From Acuticoccus sp. I52.16.1 (GTDB lineage Bacteria; Pseudomonadota; Alphaproteobacteria; Rhizobiales; Amorphaceae), in NCBI RefSeq assembly GCF_022865125.1, contig NZ_CP094828.1, positions 2,046,001 to 2,110,000 of the forward strand: 64,000 bases of DNA. Direction: 5' to 3'. A program made the position numbers and the translations under genes. Under the pieces are notes generated by a model. The model did no database searches. It was not told where the DNA came from and saw only the letters and a list, made by a program, of their open reading frames with translations. This document shows, piece after piece, positions 1 through 64,000 of this stretch (position 1 is its first letter; each line of letters opens with the position of its first letter).

Positions 1-228
1 CACCGCGTCGACCCGGTCGGCGTGGGTGCCGAGGTCGGCAAGGTGCGCGGCGAGGTCCGGATTCGGCGTGCGGGTGGACGGGCCGAGACCGGGGTGCCAT
101 GGGAGGAGCACCGTCGGCACCGGCCAGGCGGTGCAGCCCCGGTGCTCCAGCGCGAACGTGATCGGGCGGAGACCCACCGCCCCACGCATCACCGTGGATG
201 AGATGGCCACCACCGTCTTGCCCTGCAT
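1..228 (-). CDS. pdxY: Pyridoxal kinase, N-terminal part (runs off the left edge)
   Basis: Only the first 76 codons are present; the gene continues beyond the window. The visible start reads MQGKTVVAISSTVMRGAVG, followed by ITFALEHRG and VPTVLLPWHPG. These match the N-terminal beta strand and substrate-binding segment of the PdxY/PdxK pyridoxal kinases, which phosphorylate pyridoxal in the B6 salvage pathway in the cytoplasm. The ATG at 226-228 is preceded by a GAGGA-type ribosome binding site. The gene diverges from the CoA-ester lyase gene with only about 73 bp between them, so both promoters must lie in that gap. The ATP-binding C-terminal half cannot be seen, so distinguishing PdxY from PdxK is uncertain. 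Confidence 0.75.
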   Translation of the reverse strand, partial: MQGKTVVAISSTVMRGAVGLRPITFALEHRGCTAWPVPTVLLPWHPGLGPSTRTPNPDLAAHLADLGTHADRVDAV

Positions 229-301
229 TGTCGTCCTCTTGCTCAACCCGTCGACGGGACGATAGCAGGGACGACCGCACCTTTCGCGGTCGGAGACGAA
301 A

Positions 302-1159
302 ATGCCGAAGCTGCGCCGAACCGTCCTCTACATTCCGGCCGACAATGCCCGCGCGCTCGCCAAGGCGGCGGAGCTGCCGGCCGATGCGGTCATCGTCGAC
401 CTCGAGGATGCCGTGGCGCCGGACCGCAAGGCCGCCGCCCGCGACGCCGCACGGCAGGCGGTGGAGACGCTGACGCCCCTGAAGGAGGTGGCGCTGCGCG
501 TCAACGGCGCCGACACCGAGTGGCACGCCCAGGACGTTGCCCTCGCGGCCGGCCTCGCCGTCCCGGTGGTGCTGCCGAAGGTGAAGACGGCGGACGACGT
601 CGCCCGGCTCGCCGCCGCCGCCGGCACGGTGTGGCCGATGCTGGAGACCGCCGAAGGGGTCTGGAACGCGCTGGCGATCGCGCGGGCGGCCGTCGCATCG
701 GGCGGCGGGGCGGCGGCGACCGCGCTTATCGTCGGCACCAACGATCTGGCGCTGGAGCTGGGCGCCGATCCGGGCGTGGACCGTGCCAACCTCGCCTTCG
801 CGCTGCAGGCGATCGTCCTGGCCGGGCGCGCGGCGGGGGCCGATGTGATCGACGGGGTGATGAACGACTTTCGCGACGAGGCGGGTCTGGTGGCCGAGGC
901 GAAGGCCGGCCGCGCGCTCGGCATGACCGGCAAGACGGTGATCCACCCGGCGCAGATCGGCCCGGTGAACGCCGCGTTCGCCCCCTCCGAGGGGGAGGTC
1001 GCGCACGCCCGCGCCGTGGTCGCCGCCATGGAGGAGGCCGACGCGGCGGGCCGCTCGGTCGCCACGCTGAACGGGCGCATGGTGGAGCGCCTGCACGCGG
1101 ACGCCGCGCGGCGGGTCCTCGCCCTCGCCGAGGCCGTCGCCGGGTCCGACGCTCCGTGA
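302..1159 (+). CDS. HpcH/HpaI-family CoA ester lyase (CitE-like)
   Basis: This 285-residue protein has the layout of the small CitE-like lyases of the HpcH/HpaI aldolase superfamily (malyl-CoA, citramalyl-CoA or similar acyl-CoA lyases, cytoplasmic TIM barrels). Visible marks are LYIPADN near residue 9, VIVDLEDAV at 30-38 with the metal-linked Glu35/Asp36, LRVNG at 65-69, VLPKVK near 90, METAEGV, GTNDLALELG, and IHPAQI near the C terminus. Length is normal for the short bacterial forms. The stop codon overlaps the GTG start of the exonuclease gene, so the two are probably co-transcribed, although the functions are unrelated. The exact acyl-CoA substrate cannot be told from the sequence. Confidence 0.88.
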   Translation: MPKLRRTVLYIPADNARALAKAAELPADAVIVDLEDAVAPDRKAAARDAARQAVETLTPLKEVALRVNGADTEWHAQDVALAAGLAVPVVLPKVKTADDVARLAAAAGTVWPMLETAEGVWNALAIARAAVASGGGAAATALIVGTNDLALELGADPGVDRANLAFALQAIVLAGRAAGADVIDGVMNDFRDEAGLVAEAKAGRALGMTGKTVIHPAQIGPVNAAFAPSEGEVAHARAVVAAMEEADAAGRSVATLNGRMVERLHADAARRVLALAEAVAGSDAP

Positions 1160-2073
1160 GCGGCGACAGCCCGGCCTGGGACGCCGCCGACGCCGCCGCC
1201 GCGAGCGACAGCCCCCGCACGCCGGAGAGCGGCACGACGGACGCCGTGCCCGCGCTCGACGCGCGCCCGCCGCTGACGGTGGTCACCTGGAACGTCAACT
1301 CCATCCGCGCGCGGGTCGAGCTCTTCGCCAAGATGGTGCGCAAGGTGAAGCCGGACGTGGTGCTCTTACAGGAGACCCGCTGCGCCGACGGGCAGTTTCC
1401 GATGAAGCCGATGCGCAGTCGGGGATTCAAGTACACCGCGCTCAACGGCGTCGGCGGCCATCACGGCGTCGCCATCCTCTCCAAGGTGCCGATCCTGGAC
1501 GTGACCGCCGACACATTGGGCGGCATCGACCACCCGCGTCACGTCTCGGCGGTGGTAGACTTCGGCGGCCCGATCCGTCTCCATTCCCTCTATATCCCGG
1601 CCGGTGGGGACGAGCCGGACACCGCGATCAACCCCAAGTTCGCCCACAAGCTCGCCTTCCTGGAGGAGATGCGAAGCTGGGGCCACCGGGCCGTCGCCGA
1701 GCCGGCGCTGCTGACCGGGGACTTCAACGTCGCGCCCTATCCGGACGACGTGTGGTCCCACAAGCAGCTCCTGAAGGTGGTGAGCCATACGCCGGTGGAG
1801 ACCGATGCGCTGGAGCGGGTGCGCGCCGAGCAGGGCTGGGTGGACGTCGTGCGCCGCGATCGCCCGGAACCGGAGAAGATCTACACCTGGTGGAGCTACC
1901 GCAATCCGGTATGGCCGGGGAACAATCGCGGCCGGCGGCTCGACCATGTCTGGGCCTCGCCGCAGATCGCGGACCGGGTGACCACCACGGTGCTGACCGA
2001 AGCGCGCGGATGGGAGAAGGCATCCGACCACGTGCCTCTGGTGGCGACGATCGCGCCCGCGGCCATCGGCTAA
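1156..2073 (+). CDS. xth: Exodeoxyribonuclease III (AP endonuclease)
   Basis: This is an ExoIII/Xth-type Mg-dependent AP endonuclease and 3'-5' exonuclease for base-excision repair. The catalytic motifs are all visible: VTWNVNSIRAR (Asn46), LLQETR, GDFNVAPYPDD (Asp/Asn), RRLDHVWAS and the terminal SDHVPLVA with the catalytic Asp-His. The GTG at 1156 overlaps the upstream TGA (GTGA), which favours it as the start; no ATG precedes the domain. This start gives an N-terminal Ala/Asp/Pro-rich extension of about 40 residues before the nuclease fold, which ordinary ExoIII lacks. It may be disordered, or the true start may be an undetected later codon. Total length is 305 residues. Confidence 0.92.
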   Translation: MSGDSPAWDAADAAAASDSPRTPESGTTDAVPALDARPPLTVVTWNVNSIRARVELFAKMVRKVKPDVVLLQETRCADGQFPMKPMRSRGFKYTALNGVGGHHGVAILSKVPILDVTADTLGGIDHPRHVSAVVDFGGPIRLHSLYIPAGGDEPDTAINPKFAHKLAFLEEMRSWGHRAVAEPALLTGDFNVAPYPDDVWSHKQLLKVVSHTPVETDALERVRAEQGWVDVVRRDRPEPEKIYTWWSYRNPVWPGNNRGRRLDHVWASPQIADRVTTTVLTEARGWEKASDHVPLVATIAPAAIG

Positions 2074-2075
2074 CG

Positions 2076-2957
2076 TCAGAACACCAACGAACGGTGGACC
2101 GCCGCGCCGGCGAAGGCGCCGTCCCCCACCGCCAGCGCCAGCGAGTGCGGCACGCGGGCGACGTCACCGCAGGCGAACGCGCCGGGCACCGTCGTCTCCT
2201 TCGTGGCGTCGGTGCGGATCTGGGTGCCGAAGGGCGTCTCCTCGATCTCGCAGCCCAGCTCGGACGCGACCGGCGACGACGGGGCGCTGACGGGGATCGT
2301 GAAGAGGCCCGCGAAGGCGAGCATTCGGCCGTCCTGCAACAGCACGTCGGCGGTGCCGCAGATGCGGGCGACGGGTGTCTCCTCCACCGCGACGCCATAC
2401 CGGTCGAGGCTGGCGCGGGCTTCGGCGTCGAGCGGCACGGCGCCGTTGGCCAGGAGCGTGACCCTGCCCCACTCGCTGGCCATTTCGGCCTGGTGGAGCG
2501 ACATCGCGCCCGCGCCGACGACGCCGATGGCGCCCTCGTCCAGCTCATAGCCGTGACAGTAGGGGCAATGGTAGACGCCGCGCCCCCAGCGCTCCGCGAT
2601 CCCCTCGACGGGCGGCAGCCTATCGCTCACCCCGGTGGCGAGGAGGATGCGCCGCGCCGCGTGCCGGCTCCCGTCGGCGGTGGTGGCGACAAAGGCGTCC
2701 TTCGCCCCGCTGGCGGCGGTCACCTCCCCCTCGTGGAAGGCGAGCGTCGGGTAGGCCTCCAGCTCGGCGCGGGCCCGGCGCGCGAACTCGGCGGGGTCGA
2801 CGCCGTCCTGGCCGAGGAAGCCGTGGGCGTGGCTGGCGAAGCGGTTGCGCCGCCGCCCGGCGTCGACGACGAGCACGCTGCGCCGGGCGCGCACGAGCTG
2901 CAAGGCGGCGGACAGGCCGGCATAGCTGCCGCCGATGACGAGAACGTCGTAGGTCAT
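2076..2957 (-). CDS. Thioredoxin-reductase-like NAD(P)/FAD-dependent oxidoreductase
   Basis: A 293-residue flavoprotein of the thioredoxin reductase fold. It opens with the FAD dinucleotide motif VLVIGGSYAGLSAA (6-19), has a redox pair CPYC at 131-134, a second nucleotide-binding motif GVVGAGAMS, and the FAD-binding GAFACGDVARV near the C terminus. The CPYC in the NAD(P) domain matches the TrxB-like family in which the disulfide is reduced by FADH2. The physiological partner is unknown, and no thioredoxin gene lies nearby. Starting at the ATG at 2955-2957, with a GAGGA site upstream, gives a clean N terminus directly on the FAD motif. The gene converges on xth with a 2-bp gap between the stops. 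Confidence 0.85.
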   Translation of the reverse strand: MTYDVLVIGGSYAGLSAALQLVRARRSVLVVDAGRRRNRFASHAHGFLGQDGVDPAEFARRARAELEAYPTLAFHEGEVTAASGAKDAFVATTADGSRHAARRILLATGVSDRLPPVEGIAERWGRGVYHCPYCHGYELDEGAIGVVGAGAMSLHQAEMASEWGRVTLLANGAVPLDAEARASLDRYGVAVEETPVARICGTADVLLQDGRMLAFAGLFTIPVSAPSSPVASELGCEIEETPFGTQIRTDATKETTVPGAFACGDVARVPHSLALAVGDGAFAGAAVHRSLVF

Positions 2958-2967
2958 GGGGTGGTCC

Positions 2968-3180
2968 TCATCGGCCCGGCTCGGACGCGGCGTGGAGCTG
3001 GGCATGCCGCAGCTCGGCGTGGCGACGGGCGAAGTCGGCCGCGAGGTCGGTGAGGGTGACGTGGGCGAAGCGCTCCAGGAGCAGCGCGACGCGGATGGCA
3101 AGCCGCCGTGCTCCGGCGGGCTCCGACGGGCAGCGGCGCGTGCCAAGGTTGGCCCGAAAGATGTAAGGTGAGCGGGTCAC
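2968..3180 (-). CDS. Possible small protein upstream of the TrxR-like gene
   Basis: A 70-codon frame with a GTG start ends 10 bp before the start of the flavoprotein gene on the same strand. The second half (residues 26-62) looks like a regular helix with alternating hydrophobic and charged residues. No family is recognised and no good ribosome binding site precedes the GTG. It occupies nearly the whole gap between the flavoprotein and xdhB, so it could be a real short co-transcribed gene, a remnant of a regulator, or chance. Confidence 0.25.
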   Translation of the reverse strand: MTRSPYIFRANLGTRRCPSEPAGARRLAIRVALLLERFAHVTLTDLAADFARRHAELRHAQLHAASEPGR

Positions 3181-3191
3181 TGGAGGGTCCG

Positions 3192-5558
3192 ATGAGCGAA
3201 GATGCGCTGCCGCGTTCCGCCGAGGGTCGGCTGATGCCCGACGCGCCCGTCCACCTCGCCGAGACGCCCGGCGTCGTCCACCGCTCCATCCGCCACGACT
3301 CGGGCGAGAAGCACGTCACCGGCCGCGCCATCTATGCCGACGACATTCCCGAGCCGGCCGCCCTCCTGCATGTCCACATCGCCTACGCCACCTTCGCCTG
3401 CGGCTCGCTGATGGCCGACATCGCCCCGGTGCGCACAGCGCCCGGCGTCGTCGCCGTACTGACGGGGGAGGACGTGCCGGGCGAGAACAACGTCGGCCCG
3501 GTGAAGCACGACGAGATCATGTTGGCGCTCGTCGGCGGGCGGGCGGAGGTGATGGTCGAGGGGCAGGCGCTGTTCGCCGTGGTCGCCACCTCGCGCCGTG
3601 CCGCACGGGCGGCGGCGAGGCTCGCGGTGATCGACGCGGCGCCGCGGCCGGCGATCGTCACGATCGAGGATGCCGTCGCCGCCGGAGCCGACAAGGTGGA
3701 CGACAGCTACCGCATGGCCCGTGGCGACGCGGCGGCGGCGATCGCATCCGCGCCGCGCCGGGCTGCCGGACGCATGGTCATCGGCGGGCAGGAGCACTTC
3801 GCGCTGGAGAGTCAGATCGCGGTCGCGACGCCGGGCGAGGACGACGACATGCACGTCGTCTCCTCCAACCAGCATCCCTCGGAGTGCCAGGAGGTGGTCG
3901 CGCGCGTGCTGGGCACTCCCAACAACGCGGTGACGGTGGAGGTGCGGCGCCTGGGCGGCGGGTTCGGCGGCAAGGAAACGCAGGGGAACCTGTGCGCCGC
4001 GGTGGCGGCGCTCGCGGCCCGCCACACCGGGCGCCCCGCCAAGGTGCGGCTCGACCGGGACGACGACTTCGTCATGACCGGCAAGCGGCACGACTTCATC
4101 ATCGAATACGAGGTCGGCTTCGACGAGGCGGGCAAGCTGCTGGGCGTCGCGTTCGTGCAGCACGCGCGATGCGGCTGGTCGCTCGACCTCAGCCGCGCGA
4201 TCTGCGACCGGGCGATGTTCCACGCCGACAACGCCTATTGGATCCCCGCGCTCGACGTCGTGTCCCACCGCTGGCGCACCAACACCGTCTCCAACACGGC
4301 CTATCGCGGGTTCGGCGGGCCCCAGGGAATGGTCGGCATCGAGCGCGTGATCGAGCATGTCGCCGCAGAGCTCGACATGGACCCGCTGGCGGTGCGCCGG
4401 GCCAACCTCTACCGCGCCTCAGCGCCCGCGGCCGAGCGCACGACCCACTACGGCATGGAGGTGGAGGACGCCGTCGCCGCGCCGATCATCGACGACCTCG
4501 TCGCGCGCTCGCAATACGAGCGGCGGCGGGCGGAGATCGCGGCCTGGAACGAAGCGTCGCCGGTGCTGAAACGGGGTATCGCGCTGACGCCGGTGAAGTT
4601 CGGCATCTCGTTCACGACGACCTTCCTCAACCAGGCCGGCGCGCTGGTGCATGTCTACAAGGACGGCTCCGTGATGATCAATCACGGCGGCATCGAGATG
4701 GGTCAGGGGGTGTACATCAAGGTCGCGCAGGTGGCGGCGGACGCGTTCGGCGTGCCGCTGTCGGACGTGAAGATCACCGCCACCCGGACCGACAAGGTGC
4801 CCAACACCTCCGCCACCGCCGCCTCCTCCGGCGCGGACATGAACGCGATGGCCGCGCTCGACGCCTGCGAGCGGATCAAGGCGCGGCTGGTAGCGTTCGC
4901 GGCCGAGCGCGCGGGGGCGGAGCCGGGCCCCGCGCGGTTCGAGGGCGGGACGGTGGCGGTCGCCGGGGAGCGGCTGGCGTTCGGCGAGCTGGTGCGCGAC
5001 GCCTACATGGCGCGGGTCTCGCTCTCGGCGAGCGGGCACTACGCGACGCCGAAGATCCACTGGGACCGCGAGAAGGCGACCGGCCGCCCCTTCTACTACT
5101 TCGCCTACGGCGCCGCCGTCACCGAAGCCGCGATCGACACGCTGACCGGCGAGACGCGCCTCCTGCGGGCCGACATTCTGCACGACTGCGGCCGTTCGCT
5201 GAACCCGGCGGTGGACCTCGGCCAGATCGAAGGCGGCTATGTCCAGGGCTGCGGCTGGCTTCTGACTGAGGAGCTGGTCTGGTCGGCGGACGGGCGCCTG
5301 CTGACGCACGCCCCATCGACCTACAAGATCCCCTGCGCCTCCGACCGGCCGATCGACCTCCGGGCCGAGATCTGGGCGCCGGGGGAGAACCGCGAGCTGA
5401 CCGTCCGCCGCTCCAAGGCGGTCGGCGAGCCGCCGTTCATGCTGGCGATCTCCGCGCACCAGGCCGTCGCCGCCGCTGTCGCCGCGGCCGCCGGCGGCTG
5501 GCGCCCGCTCGACGCTCCGGCGACGCCGGAGTGCGTGCTGATGGCGCTCGCGCGCTGA
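3192..5558 (+). CDS. xdhB: Xanthine dehydrogenase, molybdenum-binding large subunit
   Basis: This 788-residue protein is the XdhB subunit, which oxidises hypoxanthine/xanthine to urate at a molybdopterin site in the cytoplasm. Features include the N-terminal GEKHVTGRAIYADD, the cofactor loop GGGFGGKE (catalytic-site Glu), WRTN plus AYRGFGGPQG (the Arg that binds the purine), IEMGQG, and near the C terminus KAVGEPPF, whose Glu is the general base of xanthine dehydrogenases. Length matches the usual XdhB. The ATG at 3192 has a GGAGGG site upstream. The FAD/2Fe-2S small subunit XdhA, normally just upstream, is absent; the upstream neighbour points the other way. XdhC, the cofactor-insertion factor, lies 5.4 kb downstream. 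Confidence 0.92.
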   Translation: MSEDALPRSAEGRLMPDAPVHLAETPGVVHRSIRHDSGEKHVTGRAIYADDIPEPAALLHVHIAYATFACGSLMADIAPVRTAPGVVAVLTGEDVPGENNVGPVKHDEIMLALVGGRAEVMVEGQALFAVVATSRRAARAAARLAVIDAAPRPAIVTIEDAVAAGADKVDDSYRMARGDAAAAIASAPRRAAGRMVIGGQEHFALESQIAVATPGEDDDMHVVSSNQHPSECQEVVARVLGTPNNAVTVEVRRLGGGFGGKETQGNLCAAVAALAARHTGRPAKVRLDRDDDFVMTGKRHDFIIEYEVGFDEAGKLLGVAFVQHARCGWSLDLSRAICDRAMFHADNAYWIPALDVVSHRWRTNTVSNTAYRGFGGPQGMVGIERVIEHVAAELDMDPLAVRRANLYRASAPAAERTTHYGMEVEDAVAAPIIDDLVARSQYERRRAEIAAWNEASPVLKRGIALTPVKFGISFTTTFLNQAGALVHVYKDGSVMINHGGIEMGQGVYIKVAQVAADAFGVPLSDVKITATRTDKVPNTSATAASSGADMNAMAALDACERIKARLVAFAAERAGAEPGPARFEGGTVAVAGERLAFGELVRDAYMARVSLSASGHYATPKIHWDREKATGRPFYYFAYGAAVTEAAIDTLTGETRLLRADILHDCGRSLNPAVDLGQIEGGYVQGCGWLLTEELVWSADGRLLTHAPSTYKIPCASDRPIDLRAEIWAPGENRELTVRRSKAVGEPPFMLAISAHQAVAAAVAAAAGGWRPLDAPATPECVLMALAR

Positions 5559-5589
5559 GAGAACGCCGGCGCGGGCGGAACCGTCCGGC

Positions 5590-5627
5590 GACGAAAAACG
5601 CCGGATCGGGGTCGGACCGATCCGGCG
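5590..5627 (-). terminator. Rho-independent terminator of the 5727-7079 gene
   Basis: A perfect 11-bp stem (CGCCGGATCGG, 5599-5609, with CCGATCCGGCG, 5617-5627) closes a 7-base loop. On the minus strand it is followed by TTTTTCG, giving a typical intrinsic terminator about 100 bp after the phytase-like gene. On the plus strand it could still impede read-through from xdhB but lacks a T-run there. Confidence 0.8.
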
Positions 5628-5726
5628 GCATGCGCACGGCCCGGGCGGTGCGCAGACGAGATATCCGGGCCGGCCGACGCGCCCGCTGAGGCGCGCCGGT
5701 GGCGTGCCGGCCCGGCGACCGCGGCC

Positions 5727-7079
5727 TTATTCGGCCGCGAGCAGCTCCGGCACCGCGAGGAGCAGGAACTCGTTGGCGGCCGGCGCGTCGAGCCGGCGGC
5801 CCGACGAGAACGGCAGGTTGTTGTCGTTGGCGACGATGATGTGCGTGTCGTCGACCTTCATGACGTCCTCGATCGTGAAGAACGGCATCGTGTACTTGCC
5901 GGTGAGGTCACGCGCGGCGGCGGTCTCGAGGCGGGCGATGCCGTCCGGATCGGCGATGTCCATCAGATCGATGTGGCCGATGCGGCGGACCGTGCCGTCC
6001 TCGTGGACGTCGGACATGTCGACCAGGACGACGCGCTTGACCATCGCCGGGGCGGGGAAGCAGTCGGCGGTCGGCTCGCCCTCGCACTTCAGCGACGGGT
6101 CACCCTCGCCGTTGTCACGCTCGATCACCAGGGCGCGGGTCTCGTCGATGAAGTTGAAATCGCCGATCGCGGTGGCCCCTTCGGCGAGCGGGAACTTCAC
6201 CACGTCGCCGGTCCACTCTCTGGTCTTCGGATCGAACGCCATCACCGTGAGCGCGTTCTCGCCCGAGCCCAGCAGCGGCTTCTCCAGCATCGCCCACAGG
6301 AGGCCGGTGCCCGGCTGCAACGCCATGCCCTCGTAACCGCCGGAGCGGGCCGACTGGTAGTCCTTGCCCTCTTCGGCCGGGATCCGCAGCGCCGGATGGT
6401 CCGGGCTCCGGATCTCCTCGCCGTTCAGCATGGTCGGGTAGACGCCCTTCACCACACCGTCGAGGCCGGCCTCGATGAGGTAGGGGCCGAACTCCTCGCC
6501 GATCCACAGCGTCCCGTCGACGAGCTGGATCGACTCGAGGTCGAAGTCGGCGCCGGTGAGGTAGCGCTCGGCGGTGCCCTCATAGGCGATGCGGAACGGC
6601 ACGACCTTGTCTGGGTCCTTCAGGAAGATCGTCTCGCGGGCGACGTCGCCGGTCTCCCAGTCGGGGTTGATCTTGTGGAAGAAGAGCAGCGCGTCGGGCG
6701 AGTTGAGCTTCGAGCCGAAGCCGTTGTCCGTCAGCGCGATGATCGAGCCGTCCTCCGCGCGCTCCATCGCGAAGCCGGAGAAGCCCTGCACCGGCTGCCC
6801 CTCGAACGGGAAGGAGAGGCCGGTGCCGCGCTTGCCGTGCAGGCCGCCGGTATCGCCCTCGACCGTGCCAGGCGCGTCGACGCGGGCGCTGCCGGCGGCG
6901 AATTTGCCGGAGACCTGCGCGTCGGCCGGGGCGTCGGCGGGCGCGGGGATGATGGTGTTGGCCTCCAGCACCGCATGACCGGCGAGGGTCGCGGGGAAGG
7001 TCTTGCCGACGACGTCGTCGGCCTGCGCGAGAACGGGCGCGGTGAGAAGCGCGACGAGCGCAACGGACAGGCGGAGCAT
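5727..7079 (-). CDS. Secreted esterase-like activity of phytase family protein
   Basis: A 450-residue exported protein. The first 21 residues form a signal peptide ending VLAQADD. The rest resembles the 'esterase-like activity of phytase' family, a beta-propeller-type periplasmic domain: GFSGFAMERAEDGSIIALTDNGFG, FDLESIQLVDGTLWIGEEFGPYL, GYEGMALQPGTG, LVIERDNGEGDPS and IIVANDNNLPFS. Biochemical activity is not established for most of the family. It is transcribed divergently from the TRAP operon across a 319-bp region and has its own terminator. A second, shorter member of the same family lies at 35206-36348. Confidence 0.83.
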   Translation of the reverse strand: MLRLSVALVALLTAPVLAQADDVVGKTFPATLAGHAVLEANTIIPAPADAPADAQVSGKFAAGSARVDAPGTVEGDTGGLHGKRGTGLSFPFEGQPVQGFSGFAMERAEDGSIIALTDNGFGSKLNSPDALLFFHKINPDWETGDVARETIFLKDPDKVVPFRIAYEGTAERYLTGADFDLESIQLVDGTLWIGEEFGPYLIEAGLDGVVKGVYPTMLNGEEIRSPDHPALRIPAEEGKDYQSARSGGYEGMALQPGTGLLWAMLEKPLLGSGENALTVMAFDPKTREWTGDVVKFPLAEGATAIGDFNFIDETRALVIERDNGEGDPSLKCEGEPTADCFPAPAMVKRVVLVDMSDVHEDGTVRRIGHIDLMDIADPDGIARLETAAARDLTGKYTMPFFTIEDVMKVDDTHIIVANDNNLPFSSGRRLDAPAANEFLLLAVPELLAAE

Positions 7080-7398
7080 AACAACCTCGTGATCGTTGAC
7101 TGGTCAGGCACCTACGCCGGCGACAAGACGAGGCGATGAAGGGTTTTTGACGTTTCGCTGACGCGCCGTTTGGGGTTCGCCCGTGTTCGGACGGCGCGCA
7201 ATGCCGCCGGAGCCCGCGACCGCGGGGCGGACGAAGGCCCGGCATGGCGGCATTCGTCGCGGCGAGAGGCCATCCCCCTGATTCTTCTACCCTGCGGCGT
7301 GAGGCATAACGAAATCCTGTTGAGATATAGGCGCGGACGTCATAGGGTCCGCGTCAAAGAACGGCCGAAGCCGTCCATCCCAGGGAGGAACGGAAATA
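7080..7398. other. 319-bp divergent intergenic region before the TRAP operon
   Basis: No supportable gene is present. It must hold the promoters of the phytase-like gene (minus) and dctP (plus). A possible plus promoter reads TTGAGA at 7321-7326 with CATAGG at 7342-7347, spacing 15, which is poor. The clearest element is the inverted repeat at 7333-7354, listed separately. A strong GGGAGG ribosome binding site lies at about 7382. Confidence 0.5.
7333..7354. promoter_or_regulatory. Inverted repeat CGCGGAC-N8-GTCCGCG upstream of dctP
   Basis: Two perfect 7-bp arms (7333-7339 and 7348-7354) are separated by 8 bases, about 45 bp before the dctP start. The size and spacing fit a dimeric repressor or activator operator, and it overlaps the weak candidate -10 box. 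No regulator gene lies beside the operon, so the binding protein is unknown. Confidence 0.4.
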
Positions 7399-8370
7399 AT
7401 GATTATCCGCACTATTCTTGCGGCGTCCGCCGCTGCGATCGCGTTCGCGCCGATGACCGCGTCGGCCCAGACGATGCTGAAATTCGCGCACGTCTACGAA
7501 TCGAGCGAGCCGTACCACACGTGCGCCGTGGCGGCGTCCGACAAGCTCCTCGCCGCGACCGACGATCGCTACGGCATCGAGGTCTTCCCCGCGTCCTCGC
7601 TGGGCAAGGAAGTCGACATCAACGAGGGCCTCGGCCTCGGCACGGTCGACATCATCTATACCGGCCAGCTCTTCGCCGGTCGCGCGTATGGGCCGATCGC
7701 CATCGGCGGCGCCCCGTTCATGTTCCGCGACTACGAGCATTGGGATCACTTCCGAAACTCGGACCTCTTCAAGGAGCTGAGCCAGGGCTACGAGGACGCG
7801 ACCGGCAACCACATCGTGTCGCTGACCTATTACGGCGCCCGCCACGTCACCTCGAACAAGCCGATCCTCAAGCCCGAAGACATGAAGGGCCTCAAGATCC
7901 GCGTGCCGAACGCGCCGCTCTACATGATGTTCCCCCGCGCGACCGGCGCCAATCCGACGCCGATCGCCTTCGCCGAGGTCTACCTGGCGCTGCAGCAGGG
8001 CACGGTGGACGCGCAGGAGAACCCGCTGCCGACCATCCAGGCCAAGAAGTTCTACGAGGTGCAGGACGACATCAACCTCACCGGCCACATCACCGACGCG
8101 CTCCTGACCATCGTCGGCGGGCCGACGTGGAACCAGCTGTCCGACGAGGACAAAGCGGCGCTCTCCACCGTGCTGGAGGAGACGGCCGACTGCGCCACCC
8201 AGCAGATCATCGACAAGGAGAACGAGCTGGCGGCCTGGTTCAAGGAGCAGGGCGTGACCGTGAACGAGGTCGACCGCGGCCCGTTCATCGAGGCGACGAA
8301 GGCCATGCATAACGGCGACATGGCCACCTGGGATCAGGAGACCTACGACCGCCTTCAGGCGATCAAGTAG
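7399..8370 (+). CDS. dctP: TRAP transporter solute-binding protein (DctP family)
   Basis: A 323-residue periplasmic binding protein. The signal peptide occupies residues 1-23 (ending TASAQ). The mature part has the DctP family pattern: LKFAHVYES at the start, EVFPASSLGKEVDINEGLGLG, IIYTGQL, and MKGLKIRVPNAPLY with the conserved Arg that binds a carboxylate, then LQQGTVDAQENPLP. It delivers substrate to the DctQM membrane pair at 8840 and 10866. The substrate is unknown. Co-location with xdhC, guaD and uraD suggests a purine- or ureide-derived acid, but that is inference. The gene is preceded by GGGAGG and is followed after 5 bp by the GFA gene. Confidence 0.93.
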   Translation: MIIRTILAASAAAIAFAPMTASAQTMLKFAHVYESSEPYHTCAVAASDKLLAATDDRYGIEVFPASSLGKEVDINEGLGLGTVDIIYTGQLFAGRAYGPIAIGGAPFMFRDYEHWDHFRNSDLFKELSQGYEDATGNHIVSLTYYGARHVTSNKPILKPEDMKGLKIRVPNAPLYMMFPRATGANPTPIAFAEVYLALQQGTVDAQENPLPTIQAKKFYEVQDDINLTGHITDALLTIVGGPTWNQLSDEDKAALSTVLEETADCATQQIIDKENELAAWFKEQGVTVNEVDRGPFIEATKAMHNGDMATWDQETYDRLQAIK

Positions 8371-8375
8371 GCTCG

Positions 8376-8843
8376 ATGGCTCCGGCGCAGCCTCCCCTGC
8401 CCTGGCTCGGCGGCTGCGCCTGCCACGCGGTGCGCTATCTCGTGACCGGTCCGCCGGTCGCGATCTACGCGTGCCACTGCCGGGACTGCCAGCGCAGCAC
8501 CGGCTCGGCCTACGTGCTGGTGCTGCGCGTCCCCGTCGCCGCCTTCTCGGTCGACTGGGACTCGCTGACGGCGATCGAGCGGGTCGGCGATTCGGGCGGG
8601 CGCATGCTGTGCCACTTCTGCGCCGAGTGCGGCACGCGCATCGTCAACACCCGCACCGACCGTGACGTGGTGAACCTGCGCGCCGGCACGCTGGACGACC
8701 CCTCCTTCGTCGAGCCCAGCGCCCACATCTGGACGTCGCGGGCACTGCCCGGCGTCGTCATCCCACCGGCGGCCTACGCCCACCCCGAGCAGCCCGACGA
8801 CCCCGACGCATTGACCCGAGCGTTTCGCGAAGTACCCGCATGA
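8376..8843 (+). CDS. GFA-family zinc-binding protein inside the TRAP operon
   Basis: A 155-residue protein of the GFA (glutathione-dependent formaldehyde-activating enzyme-like) family. The zinc ligands are visible as CAC (14-16), CHCRDCQ (33-39) and CAECG near residue 86. Most family members have no proven activity and are probably not formaldehyde enzymes. It begins 5 bp after dctP and overlaps dctQ by 4 bp (ATGA), so it is translated with the transporter. TRAP operons do not normally carry such a gene at this position. Confidence 0.85.
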   Translation: MAPAQPPLPWLGGCACHAVRYLVTGPPVAIYACHCRDCQRSTGSAYVLVLRVPVAAFSVDWDSLTAIERVGDSGGRMLCHFCAECGTRIVNTRTDRDVVNLRAGTLDDPSFVEPSAHIWTSRALPGVVIPPAAYAHPEQPDDPDALTRAFREVPA

Positions 8844-9397
8844 GCGACGACAACACGGCGCCCTCCGCCCCCTTCCCGGCCGACGACGAGCCGATCGACC
8901 TCTCCGACATCCAGTGGGACGATGCGCCCGTGCTGGTCGTCTTCTGGGGGCTGGCGTTCGTCGTCTTCCTGCAGTTCTTTACGCGCTACGTGCTGAACAA
9001 TTCGCTCGGCTGGACCGAGGAGATCGCGCGCTTCCTCCTGATCGCCGTCACCTTCATCGGGGCGATCATGGCGGTGCGCAAAGGGAGCCACATCGCGGTG
9101 GAGATCCTCTACCGCTGGTTTCCGCGCCCGCTGCGCCGCGTGCTTCAGACTTTGGTCGACGTGACCGCCGTCCTCTTCTACGGCGCGCTGACCTGGCTCA
9201 CCTACCAGCTCGCCGGCCGCACCTTCCAGATGATGGTGTCGATCGACGTGCCCAAGTCGTGGCTCTACTACGGCATCATGGTCTGCTTCGCGCTGATGAC
9301 GATGTACGCGGTCATCGTCGCGGTGCGCCACGTCCGGACCGGCACCAGCCGGCTGATCGACCCGCACCTGCACGAGGCCACCCCGTCGATGGAATGA
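8840..9397 (+). CDS. dctQ: TRAP transporter small permease (DctQ family)
   Basis: A 185-residue inner-membrane protein with about four membrane segments and the DctQ signature region FTRYVLNNSLGWTEEIARF (about residues 49-67), then AVRKGSHIAVEIL. It forms the small subunit of the tripartite sodium- or proton-coupled transporter. The N terminus of about 30 residues is acidic and cytoplasmic. The ATG overlaps the GFA stop codon, indicating translational coupling. Confidence 0.92.
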   Translation: MSDDNTAPSAPFPADDEPIDLSDIQWDDAPVLVVFWGLAFVVFLQFFTRYVLNNSLGWTEEIARFLLIAVTFIGAIMAVRKGSHIAVEILYRWFPRPLRRVLQTLVDVTAVLFYGALTWLTYQLAGRTFQMMVSIDVPKSWLYYGIMVCFALMTMYAVIVAVRHVRTGTSRLIDPHLHEATPSME

Positions 9398-9585
9398 CCC
9401 CGGCGGCACCGATGCCCTCCGCAGGCGCCCGGTGCGGCCCTCCGAAAGGCTCCGAACCGGCGCAGGCGCCCCGCCTCGCGACACTCACACCGCCCCTCGT
9501 CACCACCACTCGCGAGGGGCACGGACACCAGGCCCATTTGCGCGCGGCGCCCTGCCCGGCGGCCGCAGCGTAAGAAAGGACACGC

Positions 9586-10866
9586 GTGGATCTCGTCCTT
9601 CTGTTCGGCGTCCTCTTCGGCGCCATCGCGCTCGGATTTCCCGTCGCCATCGCGCTGGCGGGGTCGTCGGCGATCTTCATCATGGTCACCGGGCAGGTGC
9701 CCGAGATGGTCGTCGCCCACCGCATGATCAACGGCGTGGACTCGTTCCCGCTGCTGGCGGTGCCGTTCTTCATCCTCGCCGGCAACCTCATGAACACCGC
9801 CGGCATCACCGAGCGCATCTTCGACTTCGCCAAGGCCCTCGTCGGCTGGATGCGCGGCGGCCTCGGCCATGTGAACATCGGCGCCTCGGTGATCTTCGCC
9901 GGCATGTCGGGTGCGGCGGTGGCCGACGCGGGCGGCCTCGGCGCCATCGAGATCAAGGCGATGCGCGACGCGGGTTATGATCCCGGTTTCTCCGTCGGCG
10001 TCACGGCGGCGTCGTCGACGATCGGGCCGATCATCCCGCCGTCGCTGCCGATGGTGATCTACGGCGTGGTCGCCGGCGCCTCCATCGGCCAGCTCTTCGC
10101 CGCGGGGTTCATTCCGGGCCTGGTGATGGCCGTGTCGCTGATGGTGATGGTGTTCTTCTACGCCCGCATCCGGAACTATCCGCGCGATGCGCGCTTCTCT
10201 ATCCGCCGGTTGGGTTCCTCGTACCGGCGAGCCTTCCTCTCGCTGCTGACGCCGATCATCATCGTCGGCGGCATCCTCACCGGCGCCTTCACGCCGACCG
10301 AGGCCGCCATCGCCGCCTGCGTGTGGGCGCTGTTCCTGGGGCTCATCGTCTACCGCACGCTCACCTGGCGCCGCTTCCTGCGCGTCTCGTACGACACGAT
10401 CGAGACGACTGCCGTCGTCCTCTTCATCGTCGCCGCCGCGTCGATCTTCGCCTGGGTGCTGACCTCCAATCGCGTGCCGGAGCACTTCGCCGCGCTGCTG
10501 CTCTCGGCGTCCGAGAATCCGGTCGTCATCCTCATCCTCATCAACCTGATCCTGCTGGTGGTCGGGTGCTTCCTGGAGACGGTCGCGGCGATCACCATTC
10601 TGGTGCCGGTGCTGCTGCCGATCGCCGTGAAGGTGGGCGTCGATCCGGTGCACTTCGGCGTCATCATGGTGCTGAACCTGATGATCGGGCTGCTGACGCC
10701 GCCCATCGGCATGGTCCTCTACGTGCTGTCGCGCGTGTCCAAGGTGCCGTTCGAGCGGTGCGTGTCGGCCACCGCTCCCTTCCTCATCCCGCTCGGCATC
10801 GTGCTCGTCCTGATCACGTTCGTCCCGGCGATCACGATGTGGCTGCCGACGCTGATCTACCGCTGA
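9586..10866 (+). CDS. dctM: TRAP transporter large permease (DctM family)
   Basis: A 426-residue polytopic membrane protein that forms the translocation channel. Family marks include FPVAIALAGSSAIF near the N terminus, AVPFFILAGNLMN, GASVIFAGMSGAAVAD, STIGPIIPPSLPMVIYG and LLTPPIGMVLYV. A GTG start at 9586 with AAGGA seven bases upstream is the first good start. A 188-bp spacer separates it from dctQ, unusually long for a TRAP pair. The spacer contains a small inverted repeat (GCCCCTCG at 9492-9499 with CGAGGGGC at 9513-9520) but no gene is seen in it. Confidence 0.92.
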   Translation: MDLVLLFGVLFGAIALGFPVAIALAGSSAIFIMVTGQVPEMVVAHRMINGVDSFPLLAVPFFILAGNLMNTAGITERIFDFAKALVGWMRGGLGHVNIGASVIFAGMSGAAVADAGGLGAIEIKAMRDAGYDPGFSVGVTAASSTIGPIIPPSLPMVIYGVVAGASIGQLFAAGFIPGLVMAVSLMVMVFFYARIRNYPRDARFSIRRLGSSYRRAFLSLLTPIIIVGGILTGAFTPTEAAIAACVWALFLGLIVYRTLTWRRFLRVSYDTIETTAVVLFIVAAASIFAWVLTSNRVPEHFAALLLSASENPVVILILINLILLVVGCFLETVAAITILVPVLLPIAVKVGVDPVHFGVIMVLNLMIGLLTPPIGMVLYVLSRVSKVPFERCVSATAPFLIPLGIVLVLITFVPAITMWLPTLIYR

Positions 10867-10929
10867 CCCGTTGACGGGACCGGCCCTCCGGTCCGAACGT
10901 CACCGGTGTGGCGGAGGGTCGAACGGGTC

Positions 10930-11739
10930 ATGGCAGGACTAGGCGAAGCATCGCTGGCAGAGCTTCGCGCGATGGTGGCGCACGGGCCGACCGTGGTCGC
11001 CACCATCACCAAGAAGGCCGGCTCCACGCCGCGCGACCGCGGCGCCTGGCTGATCGTCGCGGCGGACCGGTTCTCCGGCACCATCGGCGGCGGCGAGGCG
11101 GAACGGCGTACGGTCGAGGCGGCGCGCGGCATGCTCGTCAGCGGGATCGACGAGATGGAACTCGACATGCCACTCGGCCCCGCGCTCGACCAGTGCTGCG
11201 GCGGTCACCTCGTCGTCGCGCTGAAGCGCATCACCGCGCCGCCGGCCGGCCCCTTCGCGCTCACCGAAGGCGGGCCGCTGCTGAGCGACCCGTTCCGCCG
11301 CACGGTCCTCGTCTACGGCGCGGGCCACGTCGGCCAGGCGCTGATCCGGGCGCTGGAGCCGCTGCCGTTCAACCTCACCTGGGTCGACGCCCGCCACGAG
11401 GACGCCTTCCCGGTGCTGAGCGACGTGCCGTGCCGCCGCATCGCGCTGCCAGAGACGGTCGCCGCCGAGGCACCGGACGACGCCTTCCACCTCGTCATGA
11501 CGCACAGCCACGCGGTGGACCTCGAGATCGTCGCCGCGGTGCTGGCACGCCCCTTCGGCTTTCTGGGGCTGATCGGGTCGCAATCGAAGCGGGCCGCCTT
11601 CTTGCATCGCCTGCACGAGCGGTATCTTGACACCTCGCGCCTCACCTGCCCCATCGGGCTGGACATTCCGGGAAAGGAGCCCGCCGTGATCGCCGCTTCC
11701 GTCGCCGCCCAGCTCCTCGCCGTGGACCGGACATGCTGA
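10930..11739 (+). CDS. xdhC: XdhC, molybdenum-cofactor factor for xanthine dehydrogenase
   Basis: A 269-residue XdhC/CoxI-family protein, which binds and helps sulfurate and insert the molybdenum cofactor into xanthine dehydrogenase. The N-terminal part shows TKKAGSTPRDRGAWLIV and GTIGGGEAER, then LDQCCGGHL. The C-terminal Rossmann domain starts at VLVYGAGHVGQAL and ends with FLGLIGSQSKRAAF and CPIGLDIPGKEPAVIAASV. It follows dctM by 63 bp and overlaps guaD by 7 bp. It is separated from xdhB by the TRAP genes. I chose the ATG at 10930 over a GTG 24 bp earlier because it aligns with the family start and follows a GGAGGG site. Confidence 0.93.
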   Translation: MAGLGEASLAELRAMVAHGPTVVATITKKAGSTPRDRGAWLIVAADRFSGTIGGGEAERRTVEAARGMLVSGIDEMELDMPLGPALDQCCGGHLVVALKRITAPPAGPFALTEGGPLLSDPFRRTVLVYGAGHVGQALIRALEPLPFNLTWVDARHEDAFPVLSDVPCRRIALPETVAAEAPDDAFHLVMTHSHAVDLEIVAAVLARPFGFLGLIGSQSKRAAFLHRLHERYLDTSRLTCPIGLDIPGKEPAVIAASVAAQLLAVDRTC

Positions 11740-12770
11740 TCAAGCGCGGCCGCCTGCGCCCGTTCGACGGCACGATCACCGGTGCCGACCCGTTCGCCGT
11801 CATCGTCGACGGCGCGCTGGTGCTGGACGACGGCGAAGTGATCGACCACGGCACCGCCGCCGCGATGATCGACGCCTACCCCGAGGCCCCCGTGGTCGAC
11901 AGTGCCAGCCTTTTGACGCCCGGCCTCTACGACGCGCACATCCACTACAGCCAGAGCCGCATCATCGGCACCTTCGCCGGCGGGCTGCTGGAGTGGCTGG
12001 AGAGCGTGACCTTCCCCGAGGAGGCGCGGTTCGACGATCCGTCCTACGCCGCCATGGTCGCGCGCGAGTTCTGCGACGCGCTGGAGGCCGTCGGCACCAC
12101 CTCGGCGACGGTCTACTGCACGTCCCACCCGGTGTCGGTGGATGCGCTGTTCGATGAGGCGCGCGGGCGGCAGCTGCGGATCTGCGCCGGCCTCGTGATG
12201 ATGGACCGCAACGCCCCCTCCGCGCTGCTGACCCCCGCCCAGGACGCTTACGACCAGGCACGCGAGCTGATCGAGCGCTGGCACGGCGCCGAGGACGGAC
12301 GCCTGACCTACGCGATCACCCCCCGCTTCGCGCCGACGTCGACGCCCGCGCTGCTGGAGGCCGCGGCCGCGCTGTGGCAGGAGTTCCCGAGCTGCACGAT
12401 GCAGACGCACCTGTCGGAGAGCACCGACGAGGTGGAGTGGGTGCGCCGCCTCTTCCCCGACGCACCGGACTATCTCGGCGTGTACGAGAATTTCGGGCTC
12501 GTGGGGCCGGGCGCGATCTTTGCCCACGCCATCCACCTGTCCGATCGCGAGGTGGGCCTCCTCGCCGAGAGCGGCGCCGTCGTCGCCCATTGTCCCACCG
12601 CCAACCGCTTCCTCGGCTCCGGCCGCTGCGATGTCGCCCGCCTCCTGAAGGCGGGCGTCGCGGTGCAGCTCGGCAGCGACGTGGGCGGTGGGACCACGTT
12701 CGACATGATGGAAGTCGCCGCCGAGGCCGAAGGGGTGACGCGCCACGGGAGGGCACCTCATGGCGACTGA
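11733..12770 (+). CDS. guaD: Guanine deaminase, truncated at the C terminus
   Basis: An amidohydrolase of the guanine deaminase type (guanine to xanthine plus ammonia). The zinc and catalytic residues are present: DAHIHYSQS (His69, His71), MQTHLSES (His226, Glu229), FAHAIHLS (His265/268), VAHCPTANRFLGSG and GSDVGGGTTF (Asp316). However, the protein stops at residue 345, just after this last motif. Guanine deaminases usually run to about 430-440 residues and finish the barrel and the beta-sandwich domain. The last codons run into the next gene and overlap it by 11 bp, so about 90 residues seem to have been deleted. Whether the enzyme still folds is doubtful. Confidence 0.85.
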   Translation: MLIKRGRLRPFDGTITGADPFAVIVDGALVLDDGEVIDHGTAAAMIDAYPEAPVVDSASLLTPGLYDAHIHYSQSRIIGTFAGGLLEWLESVTFPEEARFDDPSYAAMVAREFCDALEAVGTTSATVYCTSHPVSVDALFDEARGRQLRICAGLVMMDRNAPSALLTPAQDAYDQARELIERWHGAEDGRLTYAITPRFAPTSTPALLEAAAALWQEFPSCTMQTHLSESTDEVEWVRRLFPDAPDYLGVYENFGLVGPGAIFAHAIHLSDREVGLLAESGAVVAHCPTANRFLGSGRCDVARLLKAGVAVQLGSDVGGGTTFDMMEVAAEAEGVTRHGRAPHGD

Positions 12771-14235
12771 TCGGGACGCCTTCGTCGCGCGCTACGGCGG
12801 TGTCTACGAGCACAGCCCCTGGGTGGCGGAGCGGGCGTGGGACGGCGGCGCGCCCGAGGCGGGCGACGTCGTGCCGGCCTTGCGCCGGGTCGTCGAGCGG
12901 GCAGGGCACGCCGCGCAGCTCGCGCTGTTGCGCGCCCACCCGGACCTGGCGGGCCGGCTCGGCGTCGGCGCGCTCACGGCCGACTCCGCCGCCGAACAGG
13001 CCGGCGCCGGTCTGGACCAGTGTTCCGAGGCCGAATTCGCCGAGTTCACCGCCCTCAACGCACGCTATGTCGAGCGGTTCGGCTTTCCCTTCATCATCGC
13101 CGTGCGCGGGCTGGACCGCGCCGCCATCCTCGCCGCGTTCCGCCGCCGCGTGGAGGGCGACCCGGAGGCCGAGTTCCGCACCGCGCTCGACCAGGTCCAC
13201 CGCATCGCCGCGCTGCGGATCGCCGCAATTGGCACTGCGTCCGAGGTCGAGCGTGTACCGGTGGAGCGCGACGACCTGCTGCGCCTCGTCGGCACCGCGT
13301 TGGCCCGCAACGGGGCGAGCGCGGCGGCGGCGACGGCGATCGCCGAGATGGTGGTGACCGCCGAGGGGGACGGCGCGCACTCGCACGGCGTCTTCCGCGT
13401 ACCGGGATATGTGAAGGCGCTGAAGGCCGGCGCGCTGGACGGTCATGCCGTGCCGCGCCTCCTCGCCCGCGAGGGGGCGGTCCTGCGCTACGATGCCGGA
13501 CGCTCCGCCGCTCCGTTCGCCTACGCGGTGACGCTGCCGGAGCTGGCCGAGGTCGCCGAGCGGCTCGGAGTCGGGGTCCTGGCGCTCGCCAACGTGGCAC
13601 ACTTCCAGGCGATGTGGCCGGAGACCGAGTGGCTCGCCGAGCGCGGCCTCGTCGCCTTCGCCTGCACGGCGAACTTCCCCTACCTCGCCCCCGCCGGCGG
13701 CACGCGGCCGGTGTTCGGCACCAATCCGCTGGCGTTCGCGCTGCCGGGCGACCCGCCCGTCGCGATCGACATGGCCGCCTCCACCATGGCCCGCGGCGAC
13801 GTGATGCTCGCCGCACGGGAGGGGCGGCCGGTGGCGGACGGCGTCGGCGTCGACGCCGACGGCATCCCCACGTCCGACCCCGCCGCGATCCTGAAAGGCG
13901 CGCAGCTCCCCTTCGGCGGCCACAAGGGCTCGGCCGTTGCGCTGATGGTGGAGCTGTTGGCGGGCCTCTGCGGCGGGCCCTACAGCGACGTCGCCGTGGA
14001 CGCCTCCGGCGCCGGCGTCCCTGTCGGCGCGGTGTTCGTCCTGGCGCTGTCGCCGGCAGCGCTCGGCGGACCGGACGCGCTTGCCGAGGCGGGCGCGTTC
14101 GTCGACCGGCTGCGCCGCGTGCCGGGGGTGCGGGTGCCCGGCGAGCGGCGCCACCGCAACCGCCGCAAGGGCGGGCCGATCATGGTCGAAGCGCGGATCC
14201 TGGACGAGGTGCGGGCGCTCGTCGGCTCCGGGTGA
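12760..14235 (+). CDS. Fusion: OHCU decarboxylase plus Ldh2-family dehydrogenase
   Basis: A single 491-codon frame joins two enzymes. Residues 1-160 are OHCU decarboxylase (UraD): FVARYGGVYEHSPWVAERAW, LLRAHPDLAG (catalytic His60), SAAEQAGAGLDQC (Glu79) and RFGFPFIIAVRG. It converts OHCU to allantoin in urate breakdown. Residues 166-491 are a malate/L-lactate dehydrogenase (Ldh2) fold, the family of ureidoglycolate dehydrogenase AllD: GAHSHGVFR, VLALANVAHFQ (catalytic His281), TNPLAFALPGDPP and GGHKGSAVALMVELLAG. The junction has no stop or frame change. The ATG follows GGGAGG. Domain two could oxidise ureidoglycolate or another 2-hydroxy acid; the substrate is unproven. Confidence 0.9.
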   Translation: MATDRDAFVARYGGVYEHSPWVAERAWDGGAPEAGDVVPALRRVVERAGHAAQLALLRAHPDLAGRLGVGALTADSAAEQAGAGLDQCSEAEFAEFTALNARYVERFGFPFIIAVRGLDRAAILAAFRRRVEGDPEAEFRTALDQVHRIAALRIAAIGTASEVERVPVERDDLLRLVGTALARNGASAAAATAIAEMVVTAEGDGAHSHGVFRVPGYVKALKAGALDGHAVPRLLAREGAVLRYDAGRSAAPFAYAVTLPELAEVAERLGVGVLALANVAHFQAMWPETEWLAERGLVAFACTANFPYLAPAGGTRPVFGTNPLAFALPGDPPVAIDMAASTMARGDVMLAAREGRPVADGVGVDADGIPTSDPAAILKGAQLPFGGHKGSAVALMVELLAGLCGGPYSDVAVDASGAGVPVGAVFVLALSPAALGGPDALAEAGAFVDRLRRVPGVRVPGERRHRNRRKGGPIMVEARILDEVRALVGSG

Positions 14236-14256
14236 CGGGCGCGTCGCCGACGCGGA

Positions 14257-14979
14257 TCAGGCCGCGTCGTGGAAGATGACGCCGAGGGTATAGCGCTCGC
14301 CCGAGCGCAGCCGGCTGACGCCGTGCCGCAGCATCACCCGGTGGTCCCCCTTGGTGCCGCGGCGCGGGCGGACGGAGGTGGTGAACAGCGCCCCCTCGCC
14401 CTGCGCCAGCGTCACCACCTCGGCGCGCGACTGCATGCGGGGCCGCTGCTCGGTGAGCACCAATTCGCCCCCCTCGAACCCCGCCGGATCCGACAAGAGC
14501 ACGACGAGCTGTAGCGGGAAGGCAACCGCCCCGTAGAGGTCCTGGTGCAGGCAGTTGTAGTCACCGGGGCCATATTTCAGAATCAGCGGCGTCGGCTTCT
14601 CCTGCCCCTCGGCGTGGCACCGCGCCAGCATCTCGCCGAGCGTCGCGGGGTAGCGGTCCATCGCCAAACGATCGGCCCAGCCGTTGGCGATCCGCGCGGC
14701 GTGCGGGTAGACCGCCTCGCGCAGCGTCGCGACCGTCTCCGGCAGCGGGTCGGCGAAGTACTTGTATTCGCCCGAGCCGAAGCCGTGCCGCTTCATGATC
14801 ACGCGGCTACGGAAGCGCTCCTGCGCGTAGAGCGCGGCGAGCGCGGCGCAGGTCGCCGGGTTCAGCAGCGGCCCGGTGCGGGCGACGCCGTACGCATCGA
14901 TCTCGGCGCCGATCGCCGCCCAGTCCAGCGCGTCTACGGTCGCCTTCACGTCCGCTGCCGGCTTTCCCTCAGTGGCCAT
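14257..14979 (-). CDS. 2OG-Fe(II) oxygenase linked to Ada
   Basis: A 240-residue 2-oxoglutarate/Fe(II)-dependent oxygenase. The iron site is visible as His145-X-Asp147 in CLHQDLYG, the distal His219 in RHGVS, and Arg229, which should bind 2-oxoglutarate, before TLGVIFHDAA. KYGPGDYN precedes the first ligand. It starts 11 bp inside the end of ada on the same strand, so translation is coupled. That suggests a role in the response to alkylating agents, like AlkB, though it is not an AlkB sequence. The substrate is unknown. Confidence 0.85.
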   Translation of the reverse strand: MATEGKPAADVKATVDALDWAAIGAEIDAYGVARTGPLLNPATCAALAALYAQERFRSRVIMKRHGFGSGEYKYFADPLPETVATLREAVYPHAARIANGWADRLAMDRYPATLGEMLARCHAEGQEKPTPLILKYGPGDYNCLHQDLYGAVAFPLQLVVLLSDPAGFEGGELVLTEQRPRMQSRAEVVTLAQGEGALFTTSVRPRRGTKGDHRVMLRHGVSRLRSGERYTLGVIFHDAA

Positions 14980-16066
14980 GAGCGGTCTCCCTCCGGTGGT
15001 CGCGCTCCCGGTCAAGGAGCGCGGCCTTGCGTTCCACGCCCCAGCGGTATCCCGCCAGCGAGCCGTCCGCCCGCACCACCCGGTGGCACGGCACCAGAAC
15101 GGCGATCCTGTTGGCCCCGCAGGCGCGCGCGACGGCACGGTGGGACGTGGGCGCGCCGATCGCCGCGGCAACCTCGGCGTAGCTGGCGGTGGACCCGATC
15201 GGGATCGCCCGCAGAGCCGCCCACACGCGCTCCTCGAACGCGGTGCCGCGGATGTCGACCGGCAGTTCCATGGCGCGCGCCGGCTCGCGTACCGCGGCGA
15301 CGACGTCCGCCACCAGCGCGTCGAACGGTGCCCCCCCGTCGATCAGCAGGGCATCGCGGAAGAGGGCGGCGGCCTCCAGCCGGCCCGCCTCGAGGGTGTC
15401 GCTCAGGCGAACGGCGGCGATGCCCTGGCGCGAGAAGACCACGGTGACGACGCCGAGGTCGGCCTGCCCGCTCGCCAGGACCATCACCTCGCCGCGACCA
15501 CCGTCGGCGAGCGTGGCGGGGGCGATCGTGAACCGCGCCGCCGCCTCGTCGTAGAAGCGCGAGAGGCTGGCGAACCCGGCCGCGAACGCCGCGCCCGCGG
15601 GACGATCGCCCGCCGCCAGCGCCTCCGCCGCGCGTCGCGCCCTGCCGGCGCGGGCGTACTGCGCCGGCGTCGTCCCGGTGTGCGCCTTGAAGGTACGGTG
15701 GAAGTGGTGCGCGCTCACGCCGGCCGCCTCGGCCAGGGTCGCCAGCGGCACCGGCCCCCGCTCCAGCGCTCGGCACGCCGCCTCGACCATCAGCGCGTTG
15801 CGCTGCGCGGGGGACATCTGCGTTGGCGTGCAACGGCGGCAGGCGCGGTAGCCCGCCGCCTCCGCCTCGCGCGGGAGCGGATAGAACGTCACGTTCTCCC
15901 GGTTGGGGCGACGCGAGGGGCAGCTCGGGCGGCAATAGACCCCGGTGGTCGCCACCGCATAGACGAACGCCCCGTCCTGCTCCGCGTCGCGGGCGCAGAC
16001 GGCGGTCCAGCGGGAATCCTCGGGCAGGGGGCGGGCACTGTGGCTCATCTCTTCCTGGATGCTCAT
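14969..16066 (-). CDS. ada: Ada: bifunctional regulator and O6-methylguanine-DNA methyltransferase
   Basis: A 365-residue protein with all three Ada parts. The N-terminal zinc/methyl-acceptor domain has Cys45, Cys49, Cys76 and Cys79 (TTGVYCRPSCPSR and YRACRRC). An AraC-type helix-turn-helix domain spans about 90-185 (LAEAAGVSAHHFHRTFK, FASLSRFYDEA). The C-terminal methyltransferase domain carries the active-site VPCHRVV with Cys327. Methylation of the first domain by methylphosphotriesters normally turns the protein into an activator of its own operon, so the 2OG oxygenase gene behind it is probably induced by alkylation damage. A later ATG (MSHSARP) is a possible alternative start. Confidence 0.95.
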   Translation of the reverse strand: MSIQEEMSHSARPLPEDSRWTAVCARDAEQDGAFVYAVATTGVYCRPSCPSRRPNRENVTFYPLPREAEAAGYRACRRCTPTQMSPAQRNALMVEAACRALERGPVPLATLAEAAGVSAHHFHRTFKAHTGTTPAQYARAGRARRAAEALAAGDRPAGAAFAAGFASLSRFYDEAAARFTIAPATLADGGRGEVMVLASGQADLGVVTVVFSRQGIAAVRLSDTLEAGRLEAAALFRDALLIDGGAPFDALVADVVAAVREPARAMELPVDIRGTAFEERVWAALRAIPIGSTASYAEVAAAIGAPTSHRAVARACGANRIAVLVPCHRVVRADGSLAGYRWGVERKAALLDRERDHRRETAHGH

Positions 16067-16283
16067 CGATTCGGCTCCATGCCGGGGCGCGTCACGGCGC
16101 CCGGCTCTGTCGCCGGCCGGGCGGGCTTTCGGCCCGGTCCCGACACGGCGAGGCGTCTCTTCGGTCACCACATGGCCCGCCCGCCCCTCGGCGTCGTCTC
16201 GGCAGTTGATCGCAAACTCTTCCCCGTCGCGAGCGCTGCGTCTACGGTCGCGTCAAAACAACAATCTGCATGGGAGGTTGAGT

Positions 16284-17045
16284 ATGACGGACAGCCAGCG
16301 CCTGAAGGGCAAGACCGCGCTCATCACCGGCGCCGCCTCGGGCTTCGGCCGCGGCATCGCCGAGCGGTACGTCGCCGAAGGGGCGCGCGTCGTGGTGCTC
16401 GACATCAACGAGGGCGGAGCGAAGGAGGTCGCCGGCTCGCTCGGCGACGCCGCCACCGCCGTCGCCTGCGACATCACCGACGGCGCCGCCGTCTCCGCTG
16501 CGGTGGACGCCGCGACCTCGGCCTTCGGCGAACTCGACATCCTGGTCAACAACGCCGGCTGGTCGAACCCCAACACGCCGGTGATGAACGTGGACGAGGC
16601 CACGTTCGACAAGCTGTTCGCGGTGAACGTGAAGTCGATCTTCCATTTCACGCGGGCGATCGTCCCGCACTGGCGCGCGATCGGGCGCGGCGTGATGATC
16701 AACGTCGGGTCCACGGCGGGCCTGCGCCCACGCCCCGGCCTCGTCTGGTACAACGCGACGAAGGCGACGGTGAACAATATCACCAAGTCGCTGGCGATCG
16801 AGCTGGCGGGCGACCGGATCCGCGTCTGCGGCATCGCCCCGGTGATGGGCGAGACCGGGCTGCTGGAGACCTTCATGGGGATGCCGGACACCCCGGAAAA
16901 CCGCAAGAAGTTCATCGCCACGATCCCGCTCGGCCGCCTTTCCAAACCGTCCGACATCGCCGGCGCCGCGGTCTACCTCGCCTCGGACGATGCCGACCTC
17001 GTGACCGGCGTGAACCTCGAGATCGACGGCGGACGCTGCATCTGA
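16284..17045 (+). CDS. SDR-family oxidoreductase
   Basis: A classical short-chain dehydrogenase/reductase of 253 residues: cofactor loop TGAASGFGRG (15-24), Asp40 after VVVLD suggesting NAD preference, LVNNAG (87-92), and the catalytic Ser143-Tyr156-Lys160 (VGSTAG and YNATK). It ends with VTGVNLEIDGGRCI like glucose- or 3-oxoacyl-type reductases. The substrate cannot be named. A GGGAGG site precedes the ATG. It is divergent from ada across 217 bp and converges on the PhoD-like gene. Confidence 0.9.
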   Translation: MTDSQRLKGKTALITGAASGFGRGIAERYVAEGARVVVLDINEGGAKEVAGSLGDAATAVACDITDGAAVSAAVDAATSAFGELDILVNNAGWSNPNTPVMNVDEATFDKLFAVNVKSIFHFTRAIVPHWRAIGRGVMINVGSTAGLRPRPGLVWYNATKATVNNITKSLAIELAGDRIRVCGIAPVMGETGLLETFMGMPDTPENRKKFIATIPLGRLSKPSDIAGAAVYLASDDADLVTGVNLEIDGGRCI

Positions 17046-17061
17046 CGCGGCGAAGGCCGGG

Positions 17062-18495
17062 TCATAGCGCGAGCGGCGAGGTCGTGCCGCTGCGCTCCAG
17101 CTCCCAGCGCGCCGCCCACGCGTCGCCGGTTCGCTCCAGCGTCAGGTAGTTGCGCTCGGCGACGTAGCGCGTGGGCTGGCCCGGCAGGCGGGCGACGCGG
17201 ATGGGGCACTCCGGCAACGGGTCCTCGCCGAGGACGGCGAGGGCGCCCAGCGTGCGCGCCCACGCCTGCGGCGGCGGCCGATGGGCGATCCCGGAGGCGA
17301 CGAGCTGGTGCAGTTCCTGCCCCGCGCCGAGGTCCATCACGGCGCGGGTGGCGAGGTGGATCTCACCCGACAGCGAGACGACGTCGTGCCCGTCCGACCG
17401 GGCGACAGCTCTCACCAGGCGCAGCATTCGGCGCCATTCCTCACGATGGTTGCGGCTCTGCCACTGGTCGCGCAGGTCGTCCTCGTACTTCTGCATCTTC
17501 GGGATCGCCACCATCAGCGCCTCCAGGAGCGACATGCGCGGCCCCAGCAACGGAACGCTCGACATCAGGAAGGTGTGGCCCGGCGCGTCGCGGGCGGCCT
17601 CGGCGTCCATCATCGCCCAGCCCCCGGCCCCCATGACGGCCGTGCGCGTGCGCTCCGATCGCAGGTCGGGCGCCAGGATGCGCAGCCCTGGGAAATCGAC
17701 CGTGAAGCCGAGATGCGCACCGGCGCGATCGGCGAACCGGCGCGGCAGATCACCGTCGGCGGCCGCGTGCTGGAAGGTGAGGAAGCTCTCGCGCGCCGCC
17801 GCGAACAGCGTCCGGCCGACCTGCGAGCGCGTCGCGGCCGTCGGCAGCGAGCCCCATCCGTCGCAGATGTCGTGGTCGTCCCACTGCATCAGCGACGGCA
17901 CGCGCGCCGCGACCCAGGCGAACTCCGGCGAGCGGTAGAGCGAGGCATAGCGCTCCAGCAGCCGCTCGCGCAGATGGTGACGCAACGCCGCCAGCGCGTC
18001 GGGCGAGGGGTCGGTGGGGATGTCGTCCGGCCAGCGGTCGCTCAGCGGGTGCCCGTCGGTGATTTCGTCGGCGTAGACCTGGTCGCCGCCGTGGAGCAGC
18101 AGGGCGAAGGGGGCGCGGCGATGCTCGTCCCGCAGGCGCGCCCACATGGCGTTGCGCTCCGATCCTTCGCGCTCCAGGTCGCCGATCTCCTCGCCGTTGC
18201 AGGACACGTAGGCGATGCGCAGGTCCGCGCGCAGGTCGCCGGCCACTTCGTGGGTTTCGCCGCGCCATGTGTAAGTGGAGGTGCGGTCGGCGGGAATCGC
18301 GAACCGCGCGCGCCAGACGGTCGCCGCGTCGTAGCGGGCGAGCGGCGTGGGCGCGACGGCGCCGTCGGCCGTCTCGATCGGCGCCGGCGGCGCGCCCTCC
18401 GGCGCGATGAAGAGGGCGGCGAGGTGGATCCGCCCGTCGCGGACGTCGTCGAGGATCAGCACCGGGCCGGTGGGCGGGGGGGTGTGGAGCGTCAT
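17062..18495 (-). CDS. PhoD-like metallophosphatase (cytoplasmic form)
   Basis: A 477-residue protein related to alkaline phosphatase D. Metal-binding motifs are visible: IAYVSCNG, LLLHGGDQVYADE (Asp and Tyr), LMQWDDHDICDGWGS (Asp-His-Asp) and VSLSGEIHLATRAVM (His). Unlike secreted PhoD, it has no signal peptide or Tat motif; the N terminus is a short beta-rich region. It may therefore act inside the cell on a phosphodiester or phospholipid product. It ends 16 bp from the SDR stop (convergent). Confidence 0.82.
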   Translation of the reverse strand: MTLHTPPPTGPVLILDDVRDGRIHLAALFIAPEGAPPAPIETADGAVAPTPLARYDAATVWRARFAIPADRTSTYTWRGETHEVAGDLRADLRIAYVSCNGEEIGDLEREGSERNAMWARLRDEHRRAPFALLLHGGDQVYADEITDGHPLSDRWPDDIPTDPSPDALAALRHHLRERLLERYASLYRSPEFAWVAARVPSLMQWDDHDICDGWGSLPTAATRSQVGRTLFAAARESFLTFQHAAADGDLPRRFADRAGAHLGFTVDFPGLRILAPDLRSERTRTAVMGAGGWAMMDAEAARDAPGHTFLMSSVPLLGPRMSLLEALMVAIPKMQKYEDDLRDQWQSRNHREEWRRMLRLVRAVARSDGHDVVSLSGEIHLATRAVMDLGAGQELHQLVASGIAHRPPPQAWARTLGALAVLGEDPLPECPIRVARLPGQPTRYVAERNYLTLERTGDAWAARWELERSGTTSPLAL

Positions 18496-18567
18496 GCCGC
18501 ACCAGTTAGGAACGCCGCGGCGCGATCCCCAGGCCGAAGATCGCCGCAGGGGCGGCTGGGGCCGGCG

Positions 18568-19743
18568 TCAGCCCCCCGAGCGACCCAGGCGCGCGGGTAT
18601 GGCGGGCCGCACCAGCGGCATCGCCAGCGTCAGCGCGACGCCGGGGCCCGCGGTGTCGAACGCCAGGGTGCCGGCCACCTTCTCGGCGGCGGCGGACATG
18701 ATCCGCATGCCGATGCCGCCGCTGGCGAGCGGTCCGTCGCACCCGACCCCGTCATCCGACATGCGCACCACCAGTTCCCCCTGCCCCACGCGGCCCACGA
18801 CCAGGATGCGGCCGGCGCGACCCGTGGGAAAAGCGTGCTTGAAGGCGTTGGTGACGAACTCGTTGACGATGGCGGCCACCGACGCGGCCTGCGCCGGAGT
18901 GACCCGCACCGGATCGACCTCGACGACCAGCGCGACGCCCTCGGGCGCCGACGCGGCGACGAAGCGGCCGAGCTTGTCCATGTAGCGGTCGAGCGCGACC
19001 TCGTCGCCGCTGTCCAGCGAATAGAGCTCCTCGTGCAGCAGCGCGGCGGCCGAGATGCGGTGCGAGACCTCCTGCAACGCGCGCCGGGTGGCCTCGTTCG
19101 GCGCGCGCCCGGCCTTCAGTCGCACGAACGAGGCGACGGACTGGAGCTGGTTCTTCACGCGGTGGTCGATCTCGCGCCGCAGGACGTCCTGCAGGCGCAG
19201 GGACAGGCGCAGCTCCATCTCGCGCACCACCTGGCGCGCCAGGGTCCGCAGCGTCTTGCGTTGCAGGTCGGTCAAGGTCCGCGGCCGCACGTCGAGCACG
19301 CACAGGGTGCCCAGCGCGACGCCGTCCGACGAGCGCAGCACCGCGCCGGCGTAGAAGCGGACCTTGGGGCCGTCCACCACGAGCGCGTTGTGCATGGAGC
19401 GCGGGTCGAGCCGCGTGTCGGGAATCTCGAGGATATCGGCCTCGCCGAGGGCATAGCGGCAGATCGACTGGTCGAGCGGGGTCTGCCGGCAGCCGAAGCC
19501 GACCTCGGCCTTGAACCACTGCCTGTCGGTGTCGACGAAGCTCACCAGCGCGACCGGCGCCTCGCAGATCGCCGCGGCCAGCTCGGCGATCTCGTCGAAC
19601 TCGCTCTCGCGCGGCGTGTCGAGGATCTCGTACTGTTCGAGCGCCTTGCGCCGGCCGGCGGCGGCCACGTCTGTCTGGGCTGTCACGTGTGCACTCATGT
19701 GTTCGGAGGCTACAAAGCACCCCGTTCGCGCCAATGCCAGCAT
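18568..19743 (-). CDS. GAF-domain sensor histidine kinase (HisKA_2/HWE type)
   Basis: A soluble 391-residue kinase. Residues 32-175 form a GAF domain of the kind that begins LEQYEILDTPRESEFDEIAELAA and includes PVALVSFVDTDRQWFKA and LGTLCVLDVRPR. The phospho-acceptor is His194 in EIDHRVKNQLQS, a HisKA_2-type dimerisation box, followed by NEFVTNAFKHAF (N box) and SDDGVGCDG (G box). Such kinases often feed general-stress or light responses. No response regulator is adjacent, so the partner is unknown. The start at 19743 has a GAGG site; an alternative is the ATG at 19696-19698. Confidence 0.88.
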   Translation of the reverse strand: MLALARTGCFVASEHMSAHVTAQTDVAAAGRRKALEQYEILDTPRESEFDEIAELAAAICEAPVALVSFVDTDRQWFKAEVGFGCRQTPLDQSICRYALGEADILEIPDTRLDPRSMHNALVVDGPKVRFYAGAVLRSSDGVALGTLCVLDVRPRTLTDLQRKTLRTLARQVVREMELRLSLRLQDVLRREIDHRVKNQLQSVASFVRLKAGRAPNEATRRALQEVSHRISAAALLHEELYSLDSGDEVALDRYMDKLGRFVAASAPEGVALVVEVDPVRVTPAQAASVAAIVNEFVTNAFKHAFPTGRAGRILVVGRVGQGELVVRMSDDGVGCDGPLASGGIGMRIMSAAAEKVAGTLAFDTAGPGVALTLAMPLVRPAIPARLGRSGG

Positions 19744-19896
19744 GTATGCCTCGATCCATTTCGGAAGAGCGGGCTGTCTTCACGCTTTGGACGATAAATC
19801 AGGCTCTACAGTCCGGGTCGCGACCATGGGGCGATGGCGCCGCCCCATCCGGGGGCGCTACCCCGCCGATCGGGTGGGCCGCGGCGACCCGAAAGG

Positions 19897-20811
19897 CTAG
19901 GTGCCGATGGTGGGGGCCGGGTCGCAGGCGTGGGCGGCGCATTCCAGCTCCAGGGTCGACTGGTGGATCTCGAACCGGTCGGCCAGGAGGGTCTTCACCC
20001 GGGTCTTGATCGCGTCCGCCTCGCCCCACGCCCCGCCGAGGACGACGATGTGGGCGTCGAACGCATAGGCCTCCTCGTGAACCTGCCAGAAGCGGGCGCG
20101 GTGGACGTTGTCGACGCCGTCGACCGTGCGGACGGCGGCGAGCACATCCTCGGTGGCGATGCCCGGCGGGCTGCCGAGCATCAGGATGCGGATGACGCCG
20201 CCGATCTCGGCGAAGGACATCCACAGGATATAGCCGGAGATGGCGAGAGTGACGATCGGGTCGATCACCCACCAGCCGAACAGGATCACCAGCGTTCCGG
20301 CGACGATGACGCCGACCGAGCCCAGCGCGTCGGCGACATTGTGCAGGAAGGCGGCGCGGATGTTCATGCTCTCCTTGGCCAGCGCGAACGTCAGCAACGC
20401 GGTGACGACGTCGACGACGAGCGCGAAGCCGGCGATCCACACGACCATCCACCCGTCGATCGGCTGGGGGTCGAAGAACCGCTCGACCGCCTGGCCGGCG
20501 AGGTAGAGGCCGAGGACGATCAAGGTGGTGTAGTTGACGAGGGCGGCGACGATCTCGATGCGGCGATATCCGAAGGTCATCGTCGCGTCGGATCCGCGGC
20601 GCCCGATCCGGCGAGCGACGAAGGCGATGATCAGCGACGCGGCGTCGGAAAGATTGTGCAGTCCGTCGGCGATCAGGGCGAGGCTGCCCGAGACGAGACC
20701 GCCCGCAATTTGAGCAACGGTTAAGAGTACGTTGACGGCGATGGCCCCGGTGATTCGGGCATCGCCGGCGTCACTCGCACCATGCGCATGGTGGTGGTGG
20801 TCGTGTCCCAT
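19897..20811 (-). CDS. Cation diffusion facilitator (CzcD/ZitB-type metal exporter)
   Basis: A 304-residue CDF transporter that exports Zn or similar divalent ions in exchange for protons. It starts with a His-rich segment (MGHDHHHHAHG), has six predicted membrane segments, and has the transport-site pairs LIADGLHNLSDAASL in TM2 and LHNVADALGSVGV in TM5. The C-terminal cytoplasmic domain (about 210-304) has further His residues. The ATG at 20809-20811 follows a close GGAGG site. Its promoter lies in the large gene-poor stretch to the right. Confidence 0.92.
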   Translation of the reverse strand: MGHDHHHHAHGASDAGDARITGAIAVNVLLTVAQIAGGLVSGSLALIADGLHNLSDAASLIIAFVARRIGRRGSDATMTFGYRRIEIVAALVNYTTLIVLGLYLAGQAVERFFDPQPIDGWMVVWIAGFALVVDVVTALLTFALAKESMNIRAAFLHNVADALGSVGVIVAGTLVILFGWWVIDPIVTLAISGYILWMSFAEIGGVIRILMLGSPPGIATEDVLAAVRTVDGVDNVHRARFWQVHEEAYAFDAHIVVLGGAWGEADAIKTRVKTLLADRFEIHQSTLELECAAHACDPAPTIGT

Positions 20812-21147
20812 GTGCCTCCGGCCGTGGTCGAATTCCGGGCGTCCGTCGACCTTTGCACGGCCCGACACGCGACTCACGTGGCGCGCGCGGCCTCGCCGAC
20901 GCGAGTGTTGCGACGGAATGTCGCACCCTATTTTGGGATTATGCATCGTGAGGGGCGCCGTCGCGTCGTGGCGTTCGAATGCCCCTCTATAGTGCGGTTG
21001 TGGGCGCCTCCGCCGCCGGCCTCGTCGTTGGATTTTTCCAATATGCGCTTCAGCGATGCGTGAACCGACAGTCAGTCATGCTATTCGTATCCCAGGACGC
21101 TCATCTGCCTCTTGCGCATAGCTTGGCAGATATGCCACACAGCAAAT

Positions 21148-21281
21148 CAACGGTCGTCAGAACCGTCTAGGGAGGAAGCCCCGTTCAAACGGACACGTCG
21201 GTGCAGCCAAAGGCGCGCCGACGTGATAAAAAAGAGCAACACGTTTGGCGCGATCGGCCCTCCAGCCGGTCGCGCCTTTTT
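21148..21281 (+). ncRNA. Candidate small RNA with a CCUCC terminator loop
   Basis: Three local hairpins precede a terminator in an otherwise empty region: ACGGT/ACCGT (21150-21166), CCGTT/AACGG (21181-21192) and CACGTCGG/CCGACGTG (21194-21225). The terminator loop reads CCTCCA, containing the CCUCC anti-Shine-Dalgarno motif that recurs in loops of known alphaproteobacterial small RNAs. A purine-rich GGGAGGAAG lies at 21170-21178 with no following ATG frame. No clear promoter was found, and the 5' end is a guess. Confidence 0.35.
21247..21281 (+). terminator. Strong Rho-independent terminator
   Basis: A 12-bp stem with one G-U pair (21247-21258 with 21265-21276) closes a 6-base loop CCTCCA and is followed by TTTTT at 21277-21281. 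It points rightward, but no protein gene lies directly upstream, which implies a transcript of unknown nature ends here. Confidence 0.85.
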
Positions 21282-21300
21282 GAGCATTGGTCCAATGCTC
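21282..21300. promoter_or_regulatory. Perfect 19-bp palindrome
   Basis: GAGCATTGG-T-CCAATGCTC has 9-bp perfect arms around a single base and directly follows the terminator T-run. Such a tight dyad fits a dimeric regulator site upstream of the TauE-like gene (226 bp further on), or an extra RNA hairpin. No binding protein is identified. Confidence 0.35.
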
Positions 21301-21525
21301 CGGTTCAATTTCTGAACATTCCCCTGCACCAAACCGCGCCTTGGCGCCCACCTTCGATCGCTCCCGCGCCGTGACAACTCGCCTGGGTACCGCCGCGCCA
21401 GCCCGTTGACGCCCGTGACTGCCTAGAATTGCGCACATCACTGCCGGATTTGCCGAAACTCTGGGCGACGAGCCTCCGCGCCCGGCCGCGGTGACGCCCT
21501 CCGCCCCGCATGCGATGTTGCGCCG

Positions 21526-22293
21526 ATGCTCTCCCAATTCGACTTTCCGACCTCCATCTGGCTCGCCGTCCTCGGCGTCACCCTCCTCGCCGGCTTCGTC
21601 AAAGGCGCCGTCGGGTTCGCGATGCCGATGGTCATGGTCTCCGGCCTCGGTTCCTTCCTGGCGCCGGAGCTGGCCCTCGCGGCGCTCATCCTGCCGACCC
21701 TCATCGCCAACCTCGCCCAGGCCTTCCGTGACGGCGTCGCCGCCGCGCTCGATGCCGCGCGCACGCACTGGCGCTATGTGGCGATCGTCTCGGTCTTCAT
21801 CATGCTGTCGGCGCAAATGGTGAACCTGTTGCCGGCGCAGGTGCTCTATCTCGCCATCGGCGTGCCGGTGACGATCTTCGCGCTCATCCAGCTCACCGGC
21901 CGGCGCATCGCCTTCCATTCGCGCCATCAGGGGGCGGTCAGCTTCGCGCTCGGCACGGTCGCCGGGCTCATCGGCGGCGTTTCGGGGGTCTGGGGCCCGC
22001 CGACGGTCATCTACCTCACCTCGATGGACACGCCGAAGGTCGAGCAGCTCCGCGTGCAGGGGATCGTCTACGGCATCGGCGCCGTCGTGCTCACCACGGC
22101 GCACATCGGCTCCGGCGTCCTGAACGCCCAGACCGCGCCGTTCTCGGCGTTGCTCGTCGTCCCGGCGCTCGTCGGCATGCTCGTCGGGCGCCGCGTGTCG
22201 GACAAGATGGATCAGTCCCGTTTCCGCCAGGCGACGCTCGCCGTGCTGGTCATCGCCGGCCTCAACCTGGTGCGCCGCGGCCTCGGCGGATGA
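21526..22293 (+). CDS. TauE/SafE-family (TSUP) membrane permease
   Basis: A 255-residue inner-membrane protein with about eight hydrophobic segments. It has the family repeats GFVKGAVGFAMPMVM (about 24-38) and GLIGGVSGVWGPPTVIYL (about 147-164), typical of the DUF81/TauE/SafE sulfite or organosulfonate exporter family. Transported compound is unknown. It lies just upstream of the sulfate activation genes cysQ-cysD-cysNC on the same strand, which is consistent with a sulfur oxyanion, but a 118-bp gap with a candidate promoter separates it from them. Confidence 0.87.
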   Translation: MLSQFDFPTSIWLAVLGVTLLAGFVKGAVGFAMPMVMVSGLGSFLAPELALAALILPTLIANLAQAFRDGVAAALDAARTHWRYVAIVSVFIMLSAQMVNLLPAQVLYLAIGVPVTIFALIQLTGRRIAFHSRHQGAVSFALGTVAGLIGGVSGVWGPPTVIYLTSMDTPKVEQLRVQGIVYGIGAVVLTTAHIGSGVLNAQTAPFSALLVVPALVGMLVGRRVSDKMDQSRFRQATLAVLVIAGLNLVRRGLGG

Positions 22294-22360
22294 CCCGTCC
22301 GCCGGTTGAAGATCTCGCGGACGATCAACTTTTGCGTATGGCGGGAATGCTCTGGTTGGA

Positions 22361-22387
22361 TTGCACCGCACAATCCGGTCGTATAGG
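22361..22387 (+). promoter_or_regulatory. Candidate sigma-70 promoter of the cys genes
   Basis: TTGCAC (22361-22366) and TATAGG (22382-22387) are separated by 15 bases, or 16 if the -35 box is shifted by one. The placement, 25 bp before cysQ, is sensible. Short spacing makes this a moderate candidate only. Confidence 0.35.
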
Positions 22388-22411
22388 CGTCAGGTGAAAT
22401 TGGGAGCCCCC

Positions 22412-23221
22412 ATGACGTCACCCCTTTCAGGATCTACGCTCGTCTCAATCGCCATCGAAGCGGGCGCCGCTATTCTGCCGTTCTACGATCCGAACGGGCA
22501 GGACGCCCGCACCAAGGGCGACGGCTCGCCGGTGACGGCCGCCGACGAAGCCGCGGAAGCGATCATCCTGAAGCGCCTCGCCGAGCATGGCGTCACCGCC
22601 GTCATCGCCGAGGAATCGGTGGCCGCCGGCCACATCCCGGAGGTCGGCGAGGAGTTCTGGCTCGTCGACCCGCTGGACGGCACCAAGGATTTCATCTCCG
22701 GCAGCGGCGAGTTCACGGTCAACATCGCCCGCATCGTCGGCGGCCGCCCCGTGGCCGGCGTCGTCCTGTGCCCGGCGCTGGACGAGGTCTACTGGGCCGA
22801 CGAGACCGGCGCCCACCATGCCCGCATCGAGGGCGGCGCCGTGGCCGGCGCGCGGCGGATCTCCGTCGCCACGCCGGGGGCGGCGCTCAAGGTCGTCGCC
22901 TCCAAGTCGCACCTGACGGACGAGACCAAAGAATTCATCGACCGCTTCGAGGTCGACAGCTTCCTCTCCTTCGGCTCCTCGCTGAAGTTCTGCCGCGTGG
23001 CGGACGGCACGGCCCACCTCTACCCGCGCATGGGCCGCACGATGGAATGGGACACGGCGGCCGGTCACGCCGTGTTGAAGGCGGCCGGCGGCGAGGTCTA
23101 CACCCTCGACGGCGCGCCGCTCGCCTACGGCAAGACCGAGACCCCGACCGGGGCCTACGCCAACCCGCATTTCGTGGCTGCCGCCGCCTTCGACCCTTTT
23201 GCACTCGCAAAAGCGTCGTAA
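22412..23221 (+). CDS. cysQ: 3'(2'),5'-bisphosphate nucleotidase CysQ
   Basis: A 269-residue inositol-monophosphatase-fold enzyme that removes the 3' phosphate from PAP/PAPS produced in sulfate assimilation. Metal and catalytic motifs are KGDGSPVTAADEAAE, VIAEES, FWLVDPLDGTKDFI and EWDTAAGHAVLKAAGG. The ATG follows GGGAG. It is 86 bp upstream of cysD and probably in the same transcription unit, which fits its role in recycling nucleotides from PAPS. Confidence 0.93.
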   Translation: MTSPLSGSTLVSIAIEAGAAILPFYDPNGQDARTKGDGSPVTAADEAAEAIILKRLAEHGVTAVIAEESVAAGHIPEVGEEFWLVDPLDGTKDFISGSGEFTVNIARIVGGRPVAGVVLCPALDEVYWADETGAHHARIEGGAVAGARRISVATPGAALKVVASKSHLTDETKEFIDRFEVDSFLSFGSSLKFCRVADGTAHLYPRMGRTMEWDTAAGHAVLKAAGGEVYTLDGAPLAYGKTETPTGAYANPHFVAAAAFDPFALAKAS

Positions 23222-23307
23222 TATAGGCTCCTGCATCCCATAATTTGCTTGCTGTGAAATGGAGGGGACGCGTCGCCCCTCGTGCTGAATGAAGATGGAG
23301 TAGCGTT

Positions 23308-24213
23308 ATGGCCGTTGATCGCGGCTCGCACTTGAAGCGACTCGAAGACGAGTCGATCCATATCATCCGCGAGGTGGCGGCCGAGTTCCGCAATCCGGTG
23401 ATGCTGTATTCTATCGGCAAGGATTCGGCAGTGATGCTGCACCTTGCGATGAAAGCCTTTTACCCGTCGAAGCCCCCCTTCCCGCTGATGCACGTCGACA
23501 CGACGTGGAAGTTCCGCGAGATGATCGAGTTTCGCGACCGCAAGGTGAAGGAGCTGGGCCTCGAACTCCTGGTGCACACCAACGAAGAGGGCGTGCAGCA
23601 GGGCGTCGGCCCCTTCACGCACGGCTCGTCGTACCACACCCAGGTGATGAAGACCGACGCGCTGAAGCAGGCGCTGACCAAGTACGGCTTCGACGCAGCC
23701 TTCGGCGGCGCCCGGCGCGACGAGGAGAAGTCCCGCGCCAAGGAGCGCGTCTTCTCCTTCCGCACCGCCAACCACGGCTGGGACCCGAAGAACCAGCGCC
23801 CCGAGCTCTGGCACCTCTACAACTGCCGCGTCGCCAAGGGCGAATCGATCCGCGTCTTCCCGCTGAGCAACTGGACCGAACTCGACATCTGGCAGTACAT
23901 CATGCTGGAGAACATCGAGATCGTGCCGCTCTACTACGCCAAGGAGCGCCCGGTGCTGGAGCAGGACGGCCAGCTCCTGATGGTCGACGACGAGCGCTTC
24001 CCGCTGGAGGGCCGCACGCCCGAAATGCGGATGGTCCGCTTCCGCACCCTCGGCTGCTACCCGCTGACCGGCGCGGTCGAGAGCCCGGCCGCGACGCTGG
24101 AAGAAATCGTCGCCGAGATGCTGATCGCCCGCACCTCCGAGCGGTCCGGCCGCCTGATCGACCATGACGAGGCCGCGTCCATGGAGAAGAAGAAGCGCGA
24201 GGGGTACTTCTGA
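23308..24213 (+). CDS. cysD: Sulfate adenylyltransferase subunit 2
   Basis: A 301-residue PP-loop ATP pyrophosphatase with [13 protein letters not shown] (36-48) as the nucleotide loop, plus [26 protein letters not shown] and the C-terminal [15 protein letters not shown]. It forms APS from ATP and sulfate with the GTPase subunit CysN. The stop codon overlaps the cysNC start by one base (TGATG), indicating tight coupling. Confidence 0.97.
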
Positions 24214-26114
24214 TGTCCGTTGCCGAGAACCTCAGCCCGGAAGCCTTCTCCGAGTACCTGGCGAGCCAGGAGAAGAAGTCGTTCCTGCGCTTCATCACCT
24301 GCGGGTCGGTGGACGACGGCAAGTCGACGCTCATCGGGCGCCTGCTCTTCGAGTCGAAGCTGATCTTCGAGGACCAGCTCGCCGCCGTCGAGCGTGACAG
24401 CCGCCGCCACGGCACCACCGGCGAAGACATCGACCTCGCCCTCCTCGTCGACGGCCTGGAGGCCGAGCGGCAGCAGGGCATCACGATCGACGTCGCCTAC
24501 CGCTTCTTCACCACCGACAAGCGCAAGTTCATCGTCGCCGACACGCCCGGCCACGAGCAGTATACGCGCAACATGGCGACCGGCGCCTCGACCGCCGACC
24601 TCGCCGTGCTGCTGGTCGACGCGCGCAACGGCATCCAGATCCAGACCAAGCGGCACGCCTTCCTCGTCTCGCTGCTGGGCATCCGTCACGTCGTCCTGGC
24701 CGTCAACAAGATCGACCTCGTCGACTTCTCGGAGGATCGCTACAACGAGATCCGCGCCGAGTTCGAGAAGTTCGCCCACGGTTTCGACTTCGACACCATG
24801 CAGGCGATCCCCATCTCGGCCCGCTATGGCGACAACGTCATCGCCCGCTCCGAGAAGATGGGCTGGTACCAGGGGCCGACGCTGCTGGACTACCTCGAGT
24901 CCGTCGAGGTCCAGTCGGACCTGGAAGAGCGCCCGTTCCGCATGTCGGTCCAGTGGGTGAACCGCCCGAACCTCAACTTCCGCGGCTTCTCCGGCACCAT
25001 CGCGTCCGGCAAGCTGCGGCCAGGCGACCCGGTGGTGGTGGCCAACTCCGGCAAGGACGCCATCGTCAAGCGCATCGTCACCATGGACGGCGACCTCGCC
25101 GAGGCCGGCGCCTCCGAGGCCGTCACCGTCGTGCTCGACCGTGAGATCGACGTCTCGCGCGGGGACATCCTGGTGCCGCCGTCGCACCGCCCGGAGGTCG
25201 CCGACCAGTTCGCCGCGCACATCGTCTGGATGGCCGAGGAGAAGCTCTATCCGGGCCGGCCCTACATCCTGAAGATCGGCAACAAGACCGTCTCGGCCTC
25301 CGTCACCGAGATCAAGCACCGGATCGACGTCAACACGTTCGACCACCTCGCCGCCAAGGACCTGGGCCTCAACGAGGTCGGGTTCTGCAACGTCTCGCTG
25401 TCGGCCGACATCGCCTTCGACCCCTACGAGGCCAACCGCGACACCGGTGCCTTCATCCTGGTGGACCGCCTGACCAACGCGACGGTCGGCGCCGGCATGG
25501 TCTGGTTCGCGCTGCGCCGCGCCACCAACATCCACTGGCAGGCGACGGACGTGAACAAGGAGACGCGGGCGGCCATGAAGGGCCAGAAGCCTGCCATCCT
25601 GTGGTTCACCGGTCTCTCCGGCTCCGGCAAGTCGACGATCGGCAACCTGGTCGAGAAGCGCCTCTCGGCCATGGGGCGTCACACCTACATCCTCGACGGT
25701 GACAACGTCCGGCACGGCCTCAACCGCGACCTCGGCTTCACCGACGCGGACCGCGTCGAGAATATCCGCCGCGTCGCCGAGACCGCGAAGCTCTTCGTCG
25801 ACGCGGGTCTCCTGGTGTGCGTCACCTTCATCTCGCCGTTCCGCTCCGAACGGCGTATGGCGCGCGAGCTGGTCGGCGAGGGCGAGTTCCTCGAGGTGTA
25901 CATCGACACGCCGATCGAGGAGTGCCGCCGCCGCGATCCGAAGGGCCTCTACAAGAAGGCCGACTCGGGCCAGCTGAAGAACTTCACCGGCATCGACTCG
26001 CCCTACGAGGCGCCCGAGCACGCCGAGATCTCGATCGACACCACGACCGGCGACCCCGAGGCGCATGCCGAGCGGATCGTCGACCTTCTCAAGGCCCGCG
26101 GCATCATCGAGTGA
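24213..26114 (+). CDS. cysNC: Bifunctional sulfate adenylyltransferase subunit 1 / APS kinase
   Basis: A 633-residue fusion. The CysN GTPase part carries [14 protein letters not shown] (about 31-44), [12 protein letters not shown] and NKIDLVDF, with EF-Tu-like beta-barrel domains up to about residue 440. The CysC APS kinase follows with the P-loop [13 protein letters not shown] and [15 protein letters not shown], ending in the lid region [15 protein letters not shown]. The protein drives APS formation with GTP and phosphorylates it to PAPS. Fused CysNC is common in rhizobia and relatives. Together with CysQ it could supply PAPS for assimilation and for sulfotransferases; a sulfotransferase-like gene lies at 54955. 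Confidence 0.97.
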
Positions 26115-26140
26115 TCCTGCGCGCCCGCGGCTGAATACGG

Positions 26141-26164
26141 CAGGCCGTCCCTCGGGGCGGCCTG
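26141..26164 (+). terminator. Hairpin between the convergent cysNC and isomerase genes
   Basis: CAGGCCG (26141-26147) pairs with CGGCCTG (26158-26164), extended inside by a G-U and three G-C pairs, giving a very stable hairpin. The following TCGCGTTTC is only a weak U-tract. It probably ends cysNC transcription and may also act on the opposite strand. Confidence 0.55.
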
Positions 26165-26177
26165 TCGCGTTTCGGCC

Positions 26178-26786
26178 TCAGGCGAGGTCGGCGAGGGTGC
26201 CGGCGCGCTCCCAGCCGAACGCGTCGCGCAGCTGCGCGTCACCCCAGAAGCGGCTGCCGTCCTCGGTGACGAACGTCGGCGCGCCGAACACGCCCGCCGC
26301 CTTCGCCGCCGCCACGTTGGCGAACAGCCCCGCCTTCGCCGCGTCGCTGGTCGCCCCCGCGGCGACGCGCTCGGGATCGAGCCCGGCCGCACGCGCAGCC
26401 TCCGCGAGCGTCTCGGGCTGGCCGATGTCCATGCCCTTGCCCCACTCGCAGTGGAAGACGGCGCGGGTGAAGGCGGCACGCTCGGCCCCCTCCAACGCCA
26501 GCGCGGCGCGGCCCGCCGCGACGCTCTTCTGCGGGAACACGTCCGGCTTGACGAACGGCAGGCCGCGATGCGCCGCGCGCCGGGCCAGGTCCTCCCACAT
26601 GAACGCCCCCTTCGCCTCCGAGGAGAGGTTCGGCGTGCCGCCGAGGCCGGCTTCGGCGAAAATCGGGCCGAGGAGGAAGGGGGTCCAGACCACCTCGATG
26701 CCCTCCGCGTCGGCGAGCGCCTCCATCCGCATGGCGGTCAGGTACGAGTAGGAGGAGGAGAAATCGAAGAAGAATCGGATGGCCAT
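26178..26786 (-). CDS. 2-hydroxychromene-2-carboxylate isomerase-like DsbA-family protein
   Basis: A 202-residue thioredoxin-fold protein of the DsbA/kappa-GST group. The N terminus IRFFFDFSSSYSYLT replaces the CxxC of true DsbA with a Ser-containing motif typical of HCCA isomerases (glutathione-dependent isomerases in naphthalene-type degradation). GVFGAPTFV near residue 165 is the conserved cis-Pro region. No aromatic degradation genes are near, so the substrate is uncertain; a general glutathione-linked role is possible. Confidence 0.85.
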   Translation of the reverse strand: MAIRFFFDFSSSYSYLTAMRMEALADAEGIEVVWTPFLLGPIFAEAGLGGTPNLSSEAKGAFMWEDLARRAAHRGLPFVKPDVFPQKSVAAGRAALALEGAERAAFTRAVFHCEWGKGMDIGQPETLAEAARAAGLDPERVAAGATSDAAKAGLFANVAAAKAAGVFGAPTFVTEDGSRFWGDAQLRDAFGWERAGTLADLA

Positions 26787-26986
26787 GGCGCTTCCCTATG
26801 CGCCGGACCGGCCGGCGCGTGTCAGTTGTCCGAGCTGCGTCGCGCAGCCGTCGGCCGAGGTTGATCCGTCTGGCGCGTGCGATCAAGTATGGGTGCCACA
26901 GCACGTGCCGCCGCCCGCGGGACAAACCTGCGTGAGGCGCGGCCGCATCCTTGACGGGTGACGCGCTGCTCGGCATCGTCCCGGCC

Positions 26987-28198
26987 ATGCAGATACGCTC
27001 GGCAACAGTTCGGCGGTGCGCCCTTCGCGTGGCCGCGGTCATGCTCGCCCTCGGGCTCACCACGGCGAGCCACGCCGCGGACCCCCGTGCCGCCATCATC
27101 GACGCCGCCTGGGACACCCGCGACTACATCCCGCAGCTGCGCGAGAACGGCGTCCTGGTGATCGGCCGCTACTACGCCCGCTGCCCGCAGCCCGAGCGCC
27201 ACATCCCCTCCAAGCGCCTGATCGACCAGGGCGACCGCCGCGACCCCGACAGCGAGGTCAACCGGATCACCGGCGCCGGCATGGCGATCCTCTCGATCTA
27301 CCAGTTCAACAACGACTCGAAGAACAAGTTCGTCGGCAAGGACCGCAACGGCAAGCCGCTGCCCGACGCCGATTGCCGCCCCACCACCCGCGAACGCACG
27401 CCCGACGACGAAGGCGCACTCGATGCCAAGGCCGCCATCGCGCAGGCGAAAGCCGTCGGCCAGCCCACCGGCACGACGATCTTCTTCGGTGTCGACATCG
27501 CCTTCTCCAAGACCGACATCGCCACCCAACGCGCGATGATCCGCTACTTCGAGGAGATCAAGTCCCACCTCGACCGGGCGGGCTACATCCTGGGCGCCTA
27601 CGGCAACGGCGACGCGCTGGAGGTCCTGCAGGACAAGCGGCTCATCCGCGTCGCTTGGCTGTCGGCCTCGCGCGCCTACCCCGGCACCACCGCGTTTCAC
27701 AACACGGGCCGCTGGCACCTCTTCCAGAGCGGCGTGAACCTCGAGTGGTTCGGTGGAACGCCCGGCGCCTGCAAGCCCGGCCTGCCGTTGGACGTCAACG
27801 TCAAGAACGCGCGCTTCGCCGAGCAGTCGCTCGGCTTCTGGACACACCGTGGATTGTTTCAGCTGCCGCCGGAGCGCACGCGCTCGATCTACGTCGCCCG
27901 GCGCTTCGCCTGCAACGGGGACGCGCGCATCCGCAAGGAGGCCAATTCGGGCGCGCGCGACCTGATTTCCAGCGAGCGGCGTTGCCGCGGCGGACGCACC
28001 GTCAGCCATTCCGACACGGTGGACTACGCCAATGCCGCCCGCATCGGCCGCACCCGTGGAGACGCGACCGAGGTCGACTACGACGACGACGGCACGTTCG
28101 ACGGTTGGACCGCCTCCGCCAACCTGACGTCCACCTTCAATGAAAAGCCGCAGTGGATCCACCAGCGTGACGCGCGCCGCGCGGCGCAGTGCCGCTGA
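26987..28198 (+). CDS. Secreted DUF1906 (glycoside-hydrolase-like) protein
   Basis: A 403-residue exported protein. The ATG at 26987 gives a good signal peptide (RRCALRVAAVMLALGLTTASHAAD, residues about 9-32); an upstream in-frame TTG would spoil it. The body contains the DUF1906 glycoside-hydrolase-like barrel: GRYYARCPQ, AILSIYQFNN, TTIFFGVDIAF, ILGAYGNGDALEVL and WLSASRAYPG. Family members are thought to act on cell-wall polysaccharides, but activity is unproven. The last 110 residues are unrecognised and Arg/Asp-rich. It is followed after 62 bp by a membrane protein gene. Confidence 0.75.
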   Translation: MQIRSATVRRCALRVAAVMLALGLTTASHAADPRAAIIDAAWDTRDYIPQLRENGVLVIGRYYARCPQPERHIPSKRLIDQGDRRDPDSEVNRITGAGMAILSIYQFNNDSKNKFVGKDRNGKPLPDADCRPTTRERTPDDEGALDAKAAIAQAKAVGQPTGTTIFFGVDIAFSKTDIATQRAMIRYFEEIKSHLDRAGYILGAYGNGDALEVLQDKRLIRVAWLSASRAYPGTTAFHNTGRWHLFQSGVNLEWFGGTPGACKPGLPLDVNVKNARFAEQSLGFWTHRGLFQLPPERTRSIYVARRFACNGDARIRKEANSGARDLISSERRCRGGRTVSHSDTVDYANAARIGRTRGDATEVDYDDDGTFDGWTASANLTSTFNEKPQWIHQRDARRAAQCR

Positions 28199-28260
28199 GG
28201 CGAACGCCGGCCGGCACCCACCGTGCATCCGCTTTCGGCGAAACACCGCGGGAGCCTTCG

Positions 28261-28689
28261 ATGACGCAATCCTGGCAGCTCTGGGCCGTACTGGCGGCCG
28301 TGTTCGCGGCGCTGACGGCGATCTTCGCCAAGGTCGGCGTCGCAGGGATCCACTCCGATCTCGCCACCCTGGTGCGCACCGTGGTCATCCTCGCCATCGT
28401 GGCGGCGATGGTCACGGTCAGCGGTCAGTTGGGCGGTCTGGCGCGAATCTCCGGGCGCAGCTACGTCTTTCTGGTGCTGTCGGGAATGGCGACGGGCGCG
28501 TCGTGGCTGTGCTACTTCCGCGCCCTCGCCATCGGCGACGCGGCGCGCGTCGCGCCGATCGACAAGTTGAGCGTCGTGCTCGTCGCGGTGTTCGGCGTGG
28601 TCTTCCTGGGCGAGCATCTCAGTGCGCCCAACTGGGCCGGCGTGGCGTTGATCGGCGCCGGCGCGATTCTCGTCGCCTACAAGGGCTGA
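28261..28689 (+). CDS. EamA/DMT-type single-domain membrane protein
   Basis: A 142-residue inner-membrane protein with about five hydrophobic segments that equals one EamA repeat: LAAVFAALTAIFAKVG at the start, GMATGASWLCYFRALAIGDAARVAPIDKLSVVLVAV and GVALIGAGAILVAYK at the end. Usual drug/metabolite transporters have two such repeats (about 300 residues). This half-length form must work as a dimer, like small multidrug transporters. Substrate unknown. The start at 28261 begins MTQSWQLWAVLA. Confidence 0.82.
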   Translation: MTQSWQLWAVLAAVFAALTAIFAKVGVAGIHSDLATLVRTVVILAIVAAMVTVSGQLGGLARISGRSYVFLVLSGMATGASWLCYFRALAIGDAARVAPIDKLSVVLVAVFGVVFLGEHLSAPNWAGVALIGAGAILVAYKG

Positions 28690-28695
28690 GACGCG

Positions 28696-28723
28696 AAAAG
28701 GCGCCGGCCGAAGCCGACGCCTT
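28696..28723 (-). terminator. Bidirectional hairpin terminator between EamA and BA14K genes
   Basis: AAGGCGCCGGC (28698-28708) pairs with GCCGACGCCTT (28713-28723) with one mismatch and a CGAA loop. On the minus strand the stem is followed by TTTTCGCG, serving the BA14K gene. It sits between two convergent genes. Confidence 0.7.
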
Positions 28724-28748
28724 CGCGGTCTCTCATGCGCCGACCGCC

Positions 28749-29171
28749 TTAGAGCGGGCAGCGCCGGACATCACCGCCGTAGGTGACGTAAGTGTCGGTC
28801 CGGGGGTCGTAGGACCGGTACTGCGCGGCGCACCGCTGGGCGTGGGTGCTGCCGGACGGCACCGTCTGCACCACGCGGGGCTGCGAGCTGTTGGCGAGCG
28901 CGCTGCCGGCGATCACCCCGGCCGCGGCACCGATCACGCCGGCGCCGACCGCCGCGCCCCAATTGTCGTCGTTGTCCCAGCCGCGGTCGTAGTAGCGGGC
29001 GCCGCGATGGCCGTCGTACCGGTGGCCGCGGTAGTGCTTGCCCCCATGGTGACCCTTACCGCCACCATTGTGGTAGACACGGGGACCCGGATCCGCCGAC
29101 GCCGTGGTCACGGTGGCGACGCCGGACATCATCAGTGCCGCTGCGGCAGCACCTGCCATGAACTTACGCAT
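28749..29171 (-). CDS. BA14K-family secreted protein
   Basis: A 140-residue protein with a signal peptide (MRKFMAGAAAAALMMSGVAT, cleaved near TASADP). A Gly/His/Tyr-rich stretch follows (GHHGGKHYRGHRYDGHRG), then a hydrophobic Gly/Ala segment (about 72-90), and the family C terminus QRCAAQYRSYDPRTDTYVTY plus RRCPL with two Cys. BA14K proteins were named from the Brucella 14-kDa immunoreactive lectin-like protein and are typical of Hyphomicrobiales. The molecular role is unclear. Confidence 0.85.
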   Translation of the reverse strand: MRKFMAGAAAAALMMSGVATVTTASADPGPRVYHNGGGKGHHGGKHYRGHRYDGHRGARYYDRGWDNDDNWGAAVGAGVIGAAAGVIAGSALANSSQPRVVQTVPSGSTHAQRCAAQYRSYDPRTDTYVTYGGDVRRCPL

Positions 29172-29363
29172 CTCGATACCTCACTATACCTCGACCGTCG
29201 AACACGAATTCAGAAGCTGAACGCCAGCTGAACACGCCATCGGCTGATCGATATTGAGTTAGGCACAGACAACGCGGCCGAGATCACGATGGTTGCATCG
29301 CCGGTTCGCAGGGTACCGGCGCACCGCGCGCCGGACCGGCCGAACGCCCCGAGAAACGGCGGC

Positions 29364-29711
29364 CTAGCGGGGCGCCGAATTGACGCGGGGGCCCGCCGGC
29401 CCGTCGTACCGTTGCGAGGGGATGAGGCTGCGGATCACCGGCCCCGCGGTGTTGCCGAAGAGGTTCGCCCCCAGCGGCCCAAACAGCGAGAAGCCCGCGT
29501 CGTTCGGTATTTTGTTACCGTACTGGTCGATATGGTAGGCGTCGGTGCTCAGGGCGGGGTCGGGGGCGGGATAGCCTGAATATTGCTGCCACACCGGACG
29601 GCCGCCGACCCAGGACTTGATCTTGGGGTCCGCGTCGTCGGGGTCGGCCGCGGCGGGGCTGAGGGCTGCGGCCAGGAAGGCTGCGGCGACGGTCACGGTG
29701 AGCGTGCGCAT
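29364..29711 (-). CDS. Small secreted protein of unknown function
   Basis: A 115-residue protein with a signal peptide (MRTLTVTVAAAFLAAALSP, cleaved near AAADPD). The mature part is Pro/Gly/Asn-rich with SWVGGRPVWQQYSGYPAP and YHIDQYGNKIPND; no family is recognised. A GGAGG site lies nine bases before the ATG. It is the next gene after sdhA on the same strand (74 bp), in the place where sdhB might be expected. Confidence 0.65.
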   Translation of the reverse strand: MRTLTVTVAAAFLAAALSPAAADPDDADPKIKSWVGGRPVWQQYSGYPAPDPALSTDAYHIDQYGNKIPNDAGFSLFGPLGANLFGNTAGPVIRSLIPSQRYDGPAGPRVNSAPR

Positions 29712-29785
29712 GGATGGTGGCCTCCCGATCGTGGCGGGCGGGCCCGCCGGAAACGGGCGCCGACGAGCCGGCGCCCGATCCCTAT

Positions 29786-31597
29786 CTAGTACACGCGCTT
29801 GGCCGGTGCGATGTACTCGATCGCATTGGACAGGGTGTAGGCGTGAACCGGCCGGTCCTCCAGCTGCACCTTGTAGTCGTCCGACAGGAAGGCCAGCGTG
29901 TGCTTCATCCACTCGGCGTCGTCGCGCTCGGGGAAGTCCTCGCGGGCGTGGGCGCCGCGGCTCTCCTGGCGGTTCAGCGCGGAGTCCATCGTCACCACGG
30001 CCTGGCCGATCAGGTTGTCGAACTCCAGCGTCTCCAGGAGATCGGTGTTCCAGATCAGCGTCTTGTCCTTGACCTGGATGTCGGTCACGCCGCCGGCCAC
30101 CTTGTGGATCAGCTCGTGACCCTCTTCCAGCACCTCGCCGGTGCGGAACACGGCGCAGTTGTTCTGCATCGTCCGCTGCATCTGGTCGCGCAGCTCGGCG
30201 GTCGGCGTGCTGCCGTTCGCGTGGCGGAAATGGTCGAGGCGGGACAGGGCCGGCTCGGTCGCGCGATCCGGGCAGGGAGGGAGCGACTCGCCGGCGGTCA
30301 CCGTCTCGGCGCAGCGCAGCGCCGTGGCACGGCCGAAGACCACGAGGTCGATCAGCGAGTTGGAGCCGAGGCGGTTGGCGCCGTGGACCGAGACGCACGC
30401 CGCCTCGCCGATCGCCATCAGGCCGGGGACCACGGTGTCGGGATCGCCGTTCACCTTGGTCAGCACCTCGCCGTGGAAGTTCGTCGGGATGCCGCCCATG
30501 TTGTAGTGCACCGTCGGCAGCACCGGGATCGGCTCCTTGGTCACGTCGACGCCGGCGAAGATCTTGGCGCTTTCGGAGATGCCCGGCAGCCGCTCGGCGA
30601 GGATCGCCGGGTCGAGGTGCTCCAGGTGCAAGTGGATGTGGTCGCCGTTCTTGCCGACGCCGCGTCCCTCGCGGATCTCCACCGTCATCGAACGTGAGAC
30701 GACGTCGCGCGAGGCGAGGTCCTTCGCCGAGGGGGCGTAGCGCTCCATGAAACGCTCACCGTCGGAATTGGTGAGATAGCCACCTTCGCCGCGCGAGCCT
30801 TCGGTGATGAGGCAGCCCGAGCCGTAGATGCCGGTCGGATGGAACTGCACGAACTCCATGTCCTGCAGCGGCAGGCCGGCGCGCAGCACCATGGCGTTGC
30901 CGTCGCCGGTGCAGGTGTGCGCCGAGGTGCAGGAGAAGTAGGCGCGGCCGTAGCCGCCGGTGGCGAGGATGGTCTTTTGCGCGCGGAAACGGTGGATGGT
31001 GCCGTCTTCCTGGCACATCGCCATCACGCCGAGGCATTGGCCCTCGTCCATGATGAGGTCGAGCGCGAAATACTCGATGTAGAACTCGGCCGAGTGGCGC
31101 AGCGACTGGCCGTAGAGCGTGTGCAGGATGGCGTGGCCGGTGCGGTCCGCGGCGGCGCAGGTGCGCTGCGCGGTGCCCTTGCCGTAGTTCGTCGTCATGC
31201 CGCCGAAGGGGCGCTGGTAGATCTTGCCCTCTTCGGTGCGCGAGAACGGCACGCCCCAGTGTTCCAGCTCGTACACGGCCTGCGGCGCGTTGCGGCACAG
31301 GTACTCGATCGCGTCCTGGTCGCCCAGCCAGTCCGACCCCTTCACGGTGTCGTACATGTGCCAGCGCCAGTCGTCCTGGCCCATGTTGCCGAGCGCGGCG
31401 GAGATGCCGCCCTGCGCCGCGACGGTGTGCGAGCGGGTCGGAAACACCTTGGTGATGCAGGCGGTCCTGAGGCCCGCCTCGGCGCAGCCGACCACGGCGC
31501 GAAGACCCGCCCCACCCGCACCGACGACGACGACGTCGTACTCGTGATCGATGACCTTGTAGGCCGGGCCGGTGGCCCCGTTGCCGTTGGTCGCCAT
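29786..31597 (-). CDS. sdhA: Succinate dehydrogenase flavoprotein subunit
   Basis: A 603-residue SdhA that oxidises succinate to fumarate on the inner face of the membrane in the TCA cycle and complex II. It has the FAD loop [13 protein letters not shown], the covalent flavin site [10 protein letters not shown] (His), [17 protein letters not shown] (active-site region), [20 protein letters not shown] and [17 protein letters not shown]. The ATG at 31595-31597 is 2 bp beyond the sdhD stop. The iron-sulfur subunit sdhB does not follow within the window. Confidence 0.97.
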
Positions 31598-31599
31598 AC

Positions 31600-32043
31600 T
31601 CAAGCCCCCGTCTCGACGCTGCCGCCGGTCAGAACGGCGAGCATGATCTTCACGATCGCGAAAATAGCCGTCGCGGCGATCGCCACCGCGAAGAAGGTGT
31701 TGAGGAGCATCAGCACGATGCCCATCCCGCCGTGGACATAATCCTCGATCACCACCTGGATCCCGAGTTTCATATGGACCGCGACCGAGATGATCGCGAG
31801 ACCCAGCGGCACCGCGACCCAGGGCGAGCCGACCAGCGCCACGGCGGAGGCATAGTCACGCCCCGACAGCATGATCGCCACCACGGCGAGGACGATCACC
31901 AGCACCATGTTGGCGAGCGCGGTGAGGCGCTGCTGGATGAAATGCTCGGTCCCGGACTTGGCGGAACCGAGGTGGCGGATGGTCTTCAGCGGCGTACGGT
32001 CGGCGCCGAACTCCTCGCCGGACTTGTGGAGGGGGCTGCGCAT
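31600..32043 (-). CDS. sdhD: Succinate dehydrogenase membrane anchor subunit D
   Basis: A 147-residue hydrophobic subunit with about three membrane segments. The motif [17 protein letters not shown] (34-50) and [18 protein letters not shown] (89-106) with the haem-binding His match alphaproteobacterial SdhD. It overlaps the sdhC stop codon by 3 bases, so sdhC, sdhD and sdhA form one operon. Confidence 0.93.
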
Positions 32044-32453
32044 CAGATCACCTCCAGCACGACGATCAGCGACCACAGCGCGGTGGTGAGGATGATCGAC
32101 CCGAAGATCGTCAGCCGGGCGAGGTCGTAGCGGACGTCGCCGAAGCCGTGGCCGGTGTCCCAGACGAAGTGGCGGATGCCGCCCAGCATGTGATGGATCA
32201 GCGACCAGGTGAAGGCCACCAGGACGATGCGGCCGAGCCAGGAGGAGTAGATGCCGTTGGCCCACTCGTAGGACTCCGGCCCGCCGGCGAGCGCCAGCAG
32301 ATAGATCACGACCAGAACGAGGCCCGCGACGTTCATCATGCCGGTCACGCGGTGCATGATCGACATCACCATCGTCACGATGGGCCGATAGATCGAAAGG
32401 TGCGGCGAAAGTGGCCGTGGCCGACGGCTCACCTCGGTGTCTGCGCTCGCCAT
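32043..32453 (-). CDS. sdhC: Succinate dehydrogenase cytochrome b556 subunit
   Basis: A 136-residue membrane subunit. It contains the family motif RPLSPHLSIYRP (13-24), HRVTGMM (34-40, quinone-site region) and SLIHHMLGGIRHFVWDTGHG (haem-ligand His). It binds haem b and ubiquinone together with SdhD. It is the first gene of the operon, with 144 bp to the divergent tldD that must contain both promoters. Confidence 0.95.
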   Translation of the reverse strand: MASADTEVSRRPRPLSPHLSIYRPIVTMVMSIMHRVTGMMNVAGLVLVVIYLLALAGGPESYEWANGIYSSWLGRIVLVAFTWSLIHHMLGGIRHFVWDTGHGFGDVRYDLARLTIFGSIILTTALWSLIVVLEVI

Positions 32454-32597
32454 GAAGCTCCCCCTGGCATTCCGCGACTTGACTAGCCTCGAATGGTTCT
32501 AGGGTCAAAGCAAACCGCGATCCCATTCGATTCAGCCGCTTGCCGCGGTCCGTGCGAGCGGCCACCTTTATCACAACCCAACCCGCGAGGACGCACG

Positions 32598-34013
32598 ATG
32601 ACCGACAATTTGTTCGAGCGCCACGGCCTGGACCCAGCCCGGACGGAGCGGATCGTGGCCGACGCGCTGGCCGGCGCGGACGACGGCGAGCTGTTCCTCG
32701 AGCACCGCACCGCCGAGAGCCTCGTCTTCGACGACGGCCGCATGAAATCGGCCGCGTTCGACGTGTCGGACGGCTTCGGCCTGCGCGGTGTCGCCGGCGA
32801 GGCCGTCGCCGTGGCGCATTCGTCCGACGTTTCGGAGGCCGCGCTGGTGCGCGCCGCCGCCACGGTGGGCTCGGTCGGGCGCAACCACGCCGGCACGCTC
32901 GACGTCGCCCCCGCGGGCACCAACCGCCGCCTCTACGCCGACCTCGACCCCATCGCCGCGCCCGATTTCGCCGAGAAGGCCGCCCTCCTCACCACCATCG
33001 ACGCCTACGCCCGCGGCCGCGATCCGCGCGTGCGGCAGGTCTCGATCTCGCTCGCGGCCGAGCGCCAGGTGGTCAACATCCTGCGGCCCGACGGGCTGAC
33101 CATCGCCGACGTTCGCCCCCTGGTGCGCTTCTCGGTGAGCGTCATGGTCGGCGACGGCGACCGCCTGGAGACCGGCAACTACGGCACCGGCGGACGCGAG
33201 CCCTACGCCCGCTTCATCGCCGAGGCCTCGTGGCGGCGCGCCGTCGACGAGGCGCTGCGCCGCGCGCTCGTCAACCTCGACGCGGTACCCGCTCCGGCCG
33301 GCACGTTCGACGTCGTCCTCGGGCCCGGCTGGCCCGGCATCCTCCTGCACGAGGCGGTCGGCCACGGCCTGGAGGGCGACTTCAACCGCCGCAAGACGTC
33401 CGCCTTCGCCGGGCTGATGGGCGAGAAGGTCGCCGCATCCGGCGTCACCGTGGTCGACGACGGCACCCACCCCGACCGCCGCGGGTCGATCACCGTCGAC
33501 GACGAGGGCACGCCGTCGTCCGAGACGGTGCTGATCGAGGACGGGCGCCTCGTCGGCTACATGCAGGACCGGCAGAATGCACGGCTGATGGGCATGGTGC
33601 CGACCGGTAACGGCCGCCGCCAGTCGTACGCGCACACCATCATGCCGCGCATGACCAACACCATCATGAAGGGCGGCGACACCGACCCCGAGGAGATCCG
33701 CGCCGGCGTCAAGGACGGGCTCTACATGGTCTCGTTCGGCGGCGGCCAGGTGGACATCACCTCCGGCAAGTTCGTCTTCTCCTGTACCGAGGGCTACCGC
33801 TTGAGGGACGGCAAGATCTGCGAGCCGGTGAAGGGCGCGATGCTGATCGGCAACGGCCCGGACGCGCTGACCCGGATCGCCGCGATCGGCAACGACATGG
33901 CGCTCGACGACGGGATCGGCACCTGCGGCAAGTCCGGCCAATGGGTTCCGGTCGGCGTCGGCCAGCCGTCCATCCGCATCAACGCGATGACCGTGGGCGG
34001 CACGGAGGCCTGA
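32598..34013 (+). CDS. tldD: Metalloprotease TldD
   Basis: A 471-residue TldD. The TldD/TldE pair is a cytoplasmic protease that degrades unfolded or modified peptides and matures some peptide natural products. The zinc motif HEAVGHGLEGD (His251, Glu252, His256) is visible, with RRGSITVDDEGTPS, MPRMTNTI and the C-terminal GIGTCGKSGQWVPVGVGQP. The partner TldE/PmbA is not in this window. The ATG follows a GAGG site; starting further upstream would add an unlikely Pro/Arg-rich segment. Confidence 0.95.
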   Translation: MTDNLFERHGLDPARTERIVADALAGADDGELFLEHRTAESLVFDDGRMKSAAFDVSDGFGLRGVAGEAVAVAHSSDVSEAALVRAAATVGSVGRNHAGTLDVAPAGTNRRLYADLDPIAAPDFAEKAALLTTIDAYARGRDPRVRQVSISLAAERQVVNILRPDGLTIADVRPLVRFSVSVMVGDGDRLETGNYGTGGREPYARFIAEASWRRAVDEALRRALVNLDAVPAPAGTFDVVLGPGWPGILLHEAVGHGLEGDFNRRKTSAFAGLMGEKVAASGVTVVDDGTHPDRRGSITVDDEGTPSSETVLIEDGRLVGYMQDRQNARLMGMVPTGNGRRQSYAHTIMPRMTNTIMKGGDTDPEEIRAGVKDGLYMVSFGGGQVDITSGKFVFSCTEGYRLRDGKICEPVKGAMLIGNGPDALTRIAAIGNDMALDDGIGTCGKSGQWVPVGVGQPSIRINAMTVGGTEA

Positions 34014-34050
34014 CCACGCCTGACCCCACGCCTGACCACGTCTGACCAAC
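34009..34050 (+). repeat. Four short tandem repeats at the end of tldD
   Basis: CCTGACCACG, CCTGACCCCACG, CCTGACCACG and TCTGACCAAC follow each other in tandem, starting over the tldD stop codon. Each copy contains TGA, so any read-through meets further stops. Probably slippage-generated. Confidence 0.6.
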
Positions 34051-34236
34051 CCCCGCGCGCAGGGGGGCGGGCCCCCGGCCGCCGCGGCCCGCCGCCGGCC
34101 ATCGACCCGCGGCGCCGTGGCACATCGTCGGGGTGACGGCGCCGCTTGCGCCGCGCGCGGTTCGCACCGAATTATCCGCAGCCGCCATGCGTCTGTGCCG
34201 CGGGCGGCGCCCCCTCTGCACAGCGGTCTACACCAT

Positions 34237-34521
34237 ATGGTCGATTCGTCGTCCGTCCTGCCGGCAGTCTCCCCCCGGCCCTTCGTCGTCTGGCTCAACG
34301 CCCTCGCCGGCCTCTCCTTCATCGCCGTGATGGTCCTCCCCATGGAGGCGGCGGCCGCGTGGCTTGCCGGCAGTGCCGTCCACTCGGCGATCCTCGGCTG
34401 GATCGTCGCCGCCGCCCTCGCATTGCCCACCGCCTACTGGCTCGTCGGCCGCGGCCTGCGAAACGCCCTCGACGCCGAGCGCGAGCTGGTCTCAGGCGCC
34501 CCGCCCCGCCCCGGCGCCTGA
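34237..34521 (+). CDS. Small two-helix membrane protein, unknown function
   Basis: A 94-residue frame starting at ATG 34237 with two hydrophobic segments (about 18-35 and 50-70: WIVAAALALPTAYWLV) and a short charged C terminus. No family is recognised, and the ribosome site is weak. The hydrophobic pattern is regular, which favours a real membrane protein. It lies 223 bp after tldD, a gap in which only the tandem repeats are notable. Confidence 0.45.
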   Translation: MVDSSSVLPAVSPRPFVVWLNALAGLSFIAVMVLPMEAAAAWLAGSAVHSAILGWIVAAALALPTAYWLVGRGLRNALDAERELVSGAPPRPGA

Positions 34522-34672
34522 TCCCGCCCACGCCGCTCTCGGCGGTGACGGGGCCGAAGGCGGACGGGCGCGGGGGGCCACCGCGCCGCGGCGGTTGCGT
34601 CGACCCGGCCTGTTGTGCGAGGCGCCCACGAGACACGCCAAAGCCAACAGCTCAACCGCACGAGGCCCCGAC

Positions 34673-35128
34673 GTGACGCTGTCCATCCGGCCGAACGCCC
34701 CGTTCGACCTCACCCCGCTGACACGCCTCCTGACCGACGCGGACGACCTCGCCCGCGTCAATCCCAGCGCCAAGCATCCGTTCGACCCGCTGGAGTGGCA
34801 GGAGAAGTGGCTCGCCGAGCCCGACGACGCGTCCTACTACCTGCTCGACGACGCCGGCCGCGAGGTCGGCTTCTTCGCGCTGCGCATCGGCGTCGGGCCG
34901 GAGGTGCGCCACCTCGCCTACGTCTACGTCGCGCCGGAGGTGCGCGGCGGCGCCGGCCACGCCCTCGCCGGAATGGCCGAGGACATGGCGCGCGAGCTGG
35001 GCGCCCTCTCGCTCAGCCTGAAGGTCGAGACCGAGAACGCCCCGGCGCTCAAGGTCTACCAGGACGCCGGCTACGAGGAGCTGTCGCGCCGTGCCGGCAT
35101 GGCCACGATGCGCCGCGACCTGGACTGA
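34673..35128 (+). CDS. GNAT-family N-acetyltransferase
   Basis: A 151-residue acetyltransferase. Residues 80-120 carry the acetyl-CoA-binding pattern HLAYVYVAPEVRGGAGHALAG (R/Q-x-x-G-x-G/A type), followed by LSLKVETENAPALKVYQDAGYEEL, a standard C-terminal GNAT strand-helix. The GTG start at 34673 has a GAGG site; no ATG exists before the fold. The substrate amine is unknown. Confidence 0.85.
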   Translation: MTLSIRPNAPFDLTPLTRLLTDADDLARVNPSAKHPFDPLEWQEKWLAEPDDASYYLLDDAGREVGFFALRIGVGPEVRHLAYVYVAPEVRGGAGHALAGMAEDMARELGALSLSLKVETENAPALKVYQDAGYEELSRRAGMATMRRDLD

Positions 35129-35205
35129 GGCGGGAGGCAAAACGGGTGTCATAGAAGGACCGTAGGAACCAGGGCCAACGGCAACCACGCTCCAAGGACC
35201 CCGTG

Positions 35206-36348
35206 ATGGCTCGCTCTCCTCTCGCTCCCGCCGCCCTCCTCGCGGCCTCGTTCCTCACCGCCGCCCCCGCCGGGGCCCAGACCGTCGGCTCGCTGGAGCT
35301 GGTCGGCCAGGCGGTCGTCCCGTTCTCGCAGCCGTTCGACGGCGGCCCGGTGGTCGGCATCTCCGGCCTCACCCACCTCGCGGGCGACACCTACCTCGGC
35401 ATCTCCGACGTGACCGACGCCGCGCCCTTCTACGTGCTCACCATCGACATCGGCGAGGACGGCACGGCGCCGACCCTCGCCTGGCGGGAGCGCCGGCAGT
35501 TCCGGAACCCGCACACGGCGGACGGGACCTGGGCCGACGGCAGCCTCGATCCCGAGGCGATCGCCTACGATCCCGAGGCGGACGTCGTCTACTGGGTGTC
35601 CGAGAGCCGCGGCGGGACCAACACCCCGGTCTTCATGCTGAAGGCGAAGACCGACGGAACGCCGATCGGCGAGGTGGCGATCAACGACAAGTACGACCAC
35701 ACCCGCGGCCAGACCGCGGCCGGCGCGCTGACGCAGGGCATCTTCGGCTCGGCCGGCTTCGAGTCGCTGACCTTCGCGCCGGACGGCTCCGCCCTCTTCG
35801 CCGCGCCCGAGGATACGCTGGTGCAGGACGGCCCGTCCTCCAAGTCCGGCGACGGCGCCACCGGTCATGCCCGCATCATCCGCTACGTCCCGCACGGCGA
35901 TACCTTCGCCGCCGCGGCCGAGTACGTCTACGAGGTCTCCCCGCGCGAGGACACGACCTCCGGCGACGGCGCCAACTCGCTGGTCGACCTGCTGGCGATC
36001 GACGACACCACCCTGCTGGCGCTGGAACGCGAGTGGCCGGACACGCCGGGCACCACCCCGCCGAGCCGCAACATCAAGATCTTCGAGATCGGCCTTGCGG
36101 ACGCCACCGACGTGCGCGACGTCGCCTCCCTCGCCGAGGCCGAGTTCACCCCCGTCACCAAGCGCCTGGTGCTGGACCTCGACACGCTGGTCGCGGCCGA
36201 CAACGGCGTCGACGGCGTCCTCTCCTACGAAGCGCTGATCTTCGGCCCGGATCTCGCCGACGGCCGCCGCAGCCTCATCATGCTGAACGACAACGACGGC
36301 GAGCGCGACAATCAGCTCCTCGTCTTCGCGGTGAACCCGGCCGACTGA
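35206..36348 (+). CDS. Secreted esterase-like activity of phytase family protein (second copy type)
   Basis: A 380-residue exported protein with a signal peptide (MARSPLAPAALLAASFLTAAP, cleaved near AGAQT). The body has the same family pattern as 5727-7079: VGISGLTHLAGDTYLGISD, DPEAIAYDPEADVVYWVSE, GFESLTFAPDGSALFAAPED, LLALERE and LIMLNDNDGERDNQ. It is about 70 residues shorter and clearly diverged, so it is a paralogue and not a recent duplicate. Activity unproven; probably periplasmic. Preceded by AAGGA. Confidence 0.82.
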   Translation: MARSPLAPAALLAASFLTAAPAGAQTVGSLELVGQAVVPFSQPFDGGPVVGISGLTHLAGDTYLGISDVTDAAPFYVLTIDIGEDGTAPTLAWRERRQFRNPHTADGTWADGSLDPEAIAYDPEADVVYWVSESRGGTNTPVFMLKAKTDGTPIGEVAINDKYDHTRGQTAAGALTQGIFGSAGFESLTFAPDGSALFAAPEDTLVQDGPSSKSGDGATGHARIIRYVPHGDTFAAAAEYVYEVSPREDTTSGDGANSLVDLLAIDDTTLLALEREWPDTPGTTPPSRNIKIFEIGLADATDVRDVASLAEAEFTPVTKRLVLDLDTLVAADNGVDGVLSYEALIFGPDLADGRRSLIMLNDNDGERDNQLLVFAVNPAD

Positions 36349-36440
36349 CGCGCGGCGCCATTGCAAGGCGCCATGGCCCCATGGAAATATTGGCCGCCGG
36401 CCGCGAGCCGGCGGCCAACAAGAAACGAAAGGGGCGCCCC

Positions 36441-37163
36441 ATGATCGACGCGTTGCGCGAGGATCTCGCCACAGCCTTCCGCGTCGCCGCGGCCATGGAT
36501 TTGAACGAGGGGATCTGCAACCATTTCTCGGTCACCGTGCCGGGGAGCGAGGAGCGCTATCTCATCAATCCCTACGGAATCCACTGGTCCGAAATGCAGC
36601 CCGGCGACCTCCTGCTGATCGACGGGGACGGCCGGGTGCTGGAGGGCGACGGCGAGGTCGAGGCGACCGCGCGATACATCCACGTCGCCGCGCACCGCGC
36701 CAATCCGCGCCACGCCGCCGTGCTGCACACCCACATGCCCCACTGCACCGCGCTGACGATGGTGGAGGGCGGCAAGCTGGAGATGGCACACCAGACCGCC
36801 TGCCGCTTCTCCGGCCGCATCGTCTACGTCACCGAGTTCGGCGGTCTGGCGCTCGACGAGGACGAGGGCGAGGCCATCGCCGGGTCAGCGCGCCATGATA
36901 GTGGGGCCGACATCTTCTTTCTGGCCCACCACGGGGTGACGGTTTGCGGTGCATCCGTGGCGGAAGCGTTCGACGATCTCTATTATCTGGAGCGGGCGGC
37001 GCGTCAGCAGGTGCTGGCGATGTCGACCGGGCTTGAGCTGAAGTTGATGCCGAACGACATGGTGGAGCATACTGCGCGGCAGATGCGACAGGTGATGCAG
37101 GTACAGGCGGACGAGCATTTCCGCGTTCTGAAGCGGATGCACCCGCCCTCTGGTGCGGCGTGA
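36441..37163 (+). CDS. Class II aldolase/adducin-family protein
   Basis: A 240-residue protein of the class II aldolase fold (fuculose-1-phosphate aldolase, ribulose-5-phosphate 4-epimerase and decarboxylase relatives). The zinc motif HTHMPH sits near residue 101, with NHFSV, YLINPYGIHWSEM and the C-terminal LAHHGVTVCGASVAEAFDDLYYLERA supplying the third His. Enzymatic specificity is not evident. A GAAAGGGG site precedes the ATG at 36441. It is closely followed by the DUF2093 gene. Confidence 0.9.
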   Translation: MIDALREDLATAFRVAAAMDLNEGICNHFSVTVPGSEERYLINPYGIHWSEMQPGDLLLIDGDGRVLEGDGEVEATARYIHVAAHRANPRHAAVLHTHMPHCTALTMVEGGKLEMAHQTACRFSGRIVYVTEFGGLALDEDEGEAIAGSARHDSGADIFFLAHHGVTVCGASVAEAFDDLYYLERAARQQVLAMSTGLELKLMPNDMVEHTARQMRQVMQVQADEHFRVLKRMHPPSGAA

Positions 37164-37167
37164 GGGA

Positions 37168-37392
37168 ATGAACAGGCACGAAATGATGGCGGGGCGTCCT
37201 GGCGCCGAAGCGACACTGAGATACCTGGACGGTGACTTCCAGGTTCTTTCTCCCGGCGCCTTCGTGCGCTGCGCGGTGACCGGCCGGCCGATCCCGCTCG
37301 CCGAGCTGCGCTACTGGAGCGTGGACGATCAGGAACCCTATGCCGACGCGACGGCCGCCCACCAGGCCTTCATGACCCGCCGCATGCGCTGA
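37168..37392 (+). CDS. DUF2093 family protein
   Basis: A 74-residue alphaproteobacterial protein of unknown function. It matches DUF2093 in the stretch ATLRYLDGDFQVLSPGAFV and CAVTGRPIPLAELRYWSVD. It begins 5 bp after the aldolase gene with a GAGGGA site; a GTG at 37153 inside that gene is an alternative start. Confidence 0.85.
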   Translation: MNRHEMMAGRPGAEATLRYLDGDFQVLSPGAFVRCAVTGRPIPLAELRYWSVDDQEPYADATAAHQAFMTRRMR

Positions 37393-37437
37393 CGGACCCG
37401 CTGCGGCGGCGCCCCCGGTCGCGACCCGGCCGGCCGC

Positions 37438-39033
37438 CTACCGCAGCAGATTTCCCAGAGCGCCGCGGGCGATCGACTTGCCGATCTTCGCCCCCGTCGT
37501 GCCGCCCAGCGCGCGGCCGATCTGCTCGCCGGCCTCAGCCGCGGCGGATCGCGCCGCCCCTCGCGCCGCCTTCTGCGCCGAGGTCAGCCGCCGCCGCTTC
37601 GGCCCGCCGAACAGGAACCACCACACCTTGCGCAGCGCGCCGGGCTCGTGCTCCTCCACGGGCGGAGGGGCCCGGGGCGCCGGTCGGTCGGGTGCCTCTC
37701 CGTCGGGTGCCTCAACGTCGGGTGATTGGGCCGCGTCCGCCGCCGCCGCCGTCCGCGCGGCGAGGATCTCATAGGCGCTCTCACGGTCCACCGCCTCGTC
37801 GTAGACGCCCGCCACCGGCGAGCGCGCCATCAACCCCGCCCGCTCCTCGGGCGTGATCGGTCCCATCCGTCCCGATGGCGGGCGGATCAACGTACGCTCC
37901 ACCATGGACGGGACGCCCTTCGGCCCCAAGGTCGACACCAGCGCCTCACCGACGCCGAGTTCGGTGATGACGCGCTCGGTGTCGAGCGCCGGGTTCGGCC
38001 GGAATGTCGTCGCCGCCGCGCGCACCGCCTTCTGGTCGCGGGGCGTGTAGGCCCGCAGCGCGTGCTGCACGCGGTTGCCGAGTTGCCCCAGCACCACCTC
38101 CGGCACGTCGAGCGGGTTCTGCGTGACGAAGACGATGCCGACGCCCTTGGAGCGGATCAGCCGTGCCACGGTCTCGATCGTGTCGATCAGTGCGCGCGGG
38201 GCACCGTCGAACAGCAGGTGCGCCTCGTCGAAGAAGAAGACCAGCTTGGGCTTGTCCGGATCGCCAACCTCCGGCAGCGTCTCGAATAATTCGGACAAAA
38301 GCCACAGGAGGAAGGTCGCGTAGAGGCGCGGACTCCGCATCAGCTGGTCCGCCGCCAGCACGTTGACCACGCCGCGCCCGCCCTCCACCCGCATCAGATC
38401 GGCGATCCGGAGCGCCGGCTCACCGAAGAAGCGGTTGCCGCCCTGCTGCTCCAGCGTCAGCAGCGCGCGCTGGATGGCGCCGATGGACCGCTCCGACACC
38501 AGCCCGTAGTCGCGCGAGAGCGTGTCGGCATGGTCGGCGACATGAACCATCAAGGCCCGCAGGTCCTTGAGGTCGAGGATCGGCAGGCCCTGGTCGTCGG
38601 CCAGCTTGAAGGCGACCGCCAGGACGCCCTCCTGCACCTCCGTCAGCTCCAGCAGCCGGGCCAGCATCAACGGCCCCATTTCGGTGACGGTGGTGCGGAT
38701 CGGGTGCCCCTGCTGGCCGAGGAGATCCCACATGACGGCGGGCGTCGCCTCGAAGGCATACTCCGCGGCGAGCCCGATGGCCTCGGCCCGCTTCAGCAGG
38801 AAGTCCTTCGGCTCGCCGGGCATCGCGAGGCCGGCGAGGTCGCCCTTGACGTCGGCGCAGAAGCACGGCACCCCGGCGCGCGAGAAGCCCTCGGCCAGGA
38901 TCTGCAGCGTCACCGTCTTGCCGGTCCCGGTGGCGCCGGTGACGAGGCCGTGCCGGTTGGCCATCTCGAGCGCCAGGTATTGCGGCGCATCTGCGGTGCC
39001 GAGGTAGACGGCGCTGTCGCTCAGGATGGTCAT
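37438..39033 (-). CDS. HerA-like ATPase of the DUF853/YjgR family
   Basis: A 531-residue cytoplasmic ATPase related to the HerA/FtsK translocases. The P-loop is GLVTGATGTGKTVTLQI (29-45), Walker B is KLVFFFDEAHLLF, and VARLIRSKGVGIVFVTQNPLDVPE is the sensor region. The C terminus is a Pro/Glu-rich linker (about 430-465) followed by a basic Ala-rich end (KRRRLTSAQKAARGAARSA). Members are of unknown role, probably DNA handling; mmcB next to it (same strand) is a DNA repair gene. Confidence 0.88.
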   Translation of the reverse strand: MTILSDSAVYLGTADAPQYLALEMANRHGLVTGATGTGKTVTLQILAEGFSRAGVPCFCADVKGDLAGLAMPGEPKDFLLKRAEAIGLAAEYAFEATPAVMWDLLGQQGHPIRTTVTEMGPLMLARLLELTEVQEGVLAVAFKLADDQGLPILDLKDLRALMVHVADHADTLSRDYGLVSERSIGAIQRALLTLEQQGGNRFFGEPALRIADLMRVEGGRGVVNVLAADQLMRSPRLYATFLLWLLSELFETLPEVGDPDKPKLVFFFDEAHLLFDGAPRALIDTIETVARLIRSKGVGIVFVTQNPLDVPEVVLGQLGNRVQHALRAYTPRDQKAVRAAATTFRPNPALDTERVITELGVGEALVSTLGPKGVPSMVERTLIRPPSGRMGPITPEERAGLMARSPVAGVYDEAVDRESAYEILAARTAAAADAAQSPDVEAPDGEAPDRPAPRAPPPVEEHEPGALRKVWWFLFGGPKRRRLTSAQKAARGAARSAAAEAGEQIGRALGGTTGAKIGKSIARGALGNLLR

Positions 39034-39095
39034 CGGCCCCGCCTCGTCTCCCCGCTGCGGTATGTTGCGCGGCGGCGGACCGGTTCTGCAAGTCT

Positions 39096-39581
39096 CTATA
39101 CCGCGAGCGACACCTTCGGCTGCGGGTCCTCCAGCTCGTGCAGGCGCCGCGCCGCGGTCTGCGCCACGCGCAGGTGCAGCGCCCGCCGGGTGGCCGCCGT
39201 CAGCCGGTGCGGCACCGCCTCGCGCACCAGGGCGGCATCGTAGCCATCGGTCATGATGAGGCCCTCGGTGGCGGGGAAGATGTCCCCCACCTCGGGCAGC
39301 GAGGCGAAGAAGAAGCGGTCGCAGGCGCGCTTGTAGCTGGGCCACTTGTCGTCGGCACGGTAGTCGGCCACCGAAGACTTGATCTCGACGATGACGATCT
39401 CACCGTCGACGCCGATGCCGACGAGGTCGGCACGCCGTCCGTCGGAGAGGATCAGCTCCGGCACGACCGCGAAGCCGAGGTCGCGCAGCAGACGCGCGGC
39501 GCCGCGGCGAACCTTGATGGCGGATGGCGACTGCCGCCCGTCGACCATCGGCGCGACATCGAACACGGAGAGGAGCGGCAT
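39096..39581 (-). CDS. mmcB: MmcB family DNA repair protein
   Basis: A 161-residue protein of the alphaproteobacterial MmcB family, a SOS/mitomycin C-linked putative restriction-endonuclease-fold nuclease. The core reads GRRADLVGIGVDGEIVIVEIKSS (D...E-x-K nuclease motif, residues about 48-70), then ADYRADDKWPSYKRACDRFFFA and DGYDAALVRE. It lies directly upstream of the DUF853 ATPase gene on the same strand. Confidence 0.87.
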   Translation of the reverse strand: MPLLSVFDVAPMVDGRQSPSAIKVRRGAARLLRDLGFAVVPELILSDGRRADLVGIGVDGEIVIVEIKSSVADYRADDKWPSYKRACDRFFFASLPEVGDIFPATEGLIMTDGYDAALVREAVPHRLTAATRRALHLRVAQTAARRLHELEDPQPKVSLAV

Positions 39582-39640
39582 ACGACAAACCCGGCTGCAG
39601 CACGGTGCATGAAGCCCCACCGCGGCCCCCCGCGCAACCC

Positions 39641-40837
39641 CTAGAGCAGTGCGCCGCCGAGGGCGCCGGCCGCCGCCACGACCGCCCATGGCGGCACCGC
39701 GAGATGGCGCAGAGCGACGAACGCCGCCACCGCCAGCGCCAACGCGCCGTCGGTGCGGACGCCCTGCACGATCACGGGATCCCAGAACGCCGCCGCCAGG
39801 AGGCCGACGACGGCCGCGTTGACCCCCGCCAGCGCCCGCCGTGCCCAGGTCGCCCGCCGCAGGGCGTCCCAGTAGGGCATGATGCCCACCACCAGCAGCA
39901 CCGACGGCAGGAAGATGCCGATCAGCGCCACCGCAGCCCCGGCCGGCCCGCCGAACGGTTCGGCGACGGCACCGAGAAAGGCGGCGAAGGTGAACAGGGG
40001 CCCCGGTACGGCCTGCGCGGCACCGTAGCCGGCGAGGAAGGCGTCCGGCGAAACGAGCCCTTCCATCTCCCCCTGCAGCAACGGCAGCACGACGTGGCCG
40101 CCGCCGAACACCAGCGCGCCGGCACGGTAGGTGCGGTCCAGCAGGTCGAGCGCCGGCCCCCAGGCGGCGAGGGCCGGCAAGAGAACGAGGAGCAGGAAGA
40201 ACCCCGCCAGCGCCAGGGCGCCGAGGCGCCGACCGACCGGCGCGCGTGGCGTGTGGTCCTCGGTGGCCGCCTCGGGCACCGGCAACGCCAGTCCCGCCAG
40301 CGCGCCGGCGAGGATCACGCCGAGTTGCATCAGCTGCGGCGCCGGCGCGACCAGCATCGCGACCGTAGCGGCCCCCGCGATCACCGCCCGTTCGCGCGTC
40401 GCGGCGAGGCTGGCGGCCATGCCCAAGAGCGCGTGGGCGACGACTGCCGCCGCCGCCGCCTTGAGGCCGACGAGCCAGCCCGCCGCCGCACCCACGTCGA
40501 CGACGGCGATCAGCATGCCGAACGCGGCGAGCACGACGGCCGAGGGGAGGGTGAAGGCGGTCCATGCCGCGAGGAGGCCGAGATAGCCGGCCCGTTGCAG
40601 GCCGATCGCCATACCGACCTGGCTGGAGGCGGGCCCCGGCAGGAACTGGCACAGGGCCACGAGGTCGGCGTAGGCGGCGTCGCCCAGCCAGCCGCGCCGT
40701 TCCACGAACGCCGTTCGGAAGAAGCCGAGGTGCGCGACAGGCCCACCGAACGCGGTGAAGCCGAGTGGCAGAAACGCCGCGAAAACTTCCACGGCGCGGC
40801 CCTGCCGCGGGTCGATGGCCCGGTCGTCCTCAGTCAT
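39641..40837 (-). CDS. chrA: Chromate transporter ChrA
   Basis: A 398-residue two-domain CHR-family membrane protein that exports chromate. Each half has the family motif: FLPLGFTAFGGPVAHLGFF with ALCQFLPGPASSQVGMAIG in the first, and VFGGGHVVLPLLQGE with AAQAVPGPLFTFAAFLG in the second. About 10-12 membrane segments. A GGAGG site precedes the ATG. No chrB regulator is adjacent. Confidence 0.93.
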   Translation of the reverse strand: MTEDDRAIDPRQGRAVEVFAAFLPLGFTAFGGPVAHLGFFRTAFVERRGWLGDAAYADLVALCQFLPGPASSQVGMAIGLQRAGYLGLLAAWTAFTLPSAVVLAAFGMLIAVVDVGAAAGWLVGLKAAAAAVVAHALLGMAASLAATRERAVIAGAATVAMLVAPAPQLMQLGVILAGALAGLALPVPEAATEDHTPRAPVGRRLGALALAGFFLLLVLLPALAAWGPALDLLDRTYRAGALVFGGGHVVLPLLQGEMEGLVSPDAFLAGYGAAQAVPGPLFTFAAFLGAVAEPFGGPAGAAVALIGIFLPSVLLVVGIMPYWDALRRATWARRALAGVNAAVVGLLAAAFWDPVIVQGVRTDGALALAVAAFVALRHLAVPPWAVVAAAGALGGALL

Positions 40838-41041
40838 CGGCGTCCTCCCCCCTCCCGCATCGCGGCAGAAGATAACAGGGCGATGACGGATCGGAGCGAC
40901 TGAGGAAGGAAGCGGGCGCGGCGCGTCGGCCGCCGCTCGTCGGCGAGCGGGCGGCGTCATCGTGCGAGACGGCCGCGGACTACGGCGCCGTAGCACGGCG
41001 GCGCCGGGGACGATGCGCGGCGCCCGCGCGCCGCTGCAGGA

Positions 41042-41611
41042 TCAGCGCGGGGCGCGCTTGGCGAGGATGCGCTGCAGGGTGCGGCGGTGCATGTTGAGGC
41101 GCCGCGCCGTCTCGGAGACGTTGCGGTCGCACATCTCGTAGACGCGCTGGATGTGCTCCCAGCGCACCCGGTCGGCCGACATCGGGTTCTCCGGCGGCTC
41201 CGGCCGTTCGGCGCCCTCGCGCGTCAGCGCCGAGAACACCTCGTCCGCGTCCGCCGGCTTGGCGAGATAGTCGACCGCGCCGAGCTTCACGGCGGTCACC
41301 GCCGTGGCGATGTTGCCGTAGCCGGTCAGGATCACGGCCCGCGCATCCGGCTTGCGGCGACGGATCCGCTCCACGACCTCGAGCCCGTTGCCGTCGCCCA
41401 GGCGCATGTCGACCACCGCATAGTCCGGCGGGTTGCGGTCCGCCAGCTGGCCGGCGTCCTGTGCGCTCTCGGCCACGTCGGTCACGAAGCCCCGCTTCTC
41501 CATCGCCCGCGCCAGGCGCTGGCCGAATGCGGCATCGTCGTCGACGATCAGCAGCCGTGTTCCGTCCACGGCCTTCGTCGGTGCGACCTGCGGCATGGCA
41601 TCCATGCTCAT
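41042..41611 (-). CDS. regA: Redox response regulator RegA/PrrA/ActR
   Basis: A 189-residue response regulator: receiver domain 19-135 with Asp68 (DYAVVDMRL) and Lys near LAKPAD, then a Pro-rich linker and a Fis-like helix-turn-helix (NVSETARRLNMHRRTLQRIL, residues about 164-183). The short Fis-type output and the sequence are diagnostic for RegA/PrrA/ActR, the global redox regulator of alphaproteobacteria controlling respiration, carbon and nitrogen fixation. It lies 72 bp downstream of its kinase gene. Confidence 0.95.
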   Translation of the reverse strand: MSMDAMPQVAPTKAVDGTRLLIVDDDAAFGQRLARAMEKRGFVTDVAESAQDAGQLADRNPPDYAVVDMRLGDGNGLEVVERIRRRKPDARAVILTGYGNIATAVTAVKLGAVDYLAKPADADEVFSALTREGAERPEPPENPMSADRVRWEHIQRVYEMCDRNVSETARRLNMHRRTLQRILAKRAPR

Positions 41612-41683
41612 CCCCTCGGTTTATCTCTTTCACCGACTTAAATAGGGCGCCGGATGGGCCGGCATCAGAAAGATGGGCAAAAT

Positions 41684-42976
41684 TTAATGACGCTCCGGTA
41701 GCATCGCCCGCAGCGTGCGCCGCAACCACGTGACGGTGACGGTCGCCCCGCCGCGCGCCTCGAACGTCACCGTCGCCCCGGTCCGCTCCAGCAGCGTCTT
41801 GGCGATGAAGATGCCGAGGCCCATCCCCCCGCCCCGCTGATCCTCGCCCCGGCGCGACACGTACGGGTCGCCGATCCGGTCGAGCACGTCGTCGGCGAAA
41901 CCGGGACCGTCGTCGGAGATGACGATGGTGAGGCGCTCCTCGCTCCAGGTCGCGGTGATGCGAACCAGCGTCTCCGCGAAGTCGACCGCGTTCTCGATCA
42001 GGTTGCCGAGGCCATAGTGGATCGCCGGGTTGCGCGCCACCACCGGCTGGTCCCCCATGTCGCCTTGCAGGACCACGTCGATCTCGACGCCGACACCGCG
42101 GTGCGGCTCGGCGACCTCCTCGATCAGCGTGCGCACGTTGAGGCGCACCAGCGGGCTGTCGGAGTCCTCGCCGAGGTTCTTCAGCTGGCCCAGAATCTGG
42201 CGGCACCGCTCGGTCTGCGAACGCAGCAGCGCGACGTCCTCGGCGAGCGGGCTCTCGGGGTCGAGCTCGCGCTCCATCTCCTTGGCGACGAGCAGAATGG
42301 TGGCGAGCGGCGTTCCCAGCTCGTGCGCGGCGGCCGCGGCGAGCCCGTCCAGCGCGTGCAGGTTCTGCTCGCGTTGCAGGATGATCTCGGTCGCGCCCAG
42401 CGCGTCGGCGAGTTGGCGGTTCTCCTCCGAGACGCGGAAGGCGTAGCTGCCCATGAAGATCAGGCTGCACACCAGCGACAGCCAGATGCCGCCGATGAAC
42501 AGGAACGGCGGGCTATAATGCTCGCCGCTGTACCAGGGCAGCGGCTCGTGGGCGACGACCAGCATGGTCGCCGAGAGAAGCACGAGCGCCCCCAGCGTAA
42601 ATGTCCGGCTGGCCGACAATGTCGTCGCCGAAACCATCACCGGCGCGATCAGCAACAACGCGAACGGATTGGTCAATCCGCCGGTCAGCCCTAGCTGAAA
42701 GGCGAGCTGGGCGATGTCGAACGCCATCACGCCGGCGGTCCAACCTTCCGTCATCCGGCGGTTGTCGGCGAATTTCACGCGGAGGAAGACGTTCGACCAT
42801 GCCGACAAGGCCACGAGACCCAGGCAGGCGGCGAGCGGCATGTCGAAGTCGAGGAACACGCCGACGAACAGGATCGCCGTCAACTGCCCGAGGATGGCGA
42901 GCCATCGCAGCAGGAGCAGTGTCCGGACGCGGACCACCCGGTCTCGTGCGGTGAGGACGGCGGTACCTTCGATCAC
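41684..42976 (-). CDS. regB: Redox sensor histidine kinase RegB/PrrB/ActS
   Basis: A 430-residue membrane kinase. About six N-terminal membrane segments include the ubiquinone-sensing motif GGLTNPFALLLIAPV (99-113). The H box AAAAHELGTPLATI carries His218, and the redox-active cysteine of the family lies at Cys258 (TERCRQIL). The ATPase part has NLIENAVDFA, SDDGPGFADDV and GGGMGLGIFIAKTLL. It reports quinone and redox state to RegA. I chose the GTG at 42976 with GGGAGG upstream; a longer form from an ATG at 43090 overlaps the divergent gene's leader. Confidence 0.93.
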   Translation of the reverse strand: MIEGTAVLTARDRVVRVRTLLLLRWLAILGQLTAILFVGVFLDFDMPLAACLGLVALSAWSNVFLRVKFADNRRMTEGWTAGVMAFDIAQLAFQLGLTGGLTNPFALLLIAPVMVSATTLSASRTFTLGALVLLSATMLVVAHEPLPWYSGEHYSPPFLFIGGIWLSLVCSLIFMGSYAFRVSEENRQLADALGATEIILQREQNLHALDGLAAAAAHELGTPLATILLVAKEMERELDPESPLAEDVALLRSQTERCRQILGQLKNLGEDSDSPLVRLNVRTLIEEVAEPHRGVGVEIDVVLQGDMGDQPVVARNPAIHYGLGNLIENAVDFAETLVRITATWSEERLTIVISDDGPGFADDVLDRIGDPYVSRRGEDQRGGGMGLGIFIAKTLLERTGATVTFEARGGATVTVTWLRRTLRAMLPERH

Positions 42977-43051
42977 TCTTCCCCACACCTCCCGGATCGC
43001 GGCCGCATACGGCGGGCAAACTTGCCAAAACACATCATGAGCGCGATATGT

Positions 43052-43066
43052 TGCGGTGCAGCATGC
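43052..43066. promoter_or_regulatory. TGC/GCA-rich motif, candidate PhaR site
   Basis: TGC-GGT-GCA followed by GCATGC sits in the 131-bp divergent region between regB and the PHA depolymerase gene, about 45 bp before the latter. PhaR regulators of PHA genes in Paracoccus and Rhodobacter bind TGC-rich dyads of this type. This is a motif resemblance only. Confidence 0.3.
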
Positions 43067-43107
43067 GCGGCGCCCCGAGTTCGGCGCCACAACACGGTCG
43101 AGGTTCC

Positions 43108-45489
43108 ATGTATTATCAACTCTACGAGCTGAACCACGCTTTCCTCAGCCCGGCGCGTGCACTGAACGACGCTGTCCGCTTGTACTACAAGAATCCGCTG
43201 AACCCCCTCACCTACACCCAGTTCGGACGGCAAGTCGCCGCCGCGACCGACGTGTTCGAGCGCATCACCCGGCGCTACGCCAAGCCGGAGTTCGGGCTCA
43301 CCCATACCGACGTCAATGGCCTGCGCGTCGGCGTCACGGAAGAGATCGTCTGGCAGCGGTCGTTCTGCAAGCTCATCCACTTCAAGCGCGACCTGCCGGA
43401 GGGGATGCCCGAGCAGCCGAAGCTCGTCATCGTGGCGCCGATGTCGGGCCATTATGCGACGCTGCTGCGCGGCACGGTCGAGACGCTGCTGCCGCACTTC
43501 GAGGTGCACATCACCGACTGGGCCGACGCGCGCATGGTGCCGATGTCCGCCGGGACGTTCGATTTCGGCGACTATGTGGACTATGTCGCCGATATCACGC
43601 GCCATTTCGGCGGCGACGTGCACCTCGTCGCGGTGTGCCAGCCCACGGTGCCGGTCTTCGTCGCCATGTCGATCCTGGAGCAGGGCGGCGAGGTGGCGCC
43701 GAAGTCCGTCACCATGATGGGCGGTCCGCTGGACACCCGCGAAAGCCCCACCGAGGTCAACACATACGCCGCCAAGCACGACCTCGACTGGTTCCGCCGC
43801 AACGTCGTCATGACCGTGCCGCTACCGCATCCGGGCTTCATGCGCCCGGTCTATCCGGGATTCCTGCAGCTGACCGGGTTCATGACCATGAACCTCGACC
43901 GTCACCTCGCCGCCCACTACGACTATTTCGACCACCTCGTCGACGGTGACGGCGACAGCGCGGAGAAGCACCGCGAGTTCTACGACGAATATCTCTCGGT
44001 GATGGATCTGACGGCCGAGTTCTACCTCGAAACGGTGGACTACGTGTTCCTACGCCAGCTGCTGCCGAAGGGACTGATGACGCATCGCGGCCGGAAGGTG
44101 GACCCCGGCGCGATCACGCGGACCCCGATCTTCACGGTCGAGGGTGAAAAGGACGACATTTCCGGCATCGGCCAGACGCGCGCGGCGCATCGGATGACGC
44201 CGAACCTCCCGGCCGCCCGCCACCAGCACTACGAGCAGCCCAGCGTCGGCCACTACGGCGTGTTCAACGGCTCGCGCTTCCGCAAGGAAATCGCGCCGCG
44301 CATCGTCGAGTTCGTGTACCGCTGGGACGATGACGGCGCCTACCCGGCGCACAACGGCGGGATCACGCCGGAGATCGTCGAGGGCATGGTCGCCGAGGCG
44401 GCGCACGACATGCCGCCGCGGACGAGCCGGCGCAAGATGGTGCTGCCCGTGGCGCACATCGGTGCCGAGGCGGTCGCCTACAGCTTCGGCGCGGCGTCCG
44501 ACAGCATGGAGGTCCAGCCCGACTTCACCAAGCTGCCCGAGACGATGAAGAGCGCGGCACGGATGATGAACCGCCCGTTCGACTGGTCGGCCGGCTTCGC
44601 GGCCGAGACCGCCGAGGCGATGACCGCAGCGGTCGAGGCGGCGATCTCCAGCACCAGCGCGGCGTTCGAATCCGCCGTCGACGCGACCGAGACCGCCGCC
44701 GACACGGGGCAGGAAATGGCCGAGACGCTGGCCGGCGCCCTGGCGCGCAACTCCGAGGCGCTGGCCGCCTCGGCGATGGAGTTGACCCGCGTCACCGCCG
44801 AGGATATCGCCGGCGTCGCCAACCTCGCCGAGATCGTCGCCGCCACCGAGGCGCCTGACGTCGCAACGCCGACACTCCCCGAAGCCGCCGAGGCCGAGGA
44901 GACCGGTGCGCAGGAGCTGACGGCGGAGGTCTCCCCGAACGAGGCCGAACCCGTAACCGGTGCCGCGCAGCTCGAACCGGCCCTCACGGACACCGCGGTG
45001 GCGACAGAACCGCCGGCGCCGGATGAGGTGACCGCGCAGGAGCCGGCCGCCGAGGTCCCCGCCGGCGAGCCGGAAACCGTCTCCGTCGCCGCCGAGACCG
45101 CGCAGGCCGACGAGGGTGAGCCGGCGGGCGCGGACACGGAGGTGGCGGCAGAGCCGCCCGTGCCGCAGGTTACCGCCGCGGAACCGGGCATGGCGGATGA
45201 CCCCGCCGCCGAGACCGAGGCCACGGCCGCCGGTGCGGCCGTTGAGGCAATCGGCACGGCTCACGGCGGGGCCGCTCGGAAGGAGGCCGGCGCCAAGGCG
45301 GCTAAGTCGAAGGAAGACGCGCCGGCTCCGAAGACCCGGACGAAGCGCTGGACGACGCGCAAGGCCTCGTCGGTGAGCGACAGCACCGTCTCCGACGCAC
45401 CGCAAGCCGCGGACGGCACCGCCGAGCCGACACCGCCGGCCGACAAGCCACGCCCCCGCCGCCGCACCACGCGCAAGCCGCGAAACTGA
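43108..45489 (+). CDS. phaZ: Intracellular PHA depolymerase with long phasin-like/basic C-terminal extension
   Basis: Residues 1-408 are a standard intracellular polyhydroxyalkanoate depolymerase: YYQLYELNHAFLSPAR, VAPMSGHYATLLRGTVETLL, the nucleophile box VAVCQPTVP (Cys177), EGEKDDISGIGQT (Asp349/350) and VGHYGVFNGSRFR (His382). It would mobilise stored PHA. Usual proteins end here. This one continues for about 385 residues: an Ala/Glu-rich helical stretch (about 470-580), a long acidic Pro/Ala/Glu linker (about 580-750), and a basic tail with RTKRWTTRK and PRPRRRTTRKPRN. That order resembles PhaF/PhaM-type phasins that tie granules to DNA. The frame is open throughout. Divergent from regB. 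Confidence 0.93.
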   Translation: MYYQLYELNHAFLSPARALNDAVRLYYKNPLNPLTYTQFGRQVAAATDVFERITRRYAKPEFGLTHTDVNGLRVGVTEEIVWQRSFCKLIHFKRDLPEGMPEQPKLVIVAPMSGHYATLLRGTVETLLPHFEVHITDWADARMVPMSAGTFDFGDYVDYVADITRHFGGDVHLVAVCQPTVPVFVAMSILEQGGEVAPKSVTMMGGPLDTRESPTEVNTYAAKHDLDWFRRNVVMTVPLPHPGFMRPVYPGFLQLTGFMTMNLDRHLAAHYDYFDHLVDGDGDSAEKHREFYDEYLSVMDLTAEFYLETVDYVFLRQLLPKGLMTHRGRKVDPGAITRTPIFTVEGEKDDISGIGQTRAAHRMTPNLPAARHQHYEQPSVGHYGVFNGSRFRKEIAPRIVEFVYRWDDDGAYPAHNGGITPEIVEGMVAEAAHDMPPRTSRRKMVLPVAHIGAEAVAYSFGAASDSMEVQPDFTKLPETMKSAARMMNRPFDWSAGFAAETAEAMTAAVEAAISSTSAAFESAVDATETAADTGQEMAETLAGALARNSEALAASAMELTRVTAEDIAGVANLAEIVAATEAPDVATPTLPEAAEAEETGAQELTAEVSPNEAEPVTGAAQLEPALTDTAVATEPPAPDEVTAQEPAAEVPAGEPETVSVAAETAQADEGEPAGADTEVAAEPPVPQVTAAEPGMADDPAAETEATAAGAAVEAIGTAHGGAARKEAGAKAAKSKEDAPAPKTRTKRWTTRKASSVSDSTVSDAPQAADGTAEPTPPADKPRPRRRTTRKPRN

Positions 45490-45674
45490 GCCGCCGCCGC
45501 TCGCCCGACCGGCACGCGTGCGCCGTCGGCGCTGCTACGGCCGCCGCGATCGTCGGCGGCGCCCGCGCCGGCACTCCTCGGGTCGAAATCCGCGATGCAC
45601 GCATTGGCTGCGGGGCGACAGGCACACCGCGTCCGGTCCGCCGAGGCGCCGGGTCGACGGCGTGCCGTGCGCTA
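45490..45674. other. Gap between phaZ and the IS630 element
   Basis: No gene is seen. A GC hairpin GCCGCCG/CGGCGGC (45540-45560) without a T-run could be a weak terminator for phaZ. The IS630 element begins at 45675. Confidence 0.4.
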
Positions 45675-45765
45675 GAGCAGTTCGCGCTCGGAATGAACCG
45701 CTGTGGGATTCCCGAATCAGCGGAAGTCTGATTCAGCATCATGGCTGGCGATGGGGGGGCCAGTC

Positions 45766-46115
45766 ATGATGCCCAAGCTGCTCTCTGACGATCTTCGCCT
45801 TCGCGTGGTTCGCGCCATCGACGATGGAATGTCCCGCCGGCAGGCCGCGGCGCGGTTCGAGGTCGCCCCGTCCACGGCGATCCGATGGTACGAGGCTTGG
45901 CAACGCACCGGCTCATGCCGCGCCAAGCGCCAGGGCGGCGACCGCTGGTCCCACGTCACCGAAGCCCACGCCGAGCGCATCCTCGCGATCCTAGACGGCA
46001 CCGGCGACATCACCCTGGTCGAGCTGAAGGCAAGGCTCGGTGAGAGCGGCGGCACGGTCTCCATCTCGGCGCTGTCGCGCTTCTTCCGTCGCCACGGGAT
46101 CACGCGCAAAAAAAG
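45766..46115 (+). pseudogene. IS630-family transposase, 5' part
   Basis: The N-terminal helix-turn-helix part of an IS630 transposase: LLSDDLRLRVVRAIDDGMSR, AAARFEVAPSTAIRWYEAW and VSISALSRFFRRHGITRKK. The frame is cut by the IS1595 insertion at the run of seven A plus G (46108-46115). In the uninterrupted element this A7G run joins two frames offset by -1, as in IS630 relatives that use ribosomal frameshifting. As it stands it runs only about ten codons into the inserted element. Confidence 0.88.
46108..46115 (+). repeat. Left copy of 8-bp target duplication AAAAAAAG
   Basis: Identical to 49202-49209 on the other side of the IS1595-family element. Eight bases is the duplication length known for IS1595-family insertions. 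The sequence is also the putative frameshift site of the IS630 transposase. Confidence 0.9.
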
Positions 46116-46154
46116 GGCGATTATGCACTTTGCAAACCGTCGGTAAACCGGTAG

Positions 46155-46178
46155 CCTGCCTGCACTGTTTCAGGCAGG
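46155..46178 (+). other. Hairpin in the leader of the P63C gene
   Basis: CCTGCCTG (46155-46162) and CAGGCAGG (46171-46178) form a perfect 8-bp stem with an 8-base loop, ending 12 bp before the ATG at 46191. It could affect translation or be an operator. Confidence 0.4.
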
Positions 46179-46190
46179 GGATTTCAGCGG

Positions 46191-47111
46191 ATGAGCGGCG
46201 ACGGCGAAATTGAGATGCCGAAGGCCACGCATCAAGGCCAGATGGCTATCGGAGACGTGGTGCTCGATTGCTACGTCCTAGAGGATGGGCGGCGAGTGTT
46301 TCACAAGCGCGGCATGGCACGCGCCCTCGGCATGAAGTCCGCTGGCGGCAATGCGTTCATGAAGGCGATGGGCCGGCAAAGCATCGGATCCGCGCTCCCC
46401 GAGTCTCTTCGTGAAAAGATCAATAAGCCTATAAATTTCAAGCCTTTGACCCAGGATCTGGGGCATGGTTATCCGGCCGAAGTGCTGGCCGATGTGGCTA
46501 AGGCGATCCTAGAGGCAGAGCGCATTGGGTTGCTCACCCCATCCCAGCGCGGATTGGCCGACCAAGCGCGGATCCTTCAGAACGCGTTTGCCGGGGTCGG
46601 CGTTGTCGCGCTGATCGACGAGGCAACCGGCTACCAGCAGATCCGCGATCCCAAAGCGCTGCGGATCCTCGTTCAGCAATATATTGAAGAAGAGATTCGC
46701 CAGTGGGAGAAACAGTTTCCAGACGCGTATTATGATGAGCTAAACAGAATTTACGGAAGTCGCCGCCTCACCACCACGACGTCAGGCGCCGTCATTCAGA
46801 ATAGACCGCAGCACTTTGCCAAATTCACCCGAAAGTACGTCTACCATCCGTTAGAGAATGGTGCCGTGCTTGAGGAACTGGACCGCCTGAACCCGAAGGT
46901 GAATGCCAGGGGCGACCGGAGAACGAGATTCCACCAGCATCTCACAGAGGGCTATGGCCTTGAGAAGTTAAAGGCCCAAGTGCGCGACGTGCAGACACTG
47001 CTTGCCGTCTCAACAGACATGTCTGAGTTCAGGCGCCTGTTCGCGCGTAGGTTCCCAGACGCGAGCGTTGGTGAGGATGATCTGTTCGCAGAACCCCCAG
47101 CATCCCTATAG
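46191..47111 (+). CDS. P63C-domain protein (IS1595 passenger)
   Basis: A 306-residue protein. The N terminus has GRRVFHKRGMARALGMKS, a short DNA-binding-like segment seen in phage antirepressor-type proteins. The C-terminal half carries the P63C domain: QQYIEEEIRQWEKQFPDAYY and FTRKYVYHPLENGAVLEEL. P63C proteins occur in phages and on mobile elements; their role is unknown. It is the first gene inside the left end of the element and has its own leader hairpin. Codon use is less GC-biased than in the chromosome. Confidence 0.78.
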   Translation: MSGDGEIEMPKATHQGQMAIGDVVLDCYVLEDGRRVFHKRGMARALGMKSAGGNAFMKAMGRQSIGSALPESLREKINKPINFKPLTQDLGHGYPAEVLADVAKAILEAERIGLLTPSQRGLADQARILQNAFAGVGVVALIDEATGYQQIRDPKALRILVQQYIEEEIRQWEKQFPDAYYDELNRIYGSRRLTTTTSGAVIQNRPQHFAKFTRKYVYHPLENGAVLEELDRLNPKVNARGDRRTRFHQHLTEGYGLEKLKAQVRDVQTLLAVSTDMSEFRRLFARRFPDASVGEDDLFAEPPASL

Positions 47112-47128
47112 GATCCGCGCCAGTCTAT

Positions 47129-47311
47129 TCATTCGGGCTTGGCAGGGTCGTCCTTCGGCGGCTCCGGCGGCGGGTCGTCGCTCACCTTCGCCTTGGCGAT
47201 CTTGCGCAGGCGGGCCTTGAAGTGATCTTCTGATTCGTCGGCGCCCGATTCGCGGGCGGCTTCCCGGAATTTGTCCGCTTGGGACTTCGTTTCATTCAAA
47301 ATTCGCTCCAT
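47129..47311 (-). CDS. Small charged protein divergent from the DUF3800 gene
   Basis: A 60-residue protein starting MERILNETKSQADKFREAAR, containing DEDHFKARLRKIAK-like alternation of acidic and basic residues (about 25-40) and a Pro/Asp/Glu-rich tail. Small helical proteins of this kind are often seen beside DUF3800 genes, which supports reality. Function unknown; it may regulate or bind its neighbour. It is 17 bp from the end of the P63C gene (convergent) and 65 bp from the DUF3800 start (divergent). Confidence 0.6.
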   Translation of the reverse strand: MERILNETKSQADKFREAARESGADESEDHFKARLRKIAKAKVSDDPPPEPPKDDPAKPE

Positions 47312-47376
47312 TGTCGTCCGCAGGCGTCGCGTACTTCTCTCGCGGGGCACTGTTGCCAAAAACAGCGATTTAAACA

Positions 47377-48129
47377 TTGCCACCCTCATTGATCCCGCTC
47401 GCTTTCTTTGCTGACACGAGCAGTCATCGAAACCATACGTACATGGTGGCTGGTGGCCTAGCGCTTCGTCGCGCTCGATATGCGGAGTTTGAATCCGCCG
47501 CACAGGATATCAAGCGCGTTCACGGTATAACCCGGGAAATGAAGTGGTCGGAATACAAGGGTGGAGCTAAACGCGCGCCATACGAGGCGATGGTTGAATT
47601 GCTATTCGCGTGGACCGATAGCCACCATGCAGCATACCACTGTCTTATCGCGAAATTCGACGAATTCACTCATAGACTTGACCCAGGCGATAGCGAAGAT
47701 ACTAGCGTTAATAGAATGTACTTCCAGTTTCTTCAGCATCGGGTTTGCCGATTTTACGGAAAGAAATGTTCGATAGCCGTGTTCCCCGATGTCGGGAATG
47801 ACAGTAGTGATATCCCTCTACTCCGCAATGAACTATGCGCAGCGGCTTACAATAAGTATAGGGCGCGCCCCAACTGCGTTCGCGAGATCGCACCGCAGCA
47901 TTCGCACCACCACAACGTTCTTCAAGCAGTCGATATTGTCACAGGGGCCATAGCTGCAAAGTGCAACGCCCGCGTCGGAGGGCACAAGGCAGAGCTGGCG
48001 GAGTACGTGCTCAAGAGGTCAGGCCGGCGCACATGGTTGACGAATACTGCCTGGACCGAACGGAAGTTCACTGTTTGGAACTTCCGTCAATCGAAAACCC
48101 CACGCGACCCGCGCCCTAGTCCACGCTAG
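47377..48129 (+). CDS. DUF3800-domain protein (IS1595 passenger)
   Basis: A 250-residue protein with the DUF3800 pattern: PLAFFADTSSHRNHTYMVAG at the N terminus (first Asp and Ser), EMKWSEYKGG (Glu-Lys), KCSIAVFPDVGND, and NVLQAVDIVTGAIAAKCN (last Asp). The spaced acidic residues are typical of the family, which is suspected to be a nuclease-like fold; this is not proven. The frame starts with TTG at 47377 because no ATG precedes the first conserved strand, so the start is uncertain. It is found on a mobile element, as is common. Confidence 0.75.
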   Translation: MPPSLIPLAFFADTSSHRNHTYMVAGGLALRRARYAEFESAAQDIKRVHGITREMKWSEYKGGAKRAPYEAMVELLFAWTDSHHAAYHCLIAKFDEFTHRLDPGDSEDTSVNRMYFQFLQHRVCRFYGKKCSIAVFPDVGNDSSDIPLLRNELCAAAYNKYRARPNCVREIAPQHSHHHNVLQAVDIVTGAIAAKCNARVGGHKAELAEYVLKRSGRRTWLTNTAWTERKFTVWNFRQSKTPRDPRPSPR

Positions 48130-48205
48130 GCGGACAAGGCCAGCAATGCCGGCGGATTCGTGACGCGGGCCGCTGTGTGGAACATAGCGTGAATCACCTA
48201 CCTCG

Positions 48206-49138
48206 TCAAGGCGCTGTTCGATACGTCAACCGCTTCCCGACGATCCCAGCCAACGCTCGCACATTGCGCCCAGCATCGTCGCAACCGTTCGCGATACGGT
48301 TGTTGTAGCGGAACTCAAACTCGGCGACGTAGCGGTGCAAGTGCTTCTTAGCGCAGTGCTGGTAGACGCCCTTCATGCCGCGTTTGAAGATCGAGAAAGA
48401 GCCCTCAATCGTGTTCGTGTGGAACTCGCCACGGCCATACTCGCCCGCATTGTGGCGGACGATTTCATGCGCGGCGAACTCGCGGCCAACCTTCGTGTAG
48501 TAGGCGGCCTCATCGGTCATCAGCGTGGCTTCCTTGGCGAGGTTCGTGCGGACGATATCGCCCACCGTCGTCGCCTTGAGGTCGTCCACGATCATCATGC
48601 GCGTCATGCCGGTGTTGCGCTCCACCAGCGCCATGACCTTGTGCTTGTGGTGGTAGCCGCGGCCCTTCTTCTCGCCCTTCGGCTTGATGGTGCGGTCGTT
48701 GCCGATGAACGTCTCGTCAACTTCGACAACGCCACCGTCAGAGCCGAACGGGGCGAGATCGCCAGAGCGCATCGCCTCGCGAATGCGGTGGGCGAGGAAC
48801 CACGCGGTGCGGTACTGGACCTCAAGCACGCGGTGGAGCTGGTGCGCGCTGATGCCCTTCTTGCTGGACGTCATCAGGTAGACCGCCTGGAGCGCCTTAT
48901 GCAGCGGGATGCGCATGTGCTCGAACACGGTGCCCACCTTCACGGTGAACTGCTTCTTGCACTGACCGCACTTGTGCAGGCCGTAGCGGACGCGCTTCTC
49001 AGGGTTCGCCTTGATCTTCGAGATACGCTCGAAACCGCCGCAGTGAGCGCACACCGGCTGCCCGCCCCAGATCACCTCTTCGAGAAACGCGAAGGCGGCT
49101 TCTTCGTCGTGGAAGTAGGGCTTGGAATGGACGGACAT
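48206..49138 (-). CDS. IS1595-family (ISXO2-like) transposase
   Basis: A 310-residue transposase. The N-terminal zinc ribbon has CAHCGG and HKCGQCKKQF. A helix-turn-helix region follows (KGISAHQLHRVLEVQYRTAW). The DDE-type catalytic core shows VVEVDETFIGND, TLMTDEAAYY and HTNTIEGSFSIFKRGMKG (Asn/Glu region). It appears intact, so the element may be mobile. It reads toward the passenger genes and ends 76 bp from DUF3800. Confidence 0.95.
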   Translation of the reverse strand: MSVHSKPYFHDEEAAFAFLEEVIWGGQPVCAHCGGFERISKIKANPEKRVRYGLHKCGQCKKQFTVKVGTVFEHMRIPLHKALQAVYLMTSSKKGISAHQLHRVLEVQYRTAWFLAHRIREAMRSGDLAPFGSDGGVVEVDETFIGNDRTIKPKGEKKGRGYHHKHKVMALVERNTGMTRMMIVDDLKATTVGDIVRTNLAKEATLMTDEAAYYTKVGREFAAHEIVRHNAGEYGRGEFHTNTIEGSFSIFKRGMKGVYQHCAKKHLHRYVAEFEFRYNNRIANGCDDAGRNVRALAGIVGKRLTYRTAP

Positions 49139-49188
49139 GAGGCTTTCTCCTTAGCCCCAATATGGCTCATTCTGGGCGGGTTTGCAAG

Positions 49189-49809
49189 ATGCATAATAGC
49201 CAAAAAAAGACCGGCCACGCGGCCGAGCAGGACCGCGCGGATGTCCTTGCCCGGCGGCACGCCTGGTTCGACGGGCAGGACGAGCTCGACGCCGAGCGCC
49301 TGATCTTCATCGACGAGACCTGGGCCAACACGAAGATGGCCCGCACCCACGGCCGCTGCGCCCGGGGGACAAGGCTGCGCATGCCGCTGCCGTTCGGCCA
49401 TTGGAAGACGACCACGCTGGTCGCCGGGCTCTCGCTGTCCGGGATCGTCGCGCCTATGGTGCTCGACCGGGCGATCAACGGCGTATGGTTCGAGGCCTAC
49501 GTGGAGCAGGTTCTCGCACCATGCCTGTCGCCGGGCGACGTCGTCGTGATGGACAACCTCGGCAGTCACAAGGGTTGGCGCGTTCGCGACCTGATCGAGA
49601 GCGCCGGGGCGAGGCTCGTGTTCCTCCCGCCCTACAGCCCCGACTTCAACCCGATCGAGATGGCCTTCGCCAAGATCAAGGCGCTCCTTCGAAAGGCGGC
49701 GGAGCGAACCGTCGATGACCTGTGGGACCGCATCGGCGCGGTCCTCGACCTCGTCACGCCAGACGAAGCCCGAGCCTACTTCCGAGCCGCCGGCTATGAC
49801 CCGGACTGA
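49189..49809 (+). pseudogene. IS630-family transposase, 3' part
   Basis: Encodes the catalytic domain of the split IS630 transposase: TGHAAEQDRADVLARR, LIFIDETWANTKM (first Asp), VVVMDNLGSHKG (second Asp) and PPYSPDFNPIEMAFAKIK (Glu). The ATG at 49189 lies inside the right end of the IS1595 element, so the insertion gives this half a new possible start (MHNSQKKTGHA). It lacks the DNA-binding half and should be non-functional for transposition on its own. Confidence 0.88.
49202..49209 (+). repeat. Right copy of 8-bp target duplication AAAAAAAG
   Basis: Matches 46108-46115 exactly and marks the right edge of the IS1595-family insertion. Confidence 0.9.
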
Positions 49810-49871
49810 GCGCGAAGTGCGCTAACGGCCCGGCACGCTCCCGATTCGATCGAGACGGGGGCCGGCGGGCG

Positions 49872-51158
49872 TCAGCCCTCCAGCTCTTTCTGCCGGCTGC
49901 CGGCCGGCTCGGGGACCGGGGCGGCGCCGTCCGCGTCGGCCGCCGGGGCGCGGGACGCCTTCGGGGCCGTCGGCGCCGCGGCGGTCTTCGGCGGGGTCAG
50001 CGCGGAGGACATCTCGCTCGTGGTGACGATGCCCATCAGCTTGCCCTCGTCGTCGACCACCGGGAGCGGATAGTCGGTCTCGAGCGCGGCCGGCAGCGCC
50101 TGTTCCAGCGCGTCCTCGGCCGACAGCGTCGGCCCCTCGGTGGCGATCTCGTAGAGATTGCGGTTGTCCTGGGTGGAGAGGGCCACCTCCAGGCTCTCCG
50201 CCGTGGCGACGCCGCGGAACCGGTCGTCCTCCACCACGTAGCCGTATTTCACCCCCGCGCGGCGCATCTCCTCCAGCGCATGGTCGATGTTCTCGCCGGT
50301 GAGGCGCGCCTTGGGCGGCTTCATCACCGTCTCCACGGTCAGGACGCGGGCCCGGTTCACGTCGCGCACGAACGAGGTGACGTAGTCGTCCGCCGGTTGC
50401 AGCAGGATCTCCGGCGGCGTGCCGACCTGGCTGAGGCGGCCGTCCTTGAGGATGGCGATGTGGTCGCCGATCCGCAGCGCCTCGTCGAGGTCGTGGGTGA
50501 TGAAGACGATGGTCTTGCCCAGCTCCGACTGCAGCTCGATGAGCTGGTCCTGCATCTGGCTGCGGATCAGCGGGTCGAGCGCCGAGAAGGCTTCGTCCAT
50601 GAGGAGGATCTCGGCGTCCGTCGCCAGCGCGCGGGCGAGGCCGACGCGCTGCTGCATGCCGCCCGACAGCTGCGTCGGATATTGGTCCTCGTAGCCCGCG
50701 AGGCCGACGCGCTCGATCCACTCGCGCGCCTTCTTCTCCCGGTCGGCCCGCGACACGCCGCGCACCCGGAGCCCGTAGGCGACGTTCTGCACCACCGTGC
50801 GGTGCGGCATCAGGCCGAAGCGCTGAAACACCATCGACATCTTGGTGCGCCGGAACTGCTCCAGCTCACGCCCCGACATCGTGACGACGTCGTCGCCGTC
50901 GACCAGGATGTGACCGTCGGTCGGGTCGATCAGGCGGTTGAAGTGACGGATCATCGTCGACTTGCCGGACCCCGACAGGCCCATGATGACGAAGATCTCA
51001 CCCTTGCCGATGGAGAGCGACACGTCGGCGAGGCCGAGGGTGTGGCCGGTCTCGGCCAGCAGCTCCTCCTTGGACAGGCCGGCCCGGTAGCGCTCCAGCG
51101 CCTGTTTGGGGTGCGGGCCGAAGATCTTGGTAACGTTCTTGACTTCGATCAGGGACAT
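49872..51158 (-). CDS. proV: Glycine betaine/proline ABC transporter ATP-binding protein
   Basis: A 428-residue ProV/OpuAA-type ATPase. Walker [14 protein letters not shown], signature LSGGMQQRVGLARAL, Walker B ILLMDEAFSALDP and the switch His in TIVFITHDLDEAL are intact. The C-terminal part contains a CBS pair (about 270-390), the ionic-strength/osmotic control module of this family, then an Ala/Pro-rich tail. It powers ProW for uptake of compatible solutes. The ATG at 51158 has GAGGA eight bases upstream. Confidence 0.95.
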   Translation of the reverse strand: MSLIEVKNVTKIFGPHPKQALERYRAGLSKEELLAETGHTLGLADVSLSIGKGEIFVIMGLSGSGKSTMIRHFNRLIDPTDGHILVDGDDVVTMSGRELEQFRRTKMSMVFQRFGLMPHRTVVQNVAYGLRVRGVSRADREKKAREWIERVGLAGYEDQYPTQLSGGMQQRVGLARALATDAEILLMDEAFSALDPLIRSQMQDQLIELQSELGKTIVFITHDLDEALRIGDHIAILKDGRLSQVGTPPEILLQPADDYVTSFVRDVNRARVLTVETVMKPPKARLTGENIDHALEEMRRAGVKYGYVVEDDRFRGVATAESLEVALSTQDNRNLYEIATEGPTLSAEDALEQALPAALETDYPLPVVDDEGKLMGIVTTSEMSSALTPPKTAAAPTAPKASRAPAADADGAAPVPEPAGSRQKELEG

Positions 51159-51246
51159 CAAAGGGTCCTCAGCGGCTCGACGGTGCGACCCCGAGGGGTC
51201 CGGACCGCGGCGGGAAAAACGGGCGACAGCGGCAACCGGCGGACGA

Positions 51247-52278
51247 TCAATGCGCCACCGAGCGGTGCTTCTGCGCCCGCGCGCCGGCCGCCTGGCTGAT
51301 GCGGTCGAACACGATGGCGAGCATCACGATCGCCATGCCGCCGATGAGGCCTTGCCCGGCGTCGTTGCGCTGCAGGCCGACGAGCACCGTCTGCCCCACG
51401 CCGCGCGCGCCGATCATCGAGCCGATCACCACCATCGCCAGCGCCATCATGACCGTCTGGTTGATGCCCTGCATGATCGAGGGCATGGCGAGCGGGATCT
51501 GCACCCCGGTCAGCATCTGCCAGCGCGTGGCGCCGAACGCGCGGCTCGCCTCGACGACCTCGCGGTCGACGTAGCGGATGCCGAGGTCGGTGAGGCGGAT
51601 CAGCGGCGGGGTGGCGTAGATGACGGTGGCGAGGACGGCGGAGACGTTGCCCAGCCCGAACAGCATCAGGGCCGGGATCAGGTAGACGAAGCTCGGTATC
51701 GTCTGCATCAGGTCGAGGATCGGGTTGATGATCGACCGCGCGGTGTCGGAGCGCGCGTTGAGGACGCCGGTGGGAATGCCGATGATGACCGCGATCGCGA
51801 CCGACACCAGCATGATGGCGACCGTCTGCATCGCCTGCTCCCACAGGCCCAGCATGCCGATGAACCACAGCGCCACCACCATGCCGACCGACAGGGCGAC
51901 GCGGCGCGAGGCGAGGTAGGCGAGGACCGCCACGAGCGTCAGGATGACCGGCACTGGCGCGTCGCGCAGCGCGTGCTCCAGCCAGACGAGCGACTTGAGG
52001 ATGGGGTCGGAGATGGCGTCGAAGAAGTCGCCGTAGTTGATTACCAGCCAGCGGATGAAATCGTTGGTGCTGCCGCGGATGGCGCGCCCGACGTCACCGT
52101 CGATGAAGAGGGTGTCGAGGGGGATGATGCCCACGAGCTGGATGACGACGAGGAGGCCGGCGCCGCTGACGACGGCGGCGACGCGGTTGGATGTGGCGCG
52201 GTCGACGAAGACCGCCACGATCACCGCGAGGATGACGATGAGAATTTCGGTCGGCCAGCCCAGCCAGAGGTCAGACAT
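51247..52278 (-). CDS. proW: Glycine betaine/proline ABC transporter permease
   Basis: A 343-residue inner-membrane permease with about seven segments and the ABC permease motif EASRAFGATRWQMLTGVQIPLAMPS split over the EAA loop (about 252-276). GIPTGVLNARSD and DLMQTIPSFVYLIPALMLFGLG are typical of ProW/OpuAB. It lies 88 bp upstream of proV on the same strand. The start MSDLWLGWP matches the family N terminus. Confidence 0.94.
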   Translation of the reverse strand: MSDLWLGWPTEILIVILAVIVAVFVDRATSNRVAAVVSGAGLLVVIQLVGIIPLDTLFIDGDVGRAIRGSTNDFIRWLVINYGDFFDAISDPILKSLVWLEHALRDAPVPVILTLVAVLAYLASRRVALSVGMVVALWFIGMLGLWEQAMQTVAIMLVSVAIAVIIGIPTGVLNARSDTARSIINPILDLMQTIPSFVYLIPALMLFGLGNVSAVLATVIYATPPLIRLTDLGIRYVDREVVEASRAFGATRWQMLTGVQIPLAMPSIMQGINQTVMMALAMVVIGSMIGARGVGQTVLVGLQRNDAGQGLIGGMAIVMLAIVFDRISQAAGARAQKHRSVAH

Positions 52279-52358
52279 GCGGGTCCATGACGTTGTTGCA
52301 GCAAAAGTGAAAGAGCGGACCGGCGTGGCGGCGGTGCGCGCCACAGGGCTGGGCCGCG

Positions 52359-52391
52359 AAAAAAGCCGGGCGGAGGAGACCCCCGCCCGGC
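52359..52391 (-). terminator. Rho-independent terminator after proX
   Basis: GCCGGGCGG (52365-52373) pairs with CCGCCCGGC (52383-52391). On the minus strand the stem is followed by TTTTTT. It lies directly after the first proX and before proW, so proX transcripts should largely end here and proWV would be made at a lower level by read-through or from another promoter. Confidence 0.85.
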
Positions 52392-52401
52392 CGGTCTTGG
52401 A

Positions 52402-53442
52402 TTACGAGCTCAGCGCCGACTCGACCTTGGTGGCGACGTCGTCGGGGACCCATGCCTTCCAGGTGTCGACGTTGTTCTTCATCCACCACTCGGCCGCTTC
52501 GTCGGCGGACGCGGACTCGTCCTGCATGTAGGCGAGGCCGGTCGAGATGGTCTGCGCGTCGAGCGCGTACTTGCCCAGGAACTCGACGAGGGTGGGCGCC
52601 TCTTCCTGGAAGTCGGAGTTGACGGCGATCGAGACCTTGATCGTCGGATAGGCGGTCGCCTCGGTCTCGGCGGTCACGTCCTCGACGGCCATGTCGCCCA
52701 GTTTGGCCCAGGCCGCTTCGTCGTAGGCCGGCTCTTCGAGTGCGACGACCTGATCGCCGACCTTACCGAGCACCCAGGTGGGGCCCCAGTAGTAGAAGAC
52801 GATCGGCTCTTCGCGCAGGATCGCCGACTCGATGGCGCTTGCGAGCGCGCCGCCGGTGCCGGGACGGAAGTTGGTGAAGTCCTCGGTCAGGCCGTAGGCG
52901 CGGAGCTTCTTGGTGTTGAACACCTCGCAACCCCAGCCGAGGATGCAGTTGTAGAAGCGGCCCTTGCCCGGCTCTTCCGGGTCCTCGAACACGTCCTTGA
53001 ACTTGGGCAGGTCGGACACCGCCTTGAGGCCCGCCGCCGCGGCGTCGTCACCCTCGACGAGGTACTTGGGCACGTACCAGGCCTGCGTGGCGTCCGGGTA
53101 GCTGACGCCGACCTCGGCGACCGCGCCGTCTTCCACGGCCTTGTCCCAGGCGTCCTTCACGTTGGGAATCCACATCTCCATCGTGACGTCGATGTCGCCG
53201 CGGATCATGCCGTTGAGGAGCGGGATGGTGGAGCCGGGGATCGACTCGGTGTCACAGCCGTAGCCGTGCTCCAGGATATAGGCGGCGATGCCGTTGTTGA
53301 ACGAGTTGGAGTCCCAGTCGAGACCCGCCAGCACGACCGGCCGGCCGAGTCCGTCGCAGTCGTCCTGCGCCAGGGCGGCGCCCGACGTCGCCAGCGCGGC
53401 AGGCGCAACCATGAGGCTGGCCGCGAGCAAAATCTTCTTCAA
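52402..53442 (-). CDS. proX: Glycine betaine/proline-type ABC substrate-binding protein (first copy)
   Basis: A 346-residue periplasmic ProX/OpuAC-type protein. A TTG start at 53442 with a GGGAG site gives the signal peptide MKKILLAASLMVAPAALATS, cleaved near GAALAQ. The mature part has VVLAGLDWDSNSFNNGIAAYI, MEMWIPNV, WYVPKYLVEGD, FYNCILGWGCEVFNTKKL and FYYWGPTWVLGK. The Trp/Tyr residues are of the kind that form an aromatic cage for quaternary amines. It has a strong promoter and a terminator of its own. Confidence 0.92.
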   Translation of the reverse strand: MKKILLAASLMVAPAALATSGAALAQDDCDGLGRPVVLAGLDWDSNSFNNGIAAYILEHGYGCDTESIPGSTIPLLNGMIRGDIDVTMEMWIPNVKDAWDKAVEDGAVAEVGVSYPDATQAWYVPKYLVEGDDAAAAGLKAVSDLPKFKDVFEDPEEPGKGRFYNCILGWGCEVFNTKKLRAYGLTEDFTNFRPGTGGALASAIESAILREEPIVFYYWGPTWVLGKVGDQVVALEEPAYDEAAWAKLGDMAVEDVTAETEATAYPTIKVSIAVNSDFQEEAPTLVEFLGKYALDAQTISTGLAYMQDESASADEAAEWWMKNNVDTWKAWVPDDVATKVESALSS

Positions 53443-53820
53443 ACCGTTGTCTCCCTCGTTTTGGTGTCCGCCGTCCGGATGGCTCGAACCGATACGGGAA
53501 CCAAACACCGGGCATGACCCGGCGCGCAGACACTCCGGACAGACGGACCGACTCGTGCAGCATCAAAGCCCCTGACGGTGACGACAGGGGATCGCTGCAA
53601 GCTTCAGTGGAGCAGAACTATAGAGGGCCGACGACTTATGTAAAGTCGCAATGCCGACACAAACCGGCGCCGGCCGATCCTCGGCCCCTTCGCAGGCTAT
53701 TGCCGCATGGCACCGCGCGGATCCGCGCGCAAGCAACGTTCGCCTCGCCGCAAACATGCGCGCGCAATAGCCCTCGCGGATCGGCTCGACGCCGCGGTGA
53801 CCGCGCCGAGTACTTCATAT
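53443..53820. other. 378-bp spacer between the two proX genes
   Basis: No gene is supported. It holds the promoter of the first proX (53617-53644) and a transcribed leader of about 170 bp. The leader shows no recognised riboswitch. Confidence 0.6.
53617..53644 (-). promoter_or_regulatory. Strong sigma-70-type promoter of proX
   Basis: On the minus strand TTTACA (53639-53644) and TATAGT (53617-53622) each match the consensus at five of six positions, with a 16-base spacer. It lies about 175 bp before the proX start, implying a long leader. Confidence 0.65.
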
Positions 53821-54840
53821 CTACTTACTTATCGCTTCATTCAACTGAGTCGCCACGGTCTCCGGGACCCAGGCCTGCCAGACGTCGGGGTGCTCGGCGA
53901 GGAACTTCTGCGCGGTCTGCTCGGGGGAGGCGTCAGTGTCGCGCATGTAGGCGAGGGCCTGGCTCGTCGCCTCCGCCGTGGTGCCGTAATTCATGAAAAA
54001 CTCGCGCAGAGCGGGCGCTTGCGCCGTGAACTCGGTGTTGGCGCCGATGACGACTTTGGTCAGCGGGTAGGCGGTCGCCGCGGCCGGATCCTCGCTCGCC
54101 ATCATCTCGTCCCAGGTCGCCTGGTCGAACGCCGGCTCCTCGAGCTTTACGAAGTCGTACTTGCCGAGCAGCCACGTCGGCGCCCAGTGGTAGAAGAGAA
54201 CCGGCTTCTCACGCAGGACCGCGGCCTCGACCGCCGCCTCGAGCGCCGCCCCCGCGCCCGGACGCACGTTGGAATAGAGCTCGTCCAGCCCGTAGGCGGC
54301 GAGCTTCTTGCTGTTCACCACCTCGCACTGCCAGCCGATGACGCAGTTGAGGAAGCGGCCCTTGCCGGGCTCCTCGTCGTCGGGGAAGAGGTCGGCGTGG
54401 TCCTTCAGGTCGGACACGGACACGAGGTCCGGCGCCGGCGCGCCCTCGCCTTCCACGACGTAACGCGGCACGAACCAGCCCTCGCTCGCGTCGGGGAAGG
54501 TGGCGCCCAGCCGCTCGACGTCGCCGGCGGCCTCCGCGTCCAGGAAGGCCTGGGCGGTGTTGGCGGTCCACACCTCCATCAGAACGTCGACGTCGCCGCG
54601 CCCCATGCCGGTGTTGAGAACCAGCGTGGTGCCGGGCACCACCTCGGTCTCGCAGCCGTAGCCCTTTTCGAGCACGGTGCGGGCGAGCGCGGTGTGGAAG
54701 GCGGCCGAGCCGTAATCGAGGCCGCCGAAGACGACGGGACGGTCGATGTCGCAGCTGGCCTCCTCGGCCGCGGCGGGGCCGGCGAGGACGGCCAGCGCCG
54801 CCAGAAGGCCGGCGGAGGATGAAATGACGCGGAAGGGCAT
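53821..54840 (-). CDS. Glycine betaine/proline-type ABC substrate-binding protein (second copy)
   Basis: A 339-residue ProX-like periplasmic protein. The signal peptide covers residues 1-25 (LLAALAVLAGPAAAEE). It aligns along its length with the other ProX: VVFGGLDYGSAAFHTALARTV, MEVWTANT, WFVPRYVVEGE, LNCVIGWQCEVVNSKKL and FYHWAPTWLLGKYDF. Several ligand-site positions differ (Tyr-to-His in FYHWAP, Trp changes), so its substrate may differ. It is the most upstream gene of the cluster and has no permease of its own. Confidence 0.9.
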   Translation of the reverse strand: MPFRVISSSAGLLAALAVLAGPAAAEEASCDIDRPVVFGGLDYGSAAFHTALARTVLEKGYGCETEVVPGTTLVLNTGMGRGDVDVLMEVWTANTAQAFLDAEAAGDVERLGATFPDASEGWFVPRYVVEGEGAPAPDLVSVSDLKDHADLFPDDEEPGKGRFLNCVIGWQCEVVNSKKLAAYGLDELYSNVRPGAGAALEAAVEAAVLREKPVLFYHWAPTWLLGKYDFVKLEEPAFDQATWDEMMASEDPAAATAYPLTKVVIGANTEFTAQAPALREFFMNYGTTAEATSQALAYMRDTDASPEQTAQKFLAEHPDVWQAWVPETVATQLNEAISK

Positions 54841-54954
54841 GGGTCGGTTCGCTCGGTTTGGACGTGCTCGAGCTGAACCTAACGCGGGACGGGTGGGCGT
54901 AAAGTCCCCGTCCGCCCGCGGGGCGCGACCGCGCGTCCGAACCGGCGCCGGCGT

Positions 54955-55845
54955 TCAGTGCCCGTAGAGGTGGCCGTAGGCGTCGAAATCGGCCTTGTAA
55001 GCCTCGCGGATGAGGGGGCGCGTACGATCGTTGATGAACACCTTCGAGGATGGGAACTTGCCGTTGGCGAAGGCGCCGCGCGCGACCGGGATCGTCTCGG
55101 CCCCCTCGGCGAACTGCTTGGTGCGCCGCTCGGTCACCTGGTGATGATGGCGCGACTCGCTGATCGAGGCCATGTCGATCGGCTTGATGCCGTCGGTGCC
55201 GGCCAGCCCTTCGACCCACTCGGCGAACGTCTCGATCGGGATCACGTCTTTGAGATATTGCTCCTCGCCGGCGACGAACTGCGGCGACAGATGCTGGTTG
55301 ATCGTGTGCGGCTCGCGCGCCTCGTACTCCTTCACCATCTCCAGATGGTCGAGGAAGGTGAGGCCCGGCTCGGTCGGCTTGCCGCGTTCGGTGAGCCACT
55401 GGTTCACGAGGCCCCAGTGGTCCTGCGACCAATGGTGCCGCCGCTCCAGGACGGCGCCGCGCTCGGCCAGCACCAGGAACGAGCTGGGCGCGCGGGCCAT
55501 CGGGTCGCGCACGACCTTGATCGCGGTGTGGGTGCCGGCGTTCAGCGCCTCCGCCACTTCGCGGCGGTAGAACTTGCGCTTCTTGAACACCTGGCCCTCA
55601 TAGTCGTGGATCCAGTTGGAGTAGGCGAGCGCCTCGTCCAGGAGGCCGAGCTGCGCGAAGAACCACTTGACGACGGTGGTGCAGCCGGACTTTTGGCTCC
55701 AGAAGATGATGTAGGGGAACGACGGGTCGAAGAGCGGCGGACGGATGCGGACACAGTCCGGCAGTTTGGATGGCCTGAAGAGCATGAACTTACTGACTTT
55801 GACGCGCTGGCTTGTGTAGTGCGATGGCTGACGCACATTGTCCAT
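54955..55845 (-). CDS. Sulfotransferase-family protein
   Basis: A 296-residue protein that looks like a Golgi-type/bacterial sulfotransferase family 2 domain. The PAPS-binding loop is IIFWSQKSGCTTVVKWF (46-62), followed by a 3'-phosphate motif KVVRDPMARAPSSFL (110-124, Arg and Ser). These are the two hallmark motifs. The acceptor is unknown, perhaps a surface polysaccharide. PAPS would come from cysNC at 24213. The start is uncertain (the ATG at 55843 or 55785). Confidence 0.75.
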   Translation of the reverse strand: MDNVRQPSHYTSQRVKVSKFMLFRPSKLPDCVRIRPPLFDPSFPYIIFWSQKSGCTTVVKWFFAQLGLLDEALAYSNWIHDYEGQVFKKRKFYRREVAEALNAGTHTAIKVVRDPMARAPSSFLVLAERGAVLERRHHWSQDHWGLVNQWLTERGKPTEPGLTFLDHLEMVKEYEAREPHTINQHLSPQFVAGEEQYLKDVIPIETFAEWVEGLAGTDGIKPIDMASISESRHHHQVTERRTKQFAEGAETIPVARGAFANGKFPSSKVFINDRTRPLIREAYKADFDAYGHLYGH

Positions 55846-55912
55846 GCTCGGCCCCGCTCGCAACCATGTTGCGACGCTTTCGCTTAGACATTCAAATGTG
55901 GCTGCCCCGCAC

Positions 55913-56443
55913 GTGAACCTCTTCGACCCCCTCATCGCCCTCGCCCGTGTGGATGCGCTCGTCGGCCTGCCGTTCGCGGTGGGCATCGCGGCGATCGCGC
56001 TGTGGCGCCGGCGGCGGCCCCTCACCTTCAACCGCCTGGTCGAGGTGGGGCTGCCCGCGCTGCTGCTGGTGATGATGGCGATCCGCTTCGCCCTGCTCGC
56101 CCCGTTCGTGGCGATCTTCCCCGGCCCGATCCTCGGCGCGGGGGCGGGGGGCGGCGTCGGCCTCGCGGGACTTTTCGTCGCGACTTCGGTGGTCGGCTTC
56201 GTGTCGTGGGACGGCAGCGTCCTGCGCAAGCTGGTCGCCGCGGTGCTCCTGCTGGCGGTGGCGGTCGGCGAGCTGGTGCTGAACGCCAGCCTCTTCGACC
56301 CGCGCGACGTGGTGGCGGTGGACACCTATGCCGGCGTCGCGGTGGCGATCGTCGCGGTGGTGATGGCGGTGTTCAACTGGGCCCACCGCTCGGCGACCCC
56401 GAGCCCGCTGGGCGGCGCGCAGCAACCGCCGCTGGACTACTGA
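55913..56443 (+). CDS. Hypothetical membrane protein
   Basis: A frame of about 176 residues with roughly five hydrophobic segments (ALVGLPFAVGIAAIALW, VGLPALLLVMMAIRFALLA, GVGLAGLFVATSVVGFV, LVAAVLLLAVAVGELVL, VAVAIVAVVMAVFNW). No family is recognised. No clear ribosome binding site was seen; the GTG at 55913 begins a sensible N terminus (NLFDPLIALARVDAL), while in-frame GTG and TTG/ATG codons at 55898, 55844 and 55838 are alternatives that would overlap the sulfotransferase start. Confidence 0.6.
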   Translation: MNLFDPLIALARVDALVGLPFAVGIAAIALWRRRRPLTFNRLVEVGLPALLLVMMAIRFALLAPFVAIFPGPILGAGAGGGVGLAGLFVATSVVGFVSWDGSVLRKLVAAVLLLAVAVGELVLNASLFDPRDVVAVDTYAGVAVAIVAVVMAVFNWAHRSATPSPLGGAQQPPLDY

Positions 56444-56488
56444 GGCGCCGCACCCGGCAAACAAGCGTGACATGGAAGCCCGACATGG

Positions 56489-56519
56489 AAAAAGGCCGGC
56501 TGCGCGGGCAACCGGCCTT
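56489..56519 (-). terminator. Terminator of the hsp20-DUF1150 operon
   Basis: AAGGCCGG (56492-56499) pairs with CCGGCCTT (56512-56519). On the minus strand the stem ends in TTTTT, 29 bp after the DUF1150 stop. It lies between convergent genes. Confidence 0.8.
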
Positions 56520-56547
56520 CGTTCGGTTCGACGTCACGGGGTCCCAG

Positions 56548-56814
56548 CTAGTGGACGCTCACCGTGGTCAGGTTGTTCTCGGCCGCGTTCGCCATCACCG
56601 CATGGGCGGAATCGGCGAGCACAATCGGGGTGCCGTCCGCCGACAGCAGCGCCCACAGCTGCTGTCCCGGCTCCATGGACGGGGCTTGAGGGAAAATCTC
56701 GTTCACTTCCTCCGAAAGGAAGGTGCGCACGTAGGCCACGTGGCCGGTGCCGAGTGACGCCAGCGTCTGCGGGCTGATGTTGCGCGCCGGTACGGTTTCT
56801 CTGGTCTCACGCAT
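56548..56814 (-). CDS. DUF1150 family protein
   Basis: An 88-residue alphaproteobacterial protein beginning MRETRETVPARNISPQTLASLG, with YVRTFLSEEVNEIFP and GQQLWALLSADGTPIVLADS. DUF1150 genes are typically the partner behind hsp20 genes, exactly as here. Function unknown. The ATG at 56812-56814 with GGAG nine bases upstream is preferred to a TTG at 56823. Confidence 0.88.
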   Translation of the reverse strand: MRETRETVPARNISPQTLASLGTGHVAYVRTFLSEEVNEIFPQAPSMEPGQQLWALLSADGTPIVLADSAHAVMANAAENNLTTVSVH

Positions 56815-56819
56815 CGTAC

Positions 56820-57269
56820 TCAACTCCTGGGTTCAAGCGCCTGCTCACTCGCACTGATCTCGATGGTCCGAACGGTCCGCGCCGGTTCCGGCCGCACGAG
56901 GTCGATGGCGAGGAGCCCGTCGGCCAGGGCGGCGCTGAGGATCTCGATCCCCTCCGCCAGCACGAACGCCCGCTGGAACTGGCGGGCGGCGATGCCGCGG
57001 TGCAGGAAATGGCGATCCCTGTCGGCTTCCGGCGATTGCGAGCCTCGGATGACGAGCTGGTTGTCTTCGACCGTCACCGAAAGCTGGTCTCGCGAGAACC
57101 CGGCTACAGCCAGCGTAATTCGCAGCAGATCGCCCTTGGGGCCTTTGATCCGCTCGATGTTGTACGGCGGGTAGCCATCGCTCCCGCTTTTCGTCACGCG
57201 ATCCAGAACGCGCTCTATATCTTCAAACCCGAGCAAGAGCGGGCTCGACAACGGTGTCATACGAGTCAT
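56820..57269 (-). CDS. ibpA: Small heat-shock protein (Hsp20/IbpA)
   Basis: A 149-residue alpha-crystallin-domain chaperone that holds unfolded proteins for refolding. It opens with the class A-type N terminus MTRMTPLSSPLLLGFEDIERVLDRV, then PPYNIERIKGPKGDLLRITLAVAGFSRDQLSV (start of the crystallin domain), HRGIAARQFQRAFVLAEGIEI and a variant C-terminal end without a clean I-X-I motif. The DUF1150 gene follows after 5 bp. AAGGA precedes the ATG, and the leader is likely heat-regulated. Confidence 0.93.
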   Translation of the reverse strand: MTRMTPLSSPLLLGFEDIERVLDRVTKSGSDGYPPYNIERIKGPKGDLLRITLAVAGFSRDQLSVTVEDNQLVIRGSQSPEADRDRHFLHRGIAARQFQRAFVLAEGIEILSAALADGLLAIDLVRPEPARTVRTIEISASEQALEPRS

Positions 57270-57360
57270 CCAACAGTCCTTGCGACAAGCGACCGGTGAA
57301 GGAGCCCTGTCGGCGCCCCTTCGGGATGGATATTTGGCCCTTATTGGTGCACACGCAAGA
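57270..57360 (-). promoter_or_regulatory. Candidate heat-regulated leader of hsp20
   Basis: On the minus strand CTTGCG (57354-57359) with an AT-rich CAAATATC (57328-57335) resembles a loose sigma-32 promoter. Downstream, UCCUU (57299-57303) can pair with the ribosome-binding AAGGA (57277-57281), and a small CUUG-UCG-CAAG hairpin covers the same site, the logic of a ROSE-type RNA thermometer. Pairing only, not tested. Confidence 0.35.
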
Positions 57361-57580
57361 AGGTGGGAGGCTTGCGCGGCGCGATAACGCGGTGGCATAC
57401 CCCTGCTCCGAACCAGCCGCGGATCCGGCCGAGGTCGCCTGCCCGTCATTTTTGCATGACGTTTGATGGCGATCCTCTCTCGACAAAGCGGTTCGGAGTC
57501 ACTATTCACGCCCTCTGGCAATCCTTCGGGCGATATGAATTTCAGCGCGCCGCCGGCGCGGCGCGACGGGACACGACGAC
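57361..57580. other. Remaining intergenic part upstream of rplS
   Basis: Together with 57270-57360 this makes a 311-bp divergent gap. It holds the rplS promoter, but no box pair convinced me. A GC hairpin-like run (GCGCGCCGCCGGCGCGGCGC region, 57545-57565) just before rplS could be a leader structure; no gene is seen. Confidence 0.4.
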
Positions 57581-57958
57581 ATGAACATCATCGACGAGCT
57601 CAATCGTGAGCAGATGGCCGCGATCGAGGAGAAGCGTAAGCTTCCCGCGTTCCAGGCCGGCGACACCGTCCGCGTCAACGTGCGCGTGACTGAGGGCACC
57701 CGCACCCGCGTGCAGGCCTATGAAGGCGTATGCATCGCGCGGTCCGGCGCGGGCCTCAACGAGAGCTTCACCGTGCGCAAGCTCTCCTATGGCGAGGGCG
57801 TCGAGCGCGTCTTCCCGGTCTTCTCGCCGATGCTGGAGTCGGTCGACGTGGTGCGCCGCGGCAAGGTCCGTCGCGCCAAGCTCTACTATCTGCGTGGGCG
57901 CACGGGTAAGGCCGCCCGCATCGCCGAGCGCAAAGAGAAACGCGCCGCCACCGCGTAA
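57581..57958 (+). CDS. rplS: 50S ribosomal protein L19
   Basis: A 125-residue L19 at the 30S-50S interface. The sequence [69 protein letters not shown] and [23 protein letters not shown] is canonical, with a short Lys/Ala-rich end. In many bacteria rplS follows rimM and trmD; here it stands alone behind a divergent hsp20 operon. It is followed after 12 bp by the SNase-like gene. Confidence 0.98.
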
Positions 57959-57970
57959 GCCGAGCCTGCG

Positions 57971-58813
57971 GTGCGACGGGATTTCCCTCCGCCCCCGGCC
58001 CCGCGCTACCGGACCAGCCCACGATATCGCCGTGCCCGCCGCTCATCCGGCGGGTTCATTCTCCCGTTAGGCGTATTCGTCGCCGCCGTACTCCTGTGCG
58101 GCGGCTTTTGGCTGTTCGCGATGGGTCAGCTGGAGGACCTGCCGGCCCGCGGCACCATGCAGGAGGCGAATGCGCGCGCCGCCGTCGGCGATCCGACGCC
58201 GGTCGCGGCGCCGATCATCCTCGGCTTCCCCAGTACCGCCGACCCCGCCGCCTCACGCCGGCCCGCCACCACCGAGGCAGGGGACGCGGCCGGCGCGGTC
58301 GACGAGAACGGCCGGCCGGTGCGCTACGTGGAGGGGTCCGGCATCGCTGCGCCCCGCCCCTCCGGACCGCTGGTGCGCGAGGAACAGCCGACGATCCTCC
58401 CCGCCGCCCCCGCGCGCGGCCCAGACCCGGAACGGTTCAAACTCGTCGTCATCGAGAATGCGGGCACCGTCAACGTGCGCTCGCACCGGATTTCGCTGGC
58501 CTATATCGACGCACCGGACGCCGAGGCGACCTGCACCCGCCCCAACGGCTCCACCTGGCCCTGCGGCGCGCGGGCGCGCACCGCGCTGCGCCGTCTGGTG
58601 CGCCGCCGGGCGATCGACTGCCTCCAGCTCGACCGCACGTCCGAGGCGCCGGTGCGCGCGGCCGACTGCGAGGTCGCCAATACGAACCTGTCGCAATGGA
58701 TGGTTGAGCAGGGGTGGGCCCGACCCACCGCGGACGCGCCGAAGATCTATGCCGAGCTGAACAAGGCGGCGGTGGACGCCGGGCGCGGCCTCTACCAGGC
58801 CGACGGGCGCTAG
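57971..58813 (+). CDS. Membrane-anchored SNase-like protein
   Basis: A 280-residue protein: a basic Pro-rich N terminus, one membrane segment (FILPLGVFVAAVLLCGGFWLF, about residues 29-49), a Pro/Ala-rich linker, and a C-terminal domain like staphylococcal nuclease (about 155-280): RISLAYIDAPDAEATC, WPCGARARTALRRLV, IDCLQLDRT, ADCEVANTNLSQWMVEQGWARP and AVDAGRGLYQ. The calcium- and Arg-type catalytic residues of true thermonuclease are only partly kept, so nuclease activity is uncertain. GTG start at 57971. Confidence 0.7.
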   Translation: MRRDFPPPPAPRYRTSPRYRRARRSSGGFILPLGVFVAAVLLCGGFWLFAMGQLEDLPARGTMQEANARAAVGDPTPVAAPIILGFPSTADPAASRRPATTEAGDAAGAVDENGRPVRYVEGSGIAAPRPSGPLVREEQPTILPAAPARGPDPERFKLVVIENAGTVNVRSHRISLAYIDAPDAEATCTRPNGSTWPCGARARTALRRLVRRRAIDCLQLDRTSEAPVRAADCEVANTNLSQWMVEQGWARPTADAPKIYAELNKAAVDAGRGLYQADGR

Positions 58814-58817
58814 GCCG

Positions 58818-59672
58818 TCAGCCTTTGATGGGCTCCGGATCGCGGGTGAAGACGCCCTCGCCGAGCATCCCCGTCCAGTCGATCTCGTAGGGGCCGGTCA
58901 TCACGATGCGCCCGCCCGCGAGGCCGATCGTCAGCGGTCCGCCCGGAAGCTCGACGACGACCTCCTCGGCCAGCCGCCCGATGTGGTGGCCCACGGCGGC
59001 GATGGCGCAGGCCGCCGTGCCGCATGCCCGCGTCGGTCCGACGCCGCGCTCGTGCACGACCGCCCGCACCCGCGCCGGGCCCTCCACTTCGACGAAGGAG
59101 ATGTTGGCGCGCGCGGGGAATACCGGGTGATGCTCCAGCATCGGCCCGACGACGCCGAGCGGCACCGCGTCGAGCGACGGGACGAAGAAGACCGCGTGCG
59201 GGTTGCCGACGTTGGCGCAGGCCGCCGGGCCGAGATCGGCGAGGAGCGGCTCGTCGAACGTCAGCGCCTGCGGGTCGCCGGCGCCGGCGGCGAGCGGGAT
59301 GTCGGCCGCGGCGAACCGGGGCGTTCCCATGTCGACCGAGATGCCGCCGGGCGCGCGCCAGGCCCGCATCGGACCGCCGGCGGAGGCGATCGTCACCTCC
59401 GGTGCGGACTGCTCGTCCAGCAGGATGGCCGCGACGCAGCGGGCCGCGTTGCCGCACGACTCCACCTCGCCGCCGTCCGAGTTGATGATGCGCATCAGTG
59501 CCGTCTCACCCGCGGGCGGCGGGGCGATGATGATGAACTGGTCGAACCCGATGCCGGCGGCACGATCGCCCAGCGCCCTCACGCCCTCGGTCGACGGGGT
59601 GTAGGGGTGCGAGCGGGCGTCGACCACGACGAAATCGTTGCCGAGGCCGTTCATCTTGCGAAATGGAATCAT
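58818..59672 (-). CDS. dapF: Diaminopimelate epimerase
   Basis: A 284-residue DapF, which converts LL- to meso-diaminopimelate for lysine and peptidoglycan synthesis. Both catalytic cysteines are present: Cys73 (SDGGEVESCGNAARC) and Cys217 (GPTRACGTAACA). The start FRKMNGLGNDFVVVDAR is canonical. The ATG at 59670-59672 overlaps the L,D-transpeptidase stop (ATGA), favouring it over the ATG six bases upstream. It converges on the SNase-like gene with 4 bp between stops. Confidence 0.96.
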   Translation of the reverse strand: MIPFRKMNGLGNDFVVVDARSHPYTPSTEGVRALGDRAAGIGFDQFIIIAPPPAGETALMRIINSDGGEVESCGNAARCVAAILLDEQSAPEVTIASAGGPMRAWRAPGGISVDMGTPRFAAADIPLAAGAGDPQALTFDEPLLADLGPAACANVGNPHAVFFVPSLDAVPLGVVGPMLEHHPVFPARANISFVEVEGPARVRAVVHERGVGPTRACGTAACAIAAVGHHIGRLAEEVVVELPGGPLTIGLAGGRIVMTGPYEIDWTGMLGEGVFTRDPEPIKG

Positions 59673-60265
59673 CGGCATGGCCTCGGATCGATTCCGATGA
59701 GATAGGTGCTGAGCGGTACGACTGCCCGTTGCCATGCCGCCTGCGGAAATGCAAGGCACCCCTCCGTCGGCCGCAGGTCCGCGCCGCGCGCGCCGGGGCG
59801 CGAGACATGGAAGAAGATCGCCGAGCCGCCTCCGGCGACGCGCGGGCGCTGGTTGTGATCCGTCACGACGACGACGTCGTAGAGCCCGTCCGCGCGCCGC
59901 AACGCCTCGTGCGAGGCCGCGAAGGGGCGCTTTACGTAAGCGTTGTAGCGGCCGCTCGCCGGGGCGTCGCACCAGCCGTCCTGCGCCCGCGCCGGGCGCT
60001 GCGGCAGCGGCAGCGGCACGGGCCGCCGCGTCAGCGCCGCCAGCGGAGTGACCCGCCCGCGCGGGGTCGCCCCGTCGCCCTCGCGCTTGAGCGCGGCGAT
60101 CCCGCTGCGCCCCATCGCGGCGCGCAGAACGCGCCCCTCATGGCTGACGATCACCTCGGTCGGGTGCCCCGGGCGCGGCCGCACCAGCACCGGACGGCGC
60201 CGTCGCGCCGGCTCCCGCCGCACGGGCCGGACACCGGGCAAGAGGGATGACGGGGTCAAGATCAC
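59669..60265 (-). CDS. L,D-transpeptidase (YkuD-fold) catalytic protein
   Basis: A 198-residue protein with the YkuD-type signature FFHVSRPGARG (His153) and RPTEGCLAF (Cys170), the catalytic His and Cys of L,D-transpeptidases, which form 3-3 crosslinks or attach proteins at diaminopimelate residues. The N-terminal 35 residues are Arg/Pro-rich and not a classical signal peptide, so export is unclear. It starts with GTG at 60265 and overlaps dapF by 4 bp. Confidence 0.85.
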   Translation of the reverse strand: MILTPSSLLPGVRPVRREPARRRRPVLVRPRPGHPTEVIVSHEGRVLRAAMGRSGIAALKREGDGATPRGRVTPLAALTRRPVPLPLPQRPARAQDGWCDAPASGRYNAYVKRPFAASHEALRRADGLYDVVVVTDHNQRPRVAGGGSAIFFHVSRPGARGADLRPTEGCLAFPQAAWQRAVVPLSTYLIGIDPRPCR

Positions 60266-60392
60266 ATCTCTTCACATTCGGCCATGGATGGCGAGCCGAG
60301 GCGGAGTGGGGCAAAATTCGTGATCGACGGCACAAATGTTTCCCGACTCTTCACTTATCTAAGGGATCAGGACACCACAATGGGAGGGCCAG

Positions 60393-61091
60393 GTGAACAA
60401 GAGGACCATCCTGATTATCGATGACGACGAGGACCTTCGCGAAGGTCTGAGCGAACAGATCGGCTTCTACGACGAGTTCGCCGTCATCACCGCCGACACC
60501 GCCCAGCGCGGCGTCGCGGCCGTGAAGAGCGAGGACATCGCGCTCGCCATCGTCGATGTCGGCCTGCCGGATCTCGACGGACGCGAGGCGGTCCGGCTGA
60601 TGCGCAATGCCGGCTTCAAGGCGCCGGTGGTCATGCTCACCGGCCACACTACCGACGCCGACACGATTGTCGGCCTGGAGGCGGGTGCGAACGACTACGT
60701 CACCAAGCCGTTCCGTTTTGCGGTGCTGCTGGCGCGGATCCGGGCGCACCTGCGGCAGTTCGACCAGAGCGAGGATGCCACCTTCGCAATCGGGCCCTAC
60801 TCCTTTAAGCCGTCGGCCAAAATCCTGCTCGAGCCCGATGGGCGGCGGATCCGGTTGACCGAGAAGGAAACCGCGATCCTCAAGTATCTCTATCGGGCGG
60901 GCGAAAAACCTGTCACTCGGGATGTTCTCCTGCACGAGGTCTGGGGATACAACTCAGGGGTGACCACCCACACGCTGGAGACGCATATCTACCGCCTTCG
61001 TCAGAAAATCGAGAAGAACCCCGCCTCCGCCGAGCTTCTGGTGACCGAGGCCGGTGGTTACAAGCTCATGCCGCGGGCGGTGACCGCCTAA
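60393..61091 (+). CDS. OmpR-family response regulator
   Basis: A 232-residue regulator. Receiver domain 1-120: acidic IIDDDED near residue 8, phospho-acceptor Asp55 (LAIVDVGLPDLDG), Thr in MLTGHTT and Lys in VTKPF. The C-terminal winged helix (about 130-230) contains TEKETAILKYLYRAG and THTLETHIYRLRQKIE. The start is GTG at 60393 with GGGAGGG. No histidine kinase is adjacent. It is followed immediately by a cyclic-nucleotide-binding-like gene. Confidence 0.93.
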   Translation: MNKRTILIIDDDEDLREGLSEQIGFYDEFAVITADTAQRGVAAVKSEDIALAIVDVGLPDLDGREAVRLMRNAGFKAPVVMLTGHTTDADTIVGLEAGANDYVTKPFRFAVLLARIRAHLRQFDQSEDATFAIGPYSFKPSAKILLEPDGRRIRLTEKETAILKYLYRAGEKPVTRDVLLHEVWGYNSGVTTHTLETHIYRLRQKIEKNPASAELLVTEAGGYKLMPRAVTA

Positions 61092-61092
61092 C

Positions 61093-61560
61093 GTGAGTCT
61101 CGCCCGTCATATGGCGGTGATGCGGAACGCGCCGATGCTGAAGCCCCTCGGAGACGAGGCGCTCAAGCTCCTCGCGTTCGGCAGCTTGCCGCGGTCCTAT
61201 AAACCGAGGCAGGCCCTCTTCGAGGTCGGAGACGATGCCGATGGCGCCGTCCTGATCCTCGGGGGCCAGGTGAGGCTGGTGTCCCCGGCCCAGAGCGAGG
61301 GGCCGCAGGTGGTCGGCGTCGGCTACCTGCTGGACGGCCTGGCGCTCGTCGTCCCGGCGCGCCGCTCGATGAGCGCGGTCGCGCAGACCAGCTGCGAGGT
61401 GCTCGCCCTGCCGCGCGACCAGATGCATCGGATCCTGGACGAGTTTCCGGAGACGGCCGAGATCCTGCGCGCCCAGCTCGCCCGCAAGACCCTGTCGATG
61501 ATCGAGGAGGTCAACGCGTTGCGCGACCGGCTCGGCGGCCCGCCCCCGACACGCGACTGA
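61093..61560 (+). CDS. Stand-alone cyclic-nucleotide-binding-like (Crp-type) protein
   Basis: A 155-residue protein consisting of a cNMP-binding beta-barrel domain only: FGSLPRSYKPRQALFEVGDDADGAVLILGGQVRLVSP and a following segment ending in helix LRAQLARKTLSMIEEVNAL. There is no helix-turn-helix output domain, and the phosphate-binding cassette is not obvious, so ligand binding is uncertain. It begins 1 bp after the response regulator stop (GTG at 61093) and is probably a partner. Confidence 0.78.
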   Translation: MSLARHMAVMRNAPMLKPLGDEALKLLAFGSLPRSYKPRQALFEVGDDADGAVLILGGQVRLVSPAQSEGPQVVGVGYLLDGLALVVPARRSMSAVAQTSCEVLALPRDQMHRILDEFPETAEILRAQLARKTLSMIEEVNALRDRLGGPPPTRD

Positions 61561-61603
61561 CCCGCCACCCGGTGCGATCGGCCATCCACGCAGGCCGCGC
61601 CCG

Positions 61604-63691
61604 TCAGACGGCGAGGCGGCGCTGCGGGTTGGACGGATGGCGCCCGATGCGCTCGAGGATCCCTTCGATGGGCATGGCATCGTCGATATGGCTGCCCTGA
61701 CCGAAGTGGATGGAGTAGGCGAGCGCCGCCTCCACGTCCTCGGCCGAGGCGACCGCGACGGCCGAGACGTCCGTCCGCTGCTGCCGGGCGGCTTCGATCA
61801 GCGCCCGCAGCACCGTGTCGCCGGCGCCGCCCTGGGCGAACCGGATCGCCTCCAGCGGCACCTTCACGTGGCTGAGCGGCAGTGTTCCGGGGGCGAGCAG
61901 CGTCCCCGCCGCCTCGGCCGCCCGCTGCACCGTGCCGACGCCGCTCCCCAGCACCTCCAGGAACTTCGAGCGGAGCGGCCAGTTGAGGTCGCGGCGCGGG
62001 TCGCCGTCGAGCTGGAGCCGCAGGATGCCGGCGCGCGAACTCACCCGGCCGGCCATCCGCCGCAAGCGGTCCAACACCTCGTGGCTGCGCAGCTGCGCGC
62101 GCGTCAGCGGCACCAGGCAGGCCGGCAGCCGGCCCCGCCCGTCCCCCCACAGCAGCCCCAGGTCGTGTTCCAGCAGCTCCAGCATCGCAGCCGCCATCTG
62201 CGGGACGATCGCCCGGTCGGTGTCGCCCGGCACCTCGCCGGGGAGCGTGCCCAGCTCGGCGAGGCGCCCCTCGTCGTACCAGCGCGCCGTGACGTCCACC
62301 GCGACGACCTCGCCGCTCATCAGATCGACGATGGGCTGGTAGAGGTTCAGCACCTCCCCCGCCTCGATCGCCCGGCGGATCTTCTTGCGGCGGGTGGCGC
62401 GCCCCTCGTGCTCGACCAGCAGTTCGGCCTGGTAGCGCGTCGCGCCGACGGTATGGTCCGCCTTGGTGTGGAAGAGAGCGAGATCGGCGGCGCGGTAGAG
62501 CGCGGCGGAATTCTCCGCGTCCGTCGGAAAGGCGGCCGCGCCGATCGAGAACTCCACCGCCATCGCCCCGCCGCGGTAGTCGAAACTCACCTTGCGCACG
62601 TTGGCGAGGCGCTCGACCAGGCGGCCGATATCGTCCGGATTGTCGAGTTCCGGCACGACGATGGCGAATTCGTCCCCGCCCAGCCGCGCCAGCAGGTCGC
62701 CGCCGCGCAGGTTGGACGCCAGCGTCGCCGCCACGGCCTTCAGCGCCTCGTCGCCCGCCTCGTGGCCGTGGCAGTCGTTGATGGACTTGAAGTCGTCGAG
62801 GTCCACGAGCAGGAGGCCGACGGCATGGCCGGTGCGGATGGCGCTGGCGATGTCCCGGTCGAGGCGCTGCTGCCAGTGGAAGCGGTTGGACACGCCCGTC
62901 AGCGCGTCGATGTTGGCGGCCGTCCAGAGCCGCATCTGGGTCTCCCGCTCCTCGGTGATGTCCTGGTAGAAGCCGAAGATGATGTCGTTCCCGTCCGCGT
63001 CGGTGGTGAAGTAGCCGATGGAGCGGACGATACGGGGCGTCCCGTCGGCGCAGCGGAAGGGAAGCGCGAAGCTGTAACCGGACCGCTCCGACACCGCGCG
63101 GGCGACGTTGCTCATCACCACGTCGCGCACGTCCGGCTCGAAGTAGCGCACCGCCTCGTCGATCGTCGGAGCCTCGGAGCCCGGCGGCAGGCCGTGGATG
63201 CGGTAGGTCTCGTCCGAGAAGCTCACCTTGTTGTCATCGAGATTGAGCTGCCAAAAGCCGATGCCGACCGACGTTTCCACCCCGGAGAGCACGGTATTGC
63301 GGATCTCGAGCGCATTGACGGCGGCGTTGAGCGCCTTCGACTCGCGCAGGACGTCGAACACGGTTTCGGCGCTCGCCTGGGCGGCCGGGGCGTTCGCGGC
63401 GTCGCCCGCGCCGCGCATCAGGAGGATCGGGTCGTCTTCGGCGCGGCGGTCGCACAGGGCGGTCCACGGTGCGTCGATGCCGATCGGGGCGATCGCGCCG
63501 GGCGGCAGATCACGAACGGCGGCGATGCAGCGTGTCACGAGGCTGTCGGTCGCGGCGTCCAGGTCGCGGCCCTCGAAGGTGCCGGAGGCGATGCGGCTGC
63601 CGCACTGCGGCCACACCAGGACCACATCGTCGAGGCCCCCTGCCCAGCGCGCCAGGCGGATCAGGCGTCGCTTCTGCTCCAGAGATTTCAC
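61604..63691 (-). CDS. PAS-GGDEF protein with degenerate EAL domain
   Basis: A 695-residue cyclic-di-GMP protein. Residues 140-250 form a PAS domain (SDETYRIHGLPPG, FGFYQDITEERE). The GGDEF domain has an intact active site RLGGDEFAIVV (GGDEF 338-342) and an RxxD inhibitory site (Arg329-Asp332), so it should be an active, feedback-controlled diguanylate cyclase. The following EAL-like domain has YQPIVDLMSGEVVAVDVTARW, where EAL is replaced, and lacks other metal-binding residues; it is probably inactive and may bind c-di-GMP. GTG start at 63691 with AAAGG. Confidence 0.92.
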   Translation of the reverse strand: MKSLEQKRRLIRLARWAGGLDDVVLVWPQCGSRIASGTFEGRDLDAATDSLVTRCIAAVRDLPPGAIAPIGIDAPWTALCDRRAEDDPILLMRGAGDAANAPAAQASAETVFDVLRESKALNAAVNALEIRNTVLSGVETSVGIGFWQLNLDDNKVSFSDETYRIHGLPPGSEAPTIDEAVRYFEPDVRDVVMSNVARAVSERSGYSFALPFRCADGTPRIVRSIGYFTTDADGNDIIFGFYQDITEERETQMRLWTAANIDALTGVSNRFHWQQRLDRDIASAIRTGHAVGLLLVDLDDFKSINDCHGHEAGDEALKAVAATLASNLRGGDLLARLGGDEFAIVVPELDNPDDIGRLVERLANVRKVSFDYRGGAMAVEFSIGAAAFPTDAENSAALYRAADLALFHTKADHTVGATRYQAELLVEHEGRATRRKKIRRAIEAGEVLNLYQPIVDLMSGEVVAVDVTARWYDEGRLAELGTLPGEVPGDTDRAIVPQMAAAMLELLEHDLGLLWGDGRGRLPACLVPLTRAQLRSHEVLDRLRRMAGRVSSRAGILRLQLDGDPRRDLNWPLRSKFLEVLGSGVGTVQRAAEAAGTLLAPGTLPLSHVKVPLEAIRFAQGGAGDTVLRALIEAARQQRTDVSAVAVASAEDVEAALAYSIHFGQGSHIDDAMPIEGILERIGRHPSNPQRRLAV

Positions 63692-64000
63692 GGTGTGCCT
63701 TTCACACGGGCCGAACGGTCGATTTCCCGCCGACGGAGCATGCGAATGCCCCCGTCTGTGCTCAAAAGCACAACGCGCGCCATCGGCGGCGACTATGTTC
63801 ACATTTGTAACATCGCCGTGGTTTAATCACGGCACGAAAATAGGTCAGCCATGAACGACGAAGAGATGCAACGCCAAGGTTGCATCGTATGTAAACGCCA
63901 GGCGGCCTAGCGCCTGGGCACGTCGCGCGCTAGGGTCGCGCGGATCGTTCCCACATCACCAGCACGGAATTGCGAGGGGCCTGTCGCCCAATGTCGTCGA
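63692..64000. other. 309-bp right-edge intergenic region
   Basis: No supported gene. A hairpin GATGCAAC/GTTGCATC (63865-63886) is visible, as is a 19-codon frame from 63851 ending at 63910 with a CIVC motif that is too short to judge. An ATG at 63991 may begin the next gene, but only ten bases remain. Confidence 0.4.

Follow-up and report, generated by a model that had tools for sequence, protein, structure and literature searches.

What does an intracellular PHA depolymerase do with 385 residues beyond its catalytic domain? The question is raised by the phaZ gene of Acuticoccus sp. I52.16.1, which lies in the stretch of 64,000 nucleotides analyzed here (positions 2,046,001 to 2,110,000 of contig NZ_CP094828.1, hereafter the window) and forms a single frame on the forward strand, 43108-45489, that stays open over 793 residues and meets a stop only at its end. 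In the available text of a review (PMC13052382), PhaM, PhaF and PhaH bind the PHA granule with their N-terminus and DNA with their C-terminus, the contact with DNA being made by histone-like domains in PhaM and PhaF and by a helix-hairpin-helix (HhH) domain in PhaH. The original prediction for the Acuticoccus protein was that a phasin-like helical part and a basic tail, fused to the depolymerase, might let one protein degrade PHA and bind both granule and DNA.

A Complete Depolymerase with a Long C-Terminal Tail

The catalytic part of the protein is complete, as had been proposed. Residues 3-405 match TIGR01849 (PHB_depoly_PhaZ, NCBIfam) with 571.2 bits and an E value of 1e-171, the cut-off being 300.75, and residues 205-405 match PF06850 (Pfam), while Cys177, Asp349, Asp350 and His382 are unchanged in every row of alignments of 10 and of 12 sequences. 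We take these residues to be catalytic and to correspond to those of the R. eutropha numbering. The domain has Ka/Ks values of 0.12-0.20 and is modelled with mixed confidence (block pLDDT 34-91; AlphaFold, 12 rows); no PDB chain matched the full protein at E 0.001. Position 43108 is where the alignment of the relatives' proteins begins, an alternative in-frame ATG lying 20 codons upstream at 43048. Judged by its sequence, the gene encodes a complete intracellular PHA/PHB depolymerase of predicted activity, hereafter PhaZ1, the untailed second depolymerase of the same genome being named PhaZ2. PhaZ1 has in common with TIGR01849 PhaZ (PhaZa1 of Ralstonia eutropha) the whole catalytic domain and the conserved Cys, Asp and His, but differs from it by the 385 additional C-terminal residues, which do follow in the same frame. 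The parts of the protein are these:

43108..44331, + strand: PhaZ catalytic domain, residues 1-408 (TIGR01849, PF06850, invariant C177, D349/D350 and H382)
44332..44862, + strand: Ala/Glu-rich helical segment, residues 409-585 (helices predicted; common to two sister genomes)
44863..45312, + strand: acidic Ala/Glu/Pro low-complexity linker, residues 586-735 (Ala 29%, Glu 17%, Pro 11%, net charge -26; predicted disordered)
45313..45486, + strand: basic C-terminal end, residues 736-793 (Lys+Arg 24%, net charge +7)
45331..45363, + strand: first basic cluster, KTRTKRWTTRK, residues 742-752 (translation)
45445..45486, + strand: second basic cluster, KPRPRRRTTRKPRN, at the very C-terminus, residues 780-793 (translation)

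The order of a helical, an acidic and a basic part after the depolymerase is borne out, with refined boundaries: the helical part stops near residues 580-585, and the Lys/Arg tail consists of the two clusters above, several acidic residues lying in the stretch between them. Net charge is -3 over residues 409-465 and -14 over residues 466-585 (Ala 27%, Glu 12%). AlphaFold (12 rows) places five helices between residues 421 and 580, mostly at pLDDT 28-45 with values of 76 and 55 around 421-440, and predicts no order beyond residue 580, the linker having block pLDDT of about 28-35; the helices are thus retained at low confidence, while linker and basic end are predicted to be disordered. Searches of residues 409-793 returned no phasin and nothing at all in Pfam up to E 1, the sole family match being a stray one to TraP in NCBIfam (E 0.085).

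When the tail is shuffled, its last 40 residues are seldom as basic as in the real protein (p 0.012); the position of the basic end is thus non-random. The tail as a whole is acidic (net -36) and these 40 residues reach just +3, which counts against a tether. We also gauged how unusual such a C-terminus is by calling genes crudely in 464 kb of the source genome (20 stretches plus the window), which gave a sample of 324 genes, PhaZ included, though the caller surely misses some. A 100-residue stretch as simple as that of PhaZ occurs in two of these genes, a net charge of at least +7 in the last 20 residues in five and of at least +8 in the last 60 in 11; PhaZ alone combines the simple stretch with the charge of its last 20 residues.

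The Tail in Acuticoccus: Conserved Feature or Drifting Extension

Long PhaZ tails, of 127-545 residues, are found in all eight Acuticoccus genomes, two of them (L008 and L009) being cut by contig ends. The tail is thus not peculiar to the genome in which it was first noticed, and relatives keep the fusion, throughout the genus sample as regards the long tail, yet in three of its genomes alone as regards the helical segment. PhaZ2 is present in six of the eight genomes and in both genomes of the sister genus, and each of these eight copies, that of the source genome included, ends untailed.

A cluster of Lys and Arg stays close to the C-terminus in all six uncut tails. The net charges of their last 40 residues are, in order, +3, +10, +8, +3, +10 and +1, and the p values against shuffles, in the same order, 0.012, 0.001, 0.0002, 0.099, 0.0002 and 0.0028; five of the six are thus at or below 0.012 and one is at 0.099 (Fisher 8e-11, with related tails treated as independent). 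The low charges in L007 (+1) and L005 (+3) count against a tether. For the cut tails p is 0.003 in L009 and 0.26 in L008, which has no basic excess at its cut. The available text of PMC5658603 describes AAKP-like repeats in the DNA-binding part of PhaF. Words of this type (AKP, AAK, PAK, KPA) number 26 in the tail of G005 versus 9.1 in shuffles and 18 in that of G001 versus 5.5, a level equalled by none of 2000 shuffles, and are slightly enriched in G007; the window tail shows no excess (1 versus 1.5) and is devoid of AAKP-like repeats.

The strongest alternative to a tether is drift: the tail would be a disordered, rapidly changing extension such as other proteins of these bacteria bear, with a general role (solubility, spacing, turnover) or none. 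Somewhat unlikely as we consider it, this explanation would account for the wide range of tail length inside one genus, for a linker and basic end that can hardly be aligned between its genomes, for the emptiness of the structure prediction after residue 580 and for the Ala/Glu/Pro linker, similar to that of PhaZ, on NuoE of the same genus. Substitution rates speak partly in its favour: Ka/Ks is 0.95-1.18 over residues 409-450, against constraint there, and reaches 1.46 over residues 736-793 in one of three pairs, which counts against a tether, although the alignment of low-complexity parts is unsure; over linker and basic end together the values are 0.52-0.78, with one interval extending to 1.13 and the same uncertainty of alignment. 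Against drift stand the constant position of the Lys/Arg cluster, the rarity of such tails among the sampled genes, the lack of any tail on PhaZ2 and the values for the helical segment, namely 0.62-0.67 over residues 409-585 and 0.53-0.56 over residues 449-585 with 95% intervals below 1, which place the helical core under purifying selection.

No Sign of Phasin Homology in the Helical Segment

The helical segment (residues 409-585) is 57% identical to its counterpart in G005 and 49% to that in G002. A profile search of 397 genomes of the order, with at most eight candidates scored per genome so that misses are possible, found it in three (G000, G002 and G005), plus one weak match out of context. 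The latter, in G298 outside the genus (E 2.7e-4, with an internal stop), adjoins frames that by eye resemble a TetR regulator and a hydratase, and was discarded as a chance match.

The segment had been called phasin-like, a term that does not survive as a statement of homology: Pfam, NCBIfam, a sequence search of the PDB and profile comparison reveal no relation to phasins. Against the phasin loci of 15 related genomes (27 rows) the hhalign probability was 1.3, and the best HMM E values were 8 for the window tail and 0.021 for L007, the latter with a bias above its score. Foldseek gave a best E of 0.67 with a low-confidence model, hence no fold match. The source genome encodes a PHA synthase and a separate phasin of the Phasin_2 family (PF09361); no phasin of PF05597 was found in it.

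A functional equivalence might nevertheless be considered, in which the segment would serve as an internal phasin or depolymerase activator, binding the granule surface and opening it to the enzyme, with the basic end being secondary. The model for this is ApdA, which acts in trans for PhaZ1 of R. rubrum; ApdA and PhaP1 are reported as necessary for PhaZ action (available text of PMC5658603). The segment-only model, built with one homologue, does show two helices, 35 and 47 residues long and similar to those of the full model (block pLDDT 38-66 and pTM 0.32; 28-76 in the full model), and one stretch of 18 residues has a hydrophobic moment of 0.62. However, the moment is 0.07-0.37 in the rest of the segment, no relation to phasins emerged from the searches above, the profile search found the segment in three genomes only and a separate phasin is already at hand, so that we regard a built-in activator as quite unlikely.

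C-Termini of PhaZ1 in the Order and Class

The C-termini were read at 121 depolymerase loci, which after removal of repeats (L041-L043 and L045) left 117, namely eight PhaZ2 and 109 PhaZ1, four of the latter (L008, L009, L016 and L100) being cut. The sample includes 80 named loci that are the best 80 of 584 confirmed matches, 75 of them Hyphomicrobiales by title and five unplaced. A tail was classed as basic when 9-89 residues long with a net charge of at least +2 in its last 30, and as absent when shorter than 9 residues. Since the rows contain near-copies (L015/L067 and L052/L053), the following fractions of this sample are no population estimates. A short basic tail of 12-82 residues (median 16) is carried by 71 of the 109 PhaZ1 and an HhH tail by 17; nine, comprising the eight of Acuticoccus and L082, have a long tail, seven have none, which counts against a tether, and five have other ends. 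Several rhizobial PhaZ (e.g., L075, L081, L101, L112 and L117) end in a conserved peptide resembling KRVIKGGKS.

The basic ends of PhaZ rise above the background of neighbouring genes: a net charge of at least +3 in the last 15 residues is found in 55 of the 79 uncut named PhaZ (from the best 80 of 584) versus 74 of 574 crudely called neighbouring genes. At 28 loci of the class outside the order, 0-39 residues follow the catalytic domain (fewer than 9 in 20 of them) and HhH tails are absent; five have a basic tail by our rule, which counts against a tether, so that basic tails are commoner in the order, yet not private to it.

A quick PhaZ tree was built from 77 of the 117 rows, the named basic rows having been thinned to a third. 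It requires at least eight changes for HhH tails, and well-supported branches force two of these. Acuticoccus forms one clade (100) beside its HhH-bearing sister genus (93). The long tail of L082 (Chenggangzhangella methanolivorans) measures 249 residues, with a net charge of +15 in the last 60; the two nearest rows in the tree carry HhH tails, and this tail may have arisen by a frame change.

Neighbourhood of phaZ

Upstream of phaZ lie two genes on the opposite strand, which we take to be RegB/RegA-like:

41684..43090, - strand: histidine kinase gene, divergent from phaZ (HATPase_c, HisKA)
41042-41611, - strand: response-regulator gene, following the histidine kinase gene (Response_reg)

Relatives of both genes occur near phaZ in 14 of the 80 named loci (best 80 of 584), hinting at a possible regulatory link. 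The region downstream of phaZ is rich in mobile elements, as it contains a helix-turn-helix frame of transposase type by eye (45703-46146) and a transposase of the IS1595 family (48206-49138).

The HhH Tail and Its Relation to PhaH

HhH-tailed PhaZ were found in Stappia, Roseibium, Pseudovibrio, Rhodobium, Afifella, Hansschlegelia and Chthonobacter, as well as in both genomes of the sister genus of Acuticoccus (L010 and L011). The five of them compared with NCBIfam (L052, L059, L073, L088 and L126) all give matches to the C-terminal region of the PhaH model NF045508, with E values of 7.8e-15 to 1.2e-19, their scores being well under the cut-off for the whole protein. Compared with Pfam HHH_5, one of three such tails scores above the gathering score and two just below, a closeness to the cut-off that counts against a tether. 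The window PhaZ itself matches neither PhaH nor HhH; NuoE gives the sole HhH match in the source genome.

A full PhaH above cut-off is absent from 16 genomes of the order (eight of Acuticoccus, two of the sister genus and six others), where all PhaH matches are partial and most lie over the C-terminal half of the model; among 14 control genomes two were positive, Caulobacter vibrioides among them, with one above cut-off. Several of these bacteria thus bear a PhaH-like tail on the depolymerase and lack a full PhaH above cut-off.

The same HhH tail is found on NuoE in all eight Acuticoccus genomes, with one HhH match each (identity by eye, confirmed by NCBIfam for the source genome). In relatives it also occurs on ribosomal proteins L21, S2 and L19 (one of each by NCBIfam), the carriers at loci L125, L142, L151 and L132 being NuoE, L21, S2 and L19, respectively, and that at L131 a small membrane protein by eye. 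Moreover, the HhH tails of PhaZ score higher against the model tails of NuoE, S2 and usually L21 than against PhaH. The HhH tail that follows low-complexity linkers is, on these comparisons, a mobile alphaproteobacterial tail not specific for PHA, which again counts against a tether.

Its presence on ribosomal proteins, together with the segregation of charges inside a single Acuticoccus tail, would also suit a basic end that clusters the enzyme by binding the acidic linker of an adjacent molecule, or that binds another acidic partner such as polyphosphate, RNA or ribosomes; this we hold to be improbable, as the published granule tethers bind DNA according to the available text of the review (PMC13052382). 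A sequencing or assembly error joining two genes is ruled out by the same fusion in the separately assembled A. yangtzensis (L045) and in G005 and by the codon-wise constraint in the helical core.

Comparison with Known Tethers and Proposed Function

A basic low-complexity C-terminus of the PhaF/PhaM type is present in the window PhaZ, though after an acidic linker. PhaF of Pseudomonas putida and AlgP have such a C-terminus too, and two sister-genome tails share their AKP-type words; the N-terminal part of the window protein differs in being an enzyme and not a phasin, and its tail has a long acidic linker in place of AKP repeats. PhaM, for its part, is presumably not a hydrolase. PhaH of Caulobacter crescentus (NF045508) has a C-terminal part resembling the HhH tail of the relatives' PhaZ, but is itself a phasin, its biology being taken here from the available text of the review, whereas the window PhaZ lacks HhH. 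The histone-like, DNA-binding C-terminus of PhaM of Cupriavidus necator is likened to the basic end of the window protein by the description in that text. Searching titles and abstract openings, we found no description of a tailed or HhH-bearing PhaZ, which may be in print nonetheless, most subscription papers being outside this search; the terms polyhydroxy, PHB, granule and depolymerase did not occur in the available text of the A. yangtzensis genome paper (PMC5747140).

The best reading of these data is that the window PhaZ carries an interchangeable, putative nucleic-acid-binding tail. The ends of PhaZ fall in the same two classes, histone-like and HhH, as those of the known tethers, which makes a nucleic-acid contact of the enzyme's own the economical reading. 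Because relatives have PhaH-matching HhH tails or short basic tails at the same place, this reading is favoured more than by the comparison with phasins, and such ends suggest, short of proof, that PhaZ is tethered to the chromosome. A nucleoid tether is plausible, and the relatives motivate it better than the window alone does. We infer nucleic-acid binding, granule tethering and a common job for the different tail types from these likenesses.

For the window protein itself, we tentatively propose, at a little less than an even chance, a PhaZ1 with a long, fast-evolving appendage. Its catalytic domain would sit on the PHB granule. Residues 409-735, helical and then acidic, would act as spacing elements, with a possible further contact between the helices and the granule, and the basic end would bind nucleic acid weakly and without specificity, the nucleoid being its most plausible target. 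The protein would then act like PhaF, PhaM or PhaH, but with the tether built into the enzyme, and in related genera the same role might be played by the C-terminal HhH tail or the short basic peptide. The wider proposal, possible but doubtful, is that PhaZ1 of the order is a granule-to-nucleoid tether coupling breakdown with placement, in which three interchangeable putative nucleic-acid-binding modules (a short basic peptide, an HhH tail as on Caulobacter PhaH and a long PhaF-like tail) would have repeatedly replaced one another.

None of the granule tethers named in the available text of the review (PhaF, PhaM and PhaH) is a depolymerase. If the enzyme that mobilises PHA were itself tethered, carbon release would take place next to the chromosome, and the inheritance of granules might come to depend on this enzyme. 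The swap of tails between sister genera offers a natural experiment for this, and PhaZ2, which has no tail, supplies an internal control. Such a dual role would also bear on the engineering of PHA producers, in which removal of phaZ is common practice.
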